Shown here piece by piece: positions 1 to 37,932 of a stretch of 37,932 bases of DNA. Source of the DNA: a virus; IMG/VR virus record IMGVR_UViG_3300025133_000301, positions 1 through 37,932 of that record; one strand, 5' to 3'. Within the stretch, counting starts at the first letter, position 1, and each line of letters opens with the position of its first letter. The notes below the pieces were generated by a model that worked only from the letters and a program-made list of their open reading frames with translations, did not search any database and was not told where the DNA came from. The translations under genes and the position numbers were made by a program.

Positions 1-122
1 CAAAATATAACTACAGAAACGCAGAAAAAGTTGAAAGAAAAGCACTAACCCCTCAAGACGCTGAACATTACGCCTATGCGCTCAGTGCCATCTTCTATAC
101 TCGCAAAAGAGGCCAGAAATGA
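1..122 (+). CDS. 3' end of a hypothetical protein (truncated at left edge)
   Basis: An open frame enters from the left edge (first full codon at base 3) and stops at TGA 120-122. The 39 visible residues are polar and basic, with a central segment ALTPQDAEHYAYALSAIFYT. No family is recognised. The stop overlaps the next start as ATGA, so it is the upstream member of a translationally coupled early operon. The start lies outside the window. Confidence 0.7.
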   Translation, partial: KYNYRNAEKVERKALTPQDAEHYAYALSAIFYTRKRGQK

Positions 123-430
123 CATTACCAGAAACCCATATAGGCATACAGAATACAGTCAGCGGATGGAAAGCAGTTCAATACGAATTAGACGAGGGGG
201 TCGAATGGCCTGTCCCTGTCCAGTTTGGACTTATAGGCCACGGGTCACCAGAATCAGCACAGATGGACGGCCACGAATGGGCACAGAGCACAGGGCTACC
301 TCTATTAATAGAAGTGCTTGGTCGATTCTGGGTTCGCTATACCTACCCTGACGGCAAGGAAACGATGGATATCCTATCTGTCAAAGACGAAGACGGCAAG
401 TGGATCAATCTAACAGAGGAGACTAACTAA
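119..430 (+). CDS. hypothetical protein, 103 aa
   Basis: Small soluble protein with no recognised domain. It is rich in Gly, Trp and acidic residues (WPVPVQFGLIGHGSPES, then FWVRYTYPDG and a C-terminal SVKDEDGKWINL). The repeated aromatic/Gly strands suggest a small beta fold, which is inference only. The ATG overlaps the previous stop, with an AGAGG ribosome site just upstream, and its own TAA shares one base with the next ATG. It belongs to the overlapping early gene string upstream of the excisionase candidate. Confidence 0.75.
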   Translation: MTLPETHIGIQNTVSGWKAVQYELDEGVEWPVPVQFGLIGHGSPESAQMDGHEWAQSTGLPLLIEVLGRFWVRYTYPDGKETMDILSVKDEDGKWINLTEETN

Positions 431-777
431 TGCCGAAAACACATATCAAGCTCACTCGGGCAATAGCCCCGTTGATTCCTCTTCATAATGAAGAAGAAGT
501 TATTGTTTCTGTTAGAAAAATTGATTTTGTCGAACCCGAAGAGGTCACACGGTACTTGGTTGATGGAGATCCGAAGGCGGGTACAGAAACCGTCATCTTA
601 TCAAAAGTGACACTGAAAGGGAAGGCAGGGGATAGTTCTTATAATTCGCTATTGGCAACAGAGACAGTGGAAGAGATCTACGATCTGATTGAGGGCGAGG
701 AAGAGGAAGACGATTCGTCTATGCCAAAATGGGTCTATGATAAAATGATGAAAGAGCAAGAAGAACAGGATGAATAA
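430..777 (+). CDS. hypothetical acidic protein, 115 aa
   Basis: Unrecognised. The N-terminal half (HIKLTRAIAPLIPLHNEE, then VIVSVRKIDFVEPEEVTRYL) looks like a compact beta-rich domain. The C-terminal third is a strongly acidic run (EGEEEEDD) followed by a Lys/Glu helix. The TAATG junction at the start and the ATGA overlap at the end make translational coupling likely on both sides. Acidic tails of this kind are common in small early phage proteins and say little about function. Confidence 0.75.
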   Translation: MPKTHIKLTRAIAPLIPLHNEEEVIVSVRKIDFVEPEEVTRYLVDGDPKAGTETVILSKVTLKGKAGDSSYNSLLATETVEEIYDLIEGEEEEDDSSMPKWVYDKMMKEQEEQDE

Positions 778-1165
778 ACAAATAATAGAAGCTGAACTGA
801 AAGGACTAGACAAAGATCAGCTACGGTTACTGCGAACGATGTTAAAGAGCGGCGGTGACTATCCAGCAGGCGCCGAGAATCACATAGACCAGCAAGCACT
901 GCTGAACTTAATAAAGAATGAGTTCATCGAATGGGTAGACGATTGGCGAGAGCATGTTCGCCTAAAAGAAAAAGCTCATACAGCAAATGAACTGACTTAC
1001 GAGTGTCCAATATGCGTTAAGGCTCATAATGGTGGAATTTGGGGACAAGACCTCAGTCTTTGCGAGGAATGCTTACGCGAAAGTCGCGAGAGTCACGAAG
1101 CTGAGTCAGATGAAGCACGAAAAATGCGTGAACATGACTTCATTGTCTCAATGAAACGACATTAA
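770..1165 (+). CDS. hypothetical zinc-ribbon protein, 131 aa
   Basis: The protein carries two CxxC pairs, CPIC and CEEC, about 20 residues apart around residues 78-102, the spacing of a treble-clef or zinc-ribbon fold. They are flanked by an N-terminal helical region (residues 1-60) and a charged C-terminus. Zinc binding is inferred from the cysteines; nucleic-acid or protein binding would be the usual role but is not shown. The start overlaps the previous gene (ATGA). It is the last gene before the excisionase-like gene, 15 bases downstream. Confidence 0.75.
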   Translation: MNKQIIEAELKGLDKDQLRLLRTMLKSGGDYPAGAENHIDQQALLNLIKNEFIEWVDDWREHVRLKEKAHTANELTYECPICVKAHNGGIWGQDLSLCEECLRESRESHEAESDEARKMREHDFIVSMKRH

Positions 1166-1180
1166 AAGAAGCGAGTAGAG

Positions 1181-1402
1181 ATGAAAACTGAAAAGACGTT
1201 CCTCGAACATCTGCCGCCCGATCAGCTGGTGCCAATTGAGACGGTGGAACACTATACTGGACTGAATAGGCGCACTATAAAACGAATGGCCAATGGACAG
1301 CATCCGGCGGGGAAGTTGCCGTATGTGGATTTTGGACGATACGAAAAACGCTTTCGCGTAAGAGATGTGCTGGATTTTATTGAGAAGCGATATCGGAACT
1401 AG
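1181..1402 (+). CDS. excisionase-like / MerR-type winged HTH protein, 73 aa
   Basis: A short protein with the layout of Xis/MerR-like DNA-binding domains: LVPIETVEHYTGLNRRTIKR forms the helix-turn-helix (about residues 16-35), followed by a wing-like turn (KLPYVDFGRYEKRFRVRD) and a final helix DVLDFIEKRY. Proteins of this type act as recombination directionality factors or small regulators. Proximity to the integrase supports excisionase, but it converges on the integrase and the two genes overlap by 26 bases at their 3' ends, which is unusual. A second candidate directionality factor lies at 10223-10423. Confidence 0.65.
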   Translation: MKTEKTFLEHLPPDQLVPIETVEHYTGLNRRTIKRMANGQHPAGKLPYVDFGRYEKRFRVRDVLDFIEKRYRN

Positions 1403-2993
1403 CCCAGCGAGAAGCAAGTCTGTCTTCGACAATTTCATTTGCTTCAACAGCATGAAGGTAGTGTTGGGTTGTGCGGATGTCCGCATGGCCCATGCGCTCT
1501 TGCACTGTCCTGAGTTCCTCGCCTTCTCGCAGTAGGCCCGTGGCATAGCAATGTCGAAGCGAATAAAAAGTATGGTTGCCACCCTCTTTTCTGGTGGGGT
1601 ATCCGCAATATCTTAACAGCTTCTGGAAATTTTCATTAAGCACTCGTGGGCCATTCGGCTTTCCAGCATCGACTGGACCTCTTGGATTACCGCTGGGAAA
1701 GATGAAGAAATCAAATAGATTATGCTTTTTCAGGCGCTTTCGTTCAGCCTTGAACAGGTCAACCAGCTCTTGAACCATCCCTATCTCGCGGAACTCGGTC
1801 ACCTCTTCATTTTCTTCCTTGTCGGATTTAGGTGACCACACTTCTCCACGGGGTGACGTTACCTTGGTAACCCTGAGGATGCGCCTGTCGAGGTCTACAT
1901 GGTCCCACGGCAACCAGACGATTTCACTGTTGCGCAGGCCGCAAAATAGCCCGATGCGAAAGGCAAGGGGGAACATGCCTCGCATTGCCACCTTCTCCCG
2001 TGTGCGCTTTTCAAAGTAGAAGTTCTCTGGCACTGATTCTTTTGAGTTTTTGACCCACTCTATTACGATTGATTTAGAGATCGTATTGTGAGGAGAGTGA
2101 CTGCTTTGGTTGCCTTGATTCGGCTTAATGTAGGGCAGTAACCCATCCTTCATATACCGCTGTAAGGTGATCGGCGCTACGTTGAGCAGTTTCCGCAAAT
2201 GTTGGCGCGACACTTGGTGTGGCAGGGCGTCTAACTCTTCTGGTGCAATCAAGGATAGCTTCGATTTTCCACGAAGGGGCTTTCGCACTTTGAGTCGAGG
2301 CTCTTCCTTGGTGAGGTCAACCATGTCAAATGTCGCAGGTAAAAGGCTCTTAATCCACTCATCTGGAAGTATATGGCGTCTATGATTGGGCGTTACTCTG
2401 GTCGCGCCCCTACGTCTGACCTTTATTTTTTCTGCGGGATTCTCGCCGCCGATCATCTTTAGTTCTATAGCCGCCGATAAAATCTGCCTCATGGCAATAA
2501 TCCACTTCTCTTGCGTGCTGAGCGGCACAGCGTCCCTGCGCTGTTGGTTTATTTCTTCTTGTAAGACTTTATGAGGAACCTGCAAATCGGGGTAATTCTG
2601 CTTAAGCCAATTGATCGCGGTTTTGGCGCGTGTCATCTTGACTACATGATTAGCACTTAGCTTATTAACGCTCTGCGAGGCGTCGATGCGGTCGCCTGAG
2701 TATTGCTCAAGTATAGCAGCCCAATCGATTAATTTGGTTCCCAGCTGATTGACTTCTACGTGGTCGGAATAGCTGGGAAACGATGCGACTGCATCCGCAA
2801 CCGTTATATACCTTCGCTTTATCCACAACTCTACTTCATCGCGCCGGTCATTTTTCGTCCTGTAACGACGTTCCATAAGGTTGGCTACCTCAAGATAATC
2901 AAGAGCATCTTCTTCGGTGGGTAGCGTTTTGCTTCTCTGTGTGTGTAAGCGATAGCTTACCTTTCGTTTGTTTTTCTTGCTTTGCGATGCCAT
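1377..2993 (-). CDS. int: tyrosine recombinase (phage integrase) with inserted HTH domain
   Basis: 538 residues, longer than most phage integrases. A SAM-like core-binding domain spans about residues 80-200. The catalytic domain (about 325-520) carries R354 in CGLRNSE, R480 in YSLRHCYATG, H503 in GHADIRTT and the nucleophile Y512 in TTQHYLH. The position three before R480 is Tyr rather than the usual His. Between these domains, about residues 250-315, lies a MerR-like HTH (VSRQHLRKLLNVAPITLQRY followed by MKDGLLPYI and a helix IVIEWVKNS), not part of the standard fold. The start ATG at 2993 has an AGGGG site upstream. The tRNA-derived att site lies about 250 bases upstream, so integration into a tRNA gene is expected. 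Confidence 0.95.
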   Translation of the reverse strand: MASQSKKNKRKVSYRLHTQRSKTLPTEEDALDYLEVANLMERRYRTKNDRRDEVELWIKRRYITVADAVASFPSYSDHVEVNQLGTKLIDWAAILEQYSGDRIDASQSVNKLSANHVVKMTRAKTAINWLKQNYPDLQVPHKVLQEEINQQRRDAVPLSTQEKWIIAMRQILSAAIELKMIGGENPAEKIKVRRRGATRVTPNHRRHILPDEWIKSLLPATFDMVDLTKEEPRLKVRKPLRGKSKLSLIAPEELDALPHQVSRQHLRKLLNVAPITLQRYMKDGLLPYIKPNQGNQSSHSPHNTISKSIVIEWVKNSKESVPENFYFEKRTREKVAMRGMFPLAFRIGLFCGLRNSEIVWLPWDHVDLDRRILRVTKVTSPRGEVWSPKSDKEENEEVTEFREIGMVQELVDLFKAERKRLKKHNLFDFFIFPSGNPRGPVDAGKPNGPRVLNENFQKLLRYCGYPTRKEGGNHTFYSLRHCYATGLLREGEELRTVQERMGHADIRTTQHYLHAVEANEIVEDRLASRWASSDIASQ

Positions 2994-3017
2994 AATAAGC
3001 CCCTATTGAGCTATAAG

Positions 3018-3078
3018 CGAGTAACAGATTAGTAACAAATTGGCTACCAAGACACACCGAGTAACAGATTAGTAACAA
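3018..3078. repeat. two 21-bp direct repeats, putative integrase arm-type sites
   Basis: The 21-mer beginning CGAGTAACAG and ending TTAGTAACAA occurs identically at 3018-3038 and 3058-3078, 40 bases apart. A diverged copy (CGAGTAACCAGATAGCAACA) lies on the other side of the tRNA fragment at 3328-3348. Repeats flanking a crossover core on both sides are the layout of arm-type sites of lambda-like integrases. The function is inferred from position. Confidence 0.6.
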
Positions 3079-3198
3079 GAAATAAGATGTATATATGTGC
3101 ACTACTGTCACTCCTTGTACGTCCTTGTAACTCGTAATCACAGTTAAATGTAATATACGATACACTGCTTAAGCAAGGGATTTATATAGACTTAAGAC

Positions 3199-3240
3199 AA
3201 AAAAATATCGCAAGTTCATGTGGTGTATGAACTTGCGATA
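3199..3240 (-). terminator. rho-independent terminator downstream of the tRNA fragment
   Basis: Perfect 14-bp stem TATCGCAAGTTCAT (3206-3219) pairing with 3227-3240 around a 7-base loop. On the minus strand it is followed by seven T's. It begins two bases after the CCA end of the tRNA fragment, so the phage carries both the tRNA 3' half and a terminator. After integration this would end tRNA transcription before the integrase gene. Confidence 0.85.
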
Positions 3241-3242
3241 AT

Positions 3243-3291
3243 TGGTAGCGGCGGAGGGACTCGAACCCCCGACACGTGGATTATGATTCCA
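3243..3291 (-). other. attP core: 3' half of a tRNA gene, anticodon CAT
   Basis: Read on the minus strand this is the 3' half of a tRNA: anticodon loop ATCATAA with CAT at 34-36, 3' anticodon strand TCCAC, variable loop GTGTC, T-arm GGGGG-TTCGAGT-CCCTC, acceptor strand and encoded CCA. Upstream of the anticodon arm the sequence stops resembling a tRNA (no D-arm or 5' acceptor), and pair 27-43 is mismatched. This is the classic form of an attachment core that rebuilds the 3' end of a host tRNA, here tRNA-Met or tRNA-Ile2(CAT). The exact crossover point cannot be seen. Confidence 0.85.
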
Positions 3292-3327
3292 AAACTTGTC
3301 GATTAAAAAACAATAACTTACGACTTG

Positions 3328-3348
3328 CGAGTAACCAGATAGCAACAA
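3328..3348. repeat. third, diverged arm-type repeat
   Basis: CGAGTAACCAGATAGCAACA resembles the two 21-mers at 3018 and 3058 with a few substitutions and an indel. It lies on the opposite side of the tRNA-derived core and is read in the same direction. It is consistent with a P'-type arm site. Confidence 0.45.
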
Positions 3349-3383
3349 GCGTTACATGGTTGCTACATGACTAATATAACCTC

Positions 3384-3420
3384 AGGCCCTTCTACTGCAA
3401 AGTAGTGGGGCCTTTTTATT
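3384..3420 (+). terminator. rho-independent terminator
   Basis: Stem AGGCCC/GGGCCT (3384-3389 with 3408-3413) and an inner stem CTACT/AGTAG closed by a GCAA tetraloop, followed by TTTTATT. It faces rightward. No plus-strand gene lies between the integrase region and this hairpin, so it may stop readthrough from the attachment region into the early promoter at 3480, or end an unseen small RNA. Confidence 0.75.
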
Positions 3421-3479
3421 GCATCGAACAGGTTCGACAATTGAACCATGAGGGCTACCATATGGGATGACGATATTGA

Positions 3480-3508
3480 TTGACCATGCACTCGCGCATA
3501 CGTATTGT
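3480..3508 (+). promoter_or_regulatory. sigma-70-type promoter for the 3538 operon
   Basis: TTGACC (3480-3485), a 17-base spacer and TATTGT (3503-3508) form a good vegetative promoter. It is followed by a CA-rich leader (ACACACACTCACTCAC) and an AGGAAG ribosome site before the ATG at 3538. A strong terminator lies just upstream, so this promoter most likely starts an independent operon. Confidence 0.7.
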
Positions 3509-3537
3509 ACACACACTCACTCACAGGAAGAAAGACC

Positions 3538-3849
3538 ATGCAAGCGATAATTAACAGCAAGCGCTACGACACAGACACAGCTACGGAAATCGCAGAATAT
3601 GACAATGGATTCAACAGTGGAGACTTTCACCTCGTAGTTGAACGGTTGTATAAAACAGACAAGGGCGCATACTTCTTGGCTTGCTCTGGCGGTGCTTTAT
3701 CAAAGTATGCCAACATAGGTGGGAATTATCGAATCGAAGGCAAGCAGATTCGCCCATTGTCAAACTATGAAACTATTCAGTGGCTTGAAAAGCATGTCGA
3801 AACCGATGTATTAAACCAGCAATTTCCAGACAAAATAGAGGATGCATAA
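3538..3849 (+). CDS. conserved hypothetical protein, 103 aa
   Basis: MQAIINSKRYDTDTATEIAE followed by DFHLVVERLYKTDKGAYFLA and a Gly-rich turn. From memory this resembles a small family of uncharacterised proteins beginning 'INGKRYDTETA' found on phages and plasmids; its function is unknown. The ATG at 3538 was chosen over an upstream TTG because AGGAAG sits at proper spacing. The C-terminus FPDKIEDA is nearly repeated in the next protein, and its codons supply the ribosome site (AGAGGA) for the overlapping downstream ATG. Confidence 0.85.
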   Translation: MQAIINSKRYDTDTATEIAEYDNGFNSGDFHLVVERLYKTDKGAYFLACSGGALSKYANIGGNYRIEGKQIRPLSNYETIQWLEKHVETDVLNQQFPDKIEDA

Positions 3850-4142
3850 TGGATAAAATCACCGTCTGCCTCACAGGCAATCAACAAGTGCTATCAAAGT
3901 TGTGGGGTGCGTGCGATGAAATGGATCGTGGGGGGTTTGAAGATCATAAAATATATTACGTCTTAGACCGCGAAACAGCCTCGAACACTGATGCTGCGTC
4001 AGTGAGGCATTTACACAAGTCATTGTGGCTATATCATGACAATGTTTTGGGATTTGATATTATAACCGCTGGAGACGTAGACGATCTCGGGCAAGATCCT
4101 AACTATCTGAGTGCAAACCCCGACAAGATAGAGGACGCATAA
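3849..4142 (+). CDS. hypothetical protein, 97 aa
   Basis: Unrecognised soluble protein (ITVCLTGNQQVLSKLWGACD at the start). It ends NPDKIEDA, matching the C-terminus of the preceding gene, and uses the same TAATG junction with AGAGGA about nine bases before the next start. The repeated tail may reflect duplication of a gene boundary or selection for a coupling signal. Confidence 0.8.
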   Translation: MDKITVCLTGNQQVLSKLWGACDEMDRGGFEDHKIYYVLDRETASNTDAASVRHLHKSLWLYHDNVLGFDIITAGDVDDLGQDPNYLSANPDKIEDA

Positions 4143-4747
4143 TGACTGAAACAATTACGAAGGTTAGCATTAATTACTTGGAGAGCGAGATACTGCATCC
4201 GCTCTACCATCAATACGGTGGACAAACATCGTCACAACCTGCCCATATCTCGTTAGATGTTCGGACGGGCGATCTAATACCCGAAGCGAATTATGAGATT
4301 GGCAACGCAGTTCCGTTTGATGTCTGGCATGGGGTAATACAGCGCTATGGCATTAATAATGAACTCACCTATACTGAGATCAACGAGCTAATGGAAGCAC
4401 TGGCCCCATTTGCACAGCGCGTAATTGACGGCGCGGAAGTGGGGTATAATAGACAAGCCAATCTTACGGCGTCTTTTTCAGATGATGCTCAAGACGCTAT
4501 TGAGTCGATTGAAGACAAATGCGAAGACCTTGAAACGACATCTGGCGGGGTCTGGCAAGCCGAACATTGGTTTTCAGAGGACAGTGCCGCAGAGATATAT
4601 GGAATAACTGCAAAAACAACAGAATCAGAATTGAAAACGATCATCAAAAAAGCCATTGCTGATGCGAGAGACGAGCAAGATATCACAGTTGACGACATTG
4701 AAAGCTGGATCGAAAATGAGCTTGCGCAAATCAAGGAGGAGCAATAG
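4142..4747 (+). CDS. conserved hypothetical protein, 201 aa
   Basis: The N-terminal half (residues 1-105) includes PAHISLDVRTGDLIPEANYE, VPFDVWHGVIQRYGI and a helix ending VIDGAEVGYN. It resembles, from memory, uncharacterised plasmid/ICE/phage proteins with 'FDVWHG..LRYGI' motifs. The C-terminal half (110-201) is helical and acidic and may be a separate domain. It is coupled to the preceding gene by one base. An AAGGAGG at its 3' end serves the next tiny frame. No function is proposed. Confidence 0.8.
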   Translation: MTETITKVSINYLESEILHPLYHQYGGQTSSQPAHISLDVRTGDLIPEANYEIGNAVPFDVWHGVIQRYGINNELTYTEINELMEALAPFAQRVIDGAEVGYNRQANLTASFSDDAQDAIESIEDKCEDLETTSGGVWQAEHWFSEDSAAEIYGITAKTTESELKTIIKKAIADARDEQDITVDDIESWIENELAQIKEEQ

Positions 4748-4749
4748 TC

Positions 4750-4824
4750 ATGGCACGGAGCAAAAACAGTAGAAAGCGCATTGCTTCTGTTGCCCACGGC
4801 AAGCGGATGATCATGAATAGTTGA
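4750..4824 (+). CDS. putative basic micropeptide, 24 aa
   Basis: MARSKNSRKRIASVAHGKRM plus four residues. It has a strong AAGGAGGAG site about ten bases upstream, and its TGA is one base before the next ATG, so translation looks planned. It is highly basic, as expected of a nucleic-acid-binding or leader peptide. It could instead be a leader that couples translation to the next frame. Confidence 0.45.
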   Translation: MARSKNSRKRIASVAHGKRMIMNS

Positions 4825-4825
4825 C

Positions 4826-4963
4826 ATGCTGGATAGATTCGCAGAGACTGAAATACGAAATGACCTTGATTCAGCCAAGGTCGGCGGCATATGCTTGGCA
4901 TTGGATTGGGTTTTAGATCGGGTTGATACTGAAGATGTAGTCTCTGAACTGACTAATCAATAA
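4826..4963 (+). CDS. small hypothetical protein, 45 aa
   Basis: Begins MLDRFAETEIRNDLDSAKVG and ends DTEDVVSELTNQ. A predicted helical, acidic protein with an amphipathic centre (ICLALDWVLDRV). Its ATG follows the TGA of the 24-residue frame by one base, and no strong ribosome site of its own is visible, so coupling is likely. No family recognised. Confidence 0.5.
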   Translation: MLDRFAETEIRNDLDSAKVGGICLALDWVLDRVDTEDVVSELTNQ

Positions 4964-4977
4964 GCACGTAGCGAAGT

Positions 4978-4996
4978 GTTTGGAATTCATCCAAAC
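4978..4996 (+). promoter_or_regulatory. small hairpin before the 5022 gene
   Basis: GTTTGGA (4978-4984) and TCCAAAC (4990-4996) pair perfectly around a five-base loop, twelve bases before the GGAGG of the 5022 gene. There is no T-tract, so it is not a terminator; a role in mRNA stability or processing is only a guess. Confidence 0.35.
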
Positions 4997-5021
4997 CAAC
5001 ATAACACGGAGGTAATGGCAG

Positions 5022-5894
5022 ATGCCTGCACAAATTGAAATGCGCGAATGTATTGTCTTTAGAGAACGAAACAATTACGCAGTGTGCTATGAGGCTGAGC
5101 TTCCGCTGCCTTTGTGTCCACAGCTGAAGGAAGACATCACATATTGGTATGCCGGAGAAGACAAAGACTCACTCGGCTTAACTCATCGGCGCGTAAATAA
5201 AGATGCATATGATAGTCCCACGATATACGAAATGGACCAAATATCAAAAGGGATAGATCTTGGCGGCAGTCACTATAATTGGCGGCGTATTGCAATTGAC
5301 GACATTGAACATCCACTGCTAAAGCAACAGCTAGTCAGAGAACGTGATATTAGACAGCGAAGGATAGACAACAGAACAGCGCCAGAAGATCGTCCAGTAG
5401 TCTCAGCATCGATTCTGCGTGGATTAAAATTAATTACAGCACATATGAACGAAGCACTGGAGTGGACCGAGATGGCACTCGCTGCTGCACGCGCTGATGA
5501 CTCATATTTTCGTGCGAGTGCACAAAACATGAAACCTTCGTCTGATGTGCGCATGAAATACGGAGCAATGGATTACTCTATGCTGTTTTTTCAGTGTAAA
5601 GACAAAGCAGATTTTACAAAGCTCAGAAAAACAGCATATCACTTCTCTGAATTACAAATACAATCAAAATTGAGTTCTGAGAAAACGATACTACACGGCC
5701 TATGGCTTATGCACAACTACCTTACTGACATCTCAGAGGATAGAGAGCCAGATGCTGTAGTCAGCTATAGCGCACTGCACAAAGATAGTGTCGGGACTAA
5801 GGAGGATTTACATGCCGCAGCCGTGTGGTTGATGCAAGCATGCGCTTGGGCCGAAGACACGAAGAAGCTTAAGGAGGCAAAAAAAGTAGCATAA
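5022..5894 (+). CDS. hypothetical protein, 290 aa
   Basis: Largest gene of the small-gene operon; no family recognised. N-terminal about 110 residues contain beta-type segments (NNYAVCYEAELPLPLCPQL, WYAGEDKDSLGLTHRRVNKD). Residues 125-290 are mainly helical (LKLITAHMNEALEWTEMALA, TILHGLWLMHNYLTDI). No signal peptide or membrane segment. Start chosen at 5022 because GGAGG lies nine bases upstream; the nearer ATG at 5015 is out of frame. It shares one base with the next start. Confidence 0.85.
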   Translation: MPAQIEMRECIVFRERNNYAVCYEAELPLPLCPQLKEDITYWYAGEDKDSLGLTHRRVNKDAYDSPTIYEMDQISKGIDLGGSHYNWRRIAIDDIEHPLLKQQLVRERDIRQRRIDNRTAPEDRPVVSASILRGLKLITAHMNEALEWTEMALAAARADDSYFRASAQNMKPSSDVRMKYGAMDYSMLFFQCKDKADFTKLRKTAYHFSELQIQSKLSSEKTILHGLWLMHNYLTDISEDREPDAVVSYSALHKDSVGTKEDLHAAAVWLMQACAWAEDTKKLKEAKKVA

Positions 5895-6154
5895 TGAACA
5901 ACGACATTCTATTAGACGATAAAAAAGTCGGCAGCATCGAAGAGAACGAAGATGGCCAGTTTGAAATCCACGACGTTTATGGGGAACAAGCTGGACATCT
6001 CGCATACAAGTCACGAGAGCAAGCCGAAGAGCACGTCACAGGGCATTTAGAGTGGCTGGCTCACGTTGCAAGCAGGGACAATGTGGTTCATGGCTTTACG
6101 CAAATGGCCAAAGGCCACATTGAGAAATACAAGAACTTATTATCCAATACGTAG
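5894..6154 (+). CDS. hypothetical protein, 86 aa
   Basis: Starts MNNDILLDDKKVGSIEENED, followed by a short beta/alpha pattern (FEIHDVYGEQAGHLAYKSRE) that resembles small query-like domains in which a residue string is followed by 'YKSREQAEEHV'. No known function. TAATGA overlap with the preceding gene implies coupling. It is followed by a CA-repeat leader belonging to the next gene. Confidence 0.75.
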   Translation: MNNDILLDDKKVGSIEENEDGQFEIHDVYGEQAGHLAYKSREQAEEHVTGHLEWLAHVASRDNVVHGFTQMAKGHIEKYKNLLSNT

Positions 6155-6160
6155 TTAAGC

Positions 6161-6180
6161 ACACACACACTCACAAGGAG
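6161..6180 (+). promoter_or_regulatory. CA-rich translation leader (copy 2)
   Basis: ACACACACACTCACAAGGAG directly precedes the ATG at 6187. The same kind of CACACTCAC tract occurs before the genes at 3538 (from about 3509) and 11047 (from about 11015). CA-rich unstructured leaders can aid ribosome loading; repeated use before three genes suggests a phage-specific leader. Confidence 0.45.
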
Positions 6181-6186
6181 ATCAAC

Positions 6187-6432
6187 ATGTCCGACATCAC
6201 CACGCAAGAGCAGTATGACGAAAAAATTCCCGAATGGATCGAGGACACTCATCAGCTGAAGATGCTGGAATATGCCCTTGATTCGATACGCGAGGGAGGA
6301 TCCATAAATATGTACGGCGGGGCCGAGGCACTGCAGCAAGTCTATCCGGATCTGGAGAATCAGCAGGCGCGTGAGATGCTGCTATTTTGGATGGCCGCTT
6401 TCAGCTTTCGGCACAATTTGGTGGGTCAGTAA
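6187..6432 (+). CDS. hypothetical acidic protein, 81 aa
   Basis: MSDITTQEQYDEKIPEWIED at the start, a Gly-rich turn (REGGSINMYGGAEAL) in the middle and a C-terminal hydrophobic helix (REMLLFWMAAFSFRHNL). No recognised domain. AAGGAG lies at good spacing within the CA-rich leader. After its stop, 90 bases separate it from the next gene; I see only a 15-codon frame there, which I do not call. Confidence 0.75.
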   Translation: MSDITTQEQYDEKIPEWIEDTHQLKMLEYALDSIREGGSINMYGGAEALQQVYPDLENQQAREMLLFWMAAFSFRHNLVGQ

Positions 6433-6522
6433 ATGCCTTTTCATAGCATGGCATCCGGAGGGCTACTATGGTATATTTGAGAGCCCTGTCAGATGACACT
6501 ACTCACCGTATAGGAGTTTTTT

Positions 6523-6819
6523 GTGGGATCAACAAGCGACATTTTTAGGCGTCACTATTTTTGTGGACTAAAGGGACGCGGCAAGGTTAAAAATAAGATT
6601 GTTATTTGCGACTTGGCGACCAGTCTAGGGGGAGCAGATGCAGACTTTAAAATATGGGCTCACGCTGGATACCCCGATGAGATAAAGGATATAGCAGATG
6701 AACTTGATATAAATACCAGAGCCCAGATGAAACGAGATTGTTTTGATAAAATGATGGCAGAATCTCTTTGGCCCGTCGAAGACGAAGAATTAGATGACGA
6801 AGGCGAATCGTTCGCGTAA
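6523..6819 (+). CDS. hypothetical protein, 98 aa (GTG start)
   Basis: Translation probably begins at GTG 6523, six bases after AGGAG; no ATG fits. The protein has a basic N-terminus (FRRHYFCGLKGRGKVKNK), a central segment, and an acidic tail (PVEDEELDDEGE). No family recognised. It is the last gene before the very strong terminator at 6843, so it ends the operon started at 3480. Confidence 0.7.
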   Translation: MGSTSDIFRRHYFCGLKGRGKVKNKIVICDLATSLGGADADFKIWAHAGYPDEIKDIADELDINTRAQMKRDCFDKMMAESLWPVEDEELDDEGESFA

Positions 6820-6842
6820 TTAGAGAACTCGCACTATACGCA

Positions 6843-6879
6843 AAATAAGGGGCCCCTATTTAATAGGGGCCCCTTATTT
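6843..6879. terminator. strong bidirectional terminator
   Basis: A perfect 16-bp stem with core AGGGGCCCC pairs 6843-6858 with 6864-6879 around a five-base loop, with A/T-rich flanks that give a T-run on each strand. It closes the upstream small-gene operon and isolates the HTH cassette that follows. Confidence 0.9.
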
Positions 6880-6962
6880 ATTGTCCACAGATACGAAAGG
6901 AGCTTGATTCACGACGTTTGTTATACCCAATTGATATAAATAATAAAAAAAACTCATTATTA

Positions 6963-6976
6963 TGCCAAAAACGGCA
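6963..6976. promoter_or_regulatory. operator-like motif shared with the repressor region (site A)
   Basis: TGCCAAAAACGGCA has TGCC/GGCA half sites six bases apart. A 12-of-14 match, TGCCAAAAATGACA, lies at 9976-9989 upstream of the XRE repressor, and both are preceded by TTA. Presence in front of two HTH genes suggests a common regulator. Confidence 0.5.
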
Positions 6977-6979
6977 AAT

Positions 6980-6999
6980 ATGTTAATGGTTGTTAACAT
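6980..6999. promoter_or_regulatory. palindromic operator upstream of the 7074 HTH gene
   Basis: ATGTTAA and TTAACAT, perfect inverted 7-mers, are separated by six bases. The size and spacing fit a dimeric HTH operator. It lies about 75 bases before the GTG start of the HTH gene, which makes autoregulation plausible. Confidence 0.55.
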
Positions 7000-7073
7000 G
7001 GGCACTAAAGTAGTTGTTGTAATCGTATATTATACGTGCTATCTTTTTTCTCACGACACGAAAGGAGTTTAAT

Positions 7074-7853
7074 GTGCCCTTCAATAATTCGAGTAAACTG
7101 AAAGAATGGCTACATTATCATAATTTTGCTGCGATCACATTAGCAGATAAAATACAGGTGTCACGGCAGACGGTGGCTAAGATTGTCAGGAAAGAATTTG
7201 AGTCGGTAAATGTTAAAACAATACAAGCCATTGTTAACCACACAGGGCTGACTTGGGAAGATATTTGCTCCGATGTTCCTACGGCAACGTACCGACGAAC
7301 TGGAGTCCGACTCATTGATGAAGTGTTGCCGAACTTAATTCGCGATCTGAAGGAAGAAAGTACCGTGCGGCGCTATAAAAAATATATTTCCAATGATTTC
7401 CAATGCACTTCACCACACTACTTTCAGGCTGGCGTTGCAAGGCTTGGCGAAGATATTAGTAGAAAAGAACTCATTAGATACAAACCGTTTTGGACCATAG
7501 ATGAAGGTGACACTATTAACGGTGAGGTGATTGACTATAGCAAGGGATACATCGACTGGCCTACAATGTGCAGATATAACCGACCAGAGCAAGATGATGG
7601 GGACAACGAAACAGTGCATTCCGACCGATTTGTGAACATTGAAAGCATCGATCTTGTATGCACGCCCGATACCCGAGCCACGGCAAAAGAAGTTTTAATG
7701 GTGATAAAAAATATATGGCATAAAGAGCAACAGCTACACCGAATGCCACTAACAATGCTTCGCCTAACCTTCGAGGATCCGATAGTCAAAGCATCCATCG
7801 ATCTACCACCCAAGATTGTTAGCTGGTGGTGGTGTGAGTTGCCAACCCTTTAA
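7074..7853 (+). CDS. HTH protein with unknown C-terminal domain, 259 aa
   Basis: Residues 8-66 form a Cro/C1-type helix-turn-helix (ITLADKIQVSRQTVAKIVRK, then TIQAIVNHTGLTWEDI). The remaining 190 residues match nothing I recognise and contain no S24 peptidase or kinase motifs. GTG at 7074 was chosen because AAAGGAG lies six bases upstream and the overlapping ATG at 7072 is soon stopped. The gene has its own upstream palindrome and a strong terminator before it, and is followed 19 bases later by a 439-residue unknown gene, forming a two-gene cassette. Confidence 0.8.
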   Translation: MPFNNSSKLKEWLHYHNFAAITLADKIQVSRQTVAKIVRKEFESVNVKTIQAIVNHTGLTWEDICSDVPTATYRRTGVRLIDEVLPNLIRDLKEESTVRRYKKYISNDFQCTSPHYFQAGVARLGEDISRKELIRYKPFWTIDEGDTINGEVIDYSKGYIDWPTMCRYNRPEQDDGDNETVHSDRFVNIESIDLVCTPDTRATAKEVLMVIKNIWHKEQQLHRMPLTMLRLTFEDPIVKASIDLPPKIVSWWWCELPTL

Positions 7854-7872
7854 ATGCTGGCAGGTATTATTT

Positions 7873-9192
7873 ATGTGCAAAGACATTGATCTCGACTACA
7901 TGGGATATGATACGAGTAAACCCATGAGCTATGTGGAGCAATTACCTCACAGATCCACTCCTGACGCTACAGCCAATTCGATCATTGACAATGTCATCTT
8001 TCAGTTAAAGAGATATTTAACAAGCCCATGGACATGCTGTGGTGATTCCTTGTATAAATATTTTACACATATTCATACAAGGAATATATTTCTTCACCTC
8101 ATAAGCGAAGACGAAAAAATAGAATACTCATCAGACGTCTGTGCCATACTCCACGAGTTCGCAGGGCAATGCAACCGATATGATGAGACATTTATTAACG
8201 CTACCAAAATAGACCAATCTCAACTCGCAAGTCATCGTTTTACTGAATATTTCTCCGACTATTTCAATAAAGACTCTTTTATAAATGACACAAACAATCA
8301 CTTGCGCTTGCTGCATATTAAAGGTCTTCGCAGCTGGCCAGAACGAACACGCAATACAATGGATGTGCTTATTTGTGTGATTCAATTTACTTTTACCGAA
8401 AATGACTTATCCGGTATAGAACGTATAGACATATATGTCAATAAGGCTAACTATCTTAATTGCTTGCAAGATGATACCCGCACTGCTGATGCTCAGTATT
8501 TTGTGCATTTAGCCTCTACAAACCATGGCGATATAACTGAAACTATGGCGATGTGTAGTCGTGATTGCAAAGTGGTTAAATATGATTCAATAAACACGCC
8601 TCGCGACTCCAATCTAAAACCATCGGTGTCTATGCCAATGTCTCGGTGGTTGGAGTACATGCGTATCTGCAAGTCCACGCACGAACATTCGTACGAAGAC
8701 GCAACATATGAAACAGTGTTAAGAACTGACGAATTAACGCGCATCAAAGGTGTTTTGCGCTATCGATATTTAGGTCGCTGGCCAAATAATATGGACGCCA
8801 TAATAGAATCAGAGCCTTCCTTTGCCGAGCTTCCCAATGATGGCTTGGAGCGCATGATTACTTACCCATTTGAGTATGATATACACTACGATCTTTCCGG
8901 TCTAATTAATCGATTTGAAATCCATAGAAACTTGAATGATGTTTCTGCTTGCTATCAGACAGATGAGGATATTGTTTCTAAGACAATTAATGAAGCGGCT
9001 GCAAATGTAATAGAGCAAAACCGAGTCGATTTAGCTGAAGATATATTTTGTGCATTAGAACACCTATTAGAAAAAGAGCGAACCGATAATACAATTAAGC
9101 GCGTTAGTGATCGTCTCCAAGATTGCACTTCTATGAATCGAGAGGAAGCCGCCAAGGTCTTGGGTTCATATCTTGCTCAAACTATAAAATAA
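7873..9192 (+). CDS. unknown protein of HTH cassette, 439 aa
   Basis: No motif recognised: no Walker, nuclease, membrane or signal features. It contains several Cys residues (WTCCGDSLY, MAMCSRDCKVV) and a helical C-terminal third (VIEQNRVDLAEDIFCALEHL, then RLQDCTSMNREEAAKVLGSY). Start ATG 7873 was preferred to an upstream in-frame TTG inside the previous gene. Codon use looks AT-richer than the replication genes. Isolated between two terminators with an HTH partner, it looks like an accessory cargo gene for superinfection control, host modification or defence; which of these is not visible. Confidence 0.75.
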   Translation: MCKDIDLDYMGYDTSKPMSYVEQLPHRSTPDATANSIIDNVIFQLKRYLTSPWTCCGDSLYKYFTHIHTRNIFLHLISEDEKIEYSSDVCAILHEFAGQCNRYDETFINATKIDQSQLASHRFTEYFSDYFNKDSFINDTNNHLRLLHIKGLRSWPERTRNTMDVLICVIQFTFTENDLSGIERIDIYVNKANYLNCLQDDTRTADAQYFVHLASTNHGDITETMAMCSRDCKVVKYDSINTPRDSNLKPSVSMPMSRWLEYMRICKSTHEHSYEDATYETVLRTDELTRIKGVLRYRYLGRWPNNMDAIIESEPSFAELPNDGLERMITYPFEYDIHYDLSGLINRFEIHRNLNDVSACYQTDEDIVSKTINEAAANVIEQNRVDLAEDIFCALEHLLEKERTDNTIKRVSDRLQDCTSMNREEAAKVLGSYLAQTIK

Positions 9193-9197
9193 AAAAA

Positions 9198-9220
9198 GGG
9201 TAGGGACATTGTCCCTACCC
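9198..9220. terminator. terminator between convergent genes
   Basis: A 10-bp perfect stem (9198-9207 with 9211-9220, arm GGGTAGGGAC) and three-base loop. On the minus strand it runs into seven T's, so it mainly terminates the leftward repressor gene; it may also serve the rightward cassette. Confidence 0.85.
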
Positions 9221-9245
9221 TCTCATGTCAATAAATGTCTTTTTT

Positions 9246-9851
9246 TTATTGGCGACCTACCGCAGCAGTGAATCGCTGCCGTTGCAACTCTGACTGACTA
9301 ACCATCGACAGTTGAATTAGCACGCACTCATTGTCGTCGGCCTCATCGATTTTGGCAATCCATGCAGTGTGCCAAATTAAATTCATTTTGATCATAATTG
9401 GATCTGGCCGCTGATTGTGTTGCAGCTGCGCAATTGTTTCCTCTACTGCTATCCTGTCTTGTGGATCCAGTCGATCTACCAGCGACTCGCCTTCGATTGA
9501 ATTGTCGACATCCTTATGACGCTTACTGTCATATGTCACAATCCCATCATGTATTAGCAGTGTTCGGATCCACGAATTGGCCTGTGCGAATGTGCAGGGA
9601 TCTGTTTTTGATGTTTTATCTACTAAGCCTCCAACATTACTCTCGCCAGTTCCAATAATCAAATAATCGAGTGAAATTCCCAACACCTTAGCGATTCTGA
9701 TCGCCGTCGTGCTGTTAACCCCATTGACTCTACCTTTCTCGATTCGGTTAATTGTCGATTGAGGCACTTCGGCTTCCATGGCAACCGCTCTCTGCGACAT
9801 GCTTTTTAGCTCTCGCACCTGCTTGAGTCGATCTCCCCAATTATTTGTCAT
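9246..9851 (-). CDS. XRE-family repressor with PAS-like C-terminus
   Basis: Residues 8-66 are a clear Cro/C1 HTH (MSQRAVAMEAEVPQSTINRI, LGISLDYLI). Residues about 100-185 have the flow of a PAS fold, including LVDRLDPQDRIAVEETIA, which recalls the 'HPDDR' helix, then paired strands (MIKMNLIWHTAWIAKI, ECVLIQLSMVS). No S24 self-cleavage motif is seen, so classical RecA-driven induction is not expected; a sensed ligand or partner could release it instead. AAAGGAG lies upstream of the ATG. Divergent from the early region, it is the likely lysogeny repressor. Confidence 0.85.
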   Translation of the reverse strand: MTNNWGDRLKQVRELKSMSQRAVAMEAEVPQSTINRIEKGRVNGVNSTTAIRIAKVLGISLDYLIIGTGESNVGGLVDKTSKTDPCTFAQANSWIRTLLIHDGIVTYDSKRHKDVDNSIEGESLVDRLDPQDRIAVEETIAQLQHNQRPDPIMIKMNLIWHTAWIAKIDEADDNECVLIQLSMVSQSELQRQRFTAAVGRQ

Positions 9852-9883
9852 ATTTAACTCCTTTGTTGTAGGCCCTTTGCAAT

Positions 9884-9896
9884 GCTATGCGCTATG
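9884..9896. promoter_or_regulatory. repeated GCTATG element upstream of repressor
   Basis: GCTATGCGCTATG contains two tandem GCTATG units. The inverse form, GCATAGC, occurs in the 10490-10507 palindrome (plus its 3' flank) and at 18132-18138 before the packaging genes. Possible shared regulator site; weak evidence. Confidence 0.3.
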
Positions 9897-9975
9897 TTCA
9901 GTTCTCAAATAGTGCGTATACTACATATATCACACATCAAGATACAATCAATAAATGAAATAATCAAGGCCTTTA

Positions 9976-9994
9976 TGCCAAAAATGACATTTTT
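9976..9994. promoter_or_regulatory. operator-like site B and overlapping inverted repeat
   Basis: TGCCAAAAATGACA (9976-9989) matches site A at 6963-6976 in 12 of 14 positions. It overlaps AAAAATG-A-CATTTTT (9980-9994), a perfect 7-bp inverted repeat. It lies between the repressor and the rightward early promoters, where a lysogeny operator is expected. Confidence 0.5.
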
Positions 9995-10060
9995 AGCGAT
10001 CAAATATTGCTTTTTATTGCACAAAAAGGAAATAATGATTCATTTTATGCAACATGCCAC

Positions 10061-10090
10061 TTGACGGAGGTGATGCAATAAATATATATT
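10061..10090 (+). promoter_or_regulatory. early rightward promoter candidate 1
   Basis: TTGACG (10061-10066), an 18-base spacer and TATATT (10085-10090). It faces the structured RNA and the replication operon and lies next to the putative operator region. Confidence 0.55.
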
Positions 10091-10108
10091 TTGATATACT
10101 TTTAGATA

Positions 10109-10114
10109 TATAAT
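10109..10114 (+). promoter_or_regulatory. -10 element for the structured RNA
   Basis: A perfect TATAAT box whose expected start point, about 10121-10124, falls immediately before the first stem of the RNA at 10126. No good -35 lies at 17 bases; an activator or the upstream promoter may supply the RNA instead. Confidence 0.45.
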
Positions 10115-10124
10115 ATGAAATTTT

Positions 10125-10205
10125 CGAGGACAGTGGGCGAGCGGACTTACAAACCCGTCAGGGTCCTGAGGGTGATGCACTGCCAAGACCCCGCTGTCCT
10201 CTTTT
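10125..10205 (+). ncRNA. structured small RNA, C4 / P4-CI antisense-like
   Basis: An outer 8-bp stem GAGGACAG (10126-10133) pairs with CTGTCCTC (10194-10201) and is followed by TTTT. Inside, GGG/CCC closes a loop holding GGACTTACAAACCCG, and GGGTC (10161-10165) can pair with GACCC (10187-10191), giving a closed multi-hairpin fold of about 76 bases with no reading frame. As I remember them, the C4 antisense RNA of P1/P22-type phages and the P4 CI RNA share this size, closed shape and an ACTTA-AAACCCG loop. Its place between repressor and replication operon matches P4 immunity. Family assignment is from memory and needs a covariance search. Confidence 0.6.
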
Positions 10206-10222
10206 AACACACTGGAGTCCCG

Positions 10223-10423
10223 ATGATTGATCTAAGTCAAGATGTATATACTATACGCGAGGTAGCTCAGACTGTCGGGGTTACTTATCAGACCGCTAAT
10301 AAGTGGGCGAAAAATGGACGTTTCGGTCACTATCAATGCGGTCGGACCAGAAAAGTTTCCAAAGCCGACTTGCAGGGTTTTTTAGCTCAAGCCTATAAAC
10401 CCGCCGACACACTAACTCCCTAA
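10223..10423 (+). CDS. MerR/Xis-type HTH protein, 66 aa
   Basis: VYTIREVAQTVGVTYQTANK forms a helix-turn-helix near residues 8-27, followed by a short wing (WAKNGRFGHYQCGRTRKVS) and a helix KADLQGFLAQAY. This single-domain layout is typical of excisionases and small Cro-like regulators. GGAG lies seven bases before the ATG, close behind the structured RNA. It could be the Cro/antirepressor-type switch protein or an excisionase; its place in the early leader favours a regulator of the lytic switch. Confidence 0.75.
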   Translation: MIDLSQDVYTIREVAQTVGVTYQTANKWAKNGRFGHYQCGRTRKVSKADLQGFLAQAYKPADTLTP

Positions 10424-10489
10424 TATCGGCCTCAGGGCCTCCCAGATCGCGTAGAATCGACGTACGGCAAGGGACAGGCATGTCGAGTC

Positions 10490-10507
10490 CTATGCTTTAA
10501 AGCATAG
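10490..10507. repeat. 18-bp perfect palindrome
   Basis: CTATGCTTTAAAGCATAG is self-complementary over all 18 bases. It lies 67 bases after the HTH gene, in the leader of the replication operon, and could be an operator. Eleven bases including its right arm (AAAGCATAGCC, 10499-10509) recur exactly at 18129-18139. Confidence 0.6.
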
Positions 10508-10516
10508 CCGTATACG

Positions 10517-10554
10517 CCATTTGAGAGCTTTAAGGCATCACTGCCCCCAAATGG
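10517..10554 (+). promoter_or_regulatory. hairpin in replication-operon leader
   Basis: CCATTTG (10517-10523) and CAAATGG (10548-10554) pair around a 24-base loop. With the palindrome before it and the GGCGG/CCGCC stem at 10625-10640 it makes a structured leader, as expected if transcription is controlled by termination or antisense pairing. Confidence 0.4.
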
Positions 10555-10644
10555 GTAACTAAAAACCAACCATTTCTGTTTCAGTGAAGCTTTTTAAAGT
10601 GAAAATTAATCAAAATGACATGCAGGCGGTGTTAGCCGCCGTCT

Positions 10645-10731
10645 CTGTATATTACGCTAGTAATATACAGACTATATATATGTACATATGTACAGTACAT
10701 AAGTATATAAGTACATATATGTACTTATATA
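10645..10731. other. cluster of AT-rich palindromes, candidate replication origin or operator array
   Basis: Three perfect inverted repeats follow one another: 10645-10670 (arm CTGTATATTAC, four-base loop), 10681-10694 (TGTACATATGTACA) and 10704-10731, a 28-bp uninterrupted palindrome centred on ACATATATGT. GTACATA-type units recur throughout. They end 13 bases before the first gene of the replication run. Iteron-like palindromic AT-rich DNA here fits an origin, though a multi-site operator is equally possible. Apart from these repeats I see no gene in 10424-10744. Confidence 0.55.
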
Positions 10732-10744
10732 GGGGCTCACTTTT

Positions 10745-11038
10745 TTGAAACTCAAAGAGCTGTGCCCCGACGAGGCCCGAAATATGGCCGACTATGTCCA
10801 GCCTCACTGGACTGTTAGTGCGCTGCGAAAATCCATATCCCAGCATATCACCCACTTAAATCCATTGCCCATCGATGCGTATATCGTATCTGAGGCCTTG
10901 GGCGAGTATGCTTGCCTCGCAGCCGATGTGGAAAAACGATCTACCCTCAACCGCAAAAGTCACTGGTTTTCATTGCGCATAATGTTTGATGTCGCCAGTG
11001 CTTACGCACATAAAACACACACTCACTCACCACAGTAG
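10745..11038 (+). CDS. hypothetical protein, 97 aa (TTG start)
   Basis: Best start is TTG 10745 ([20 protein letters not shown]); AGGGG lies about ten bases upstream. An internal ATG at 10784 is the alternative. The protein is helical ([35 protein letters not shown]) and has no recognised family. Its 3' end encodes KTHTHSPQ because the CA-rich leader of the helicase gene overlaps it. Position at the head of the replication genes, next to the palindromes, makes an origin-related role conceivable but unproven. Confidence 0.65.
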
Positions 11039-11040
11039 GA
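11015..11040 (+). promoter_or_regulatory. CA-rich translation leader (copy 3)
   Basis: ACACACACTCACTCACCACA followed by a TAGGAGAT ribosome site before the ATG at 11047. It matches the leader tracts before the genes at 3538 and 6187. Confidence 0.45.
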
Positions 11041-11046
11041 GATCCA

Positions 11047-12849
11047 ATGCAACAACAGTCATTGTTTGCGGAGAAGCCCAAGGATTCACAATCCGCAATT
11101 ACATTGCGCGACTATCAAGAGGACTGCATCAATGCGTCTCTTGAGGCTCTGTCCCATGGGGTAAAAAGACAGGTCGTATCTCAAGCCACAGGACTAGGCA
11201 AAACCGTCCAGTTTGCGCATATGATTCCTCGCATTCCAGAGCCAAAGACGGGCGCGACACAAGTGTTGGTCTTGGCGCATCGAAAGGAATTAGTGCAGCA
11301 GAACGCCCAAAAAATTGCCGATGCGAATCCCAATCTGACCGTAGAGATCGAACAAGCTCAATCGAAGGCATCGCCCACGGCTGATGTGATTTCCGCATCC
11401 GTGGCCACACTGGGACGACGACTTAAGTCGGGAGAGCTTACTCCTCGTATTCGCAAGTTTAACCCCAATAATTTCAAAGCAATTATTTGCGATGAGATGC
11501 ATCACTCTGCGGCATCGACCTACCAGAATATTTTTGAATATTTCGGCGTATTGAGTAATAAATCTCACATCATGCTTTCTGGTTGGTCGGCTACAGTGCG
11601 TCGGTCTGATGGAAAGCGGATGGATTCGACCTACCAAGAGATCGTCTACCACAAAAATATTCTCAACGCCATCGAAGAAAAGTGGTTGGCGAATCTACGG
11701 GCCGTGCGCATCTGGACGGGTGAAGACATTTCAAGTGTCTCGCTCAACCACGGTGATTTCAATACGAGCGAACTGGAATCTCAAGTCAATACACCGCAGC
11801 GCAACCATCAGATCGTCCAAGCTTACAAGGAGCACGCCGCCAATAGAAAAGCCACTCTGGTTTTTACGGTGGACAGAAAACACATCGCGGCAGTAACGGA
11901 TGCGTTTCGCGAGGAAGGCATCGATGCTCGTCTGGTGCATGGCGATACGGACGAAGCGGAACGTGCTCAGCTACTTGAGGATTTCCGTAATCGCAAATAC
12001 CCAGTGCTTGTCAATTGTGGTGTTCTGACTGAGGGCACCGACATACCCGTGATCGATACGATTATTATGGCACGGCCTACGCGATCCAGTGTGCTGTATC
12101 AGCAGATCATTGGGCGCGGCCTCAGGCTACATCCCAACAAGAAAGACTGCTTGGTAGTCGATATGGTTGATGTCTGCGCTGCCAACTCACTGATGACCAC
12201 ACCGGCTCTTTTTGGTCTACGATCTGAGTTTGACACCGAAGGCGAGGACATAGTCGAGACGTTTAATCGTATGTCGAATATGGCGATGGGCAATGAGCAT
12301 GTCTTAGAGGCCTTGTCGATAGATGCGGCTAAGACGATTAGCAGTGAAGAATTTGATCCATTTAGCGTAGAGCCTCCACCAGATCATATACAGGCTATGA
12401 GCGATTTGCGCTGGAGACAGGTAGGACAAGATCACTATCGATCCGACATGTCGAAGGGCGCAGGGTATCTGGAGATCAAACAGGACATCATTGGCGCATG
12501 GGAAGTAGCCTGTCATGTCCCTAACGCAGCGCCCACTAAAGTGCGCCGACGCAATGATCTCAATCTAGCGTTTCAGAGTGCCGATGGATTCATTCGCGAA
12601 AACTACAGTCAGCACATACCGCTGATGTCAAAAATGCAGAAATGGCATTCTGATCCCGCCACGGAAGCTCAGCGAGGGATGCTGGTCAAGTTTCGGATAC
12701 CTACCACATCCGCGATGACCAAGGGCGAAGCATCAGACTTAATCTCCAATCATTTTGCCAACATGAAAAAGAGGAAGAGTAAGCGTCAGGCCAGCAACAA
12801 AATAAAACCGAGAGTCGATGATGTTAAAGTCGGCGCTGTTGGGGGTTAA
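11047..12849 (+). CDS. superfamily 2 DNA/RNA helicase
   Basis: 600 residues with RecA-like domains in order: LRDYQ (20-24), Walker A ATGLGKT (47-53), DEMH box (149-152), SAT motif III (181-183), motif V LTEGTDIP (327-334) and motif [11 protein letters not shown] (352-360). The core is closest to DEAD/DEAH-like RAD25/type III restriction helicases. A C-terminal extension (about 400-600) ends with a [13 protein letters not shown]-type segment and TKGEASDLI, which I have seen at the C-termini of other phage SF2 helicases. Likely role: duplex melting or fork remodelling in phage replication. AGGAG upstream supports the start. Confidence 0.92.
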
Positions 12850-12851
12850 TC

Positions 12852-13484
12852 ATGGCAAATACAGTGACGCCATGGGAAGCCTTAGATGGTTTGCCAACAG
12901 AATCAGTGCGCAAGTTGGCATTGAATTTAATGGCAGTTGCCGTCGATGCAGATGGTGCAATACAGCAACTGTCAGATGGCAGTTATAAACGCAGTTGGGG
13001 TAAAACGGGATACGACGTAGGACGTGAATTACTTAACTGGTGCGATCACAAAGATGAAGTTAAACAGAAAATCGAGCGCAAAAAGGGACAAAAGAAAAAG
13101 GATCCTAATTCTGACCTGTCTGGTCGTTTGCTTGGGCACATGCGTGCGTATTATACGACACTATTCGGGAAAGAACCAAACATCGTCTACGGAAGAGATC
13201 GAAAGTTTCTTAATGAACTCCTAAAAGACAAAGCTCGCACTGAAGAATCCCTGCGCGATTATCTGACGTTTTGGTTGGAATGCGGAGCCGTCAAGCATCC
13301 AACGCACGAAATAGATGAATGGACACAAAAGAACATCTTTGGCAACGGGGATGTTCGGACTTTCATCACGAAGCTACAGAAAATCGACGCCGAGATAGCA
13401 AAGAAGACGCCCAAGGACACGCCCAAGGAAGAGTTGCCATGGGCCATCCGACGGCAAATGGAATCACAGGAGGTGGCAGTATGA
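12852..13484 (+). CDS. unknown replication-cluster protein, 210 aa
   Basis: No family recognised. A helical N-terminal part (SVRKLALNLMAVAVDADGAI), a Lys-rich linker (KIERKKGQKKKD, about 75-88) and a C-terminal helical part (AYYTTLFGKEPNIVYGRDRK, LRDYLTFWLECGAV). It sits two bases after the helicase and overlaps the primase-helicase by four bases (ATGA). Such a position is often taken by a helicase loader or replisome organiser, but no sequence motif confirms that. Confidence 0.8.
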   Translation: MANTVTPWEALDGLPTESVRKLALNLMAVAVDADGAIQQLSDGSYKRSWGKTGYDVGRELLNWCDHKDEVKQKIERKKGQKKKDPNSDLSGRLLGHMRAYYTTLFGKEPNIVYGRDRKFLNELLKDKARTEESLRDYLTFWLECGAVKHPTHEIDEWTQKNIFGNGDVRTFITKLQKIDAEIAKKTPKDTPKEELPWAIRRQMESQEVAV

Positions 13485-15325
13485 ATGGGGGCAACGATGC
13501 ATATGAATTTGTAGCAGCGCGAGCACAGCAAGATGGATGGGAGTTGAAGAAAGGGGGAGAAGGTGAACTCATTATAAAAACCTGTCCATTCTGCAATGAC
13601 CATAGCAATCATTTCTACCTGAATGCCGGTAGGGATGGCGCTCCATATCACTGCCAAAAGTGCAAGGCATCGGGTAATCTTACTACACTGAAACGGCATT
13701 TAAACATAGACGTCGATTCCACGTCTCCCAGCTTCGCCCGACTGGGAAGCATTGGTGAGTTTGCTACTCTTCGCACTGAAGAGCCAAAGAAAACTTTGCC
13801 CCTTGAATGGATCGATGAGTATCACGAGGCCCTAATGCGCGATGAGCACGAGGGGCTGAAGCTGTTAAAGGACGTGCGACACATCACCGAAGACACGGCC
13901 AAGGAATTTAAGGTTGGCGTGAAGAAAGCGGCGAATGCAAAAAAAGCCGTATGGGTCATCCCATACTTTTCTCATTCGGTCAATGGGCCGCATATCAGTT
14001 TGATCAAATACCGCAGCCTTCCACCAGACGAGCCCAAGAAGATGATGACCAGAGAAGCGGGGATGGCATCGCCACTTTTTCATGCGGAGAAATTGGACTA
14101 CGGGAAAGATTCTGTGGTCCTCTGCGAAGGCGAGATCGATGCCATGTCCATCTGGCAGTGCGGACACTGGAATGTGGTCTCGGGAGCCGTCGGCGCAGGG
14201 GGGAAGGGAATGAAGTCCGAATGGTTTGATCTACTCTCTCAGTTCAAGCGCGTCGTATTGGTCTACGATCCGGACAAGGCAGGGCAAACCACGGCTCGTG
14301 ACTTCCAACGGAAACTGGGTGAAGAGGTCGTGGTCAATGTCGAATTGCCTGCTGGCATGGATGCCAATGACGTACTCGTACATCACGGCGATGAGTTCTT
14401 GTACGAGATCATCGACAAAGCCCAAGAAAAGCCTATCGAAGGCGTCGAGTCATTATCACAGGCACTGGAAGGACTGCAAGAAGAGTTGATGCTGGAGGGC
14501 ACACTCGACTCTGGCCTACCATGGCATTGGCCGCTGTTCAATGAGGCTCTGGCAAAGGTCAACTATGGTGAGTTTTGGATCGTAACCGGACAAGAGGGGC
14601 GAGGAAAAACAACCCTAATGAAACAGCAACTGCTAGAATGGGCAAAGATGAATATTCCCAGTCTGCTCTGGTGTGCTGAGATGCCTATACGACAGATCGC
14701 AAGACAGTATGTGCAGTCGATCACCTCAACGCGCAAGAAAGATCTGACACAAGAGACATTAGCTGTGGCCTATGAGCAGATCGCGGACGTGCCGCTCTAT
14801 GTCGCATATCCAAGCTTGGACCCAAGCATAGATTCGCTGATTAGCATTATGACACAGGCCTATCGTGAATACGATATTCGCATCTTCGTCGTAGACAATC
14901 TGATGATGCTGACCATGAGCGCTCGCCATAATGAGGTGAATCACGAACAAGGGCGCGTAGCCAAGGCCCTCAAAGAATTCGCTGTTTACAATGAGTGCAG
15001 TGTATTTCTGATCGCCCACCCTAAAAAGCCACAGGGCAGTGATGATGAGCGCGTGGAAACGCTTAATGAGATTAGCGGATCCAAGATGGTCCCTCAATTG
15101 GCCGACAACGCGTTCACCGTATTCCGCAAGAACACACAGGCCAAGCACTCTAGTGAACTGGACGGCGAACCGTCGCAGCTGCTTGATCCTATAACATCAA
15201 TCGTTCCGCTCAAGGGTAGAGACACAGAAGGGGCGGGTGTTCCAAAGCTATTCATGGAAGGGCATTTTTCCCGCTTCCGCGATGCCACCGCTGCCGACTA
15301 CGATGGCATCGTAAACTTGAGATAA
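13481..15325 (+). CDS. bifunctional primase-helicase (T7 gp4-like)
   Basis: 614 residues. N-terminal zinc finger C35-x2-C38 and C58-x2-C61 (CPFC, CQKC); Toprim domain with CEGEID (215-220) and DPDKAG (263-268); DnaB-family helicase with Walker A GQEGRGKTT (370-378) and Walker B VVDNLMM (470-476), then AHPKKP sensor region. It would make primers and unwind DNA at the phage fork. Start 13481 is set by AGGAGG and the ATGA overlap with the preceding gene; an upstream extension in frame has no ribosome site. Confidence 0.95.
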   Translation: MNGGNDAYEFVAARAQQDGWELKKGGEGELIIKTCPFCNDHSNHFYLNAGRDGAPYHCQKCKASGNLTTLKRHLNIDVDSTSPSFARLGSIGEFATLRTEEPKKTLPLEWIDEYHEALMRDEHEGLKLLKDVRHITEDTAKEFKVGVKKAANAKKAVWVIPYFSHSVNGPHISLIKYRSLPPDEPKKMMTREAGMASPLFHAEKLDYGKDSVVLCEGEIDAMSIWQCGHWNVVSGAVGAGGKGMKSEWFDLLSQFKRVVLVYDPDKAGQTTARDFQRKLGEEVVVNVELPAGMDANDVLVHHGDEFLYEIIDKAQEKPIEGVESLSQALEGLQEELMLEGTLDSGLPWHWPLFNEALAKVNYGEFWIVTGQEGRGKTTLMKQQLLEWAKMNIPSLLWCAEMPIRQIARQYVQSITSTRKKDLTQETLAVAYEQIADVPLYVAYPSLDPSIDSLISIMTQAYREYDIRIFVVDNLMMLTMSARHNEVNHEQGRVAKALKEFAVYNECSVFLIAHPKKPQGSDDERVETLNEISGSKMVPQLADNAFTVFRKNTQAKHSSELDGEPSQLLDPITSIVPLKGRDTEGAGVPKLFMEGHFSRFRDATAADYDGIVNLR

Positions 15326-15329
15326 TCCT

Positions 15330-15866
15330 ATGAACCTTACCAAGCAACAAGAAGTAACGCTGAGAAAGAAAGGGGGCGCATCGGTCTTGAAGAAGATGCG
15401 CCTGCTCGAAAAGAAGATCGATACTGGAAAAGCATCGGATAAAGACCGGACGCAATTCGATCAGTTGATGGATCGTAGCTTGAATCTCATCGGCACCAAT
15501 CTAAACGGGACAATAGAAGAGGATCCGAAACCCAAGGAAAAGCCGATAGTTAATGCGGAAGACGAAAAAATACAGGCGCGTGATTACTACGATAAGCGCC
15601 TTGCGAATCTAAAGAAATTCAAGATCGAAGAGCGCGAAGTGTTCATGTTTTCGCATCGTCTGAAGCGTAACATTTGGGTCGTTACCACAGAAGGACAACG
15701 GATAGAAAAGGAAAAGGGAACAGACGAGGTTTGGACTATAGATGAGGCCATTATACTTGCTACAAAAGAGCGAGCACTGGCCATAAAGGGTGAAGACTTC
15801 ACGGATGAGCAGTATGCGTCTATAAGCACAGCCAAGCAATTATTTGATGGGGAGGTAGTCCAGTGA
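15330..15866 (+). CDS. hypothetical protein, 178 aa
   Basis: Lys/Glu-rich protein with a helical N-terminus (VLKKMRLLEKKIDTGKASDK), a low-complexity linker with EDPKPKEKP near 66-74 and a compact C-terminal region (VFMFSHRLKRNIWVVTTEGQ). No recognised family. It starts four bases after the primase stop and overlaps the HNH gene by four bases, so it is part of the replication/recombination operon. Confidence 0.8.
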   Translation: MNLTKQQEVTLRKKGGASVLKKMRLLEKKIDTGKASDKDRTQFDQLMDRSLNLIGTNLNGTIEEDPKPKEKPIVNAEDEKIQARDYYDKRLANLKKFKIEEREVFMFSHRLKRNIWVVTTEGQRIEKEKGTDEVWTIDEAIILATKERALAIKGEDFTDEQYASISTAKQLFDGEVVQ

Positions 15867-16846
15867 CCGAAATAGACACCGACAACTGCACCGTAGTGGA
15901 ACAAGTGCCAGAACCCGTATTCCCACCGGCAATCCCACAGTATCGGGAGTGGCCAGAGTATCGAGAGTATGTGCGTAAGGTCCGCTGTGTCATCTGTCAG
16001 TTCACTAAAGGCACTGACTTCGATGGCAATAACGTCGAGGACATATCAGTTAATCCAGAGATCGTTCAAGTATCTGATCCACATCATATCGTTACACGCG
16101 GAGCCGGTGGGCCGGATGCGGAAAACTTGGTGAGCCTATGTCGCTTCCATCACACTGAAGCACACAACATGGGTATCCGCTCGTTTCAGTTGCACTACAA
16201 TTTCGATTTAAAAAGTGCCGCTAAAATCATTTTCCAATCATACTTGGATTCTCTTCGCGGCCAAGACTTCGCTGAAGAGATACAGGCCGAACACAACTTA
16301 TTGCTATCTCGATTCCATAGCGTAAAACAGCAAACATTGGAAATGGGCGAAATGCTCATCGAACTCAAGGACAAGAACAGGGGCGGCAAGAGAGGCTTTG
16401 AATGGCTGGGATTTCAAAGCTTTGAGCAGTATGTGTCTGCTCCAGTGCTGAGCGGTGGACTGAGCATTGCTCCACGAACTGCGTTTAGGGCTATGCTTTT
16501 CTGGCGAGCAGACAAGGAGCACTCACAGGACGGTGCGTCTATTGTCGAGTTGGGCGTAGCTAAGACCAATATGATCAATCCATTACTGGAACAGGCCGCA
16601 ACGCCAGAGGAAAAACAAACGATCATTAAGACGGCACAGAGTTTGAGCAGTACTGACTTGGTATCGTGGAAGAATGAAAAGCTCGGATACAGAGATACGA
16701 GAATGGACTCTCATAAGTGTATTGTAGATCTGCTTATCGCGTTACTGGATGAACACGGCGTTAACCTCGAAGAGCATGGACCCCTCGAAGCGTGTGCTTG
16801 GCGCATTCTGCGCCATGCCAAACAGGAGAACAATTCTCATGGCTAA
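15863..16846 (+). CDS. HNH nuclease-like domain fused to DUF3102-like domain
   Basis: GTG start overlapping the previous TGA. Residues 40-115 carry C42-x2-C45, SDPHHIVTRGAGGPDAENLV with H74-H75, N88, C93 and FHH 95-97: a zinc-bound HNH fold like phage DUF968/NinG-type proteins. Residues about 145-215 (EMGEMLIELKDKNRGGKRGF, then TAFRAMLFW) resemble the DUF3102 pattern common in phage and plasmid proteins. The fusion suggests DNA processing in recombination or before packaging; catalytic activity is inferred from conserved His and Asn. Confidence 0.8.
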   Translation: MTEIDTDNCTVVEQVPEPVFPPAIPQYREWPEYREYVRKVRCVICQFTKGTDFDGNNVEDISVNPEIVQVSDPHHIVTRGAGGPDAENLVSLCRFHHTEAHNMGIRSFQLHYNFDLKSAAKIIFQSYLDSLRGQDFAEEIQAEHNLLLSRFHSVKQQTLEMGEMLIELKDKNRGGKRGFEWLGFQSFEQYVSAPVLSGGLSIAPRTAFRAMLFWRADKEHSQDGASIVELGVAKTNMINPLLEQAATPEEKQTIIKTAQSLSSTDLVSWKNEKLGYRDTRMDSHKCIVDLLIALLDEHGVNLEEHGPLEACAWRILRHAKQENNSHG

Positions 16847-17159
16847 GCGAAAAACAGCAACAGCACCTCGCGCCAAGCGCAAGGTGGTCGAAGAAGCTCC
16901 AGATCACTTCGATGAGATGACAGTCGAACTTGAATCGATGTGTGATGTTTCCTTCAACAAGCGATACAATCTTTTCTTGGACAAGCGCCCCTATGAGGTG
17001 CGTCTGTGCAGTGTGGATTCAAGCAATATACTGGCCTACTTCTTCCGCTCCCACACCACCAGAGACTGCGAGTATCTCTCTCAATCTAGCTTGATGCATG
17101 ATCTTGTATCTACAGGCGATTACCCGAATGTAACGGCATTTATCAAGCGCCATGGCTGA
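16839..17159 (+). CDS. hypothetical protein, 106 aa
   Basis: Begins with a basic tail (AKRKTATAPRAKRKVV) and continues with a small mixed fold (FNKRYNLFLDKRPYEVRLCS, ILAYFFRSHTTRDC). The ATG at 16839 overlaps the HNH stop and has AGGAG upstream; earlier in-frame starts lie inside the HNH gene. The basic N-terminus suggests DNA or RNA contact. Overlaps the next gene by eight bases. Confidence 0.75.
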   Translation: MAKRKTATAPRAKRKVVEEAPDHFDEMTVELESMCDVSFNKRYNLFLDKRPYEVRLCSVDSSNILAYFFRSHTTRDCEYLSQSSLMHDLVSTGDYPNVTAFIKRHG

Positions 17160-18102
17160 ACTGAACAACATAAAAAGCCTCAAAACGTGCGGACAAAAAT
17201 ATTCCCGTCCGCGCAATGAGCGCCAGCTGCGTGACGTGTTAGAGACAAAGCCACCGCGATTTGAGTTCGTCAACCAGATCGAAATATATCTACTGGAAGA
17301 CGATGGCTCGCGCAAGCGCAGGGTCTGTGGCCATCACACCAACCATGCTTTGCCTACGTTTGTTCCCGACGATATGGACAATCCACACGGTTGGATCAAC
17401 CCACGACAGCAAAGACGATGCACCAACTACGCCGGATACCGCACTGATCACGCAGGGCTTGGCCCTTGCAATCGACATCAAAACTGCTGGTATGCCGGTT
17501 GGGGCGGTAGGGCATACAGTAAATCTTATCGACTCGCACATGACTTCGAGGAGTTGGTGCGCAATGAATTTTTAACTGGGGAAACCATGACTGAAAATGC
17601 AATAACGGCAGGCGACGCCGCAGAAGATTCACTGGAATTCAATAAGTATTTGGATAAAGTGAAAAGTGAGCTTTCACCCGAAGATCTATATGACTCGGTT
17701 CGATCTCTCTATGAGCTTGAAGCACTTAAAGAGATGGCTAAAGATAAGATGACTGAAGATGGAGTGACTCTTGATCGCATTGAGTCAGTGGCCACTCAGA
17801 TCATCAAAAGTGCTCAGTATCAAGCAACGACCGCTCGGCGCGATGCAACGATCATGCAGGGAAGGGCTGTTCAGGCCATTGCTCAAGTGATGGTCACTGG
17901 CATACTGCACATAGTCTCTGAGACTGTTAAGGGAGATGCAGCAGTGTCCATCTTAAAACGCATAAAAGACGAATTGGTCTTGCCGACTAATGAATTTGGC
18001 TATACCGAGATGATACGAAGGCAAAAAGCTGCCGGTATTAGCGAAACTGTATCACAATTAGTAGAACAAGAGCCATCATCTGATGGTATTGTGGACAAAT
18101 AG
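17152..18102 (+). CDS. putative terminase small subunit with Cys/His cluster
   Basis: 316 residues. Around residues 55-115 a Cys/His cluster reads CGHH, then RCTNYAGYRTDHAGLGPCNR and HQNCW. The 'C-x-AG-x-GTDH-x-G-x-G-x-C-x-x-H' style motif is one I know from the N-termini of phage small-terminase-like proteins. The rest (150-316) is helical (YDSVRSLYELEALKEMAKDK), as in small terminases that form rings. Position just before the terminase large-subunit genes supports the call, but the family assignment is from motif and context only. Confidence 0.55.
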   Translation: MAELNNIKSLKTCGQKYSRPRNERQLRDVLETKPPRFEFVNQIEIYLLEDDGSRKRRVCGHHTNHALPTFVPDDMDNPHGWINPRQQRRCTNYAGYRTDHAGLGPCNRHQNCWYAGWGGRAYSKSYRLAHDFEELVRNEFLTGETMTENAITAGDAAEDSLEFNKYLDKVKSELSPEDLYDSVRSLYELEALKEMAKDKMTEDGVTLDRIESVATQIIKSAQYQATTARRDATIMQGRAVQAIAQVMVTGILHIVSETVKGDAAVSILKRIKDELVLPTNEFGYTEMIRRQKAAGISETVSQLVEQEPSSDGIVDK

Positions 18103-18110
18103 CATCTATA

Positions 18111-18189
18111 TTGTAATATTATTAATATAAAGCATAGCCATATTATGCTAATTATGCACTATCTTCATCTTTTTAATAGGGAGTTGCAT
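18111..18189 (+). promoter_or_regulatory. AT-rich leader of packaging genes
   Basis: The 87-base gap after the 17152 gene is very AT-rich, with tandem ATTATGC units (18142-18157), AGCATA/TATGCT inverted arms and AAAGCATAGCC shared with 10499-10509. No convincing -35/-10 pair at 17 bases was found. A phage-specific promoter is possible. Confidence 0.3.
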
Positions 18190-18561
18190 ATGTCCAAAGT
18201 CAAACAGATCATCGGATTTGTAGGGCTATTTGTTTTGTCTGCACTCGCGATGGAAGATCCGACAATTTTCATAAATGTCCCATCCCTGCTGATCGTCGTC
18301 GGCATGACTGGCTGTGCGCTCTTGTTCACTAATGTGAAGACAGGCACCGCAGATTTCTGGCGATTAACTCGCTTATATGCAATGGGTTCTGGCGGTTTTG
18401 GCACCTTAATTGGACTTGTGCTCATGCTCGTAGCCTTGGACGATCCAGCGAAGATCGGACCCGCGATTGCCATATCTATTCTAACTGTGTTATACGCAGT
18501 GTTTATTGGCTATTTCATTGCCTTGCCAATGGAAAATCGCAGCCGAATGGCTTCCCGTTAG
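18190..18561 (+). CDS. MotA/TolQ/ExbB-like mini membrane protein, 123 aa
   Basis: Four predicted membrane segments: residues 6-20, 29-47, 66-84 and 89-112. The pieces match MotA: FINVPSLLIVVG (28-39) is the MotA TM2 entry, and GTLIGLVLMLVALDDPAKIG (71-90) followed by PAIAISILTVLYAVFIGYFI (91-110) then ALP matches MotA TM3-TM4 ('GTVLGL..ML..L..P..IGPALAVALLTTLYG'). The cytoplasmic domain between TM2 and TM3 of MotA is almost absent (about 18 residues). Start 18190 has GGGAG. Could form an ion-conducting or stator-interfering complex in the inner membrane. It lies between the terminase subunits, an unusual place. Confidence 0.75.
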   Translation: MSKVKQIIGFVGLFVLSALAMEDPTIFINVPSLLIVVGMTGCALLFTNVKTGTADFWRLTRLYAMGSGGFGTLIGLVLMLVALDDPAKIGPAIAISILTVLYAVFIGYFIALPMENRSRMASR

Positions 18562-18562
18562 A

Positions 18563-19729
18563 ATGAATAAGACGGCTAATGTCTGGACAGATCTGGATCA
18601 AATCCTAACGACCTCCATTGAGGACTTGGAAAAAGATCAGATAGGTGCTGAAAAATATCGCGGGGCTCGCAAAGAGTGGAACGACGATGTAGCAGACGCG
18701 GAGATGGAAGTAACTATCGAAGACTTATTGCGCGATGATTACTACCTTGGCCGCTTCAAGATTTGGGAGTCCGTGCGCCAAGAATTGGCCGATGTCTGGC
18801 ATATGCGTTGCGATTTTGACGTGGCCTTTATAGCACATGAAAAGACATTACAAACCGTTCGTGTTTACGCCTTGTCGTTTGAACATGCCAAGCGCAAGGC
18901 GATTGCTGCTTATCCCACTGTGCATGGCCAAAGCGATGAGGTGACCGTTCGACGTGCTCATAATGTGCATACTGTGGTGATTGAGACACCCAAGGGGACA
19001 GGCAAGGATTTTGAAATGTCATTGGCCATCTGGCTACTGACCAGAGAATTCCTTATTCAGCCTCGCACCGAATTTTTTGAGCCATACAACTTAGACCTCG
19101 ATACTACCATTTCCATAAACTGCATGAATCGGTCGGAGGACCAAGCGAAGAAGGTTACGTTCAAAGAACTGCTTCCCAAGTTCGATACTCCCTTTTTTAA
19201 CGATTACTTCCCGCCGCAAATCGACATCTCTGACATGCAAGACAAGCGACAGTATCCGAGCGAACTGCGTTTTCCTCGTAACGTAGTCATTTTCCCCGGC
19301 TCTGGATCGGCTGCTACGGGGCTTGGTTATTGCATTGGGGCAGGGGTGATCGATGAGGCCAATTTCATGGAGAGGACGGGGTCATCTAAGCGAGCCCTGA
19401 CTGGCGCCGATGAGTATGATGCGGCAAGAGAGGCCTATGAAGACCTCTATCAACGTCAGGAATCCCGCTTTGGCGCCATTAGACACGGGCAAATGTGTTT
19501 GGCTGGATTGATTATTGTCATTTCTTCTTCCCGTACCACCAATGATTTTACGCAGAAAATGAAACGCCGCGCCCATAATGATCGTGGGATATTCTACACG
19601 AGCAAGCCGTTTTGGGAGCGCAAGCCTCTAAATCTTAGTGGAAAGACGTTTTCCTTTGATGTGGATAACGTCAAGGTTGTCAACTCTGCCAAAGCCGAGG
19701 AAACACTTGAGGCCGTTACAGCTGCGTAG
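18563..19729 (+). CDS. terminase large subunit, ATPase domain only
   Basis: 388 residues: a DNA-translocating ATPase without the usual nuclease half. Walker A ETPKGTGKD (141-149), Walker B GVIDEANF (261-268, E265 catalytic) and an SSS coupling region (321-323). The protein stops after a short tail (NSAKAEETLEAVTAA), where full-length terminases continue into the RNase H-like nuclease; that domain is encoded separately at 21323. The ATG is one base past the preceding TAG; no strong ribosome site is seen, so coupling is assumed. It should power DNA packaging at the portal. Confidence 0.88.
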   Translation: MNKTANVWTDLDQILTTSIEDLEKDQIGAEKYRGARKEWNDDVADAEMEVTIEDLLRDDYYLGRFKIWESVRQELADVWHMRCDFDVAFIAHEKTLQTVRVYALSFEHAKRKAIAAYPTVHGQSDEVTVRRAHNVHTVVIETPKGTGKDFEMSLAIWLLTREFLIQPRTEFFEPYNLDLDTTISINCMNRSEDQAKKVTFKELLPKFDTPFFNDYFPPQIDISDMQDKRQYPSELRFPRNVVIFPGSGSAATGLGYCIGAGVIDEANFMERTGSSKRALTGADEYDAAREAYEDLYQRQESRFGAIRHGQMCLAGLIIVISSSRTTNDFTQKMKRRAHNDRGIFYTSKPFWERKPLNLSGKTFSFDVDNVKVVNSAKAEETLEAVTAA

Positions 19730-19751
19730 TCGTACTTGTTGAGGTTCGCCA

Positions 19752-20663
19752 ATGGAAGCCGAAGAAAGCTTTTCAAATACCACTACACGATTGAGCAATA
19801 TATGCATACGCACTGACATCAATGTTGCTGATTCACAGAAGACGCAAAGTGTTCTATTCCAATCGGACCAACACTTTGACTCTACGTATTGCCTGCGCGA
19901 TATGTTAGAGCGCCACCTACAGGAAGCCGTCAGCACAAACTCACCTATTTATTTTTTAGGTGACTGGTATGATATGATGCAAGGCCGAAATGATCCCCGT
20001 CGTTCCAAAAATTCTATGCGTCCCGGCCTAATGGCCGACAACTACATTGATCGGGCGATAGACGAAACTGTGGAATTTTTGACCCCATACTGCAAAAACA
20101 TTGTCGGTTGGGCCAAGGGCAATCATGAAACCAGTATTTTGCGTCATCTGGAAACTGACGTTATCAATCGAACCATCGAATCATTGCGCCACAAAGGGGC
20201 TTCGATAAAGCCGATGGGCTATCAAGGGTGGATCTTTTTCCTCCTCCACCGAAACCCCATGTCAACGAACAAGCGACGGTCAGACACTTACACTATCCGC
20301 ACTTTTTACACCCATGGATACGGAGGTTCATCGCCCGTTACAAAAGGTGTAATACAGGCCAATCGCAAGGCGGTTTACTTGCCCGATGCGGACATCGTTA
20401 TCAGTGGCCACACACATCAGCAGTGGGACTTTCCAGTTACCCGTTATCGCATCTCACAGCGCGGAAAGCAATACACGGACACGCAATATCATTTGCAGTT
20501 GCCCTGCTATTTAGATCCGTCACCGGAAGATGCAGACGGCATGGGATGGGCCATAGAAAAGGGCTATTCTCCTACACCCACTGGAGCTTGGTGGGTGGAT
20601 TTTACCTACGCAAAGCTCGACAATCATCGAATCTTTACCACTGACGTGCGTCGCGCACAATGA
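19752..20663 (+). CDS. calcineurin-like metallophosphoesterase
   Basis: 303 residues with the five metal motifs: SDQH (38-41), GDWYD (70-74), GNHE (123-126), THG (187-189) and SGHTH (218-222). The family hydrolyses phosphomono- or diesters with two metal ions and includes nucleases such as Mre11/SbcD, and small phosphatases. There is no signal peptide. It lies between the two halves of the large terminase, so a role in DNA end processing is attractive but uncertain. TTGAGG precedes the ATG. Alternative: a nucleotide or RNA-end phosphatase unrelated to packaging. Confidence 0.9.
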   Translation: MEAEESFSNTTTRLSNICIRTDINVADSQKTQSVLFQSDQHFDSTYCLRDMLERHLQEAVSTNSPIYFLGDWYDMMQGRNDPRRSKNSMRPGLMADNYIDRAIDETVEFLTPYCKNIVGWAKGNHETSILRHLETDVINRTIESLRHKGASIKPMGYQGWIFFLLHRNPMSTNKRRSDTYTIRTFYTHGYGGSSPVTKGVIQANRKAVYLPDADIVISGHTHQQWDFPVTRYRISQRGKQYTDTQYHLQLPCYLDPSPEDADGMGWAIEKGYSPTPTGAWWVDFTYAKLDNHRIFTTDVRRAQ

Positions 20664-20673
20664 GGAGTGTATT

Positions 20674-20829
20674 ATGACCGTTGAAGAGGCTCGTGATCGA
20701 GTCGCAATCTTATTGCAGCATGCCCATTCTGTGATGTCTCCAGAGACGCGCAAGGAATTAAATGAGTGCATGCAAGTGCTTGACCCCAACTTCGATCCTA
20801 CAGTGAACATCCAACGAGTTACTGAATGA
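20674..20829 (+). CDS. small hypothetical protein, 51 aa
   Basis: MTVEEARDRVAILLQHAHSV at the N-terminus; helical, with a C-terminal PNFDPTVNI stretch. GAGGAG lies just upstream of the ATG and the stop overlaps the next start (ATGA), so translation is well supported despite the size. It is one of three genes inserted between the terminase ATPase and nuclease genes. No family recognised. Confidence 0.75.
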   Translation: MTVEEARDRVAILLQHAHSVMSPETRKELNECMQVLDPNFDPTVNIQRVTE

Positions 20830-21326
20830 CCATTATTGTCGAACGGGCCGACAATGCTCGCAGGGCGATAGCGCGGGGCTATCGGTGGCAAGAATACCGC
20901 GTAGCCACTGTTCGGTTTGTATCTAAGGAGTGCTTTTCTACTCTCTTTAACACTTCGATGAAGGCGTGCTCTGAAGCGATGGGCGCATGGGAAGGAGCAG
21001 TGGCAGGCTATATCAATCGGCGCAGCGATCATCTGGGACTGCACATAGCCAACATATCGGCGCAGCTGGTTGAAGAGCCTAATGAGTCGAGGATAGTAGA
21101 GGCCAATTTGTGGCGCATAAAAGATCCTATATGCGTGTGGTCTGTGTGGGCCAATCTCGAAGGACCGGTGCCCGAATTCAAGTGGTCTGAACGCTTTATT
21201 CCGCTCTTTAATTTCTGGCCTCGCGATCTGGGTAACCCTACGTCAGCTATGCCTGAAATCATTGACGCCTCAAAGCTATCAGCGTTTGAGCAGGGACAAA
21301 TAATCACAAGCGAAGCCATGCAATGA
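20826..21326 (+). CDS. hypothetical protein, 166 aa
   Basis: No recognised domain. It includes helical segments (ADNARRAIARGYRWQEYRVA, CFSTLFNTSMKACSEAMGAW) and a Trp-rich C-terminal half (WRIKDPICVWSVWANLEG, LFNFWPRDLG). Overlaps its upstream and downstream neighbours by four bases each (ATGA), so it is locked to the terminase nuclease gene in translation. It may be a packaging-complex partner; that is inferred only from position. Confidence 0.75.
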   Translation: MTIIVERADNARRAIARGYRWQEYRVATVRFVSKECFSTLFNTSMKACSEAMGAWEGAVAGYINRRSDHLGLHIANISAQLVEEPNESRIVEANLWRIKDPICVWSVWANLEGPVPEFKWSERFIPLFNFWPRDLGNPTSAMPEIIDASKLSAFEQGQIITSEAMQ

Positions 21327-22372
21327 TTGTTGAAATACCCATAGAGTTCTATCGCGCCTTTAAGGACAATCCCGAAAGGGCGATGCTGGAGTACCTGTCG
21401 ATCCCCGTAGGAGCGACTAACCCATACTTCCGCAGTCCAGAACATATCCAAGGGGCGATAAGTAAGGGTGCGTCTATTCCACTGGCCATCGATGAGGACA
21501 CCTACGCGCTGCGGCCCGACTTCAGGGCCACTAATGTAGTGCCTCGTTACATGCACATTGACTTAGCGATTCGCAGAGATGCCGTGGGTATGTCTATGTG
21601 CCACGCAGTTGGCTTTACGAAGCGGCAGATGCGCATGCCCGGCGATGAGGAATATCGAGAGATTAATATTCCCAAGATAAAGTTTGATTTCGTCAGTCGA
21701 ATTAAGCCGCGAAGGTACTATGATGAGCGTGAAATGTCGTTTAATGCGCTGATGAGCATCATCGAACAGTTGGTTTACGAGCGAGAATTTAACTTACAAG
21801 ACGGACTGATTACGTTTGACCGTTTTCAAAGCCACCAGATGATCTCCAATATTCGCGGCATGGGCATTCCTTGCGGCCTACTCTCTGTGGATCAAACATC
21901 CAACAAGGTCATGATCGACTTTTCAAAGCCGGAGATGATCCGCAAGGAAACAATCAGTCGAGAGCCTTCAGCTGCAATGGGCGCATTGCGCGATGCGCTA
22001 CACGAATCGCGGGTAATATTGCCACAAATGACCTTCTTTGATGAGTCGCGTACGTGGATCGAAAAGGAAATGGACGAGGCTCAGTTCGATGGACAAAAGG
22101 GCAAAGTAGTCAAAATGGAAGGGGGGACGGATGATGTCCTCCAAAGCGCAGCGGGTGCACTCTTTAACTGTATGAACAATGCTTCTGAAATGGTCGATCC
22201 AGAGGAACTATCGGCCTTTGACCAGCAATCAGAAGATGAATTTTATGGAAACTTGGGCATCGATTCGATAGCGGACAGCGACAATGAAGATGGGTTCGTA
22301 GAAGACTCGTTCGGAGTAGAAGAAAACGATCTATCTCAAACCATGAGCCTAGAAGATTTTCTGGGAAGATAA
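21323..22372 (+). CDS. terminase large subunit, nuclease domain only
   Basis: 349 residues. An RNase H-like fold with candidate metal ligands D80 (MHIDLAIRRDAVG), D166 (GLITFDRFQSHQ) and D270/D271 (GGTDDVLQSAAGAL), the order and spacing of terminase nuclease domains. The N-terminal IPIEFYRAFKDNPERAMLEY corresponds to the linker that normally follows the ATPase domain. No Walker motifs are present. Together with the 18563 gene it would rebuild a full large terminase. A long acidic C-terminus (EDGFVEDSFGVEENDL) follows. ATGA overlap at the start. Confidence 0.82.
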   Translation: MIVEIPIEFYRAFKDNPERAMLEYLSIPVGATNPYFRSPEHIQGAISKGASIPLAIDEDTYALRPDFRATNVVPRYMHIDLAIRRDAVGMSMCHAVGFTKRQMRMPGDEEYREINIPKIKFDFVSRIKPRRYYDEREMSFNALMSIIEQLVYEREFNLQDGLITFDRFQSHQMISNIRGMGIPCGLLSVDQTSNKVMIDFSKPEMIRKETISREPSAAMGALRDALHESRVILPQMTFFDESRTWIEKEMDEAQFDGQKGKVVKMEGGTDDVLQSAAGALFNCMNNASEMVDPEELSAFDQQSEDEFYGNLGIDSIADSDNEDGFVEDSFGVEENDLSQTMSLEDFLGR

Positions 22373-22375
22373 ATT

Positions 22376-24220
22376 ATGACCGATTCAACTGGATTCACTG
22401 AAACTTTAGCAACAGAGCTTGGACGAGTCGTCGTTTCTGAAGTCGGCGCTCTCGAAGAGCGGATACGAAGCGACGTAGAAGAGAAGATGAAGGCTGAACA
22501 AGACGAAAAGATAAATGATGCCGTCTTAGACGCCGTAGCAGAGATGGGAGCCGATGTAAACAGGGGATATACAGACACCAGCGGCGGCATGTTGGAATTT
22601 GGCACAGGCGATGTCACGTTAGCCACACAGGCCTCCCAACTACTCGACAGCCGATGGAAGCCTCTTGTAGTGTCATCTGACAGTGTGGATGACAGTTCCA
22701 TCAAGCAGGCTTTGACCGAATTCTTCGCTGGTGGTCCACTCGGATCGTATGCCGTTGGGTCCGACGAAGACTCTGCGGTGCTGGTTCAGGTGATGGAAAG
22801 CTGCCATCAAAAGGCGAAGATCGATCCACATGCCAAATCCATCATATCCAACCTGACCAACTATACAGTGGGAACAGGCCTTGAAATTTCTTGTTCGGTG
22901 CAAGAAATAGAAGACGAATTGCGCTCGTTTGCTTCATCCAATCAATTACACAGTCGTATAAAACAGGCCGTAAAAAGCAAGTTCATTCACGGCGAACACT
23001 ACTTTTTCTACTACATAGATCCCTCTACAGGCGACGTCCACTTACGCGACCGGACGAAGCCTTACGATATACGCTCTATTCAAACGCATCCCGAAGATAC
23101 AGAAACGCGACTGGCCTACGGTAAGCTGATGGAAAACGATTCTGTAAATCGCATTTCATTTGACACCGACAGAGACTCTGCCAAATACGACTGGTATGCC
23201 GACATCGACTATTTCGAGCAGAAGGCTTTGCCCAGTGGGGCCGTTGCAAAAGGCACGGGCCGCATGTCGAATCGCAAGCTCGTTCAGATGGTCAAAATGG
23301 GCGCAGGGTCGGATGTGCGCGGAGTGCCGTTAATGTATCCGGTATTGCGCTATTTGAAGTATTACGAGGACTTCATAACCGATAGGATTATCCTCAATCA
23401 CGAACGCTCTAAGGTGGTCTGGGTGCGCCGTATTAGCGGTAATCGAAAGCTGGCTGGAGGAAGGGCGCAGCGCGGCCCTGTAGGCGGTCAAATCTTAACA
23501 GAGACCCCTCAGGTCGAGTGGCGTGTTATTAAGCCTGAGATCAACGCTGATGATGTTACCGAAGACGGTAGATTGATACGATTGGCTATCGCCTCTGGTG
23601 TGGGCATGCCAGAGCATCTGCTTTTCCAAGACCCCTCAAATCAAGTGTATGCTAGCATCCGCAGTAGCGATACGCCCTTTGCTCAATCGATCCGCTCGTA
23701 TCAGTTCGATTGGCTTAAAGACCTTGAAATCATGTTTCGTGTCGTTTTACGCGAGAAGGTCAAGGCGGGAGCACTGCCAGAGAAAACAGAAGTAGAAACC
23801 TTTACCATGGAAAGCTATGATCGATTGGCCGATGAGATTGGCCCAATGGTTCGCGCTAAAGCTCCACAGAGCGAAATCATTCATGCCGTAGCTCAAGTTG
23901 GCGAAGAGGTTCCCACTGAAACCGTTAGTATAGATACTGTTGATGTAAAGATCGATCTCCAGTTTCCAGAAGTCGTGCAACAAGATCCAATCCGCATGGC
24001 ACAGGAGTCAGAGATTCTTCATCGAATCGGCGTGCTATCCAAGACAGAGATTGCCGCTCGACACGGATTCAACTTCAAGCAAAGTGCTAAGCTGATGAGC
24101 ATGGAACGAGCTTGGGATACCAGCAATGGTGAGGAAGATGATTCTGGGGGGCCTGAAACCTACGGCAAAGGATCCGATTCTAATGAGCCTGAAACCGACA
24201 CAGAGGAGGAAGAAGAATGA
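22376..24220 (+). CDS. portal protein
   Basis: 614 residues. A central region typical of portals: FIHGEHYFFYYIDPSTGDVH (wing/stem), VPLMYPVLRYLKYYEDFITD (about 322-341) with the following RIILNHERSKVVW, then SGVGMPEHLLFQDPSNQVYA with SSDTPFAQSI. The C-terminus is a highly acidic tail ending in EEEEE. The N-terminal coiled coil (EERIRSDVEEKMKAEQDEKI) is an extra feature. It would form the dodecameric ring for DNA entry and dock the terminase. It begins three bases after the nuclease gene and overlaps the next gene by four. Confidence 0.85.
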   Translation: MTDSTGFTETLATELGRVVVSEVGALEERIRSDVEEKMKAEQDEKINDAVLDAVAEMGADVNRGYTDTSGGMLEFGTGDVTLATQASQLLDSRWKPLVVSSDSVDDSSIKQALTEFFAGGPLGSYAVGSDEDSAVLVQVMESCHQKAKIDPHAKSIISNLTNYTVGTGLEISCSVQEIEDELRSFASSNQLHSRIKQAVKSKFIHGEHYFFYYIDPSTGDVHLRDRTKPYDIRSIQTHPEDTETRLAYGKLMENDSVNRISFDTDRDSAKYDWYADIDYFEQKALPSGAVAKGTGRMSNRKLVQMVKMGAGSDVRGVPLMYPVLRYLKYYEDFITDRIILNHERSKVVWVRRISGNRKLAGGRAQRGPVGGQILTETPQVEWRVIKPEINADDVTEDGRLIRLAIASGVGMPEHLLFQDPSNQVYASIRSSDTPFAQSIRSYQFDWLKDLEIMFRVVLREKVKAGALPEKTEVETFTMESYDRLADEIGPMVRAKAPQSEIIHAVAQVGEEVPTETVSIDTVDVKIDLQFPEVVQQDPIRMAQESEILHRIGVLSKTEIAARHGFNFKQSAKLMSMERAWDTSNGEEDDSGGPETYGKGSDSNEPETDTEEEEE

Positions 24221-24474
24221 CTGAACGAGCCAGTGACAAGATCAACCCACTATCAATATCCGACGCGTCCACTGCAGAAGAGGCGAAGCAAGATCCAATC
24301 GGCTTTGTAGTGATTTGCAATGAGGCGGGGATGCCTGTGTTGCATGAAATACCAGACCACCGAACACCCAATAATGCGGAGTTGTTCAATATAAATTGGT
24401 TTTTAGCTGGATCTATAATAGGAGGGGCTATAACCGAACCTGAGTCCAGTCTCACCGAAAACATCACTGTATAG
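24217..24474 (+). CDS. hypothetical protein, 85 aa
   Basis: Short protein with a disordered N-terminus and a hydrophobic C-terminal part (LFNINWFLAGSIIGGAITEP) that might be a weak membrane or packing segment. ATGA overlap with the portal gene. In many phages a head protease or scaffold gene follows the portal, but nothing in this sequence shows either activity. Confidence 0.65.
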   Translation: MTERASDKINPLSISDASTAEEAKQDPIGFVVICNEAGMPVLHEIPDHRTPNNAELFNINWFLAGSIIGGAITEPESSLTENITV

Positions 24475-24535
24475 CTACTTGAGTGACTGCTGCACGGGGT
24501 CCAAGTAAAAGCATTACCAGATAACGAAGAGCCCG

Positions 24536-25429
24536 ATGGATTACCCGATACAGAAGAGTGAAAAAAATGCGATAACGCGGCTATGTCGGCGCTATCGACA
24601 TCTGCCTCCCATGACGCGACCCGATGAACGCGCTTCATTTGCACAGTTGCGCATTCTTGAAAACGTAGGCGGTCCACGTCCAAAAATAGACACCCTGCAA
24701 GATGCGATAATGCGCTCTAATGTGCGCTTTGTAGCGACGGTAGTGTTGTCATATGATCGACGCAGTAAAGTTTTAGCTGTAGATGATCTGATGTCAGAGG
24801 GCATGGTAGGGTTGATGGAGGCAATGACCCGCTTCGACCCAAGTCGCAACTGTAAGTTTATCACGTATGCCGTGTGGTGGATTCGCAACACGATTATTAG
24901 TGCACTGATACAAGCCTACACGATAACTCCTTCTCAATCGTTTATTGATAAAATCCGCAAAATGGAGAAGGAAAAGAAATCACTTGAGCAGGCATTAGGT
25001 AGACACCTCACAGATAGGGAGAGCTTTGAACTGAGCGAGATGCGCAAGGATTTTGTCGAAGCCTATATAGCCCACACCTCAGTAATTACCTCTCTTGATA
25101 TGCCTTTGTTTTTTATCGACAACGATTTGGAAGGCTCAACGACGCTGCGCGACTTTATACGCGACGAAACAATTCAACCGAGCGACGATGCAATGGTTGA
25201 TGCTGAGTTGCTACTGGACGTTAGGGAGGTAGTCAATTCCATCGATGGACTACGCGAGCGGTTTATAGTCCAGAGCTATCACGGGATAGATGGCCCTGCG
25301 ATGGTCTTAGAAGATATTGGCAAATCTCTAGGCTTAACTAGAGAGCGAGTGCGGCAGATCTATTGGATGGCACTACGAAAACTGTCGCGCAATAAGGTGC
25401 TGGCCTCGCATCGCAAGGACAGCTACTAA
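24536..25429 (+). CDS. sigma-70-family RNA polymerase sigma factor
   Basis: 297 residues with sigma regions 2 to 4. Region 2 (about 57-128): DDLMSEGMVGLMEAMTRFDP and KFITYAVWWIRNTIISALIQ. Region 3 (about 135-185) and region 4 (232-290) with LEDIGKSLGLTRERVRQIYW, the HTH that reads the -35 box. Region 1.1 is absent. It resembles RpoD/RpoS/RpoH-type factors rather than small ECF or phage T4 gp55 types. It likely directs host polymerase to late promoters, probably on the minus strand. Its stop overlaps the convergent tail gene stop by four bases, with no terminator between. Confidence 0.93.
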   Translation: MDYPIQKSEKNAITRLCRRYRHLPPMTRPDERASFAQLRILENVGGPRPKIDTLQDAIMRSNVRFVATVVLSYDRRSKVLAVDDLMSEGMVGLMEAMTRFDPSRNCKFITYAVWWIRNTIISALIQAYTITPSQSFIDKIRKMEKEKKSLEQALGRHLTDRESFELSEMRKDFVEAYIAHTSVITSLDMPLFFIDNDLEGSTTLRDFIRDETIQPSDDAMVDAELLLDVREVVNSIDGLRERFIVQSYHGIDGPAMVLEDIGKSLGLTRERVRQIYWMALRKLSRNKVLASHRKDSY

Positions 25430-28400
25430 TAACTATCTATTGAGCGCAGTGTCAGATTCATCAGCCCATTAGTTTGTGGGTTGAATGAAATATTGGATAT
25501 GTAACAATCCTCAGAAAACTGTTTGCTTCTTGGCAACACTTCTTGATCTTGCAGCGTCACTACATCCATCAGATTGATCCACGGTGCCAGAAGGGTAGAA
25601 ACAGTCAGTGTGTATTTGGGATCTTTGTTGTTTCTTACTTCGCGTTGCGCATTCCACTGAGACTGTAAGATGTTGGCAAATGGATTGTCGCGCAGCTGCG
25701 ACTCGCGCTTGCCCCACTTGTTAACAGACACAGAATCAGCAGCCACTTGAGCAGATCCTGTGTCTTGTTCGAGTGTCATGCCCTGACATTCAATACGAAC
25801 CATATCGCCTTCGCTGAACTTTAGTTCCTTATTGTTTGCAGTTGTGTCTATGGAGAACCGAAGATCTACATTGGTAGTGTAGGGCGTATTAAGTCCACCT
25901 ATGGGAGTGTATTCGCCTAAGATCGGTTGAAATTCTGCTACATCGTAGCGATCCGAATGCACAAAGCTATTATCGAAGACGTTTGTGGGAAGGAGCAGTG
26001 AATCCTTGTCATTGAGTGGCGTATCAATGACAACCGAATCGCCCAAGGCGTATGATGTGCTACCGCTCAAGGGCGCATTAAGATAAACTTCACTGCCATT
26101 GCGAATAAGGTAAATATCTTCATCGGGTCGATGCTGGACAGGGCCTGTGTTAAACTGGCTATTGCGAATGACGTGAATGCGTTTGTTTGCATTGTCAATG
26201 GACTGTATCGTCATGTATTCGATGCGCGTATCGGCACTTTGGCGCGTCAAATCTCCTACTGCGATCACATCTCCGAACTTCAGAGGCCGACTTAGGTTTT
26301 GGATGTCGGCTGTAAGGTCTATGCTGCCATCGGTAATAGGACTGTTGGTGTTGTGTTTTCTAACATCGATGTATGTCTGAATTTCATTGATGGGAAACGT
26401 AGCCTCGCCCGAAGCTCCAGCAGGCCATGCGGCATCATGCGTCTCGATAATGTCGGTATCATTACTCCCAAAGCGCAGTAGCATACCTACCAATGCAGTG
26501 TCTTTGGCCCCATCGTCTCCTTCTACAGTCAGGGCCGACCCTAAGCGAGTGCCTTCAGCGTCTATTGTTTTTACGACATATGAAGACGCACTGTACGTTG
26601 CTCGTAATGACGTTTCAATCTTGGGCTCAGTTATTTTAAACTTAAACTTGGCCAAAGATCGTTTTACGTGAATGGTGTCTGTAGACGTCGGGATTCGACC
26701 GCCCTGAATACATGAAAGAATAATTGATTTTCTATCCATGTCTCGCTGTATCGCAGACAGCGTATGGCGATCATTGGTCTCTTTTCCATAGTCAGACGCA
26801 TTGATCACATCGACATGTATTTTTATGTCGCCAATGATAGCCATAGACGGTATGCGCGTCGCATGATTGACTATTTCTTTTTGTCCTCGCCCCTTGTCTA
26901 TGGAAATTAACTTATTTGCTCCGACAGACGTAAACGTATAAGCGGAGTTTTTGTGTGATGGCTTGCGCTTGAAGAAGAATGTTCCATCGGGGTTAAAGCC
27001 GTAATTGCAGTCGGCTATCTCAGCCAAATAACCCAATGCCTCCCATGTATTCATTTTACTAAAATCAGCAAATTCTACACGGGCAGGGTATGTAGGGGCC
27101 CACTTGGATAAATAATATTTACCATTTACCATCTCAGATCGCAACGGCGAAGGCGTAGGCGATGAGATCCAAAACGCGTGCTTAATGTTTTGCAGCCAGA
27201 CAATGGGTGTAATCGTAGAAAATTCAGTGTTGACGGCAGGCAGGTTGCTAATCGTCTGAAAAATAGACTGGCCACTTTCCGTGCTGTCGCTCATATCATG
27301 CGTCTTTAGTTGGCCCGTCTTATCCTCAAGGAACATCACGCGACGATCATTGGAACTGCCGCCTAAGTTGACATATGCCAAGCCCGTTGGACGGTATTGC
27401 GACCTACGATATCCATTTAATACAGTGGCGGTTGAGTTTTCAGTCGCCGCATCGTCATATACCCACATGCGGTAGGCAGGGGAAGAGGTTTGGTCAGTAT
27501 CAATATTTTCGGCTTGTAGTGCAGACATACACAGGCGCGAATTATTATTTGAAGCAACACCCTCGACCATTTCCAGTACGCATAACTGCTCTGGATCTGC
27601 TGCACTACCTCCTCCAGCCGCTATGTTTGTATACTCCAATAGTCTTTTATAGTTGTGCGTTACCGTTCCACCTGACTCTGTATAACCCAATCGATATAAA
27701 TGCGTTTTACTGTTCGCGCCATAGGTAGCTGAGTCATATCGCTCGTTGACGCCTAATTCGTGAAAGGCAATGTAAATAGGCTTGTTTCCATTACTATCAT
27801 TTGTACTACCAAGGCACACAGCCGTTGGCACCGCCTTATTTACATCCGTGGCAAAGCCAGAAAGTGCAGTGTGAGAATTTGCATTGATGTCGTAGGCGTA
27901 AATAGTATATGTTCGTTCGAGTATATCGTCTTCATCTGTTGAAGTCCCATCTCCTAAATCAATCGAGCCAAAGGTGCCCGAAGACGTATCGTCTGCGCGG
28001 CAATAATAGATAGTCCCCTTGGTGCCTGCATCTGGATTGAGAATTAAGAAACCTTGCTGGCCATAGGTGTACTTTACTCGTATGTAATAACTGGTTGGGC
28101 TGTTCGGAATCGCATTGGTCTTAGGCTCTCCTTCCACAGACCAATGACCTTCGTTCACGCCAGCATCTCGAACATCAACTATATCAACGTCTTTGGCATT
28201 GCTTGTATTGTTAATTGTCTGCTCTACTGCATACGCTGTCTTAGTATCGGTGCTCTGCTGCTTATAGACGTTGATGGTCTTGCCATAATTATCGTAGCAC
28301 TGCGAAAGAGTCTGCTCAAATGGTATAGTGATTGGCACTTGGTCTATTGAACCATCTTGGTACGCTGTATCTTCATGCCACTTCCCAATTTTGTAATTGT

Positions 28401-30096
28401 AAAGTGTCGGTGAATGCCTAATCTGATCCGCTTCACGGACGAACGTATCACCCATATAAAAGCGATTTGAGCTTTCGCCTATGGTCGCAGTGACGCTGAA
28501 TTCCGGCGTAGTGCCGTTCCAGCGAAACTTGAAGACTTTGCATCCCAACTCGAATGCTTCAGACGGGTCGCTTTTGACAGCCGCTCCATAAATAGGGTAA
28601 TCTGTATCTCCAGTGTTTACCCAAAGACGGCGAATCTTGTATCCATTGGTGGTATCCAATGGATTAGTAGATGAATTAGTAAGTTCACGGTGCCGATCTG
28701 TGGCAATGTTGTATTCCCACAAGCTATTATCAAGGCCCATATATACACGAACAATACTGTATTTTAATCCGGTTTCATCGGCTGTTCCCTCAACGGGCCG
28801 ATCCAGTGTTATACTGGTCGCACTATTGATGGCCGATATCGTGAAATAGCCATTGTTGCCATCTGAAGACGCATTGTCACCGCTGGCGTATTGTTTTCCA
28901 ATAATTAAAGCGTCGCCCACTTTAATTTTATTATGAAGGTCACTGGTTGACGAGGACCAGCTGGTGCTCGTTCCCGTTATGGTCGTTGAACCTACCGTTG
29001 TAGCTATTGTCCCCGTTGTGTATTCCCATGCGACCATGGCGCGACATATGCGCCCATGACTATCAGCCCAACCTTGGTCAGTGCCAGTAGAGTCAGAGTA
29101 AGCTTCTGGTGGACGACCAAAAGACGACGAGACCCATGCTGATGTCGAATCTTCTGGGACATCAAAGCTTGTGTCGTTTTGTATAAACCACGAGCTAGGA
29201 ATATCACCTGTATCATTGCCACTGGTATCGGTGCCATTGTATACCTTGCGAAGTAGCTCTCGTGTCAGAAAATGTGGCGACCGATTCATGTAGGGCGTAG
29301 TGCCGTTTTTTACATTGCCGGCACGGCTTTCAGTTAGCGCATTGGAAAGAGGCGCAAGTCGGAGTGTGGCACTTTTATCTTGGTTGTTAGTTCTAATGTC
29401 TTCTATAATAAAGATGCCCAGTGTGACCACATTGGGTTGTTCGTCTCCAGCAAGAAGAAACTCCACTCGCAGCGCAGCCTTACGTCGAAAGAAGGCGCTT
29501 TCTTTTCCTCCAGCTGACACACTGAAACTTGCAGCATAGGGCCTATTGTTGGAACTGTCATACACTTGTTTGAAGTTTTCGTCGTATGACGCTTTTAACT
29601 CGGCTGGAAGGGGCCTTTCCCAAAATCCATCCGAGTTATCCAATGTGACAGATGACAGTTTTTGCTGTAATTCGCCTCGAAGACGCTGTGAGGAATACGT
29701 AAGGCTTCCAACCTTGCGAAGTTGATTACGTCCGCGCCACTCACCGCGATCCGTAAAATCAACCCATCGCTGATTGTTATCCATGATAAAGAACTTCAAA
29801 TCATAGGTTACAATATGCGATTCTAATGCATCTTTAAGTGCTTGTGTAATCACGTCAGTTCCTCTAACCAGCGTTCCACCAGCCCCAGTAAGGCTTGCGG
29901 TTATGGTATCCTTAAGCGCTTGGTCGCCTGCGGTAAGGCCGTGGGATAAAACCACGACCTTACCTGAGGGCATTCGGATGTAATCATCGCGCCTCGAAGC
30001 ACCTCCCGCCGTAGTGAGGGCTGGAGGGTCGGCAACAGTCGCGGCGTAGGTGCCAAATTTATCTGTGCCGAACTTAAAGGTGTCAAATTTAGGCAT
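25426..30096 (-). CDS. giant tail/baseplate-type structural protein, 1556 aa
   Basis: Begins MPKFDTFKFGTDKFGTY, an N-terminal style seen in tail-tip/baseplate proteins. Residues about 100-250 contain KLSSVTLDNSDGFWERPLP and VEFLLAGDEQPNVVTLGIFI, resembling 'VTLDNSDG..' modules of large tail proteins. The middle (about 330-980) is Ser/Thr/Gly-rich with many short strands, consistent with beta-propeller or carbohydrate-contact repeats. The C-terminal third returns to a tail-like part (WEALGYLAEIADCNYGFNPD). It probably forms part of the tail tip and may recognise the host. Overlaps the 30089 gene by eight bases. Confidence 0.7.
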   Translation of the reverse strand: MPKFDTFKFGTDKFGTYAATVADPPALTTAGGASRRDDYIRMPSGKVVVLSHGLTAGDQALKDTITASLTGAGGTLVRGTDVITQALKDALESHIVTYDLKFFIMDNNQRWVDFTDRGEWRGRNQLRKVGSLTYSSQRLRGELQQKLSSVTLDNSDGFWERPLPAELKASYDENFKQVYDSSNNRPYAASFSVSAGGKESAFFRRKAALRVEFLLAGDEQPNVVTLGIFIIEDIRTNNQDKSATLRLAPLSNALTESRAGNVKNGTTPYMNRSPHFLTRELLRKVYNGTDTSGNDTGDIPSSWFIQNDTSFDVPEDSTSAWVSSSFGRPPEAYSDSTGTDQGWADSHGRICRAMVAWEYTTGTIATTVGSTTITGTSTSWSSSTSDLHNKIKVGDALIIGKQYASGDNASSDGNNGYFTISAINSATSITLDRPVEGTADETGLKYSIVRVYMGLDNSLWEYNIATDRHRELTNSSTNPLDTTNGYKIRRLWVNTGDTDYPIYGAAVKSDPSEAFELGCKVFKFRWNGTTPEFSVTATIGESSNRFYMGDTFVREADQIRHSPTLYNYKIGKWHEDTAYQDGSIDQVPITIPFEQTLSQCYDNYGKTINVYKQQSTDTKTAYAVEQTINNTSNAKDVDIVDVRDAGVNEGHWSVEGEPKTNAIPNSPTSYYIRVKYTYGQQGFLILNPDAGTKGTIYYCRADDTSSGTFGSIDLGDGTSTDEDDILERTYTIYAYDINANSHTALSGFATDVNKAVPTAVCLGSTNDSNGNKPIYIAFHELGVNERYDSATYGANSKTHLYRLGYTESGGTVTHNYKRLLEYTNIAAGGGSAADPEQLCVLEMVEGVASNNNSRLCMSALQAENIDTDQTSSPAYRMWVYDDAATENSTATVLNGYRRSQYRPTGLAYVNLGGSSNDRRVMFLEDKTGQLKTHDMSDSTESGQSIFQTISNLPAVNTEFSTITPIVWLQNIKHAFWISSPTPSPLRSEMVNGKYYLSKWAPTYPARVEFADFSKMNTWEALGYLAEIADCNYGFNPDGTFFFKRKPSHKNSAYTFTSVGANKLISIDKGRGQKEIVNHATRIPSMAIIGDIKIHVDVINASDYGKETNDRHTLSAIQRDMDRKSIILSCIQGGRIPTSTDTIHVKRSLAKFKFKITEPKIETSLRATYSASSYVVKTIDAEGTRLGSALTVEGDDGAKDTALVGMLLRFGSNDTDIIETHDAAWPAGASGEATFPINEIQTYIDVRKHNTNSPITDGSIDLTADIQNLSRPLKFGDVIAVGDLTRQSADTRIEYMTIQSIDNANKRIHVIRNSQFNTGPVQHRPDEDIYLIRNGSEVYLNAPLSGSTSYALGDSVVIDTPLNDKDSLLLPTNVFDNSFVHSDRYDVAEFQPILGEYTPIGGLNTPYTTNVDLRFSIDTTANNKELKFSEGDMVRIECQGMTLEQDTGSAQVAADSVSVNKWGKRESQLRDNPFANILQSQWNAQREVRNNKDPKYTLTVSTLLAPWINLMDVVTLQDQEVLPRSKQFSEDCYISNISFNPQTNGLMNLTLRSIDSY

Positions 30097-30391
30097 CCTC
30101 GGTTACTTCTCTATTGATCTCATTACTGTTGAGATACTGGCTTTGCTGTGAAATGGCATTTACAAGCTCTACATAGAATGCGGAAAGCTTGCTGACTTGT
30201 TCGGCGTCCATAGGGAAGATCTCTATCATCTTTCGTGCCAGAAGATCTTCTTTGTGTGTGCTGTCTCCAGCCTGCATAGCCACGTCACATACGCGGATCG
30301 CACTCATTACCTCGCGACTGAGATCAAGCAATTGCTCTCTCGCCAAATCCCAATTCACATAATGATCTACCGCCGTGTCGCTCACGGACAC
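30089..30391 (-). CDS. hypothetical protein, 100 aa
   Basis: Helical, acidic protein (VDHYVNWDLAREQLLDLSRE, DAEQVSKLSAFYVELVNAIS) with no recognised family. It overlaps its neighbours on both sides and is translated just before the giant tail gene. A tail assembly chaperone would fit the position, but no slippery sequence or homology supports it. Confidence 0.7.
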   Translation of the reverse strand: MSVSDTAVDHYVNWDLAREQLLDLSREVMSAIRVCDVAMQAGDSTHKEDLLARKMIEIFPMDAEQVSKLSAFYVELVNAISQQSQYLNSNEINREVTEDA

Positions 30392-30687
30392 TTACATCGA
30401 TTGCCGATGGCATTCTTAATCCATCGGACCCACATCGACTCCCATTTTACACCCCCGATGTAGCGTAGCGACATGCGCCAAACGACCCAACTGATCAACG
30501 CCAGCGGACCCCACCATTGCCATCCAATATGCATGACCATGATAAAGGTTAGCGGCAGATAAAAGCTGATCCACTTAACCGTATGTCGCTTCCACCAGCC
30601 CTCCGAGCGCATCCACGCATCGCGTAGCGCATCGAAGCACGTAGCGGTCAATATTACAATAGTTGCTATGTATTCCATGTAACCCAT
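30382..30687 (-). CDS. membrane protein, 101 aa
   Basis: Hydrophobic segments near residues 5-20 (YIATIVILTATCF) and 40-70 (ISFYLPLTFIMVMHIGWQWW, then LALISWVVW), with charged, Trp-rich flanks. GAGG lies upstream of the ATG. Membrane topology fits a holin-like or superinfection-exclusion protein; no family signature. The 126-base stretch between it and the fibre gene contains no gene I can support. Confidence 0.65.
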   Translation of the reverse strand: MGYMEYIATIVILTATCFDALRDAWMRSEGWWKRHTVKWISFYLPLTFIMVMHIGWQWWGPLALISWVVWRMSLRYIGGVKWESMWVRWIKNAIGNRCKCP

Positions 30688-30813
30688 TTTAAGTTCCTCA
30701 ATTTCAATCGAACGGGTTCCAGCCCCTATGGCCTTGGCCGTTCATTCGTTTTGATAAATACCACACTGCTTTACTGATTACGGCCATGGGGAGCAGCATC
30801 CACCATGGAAGTA

Positions 30814-33567
30814 TCACGAACCCGCTTTCAGGGTTTCGATTTCTTCTTTAAGCTCTTTGATCGCTTCAATAAGAAAAGGGATAATACTTGACTTTTTAAT
30901 TGATTTTATTGCATCACCCTGAGAATTCACTATTTCAGGAAGGACACCCTCTACATCTTGGGCAATTAAGCCAAATTGCGTTCTATCGCCGTTCGGTGGA
31001 GTATCAAATCCAAGGTCTTCATTGTCTTGCCAGTCGAAGGTCACTCCCTGCAGTTGAGTGACTGTATCCAGCGCACTATCGATATTATTGATGTTGGTCT
31101 TTACGCGTGAGTCTGACGTCTCGTCAACTGAAGTGCATTGGATTTCACCCCCTACAACAAGGACATAATCACCGCCTGACAGTTCGCTTCCCGAACAATT
31201 AAGGTGTGTCAACGTAAACGACGCAGCACCACCCGGCGTGATAAGCTTGGTGTAATTATATTTATCTATGCCGCCGCCGGAGTACCACTTCCAATAGAAC
31301 TTCGCGCCTGTATCACCATGGAAATTATGGTTATAGTCCGTTCCCGTTGTCCCAATATCCCAGTTTCCACTGCTATCGACTTTGAGTCTCTCCGTGCCCG
31401 ATAGGGTAGTTCCAGTCGTTATTTTATATGCACCGCCACTAAGGCCGGTGGAGAACTTGGATGAGGTATTACCATCTTCGTATATCGTGTAGGCTTTAAA
31501 AGTGCCCGATGGGGAGGTCGAATTAATATGTATCCGTGCGTCAGAACCTGAAGAGCGAAACTTGGCTAATGATTCACCCGAATCTGCCCAACTAGATCCT
31601 CCATATACTTCCAGCTTGCCGCCACCACTTGAAGGAGTATATCCGATGCCGACCTTGGAATAGCCTGTCGCAACATAAAGCAGGGAGGAATTGATATTTA
31701 CATCAGAATTACTGGTTAGAACTCCAGTTAATGCACCACCGCTCGTAGCTAAATACCCCGAATGGCTGTGGTCGGCTGATGTCACACCTGTCACATGTCC
31801 ATAAGTATCGAACGTAATATCTTGTATATACGTCGTTCCCGAATTATCTACATTGGCTTGTGACGATGTGTCTTCGTGGGAGAAGGTGATGAGCTTATCT
31901 GTGCCGCCGCTAACACTGGTTTCGTAAGTGATATCCAATCCATTGCCAGCAGCGAAATAGACATTATAACCCGATAACACATTGGCACTGGTCCCACCAA
32001 CAGCTAAGGTCCAGTAGTTGTATGCCGAAGGGAGCACTCCATCGGCAATCTTGTCGGCAGTTACAGCGTCATCTGCTATCATTGCCGTAGAAATGCCACC
32101 CGATGCGATGTCTATGGTTTGATTGCCACCTCCCGACGTCATCGACAAGCCAGACCCTGCAAAGTTCGCTTTAATACGCAGGCCCGAACTGTTTTCGAGA
32201 GCACTGTTGGTGGATTGCTGGATAGCACTAGCCGCGACCTTATTGCCTGTGGTGATGGTGGCTAATTTACTATCCGCTATGGCTGCACTGGAATTGATAT
32301 CCGCATTGACGATCACGCCAGAGGCAATAGCTGTTACACCGCCATCGGTGATGGATATATCGCCTGTGACCTCCTTGTTGCGCCATGCAGAAGTCTGTTG
32401 GTCGTAAATGAGCACATGGCCATCGACGGGGGAGGATACGGTTGTATCGGTTAAGGCCGATAGGGTAGAGCTTGTCGAATTAATCCACGAGAGCGTGCCG
32501 CTGCCATTTGTAGACAGGACTTGACCGCTATTGCCGTCAGCATTGGGTACCGTTAAATAATTTCCGTTTTGAAATCTTATTTTAACCGTTCCAGCACCAT
32601 TGGGATCAAGGAGGATGTTTCCATTGGTGTCTGTAGATGAAACGGTATTTCCAGCAATTTGCAGATTGTCTACATCCAACTGCCCAAACGTCACCGATGC
32701 ATCTGTGGTTACGTCTTGGTTGATATTGGAATCGGCTTCGATGTTCAGGCTACCGCCAATTGTAATCGTCTCCGCAGCGGCAGTAGCGTTGATTTTAAAC
32801 TGCTCGCCTGCTGGTGCCTTAAATAGTAATAGGTTTCCATAGCCAGTCGAGCCGACCTTGAAATACCCAACTTCTGTATTACTATCGCCCAAAATAGTGA
32901 GGCCAGAGTCTATGGCATTGGCAGTATTGCTATTCTTGTTTACCTGAATGTTTTTATCTTCGACATCAAGTGTTGCCGTATTTAAATAGGTCTGTGTTCC
33001 ACTGACCGTAAGGTTTCCCGCAATCGTAACGTCATTTCCATTGAAGGTGGTGCCTTCAACAAGGATGGAGCCGCCTGAGTTAGATATCGTTGAACTGTTA
33101 ATATTGACGCTGTCTACCTGAAGGGCAGTCAATGTACCAAGTGATGTAATGCCGGACGTCGCGCTACTGGCCAATGTCCCAGCAAAGGTTCCGGTGATAT
33201 TACCTGTGGCCTGAAGCGTGCCTGTTACTTTAACTGCATTATTGAAAGCGAAGTGAGTCTCAGAGGCGTCCCAAAGGATCTCAGGATTAGTGCTGCTAAC
33301 ATTGTTGTTGGTTTGGAATACTAACTTGGAATCGGCATTGCTGGTGGCATCGTAATTGATCCACAAGTCACCATCTACGCCCTTGTCTGGATTGCTTGGA
33401 AAGAGCGTGAACATACTGTATAGCTGATCGTAAGCATTGGCTTCCCAGTAAGTCTTGTCGCAGTCGGTGCCATTCACATCGGTAGCACTGGTTGCATCCG
33501 TAATATTGGATAAGGCTACTTTGCCGCCTGCTAATGCGCTTGATCGCCATGAGGCATAGGTTGCCAT
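30814..33567 (-). CDS. tail fibre with S74 intramolecular chaperone domain
   Basis: 917 residues. A short N-terminal region is followed by a long repetitive Thr/Ser/Asn/Gly fibre shaft that includes TLDVEDKNIQVNKNSN, a text type common in marine phage fibres. About the last 100 residues form a Peptidase_S74 domain: SDSRVKTNI, then GVTFDWQ, FGLIAQDVEGVLPEIV and a C-terminal coiled coil (FLIEAIKELKEEIETL). S74 domains trimerise the fibre and usually cut themselves off before the conserved Ser. The start overlaps the next gene's stop. Confidence 0.9.
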   Translation of the reverse strand: MATYASWRSSALAGGKVALSNITDATSATDVNGTDCDKTYWEANAYDQLYSMFTLFPSNPDKGVDGDLWINYDATSNADSKLVFQTNNNVSSTNPEILWDASETHFAFNNAVKVTGTLQATGNITGTFAGTLASSATSGITSLGTLTALQVDSVNINSSTISNSGGSILVEGTTFNGNDVTIAGNLTVSGTQTYLNTATLDVEDKNIQVNKNSNTANAIDSGLTILGDSNTEVGYFKVGSTGYGNLLLFKAPAGEQFKINATAAAETITIGGSLNIEADSNINQDVTTDASVTFGQLDVDNLQIAGNTVSSTDTNGNILLDPNGAGTVKIRFQNGNYLTVPNADGNSGQVLSTNGSGTLSWINSTSSTLSALTDTTVSSPVDGHVLIYDQQTSAWRNKEVTGDISITDGGVTAIASGVIVNADINSSAAIADSKLATITTGNKVAASAIQQSTNSALENSSGLRIKANFAGSGLSMTSGGGNQTIDIASGGISTAMIADDAVTADKIADGVLPSAYNYWTLAVGGTSANVLSGYNVYFAAGNGLDITYETSVSGGTDKLITFSHEDTSSQANVDNSGTTYIQDITFDTYGHVTGVTSADHSHSGYLATSGGALTGVLTSNSDVNINSSLLYVATGYSKVGIGYTPSSGGGKLEVYGGSSWADSGESLAKFRSSGSDARIHINSTSPSGTFKAYTIYEDGNTSSKFSTGLSGGAYKITTGTTLSGTERLKVDSSGNWDIGTTGTDYNHNFHGDTGAKFYWKWYSGGGIDKYNYTKLITPGGAASFTLTHLNCSGSELSGGDYVLVVGGEIQCTSVDETSDSRVKTNINNIDSALDTVTQLQGVTFDWQDNEDLGFDTPPNGDRTQFGLIAQDVEGVLPEIVNSQGDAIKSIKKSSIIPFLIEAIKELKEEIETLKAGS

Positions 33568-35027
33568 TATGCCTCTTCAAATTTTAAAGAGAACGTCACT
33601 CGCCCCAGATCCCACATCTGGTTGGAAAAATTATCTACAGATATGATGCCTTGTAATACATTGGGAAGCCCACTATGATATGGGCGCAAAGAGATCAAGT
33701 GCCCTCGATCTTGCCAACCCATTAGAGTGCGCATATCGTAAAACATCTGCTTGGGCACATTAACAAACGACGCGCTGATAATGTGCTTCGGCTTCATATT
33801 TCCTGACGTTTTTGCTCGGCGCATTGTATTGTTGACCGTGTAACTGTTCCGTGTGGATGGCCGTCTAAAATTCCACTGCAATGAGCCCTGCTCTGGATAC
33901 GTTGCCATTTCGTAGTATCCATTGTTTTCATGCGATGTTCCAGCTGCATGCTCTATCATCAGATCATCGACATCAAATGCCGCATTGACACCAGAACGCA
34001 GGGCCATCTGTATTTCCATGCGATTAATTCGCAGAGCGGCTTTATCATTGGGGTTGGTGCTCGGCGTAGTAGTGGTAGACATGTTCCAGTCTGGACTGTC
34101 TGTCGTAGAGGATCCAGTTTGGTACAACCCAAATGTTTTTGTTGCTAATGTAAATTCACTTTTTAGGTCGTCGGTGCTGCTTCCCAATAAGGATGCATTG
34201 TATGTGACTGTCCCTACTGTCTCTCCAGTTAGCGCAGCAAGCACATTCCCATCTGCCGACATAGCTCGAAGGTGTATACGAGCGGGGTTAGCCGTTGACA
34301 TAGAGGTAAGCGATATGTCAGTAGTCGCTCGCGGATTAGCCTTGGCTAAACGATAATAATAGCTGAAGCGGTACTTGGGGATATGGGCACTGATGCTATT
34401 AATGGGCGTGGTGCGCTTGATCACTCGGTTGCTATTGTCGCTTGAATCATTTACGGCCATTCGCACTGCTTTTTGGTTGAAATACGCGTAGGCCGTTGTA
34501 GTGTCAACGGTAACAGCATTTCCTCCAGCGATAGCGACATTGATATATCTGTCATCATACCGCCGGACTGGATATACCTGCCACTTAGCGGTTTCTAGGT
34601 TAACAGAAGGAGTCCAACCGTGGGGAACAGTGCGTATAATAACTGGATCGTTTTGGTTGAACTTGGCATAGGGCACAGTAGAAACGCTAAATTGTCCCTG
34701 CTGAATTCCCGACATCACATTGTTGGATAGTGTGGTAACGTGCGTTCGAGCTATGGCTCCATCATTATCCGCATGAGAAGATGGCCCCATATGAAGCTCA
34801 GCACCCTTCAACTGAGCGCCATTGGATGTAGGTTCCGTAAATAAATAAAACGGAGCGGCGGCGTAGTTGGCAGAGATGGTACTATCAAGCGTTATATCGC
34901 CCGTTGCGTTATTGGCCGAGGGCAGTGTAGTGTAATCCGAACCGAGTCGTGTAAATTGGTCGAAATCTTCAAAGGAATCGAAGAAGGAGACTACGCCTAA
35001 CTCCCACTTCCCATTGGATGCACTCAT
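33567..35027 (-). CDS. tail-associated structural protein, 486 aa
   Basis: N-terminus reads KWELGVVSFFDSFEDFDQFT. The middle is beta-rich and Thr/Ser/Asn-rich. The C-terminal 75 residues (HIISASFVNVPKQMFYDMRT, RPYHSGLPNVLQG, GRVTFSLKFEEA) look like a tail-attachment domain of distal tail or fibre-base proteins. It is directly upstream of the fibre gene in the same transcript and shares one base with it, so a link between tail and fibre is likely. No enzymatic motif. Confidence 0.7.
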   Translation of the reverse strand: MSASNGKWELGVVSFFDSFEDFDQFTRLGSDYTTLPSANNATGDITLDSTISANYAAAPFYLFTEPTSNGAQLKGAELHMGPSSHADNDGAIARTHVTTLSNNVMSGIQQGQFSVSTVPYAKFNQNDPVIIRTVPHGWTPSVNLETAKWQVYPVRRYDDRYINVAIAGGNAVTVDTTTAYAYFNQKAVRMAVNDSSDNSNRVIKRTTPINSISAHIPKYRFSYYYRLAKANPRATTDISLTSMSTANPARIHLRAMSADGNVLAALTGETVGTVTYNASLLGSSTDDLKSEFTLATKTFGLYQTGSSTTDSPDWNMSTTTTPSTNPNDKAALRINRMEIQMALRSGVNAAFDVDDLMIEHAAGTSHENNGYYEMATYPEQGSLQWNFRRPSTRNSYTVNNTMRRAKTSGNMKPKHIISASFVNVPKQMFYDMRTLMGWQDRGHLISLRPYHSGLPNVLQGIISVDNFSNQMWDLGRVTFSLKFEEA

Positions 35028-35305
35028 TTAATAAGCCATTCTTTAACTGTGTTTATTGTAATGGTATATACAGTGAGAATAGACCCCATCATCGCAGCTA
35101 CTACGAGAGCCGTGCGGTGCCATAAACTCTGGCGCCACGCATCAATCGCCTCGATGCGCTTCTCGTGGATCTCGATGCGAGCAATGTAGTGCGCTGACTC
35201 ATCTAGTTTGCGATCTATGTCGTCAACCTGACGAATCAGCGCATCTAATTTGCCCGCTATCTCTCCGATTTCTCTATGATATTGGGGGGTCGAATCGGAG
35301 GGCAT
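35024..35305 (-). CDS. coiled-coil membrane protein, XhlA-like layout, 93 aa
   Basis: An N-terminal coiled coil (IAGKLDALIRQVDDIDRKLD, about 15-60) and one C-terminal membrane segment (ALVVAAMMGSILTVYTITI, 66-84) followed by a short basic end. This topology resembles XhlA-type hemolysin/holin partners of phages. With the two membrane or lipoprotein genes upstream it makes a lysis-like cluster. No endolysin is visible nearby. Confidence 0.6.
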   Translation of the reverse strand: MPSDSTPQYHREIGEIAGKLDALIRQVDDIDRKLDESAHYIARIEIHEKRIEAIDAWRQSLWHRTALVVAAMMGSILTVYTITINTVKEWLIK

Positions 35306-35316
35306 TAAACAAGACC

Positions 35317-35526
35317 TTATTCAATATCCTCTCCGTCCGGATTTTCGATGGAGTCGGGCGAAGGATTCCCATTAGTGGGATTGACTCGCTCTTGCAGCAT
35401 AGCAAGATCTGCTTGCATTACCACTACGTCATCCAGTGCCTTGTTGCGTTGCTGGATCAAGCTCTGAATGATACGATTCTGCTTCTCTATTGCCGCCTGA
35501 AGGTCGGCAGTTGTTGCTTCGGTCAT
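35317..35526 (-). CDS. small coiled-coil protein, 69 aa
   Basis: Residues 5-50 form a continuous helix/coiled coil (DLQAAIEKQNRIIQSLIQQR); the remainder is acidic and Pro-rich. No signal or membrane segment. It lies one base downstream of the spanin candidate's stop and may act with the membrane-anchored coiled-coil proteins. Function unknown. Confidence 0.65.
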   Translation of the reverse strand: MTEATTADLQAAIEKQNRIIQSLIQQRNKALDDVVVMQADLAMLQERVNPTNGNPSPDSIENPDGEDIE

Positions 35527-35527
35527 C

Positions 35528-36097
35528 TTACTCTCTCCCCGTTGAAGGTTTGCGAAGCACCTTGGTTAATATGGCACCCAACAGCGCGACCCAACCAAAT
35601 AGGCCTGCTGTTGCTATGTTATCCATAAACGATAAAGGATTGGCCATTGACTTGAGACTATCAAGCCGACTGGCAATACTTTCCATTTGTTGATTCAATG
35701 CATCTTTTTGTGCGTTGATGCGATTGAATAAGTCTTTCTGTCTTTCAATGGACAGCCCACCCATTACTTTCACTTCTGACTCAAAGCGCTGAACTTTTTC
35801 TACTACGCGCTCTTTGATCAGCTGCGGCACTTGATTCTTGCCTTTTTCAATTTCTGCTCTCAAAGAGTCTATCAGCACCAGTATTTCAGACGATGTGGAT
35901 TCGACTTTAGCCACTGACCCTGAAATCACATTTATCTTTTTCGTCTGCGCTATGGCCTCGGCTTTCAGATTGTCCGTCTTTTGGTGCACGGATACGATAG
36001 CCGTCGATAGGGGATTGAGCGACATTTGTATCCGCTCTGGAATAGAGGCCGTAGCGCAGCCGAAGCAAAGCAGGGCAGGGAGAAGCCGAACTGTCAC
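35528..36097 (-). CDS. candidate single-gene spanin (u-spanin) lipoprotein, 189 aa
   Basis: GTG start overlapping the previous stop. A short N-terminal hydrophobic run with a Cys at 14 (RLLPALLCFGCATAS) looks like a lipoprotein signal, though the lipobox is atypical. Residues 40-150 form a long coiled coil (IEKGKNQVPQLIKERVVEKV), and residues 160-181 are a C-terminal membrane helix (GLFGWVALLGAILTKVL). Outer-membrane lipid anchor plus inner-membrane helix joined by a coiled coil is the architecture of T1 gp11-type u-spanins, which fuse the two membranes at lysis. Alternative: simple inner-membrane coiled-coil protein. Confidence 0.6.
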   Translation of the reverse strand: MTVRLLPALLCFGCATASIPERIQMSLNPLSTAIVSVHQKTDNLKAEAIAQTKKINVISGSVAKVESTSSEILVLIDSLRAEIEKGKNQVPQLIKERVVEKVQRFESEVKVMGGLSIERQKDLFNRINAQKDALNQQMESIASRLDSLKSMANPLSFMDNIATAGLFGWVALLGAILTKVLRKPSTGRE

Positions 36098-36276
36098 TTG
36101 TCAGCCTTTTCTGAAGCTGCTTCACCGAAATAAAACGCCATGATCATGGAATAGAGCGTTATGAACTCACCCGATACGCCACTACCGGCTAATTCACCAG
36201 CTACCACGCACACCGTAAGTCCGGAGGCAATGAGAGGACGAACATATGCTTTGAAATTACGACCCTCCATTACCAT
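36094..36276 (-). CDS. holin-like small membrane protein, 60 aa
   Basis: Two hydrophobic segments (about 14-29, LIASGLTVCVVAGELA; 37-52, GEFITLYSMIMAFYFG) and a charged C-terminus FGEAASEKADK, similar in feel to small phage holins ending 'AFYFGxRAAEK'. It overlaps the outer-membrane protein gene upstream and the spanin candidate downstream, as expected in a lysis cluster. The holin call is by size, topology and neighbours only. Confidence 0.55.
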   Translation of the reverse strand: MVMEGRNFKAYVRPLIASGLTVCVVAGELAGSGVSGEFITLYSMIMAFYFGEAASEKADK

Positions 36277-36878
36277 CTCTTGCTTGCAATGAGGAAGGGC
36301 GATTCGGTGTCTGCATTATACATGAAGGATGCTCCATAGCCGCCCTCTAATTCGATTTCAGCGCCTATAACGACAAGCCCCATATCATCGTCATCCGTTA
36401 TGTAATTGCCGTCTCCTACGCCTGCAAATACGCCAAAGCCGCCTATGTCGTATCCTACTTGAAGCCACTTATCATTTTTGACTGCATCGCCAGAAACGAA
36501 ATAGCCGACCATTAGATCGACCCCCTCATACGACGCAGCGAATGACACCTCTACATCGTGACTGTCTACTTCAAGAAAGGGGCCGTCGTAGTAATATGCC
36601 GTTGCAGTAAGCGTGCCTATTTTGCCAATGTCTTGTGCAACGGTAAGATCTATCTCTGTCGCGTCGCCTCGGATGGGCACTTGCCCCCAAAGGCCCACAC
36701 TGGTCCCATTGCTGGACAAGGGAATTCGTATATCTGGCTGTATGGAGATAGCGTCCGGTCCCGCTTGACCGCGCCAGACATGTCTAGTGTGTGCCGATAT
36801 GTCTATCGAAGGCTGCGAGGCGGCTATAGAAGTCGTAAACAAAAGGGTTATAAGACTAAGGATGATCTTTTTCATCAT
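36270..36878 (-). CDS. secreted outer-membrane beta-barrel protein, 202 aa
   Basis: Clear signal peptide MMKKIILSLITLLFTTSIAA, cut near residue 20. The mature part is made of short alternating strands: ISAHTRHVWRGQ, TSVGLWGQVPI, TEIDLTVAQDI, VSFAASYEGVDLMVGYFVSG and FGVFAGVGDG, ending in the Trp-terminal IASKRW typical of outer-membrane barrels. The 'VWRGQ' and 'GLWGQ..' strands recall the Gcw_chp/TorF-like family of bacterial outer-membrane proteins. Its presence in a phage suggests surface remodelling, receptor masking or superinfection exclusion. AAAGGAAG precedes the ATG. Confidence 0.8.
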   Translation of the reverse strand: MMKKIILSLITLLFTTSIAASQPSIDISAHTRHVWRGQAGPDAISIQPDIRIPLSSNGTSVGLWGQVPIRGDATEIDLTVAQDIGKIGTLTATAYYYDGPFLEVDSHDVEVSFAASYEGVDLMVGYFVSGDAVKNDKWLQVGYDIGGFGVFAGVGDGNYITDDDDMGLVVIGAEIELEGGYGASFMYNADTESPFLIASKRW

Positions 36879-36957
36879 TTTCTTCCTTTGGATGGGCGAG
36901 ACCCATTTATTCTCTTATTCCCCGAATATTACATATTACGCGCCCGTGTCCACTGGT

Positions 36958-37317
36958 TTAGGCTGTATCCCAAGGAAGGGGGATAATCTTAGGCCTTTTC
37001 TTAATTATTTCGATGTCCGCTGCCAGCTTCGCGTCTACGTCATTGTCTGTGCGCCATTGTTCTGCGATGGCATCCCCCCACGCCTTTTCCAGCGATGCAA
37101 ATGCTGTAAAGGAAGAGGGGTCTTTACTTTCTGGAGCAGAAAGGGACACAATGCCGTCCGTATACGATGTGGTGCCATCGTCGTCGGTAGCTGTGTAACC
37201 TACTGCCACCGACGTAACATATTCATCAGCTGGAATCACCGTGCTGCCATCTGACAGTGTCACATCCACGGGGAAGCACTGTAATTCAAGGCGAGAATTC
37301 GTGATCGTTAATGACAT
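36958..37317 (-). CDS. hypothetical protein, 119 aa
   Basis: Residues 1-60 are beta-strand-like (SRLELQCFPVDVTLSDGSTV, YVTSVAVGYTATDDDG); residues 70-119 are helical. No signal peptide or membrane segment. Unknown family; probably a small virion or tail-associated protein by neighbourhood. The 79-base gap after it carries the ribosome site of the outer-membrane protein gene and an imperfect ATGGG/CCCAT hairpin. Confidence 0.7.
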   Translation of the reverse strand: MSLTITNSRLELQCFPVDVTLSDGSTVIPADEYVTSVAVGYTATDDDGTTSYTDGIVSLSAPESKDPSSFTAFASLEKAWGDAIAEQWRTDNDVDAKLAADIEIIKKRPKIIPLPWDTA

Positions 37318-37332
37318 TTCATTGTTTTCCTG

Positions 37333-37773
37333 TTATCGACTGTCTGGGTGGGCGCAACGGTATGCCCATGCGAAAATTGTGGTGTAAATAAATGTCATCG
37401 TAGAGACCATCGCTTCATGGCTCCAGAACTCTTTGAAGGACGATCCTCCCGGCCATGCATCTCCAGCCTTGAAAAGTTCATAGGTAAGGGCTACGCTAAT
37501 GGCTGATGCCCCACTCCAATATCCACTTTTAACGGCTTCTTCTTTTGCTTTCTGCTTCTTGGTAATCGTTATCAGCTGCTTGCTGGCACTTTTGGCTACT
37601 TTCTTTGCCTCGCGCTCTGTCATGACTGATTTTTTTAGAACTGTCTCTGTAGCCCCCTTCATTCTGCGACATTCTTCTAAGCGCTTATAAAGCAGTCGAT
37701 AGGCTTTTTGCAAATCACCAAAACTAAATCCATTTGGATCTGCGGGAAGACGACTCCAATTTATTCTATTCAT
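37333..37773 (-). CDS. membrane protein with N-terminal coiled coil, 146 aa
   Basis: The N-terminal two-thirds are Lys/Arg/Glu-rich and helical (REAKKVAKSASKQLITITKK). Two weak hydrophobic stretches lie near residues 84-100 (GYWSGASAISVALTYEL) and 120-138 (AMVSTMTFIYTTIFAWAYR). No family recognised. It stands at the upstream end of the lysis-like cluster on the minus strand. Could be another holin-type or envelope protein. Confidence 0.65.
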   Translation of the reverse strand: MNRINWSRLPADPNGFSFGDLQKAYRLLYKRLEECRRMKGATETVLKKSVMTEREAKKVAKSASKQLITITKKQKAKEEAVKSGYWSGASAISVALTYELFKAGDAWPGGSSFKEFWSHEAMVSTMTFIYTTIFAWAYRCAHPDSR

Positions 37774-37780
37774 TTTCTAT

Positions 37781-37932
37781 TCAAGTAATTTGTCGTTCAC
37801 GTTTTCGTGTATTTAGGATTTTCTTTTTCTTCGGTTTTTCGTCAGGTATTAGGAATGTGGCGATAATAAAAAAAAGAGAAGCAGTAAATACTCCACTTAA
37901 AAGTATAGCCATTCCGATCTCGCAGTGGGTCA
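37781..37932 (-). CDS. small single-TM protein, possibly continuing beyond right edge
   Basis: On the minus strand the frame is open from the right edge to TGA at 37783-37781. If it starts at ATG 37912 it is 43 residues: one membrane segment (MAILLSGVFTASLFFIIATF) then a very basic tail (PDEKPKKKKILNTRKRERQ). It may instead be the C-terminus of a longer protein that begins outside the window. Topology fits a small envelope-acting phage protein. Confidence 0.5.
   Translation of the reverse strand, partial: THCEIGMAILLSGVFTASLFFIIATFLIPDEKPKKKKILNTRKRERQIT

Follow-up and report, generated by a model that had tools for sequence, protein, structure and literature searches.

In phage P4, the CI RNA is processed out of its own operon's leader; by pairing with the sequences seqA and seqC, it causes transcription of the replication genes to end early (PMC4825925). 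CI and the c4 RNAs of P1 and P7 are C4 antisense RNAs (Rfam RF01695), which lie on the strand of their operon in the phage immunity region, are about 80 nt long and have a GC-rich closing stem. IsrK, which is grouped with the P4 seqA leader (RF01394), is a short, terminator-ended RNA with read-through into the downstream phage operon (PMC4825925). The put RNA of phage HK022 consists of two stem-loops arranged in a V and lacks a terminal U-run; in the case of putL, an early promoter is situated just upstream (PMC9378689).

An RNA element at positions 10125–10205 (plus strand) of the IMG/VR record IMGVR_UViG_3300025133_000301, the 37,932 nt of which were analysed whole and are called the window here, resembles C4 RNAs in the features named above. 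It shares with the put RNA a length of about 70–80 nt and a structured, leader-proximal site in an early operon, and the logic proposed for it below is comparable to that of the P4 and IsrK leaders. By gene content, the record is a temperate tailed phage, with a tyrosine integrase (1377–2993, minus strand) and terminase and portal genes; protein scans of IMG/VR place it in a rare phage lineage. A segment near the integrase (3244–3290, minus strand) resembles half of a host tRNA, the 3′ part from the anticodon loop CAT to the acceptor end, and is, judged by sequence, a probable core of attP. tRNA halves of a similar kind are found in plasmid records (the best 92–94% over about 50 bases, Rhizobiales) and in some of the genomes belonging to the G001 phylum.

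The element is non-coding and, as the earlier note had stated and gene calls confirm, lies between the repressor and the replication operon. The CI-like HTH_3 repressor (9246–9851, minus strand; Pfam HTH_3, PHROG) is divergent from the early operon. On the plus strand, the first gene 3′ of the element starts about 17 nt beyond its end and encodes a 66-aa HTH_17 protein (10223–10423; Pfam HTH_17, E 2.9e-9; PHROG excisionase/regulator) with its own Shine-Dalgarno sequence, TGGAG. It is followed by a 97-aa ORF (10745–11038), a ResIII/DEAD helicase of the replication operon (11047–12849) and a Toprim/DnaB-like primase-helicase (13319–15325), the last two identified by Pfam and PHROG. The left operon, with genes at 3505–9192, is on the same strand as the element. 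At its end, a second HTH protein (HTH_26; 7074–7853) is encoded, which has no PHROG match and is possibly a second regulator.

The stable fold that had been claimed for the element is borne out: its minimum free energy is −37.0 kcal/mol (z −3.31), which one of 200 dinucleotide shuffles equals and which ranks second-lowest among 1402 stepped plus-strand windows of 81 nt. Taken by itself, the fold is moderately unusual, since about 0.4% of the windows along the genome reach a z-score of −3.3. Adding native flanks (10097–10222) weakens z to −2.1, and the strongest folding in the leader is found in another segment (10600–10735, z to −6.5). The outer stem, described earlier as 8 bp, has 12 bp between GAGGACAGUGGG (10126–10137) and CCCGCUGUCCUC (10190–10201), arms of 12 nt that are 92% complementary and include one G–U pair. 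An internal loop (10138–10140 opposite 10184–10189) separates it from a middle stem of 4 bp (10141–10144 with 10180–10183), which is weak, with alternatives within 1 kcal/mol.

In the second internal loop, the 5′ strand ACUUACAA (10145–10152) faces GAUGCA (10174–10179). The predicted apical hairpin (10153–10173) reads ACCC, an unpaired G, UCAG, the loop GGUC (10162–10165), CUGA and GGGU, and its stem comprises 8 bp between 10153–10161 and 10166–10173. The string GGACTTACAAACCCG, previously taken for a loop, is thus composed of GG from the middle stem, the internal-loop strand ACTTACAA, ACCC from the apical stem and the bulged G. Rather than the multi-branched RNA envisaged earlier, the three helices stack into one irregular rod with two asymmetric internal loops between them. 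The minimum free energy and centroid structures are both single rods, and all 25 of the best suboptimal structures retain the rod with its outer and apical stems. In a growing transcript, the final fold requires the 3′ arm, the energy dropping from −19.6 to −37 kcal/mol between 10194 and 10204.

The outer stem runs straight into TTTT (10202–10205), so that the T-run noted earlier is present and the 3′ end is terminator-like. On the plus strand of the 38-kb genome, this is the sole stem of at least 10 bp with TTTT behind it; shuffled genomes hold 0.27 such combinations per genome for stems of at least 10 bp and 0.05 for at least 12 bp. The GC-rich stem directly before a T-run therefore exceeds chance, and this combination, more than the fold itself, is the really rare aspect of the element. 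The minus strand has three stem and T-run cases, all of them compact terminator-like hairpins, intergenic or at gene ends, and carries no T-run after the stem at the element itself. Unlike a compact hairpin with a loop of 3–8 nt and a long U-tract, the element closes a region of 52 nt and ends in four T, and a consensus terminator scan did not report 10125–10205. The clear terminators of the same phage (3205–3240, 6845–6877 and 9197–9221) are compact, with loops of 3–7 nt; the last is an inverted repeat followed by T-rich sequence that ends the left operon. The leader of the left operon, the first gene of which starts at about 3538, holds a strong terminator-like hairpin of its own (3384–3416; GGCCC...GGGCC, then TTTTT), so both plus-strand operons may start behind a terminator-like structure. 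A comparison of the element with that leader (3170–3505) gave a trivial match only.

The earlier note had assigned the element to the C4/P4-CI type and proposed a search with the Rfam C4 model as a check. Neither C4, c4-a1b1 nor isrK matched, at E up to 5 over the whole window and up to 10 over the local stretch. The same models recognised phage P4, used as a positive control (C4, 74.9 bits, E 3.4e-14; isrK, 60.8 bits; c4-a1b1, 44.1 bits), C4 and isrK exceeding their gathering scores and c4-a1b1 narrowly missing its own. In the P4 control alignment, the C4 model shows two neighbouring hairpins enclosed by an outer stem, an arrangement that appears in none of the minimum free energy, centroid and 25 best suboptimal structures of the element. 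The family label thus fails on both features, covariance match and shape, and the element is not a member of the C4 family. What stands of the earlier proposal, on the strength of fold and position, is a candidate structured non-coding RNA at the site that P4-type phages use to regulate replication genes; control by early termination also fits, given the terminator-like 3′ end. The case shows that position and a strong fold are insufficient to call a C4 RNA.

Pairing between the element and the downstream leader had also been considered conceivable. The hexamer GGGTTT and a recurring string, CTATAAACCCGCC, do occur there, at 10375–10380 and 10393–10405, respectively, each one base off the earlier positions (10376–10381 and 10392–10404). 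Pairing of GGGTTT with AAACCC is at chance level, two matches of loop 6-mers to the leader being seen where 1.2 are expected, and GGGTTT is almost wholly paired in the predicted leader fold. The best candidate site for the apical hairpin is 10425–10440 (plus strand), just past the HTH stop codon, where 15 of 16 positions pair with 10161–10176 when G–U is included; this pairing starts in the apical loop and amounts to −27.6 kcal/mol. It was equalled by 2 of 100 shuffles and 5 of 138 native genome stretches, and the latter proportion makes it not significant. The test has limited power, as on P4 it flagged the downstream site only, the one target to give a rare run (10 bp, in 1 of 100). In cofolding, the element keeps its own rod, and the pairing is a lead, not evidence.

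Searches for homologues of the element were negative. The exact loop string TTACAAACCCGTCAGG occurs in 19 stretches of viral contigs, none with a similar fold; a gapped pattern on both internal loops gave no match; and a single-sequence covariance model (R1) found no homologue in any of the helicase and terminase relatives or their whole records, its minus-strand self-match at E 0.02 reflecting only a near-palindrome. IMG/VR was scanned with the helicase, primase, repressor and terminase proteins, and L048 is the only syntenic relative that covers the region, besides two contigs that belong to one phage population with the window. These two, L046 and L047 (97.8–99.9% DNA identity), begin at 14.5 and 16.1 kb, short of the element, and a further contig, L049, starts within the helicase. 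Scans of genomes and of the phylum gave helicase relatives at 30–37% only, and no terminase relatives in 388 and 392 genomes.

L048 (80.5 kb; helicase 48%, terminase 56%) has the same gene order. Its repressor is followed by a 62-aa HTH_17 protein (26% identity to that of the window, E 2e-7), a palindrome array rich in AT, an ORF of 98 aa and then the helicase. A short hairpin and no such RNA is present ahead of its HTH gene, so the specific element is not conserved. In L048, a different, stronger folded RNA (2126–2223) comes after the 98-aa ORF and stands directly before the helicase ribosome-binding site. Its fold (−57 kcal/mol, z −5.7) consists of a three-way junction with two hairpins inside it and, behind the junction, a hairpin of 18 bp; Rfam gave no match for this RNA. 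Its shape is more C4-like than that of the window element, and direct alignment of the two revealed no convincing similarity. A folded RNA before the ribosome-binding site of some early-operon gene may be a conserved trait, two cases being too few to establish this. The AT-rich palindromic repeat arrays that separate the HTH_17 gene from the ORF after it (window, 10600–10740, GTACATATGTAC-type, the source of the strongest folding in the leader; L048, 1610–1720, CATATGTCATATG-type) are conserved in position and different in sequence, which suggests a replication origin or operator array.

It is proposed, with a probability of about 0.42, that the element is a cis-acting, terminator-ended leader RNA, or attenuator, at the start of the early and replication operon. 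The fold, the position and the non-chance stem with its T-run are the established part of this reading. We infer a promoter between 10061 and 10122: a candidate sigma-70-like early promoter, TTGACG-18-TATATT, is found at 10061–10090 and TATAAT at 10109–10114, directly before the element (both plus strand), promoter consensus matches in the region being at chance level (two found, 2.5 expected). The phage also encodes a sigma factor (24536–25429; PHROG 351, E 2.8e-36), so some phage promoters need not resemble sigma-70 sites. Transcription from a promoter divergent to the repressor would enter the element almost immediately, and the nascent RNA would fold into the rod. A fraction of polymerases would then stop at TTTT, freeing a leader RNA of about 80–100 nt, and the remainder would read through into the HTH_17, helicase and primase genes. 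The read-through ratio would be shifted at the internal loops, by a partner RNA or by a factor of the phage or its host.

The attenuator reading is favoured by the stable fold, by the stem and TTTT that are unique on the plus strand, and by the non-coding site ahead of the HTH_17 gene, which has a Shine-Dalgarno sequence of its own. It also draws on the minus strand having no T-run there, on the final fold forming only once the 3′ arm is made, and on L048, in which a strong hairpin and a short T-run precede the helicase ribosome-binding site, though elsewhere in the operon. Like an intrinsic terminator, the element has a GC-rich stem running into TTTT upstream of an operon; the 52-nt closed region and U-tract of only four set it apart from the phage's own compact terminators and weaken the reading, as do the chance-level promoter matches, the lack of a homologue, the z of −2.1 with flanks and the absence upstream of the L048 HTH gene.

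A plain terminator, insulating the operon against transcripts from the left without any regulation, would account for the stem and T-run and for the left operon lying on the same strand. This is an unlikely explanation, as the left operon is already ended by the inverted repeat at 9197–9221, and a long internal rod with a short U-tract differs from the terminators that this phage otherwise uses. Another view, which we consider improbable to a like degree, is that the fold is mostly due to chance or is a decaying element without function: a few windows with z of −3.3 are expected in any case, the sole syntenic relative does not conserve the element, and the two contigs of the same population do not reach the region. 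Against this, a 12-bp GC-rich stem, a T-run, a non-coding position and a gene boundary coincide here, and the stem and T-run alone are expected 0.05 times. A leader that binds a protein or ligand, or modifies the polymerase as HK022 put does, would act on elongation or translation and not through its own termination. Such a role is consistent with a long rod that lies near a presumed promoter and whose two internal loops are asymmetric, and putL has a similar site (PMC9378689). The two stem-loops of put without a U-run (PMC9378689) are unlike a single rod ending in TTTT, and the Rfam searches gave no riboswitch or leader family, so that this alternative is decidedly doubtful.

A trans-acting antisense RNA of the P4-CI/C4 type, by which the leader RNA would pair further down the same transcript and force termination to give replication-gene immunity, is similarly hard to credit. 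Its location and strand are right, P4 CI likewise comes from its own operon's leader and pairs with seqA and seqC (PMC4825925), and 10425–10440 is a candidate site for pairing to the apical loop and the 3′ arm. However, none of the three covariance models matches where P4 does, a single rod replaces a stem enclosing two hairpins, the leader complementarity falls within the native background (5 of 138), the 3′ U-run is a difference from C4 RNAs, and the phage has an ordinary protein repressor. The comparison with IsrK is limited in the same way by a different fold and by trans pairing without support. Least probable, and held as a slim chance, is an independently evolved RNA immunity switch, in which the terminated leader would act in trans through its apical loop on 10425–10440, and perhaps elsewhere, shutting down the replication genes in the manner of P4 CI, though by a different fold and with a protein repressor also present; the L048 folded RNA would be its counterpart.

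The element is best regarded as a real leader structure with a terminator-like end, an orphan of an ordinary kind whose function is a prediction. If it is an attenuator, it would add a sequence-orphan example to the RNA control of the lysis–lysogeny switch. This example would come from a rare phage lineage, in which the two members examined share gene order and differ in the leader RNAs of their early operons.
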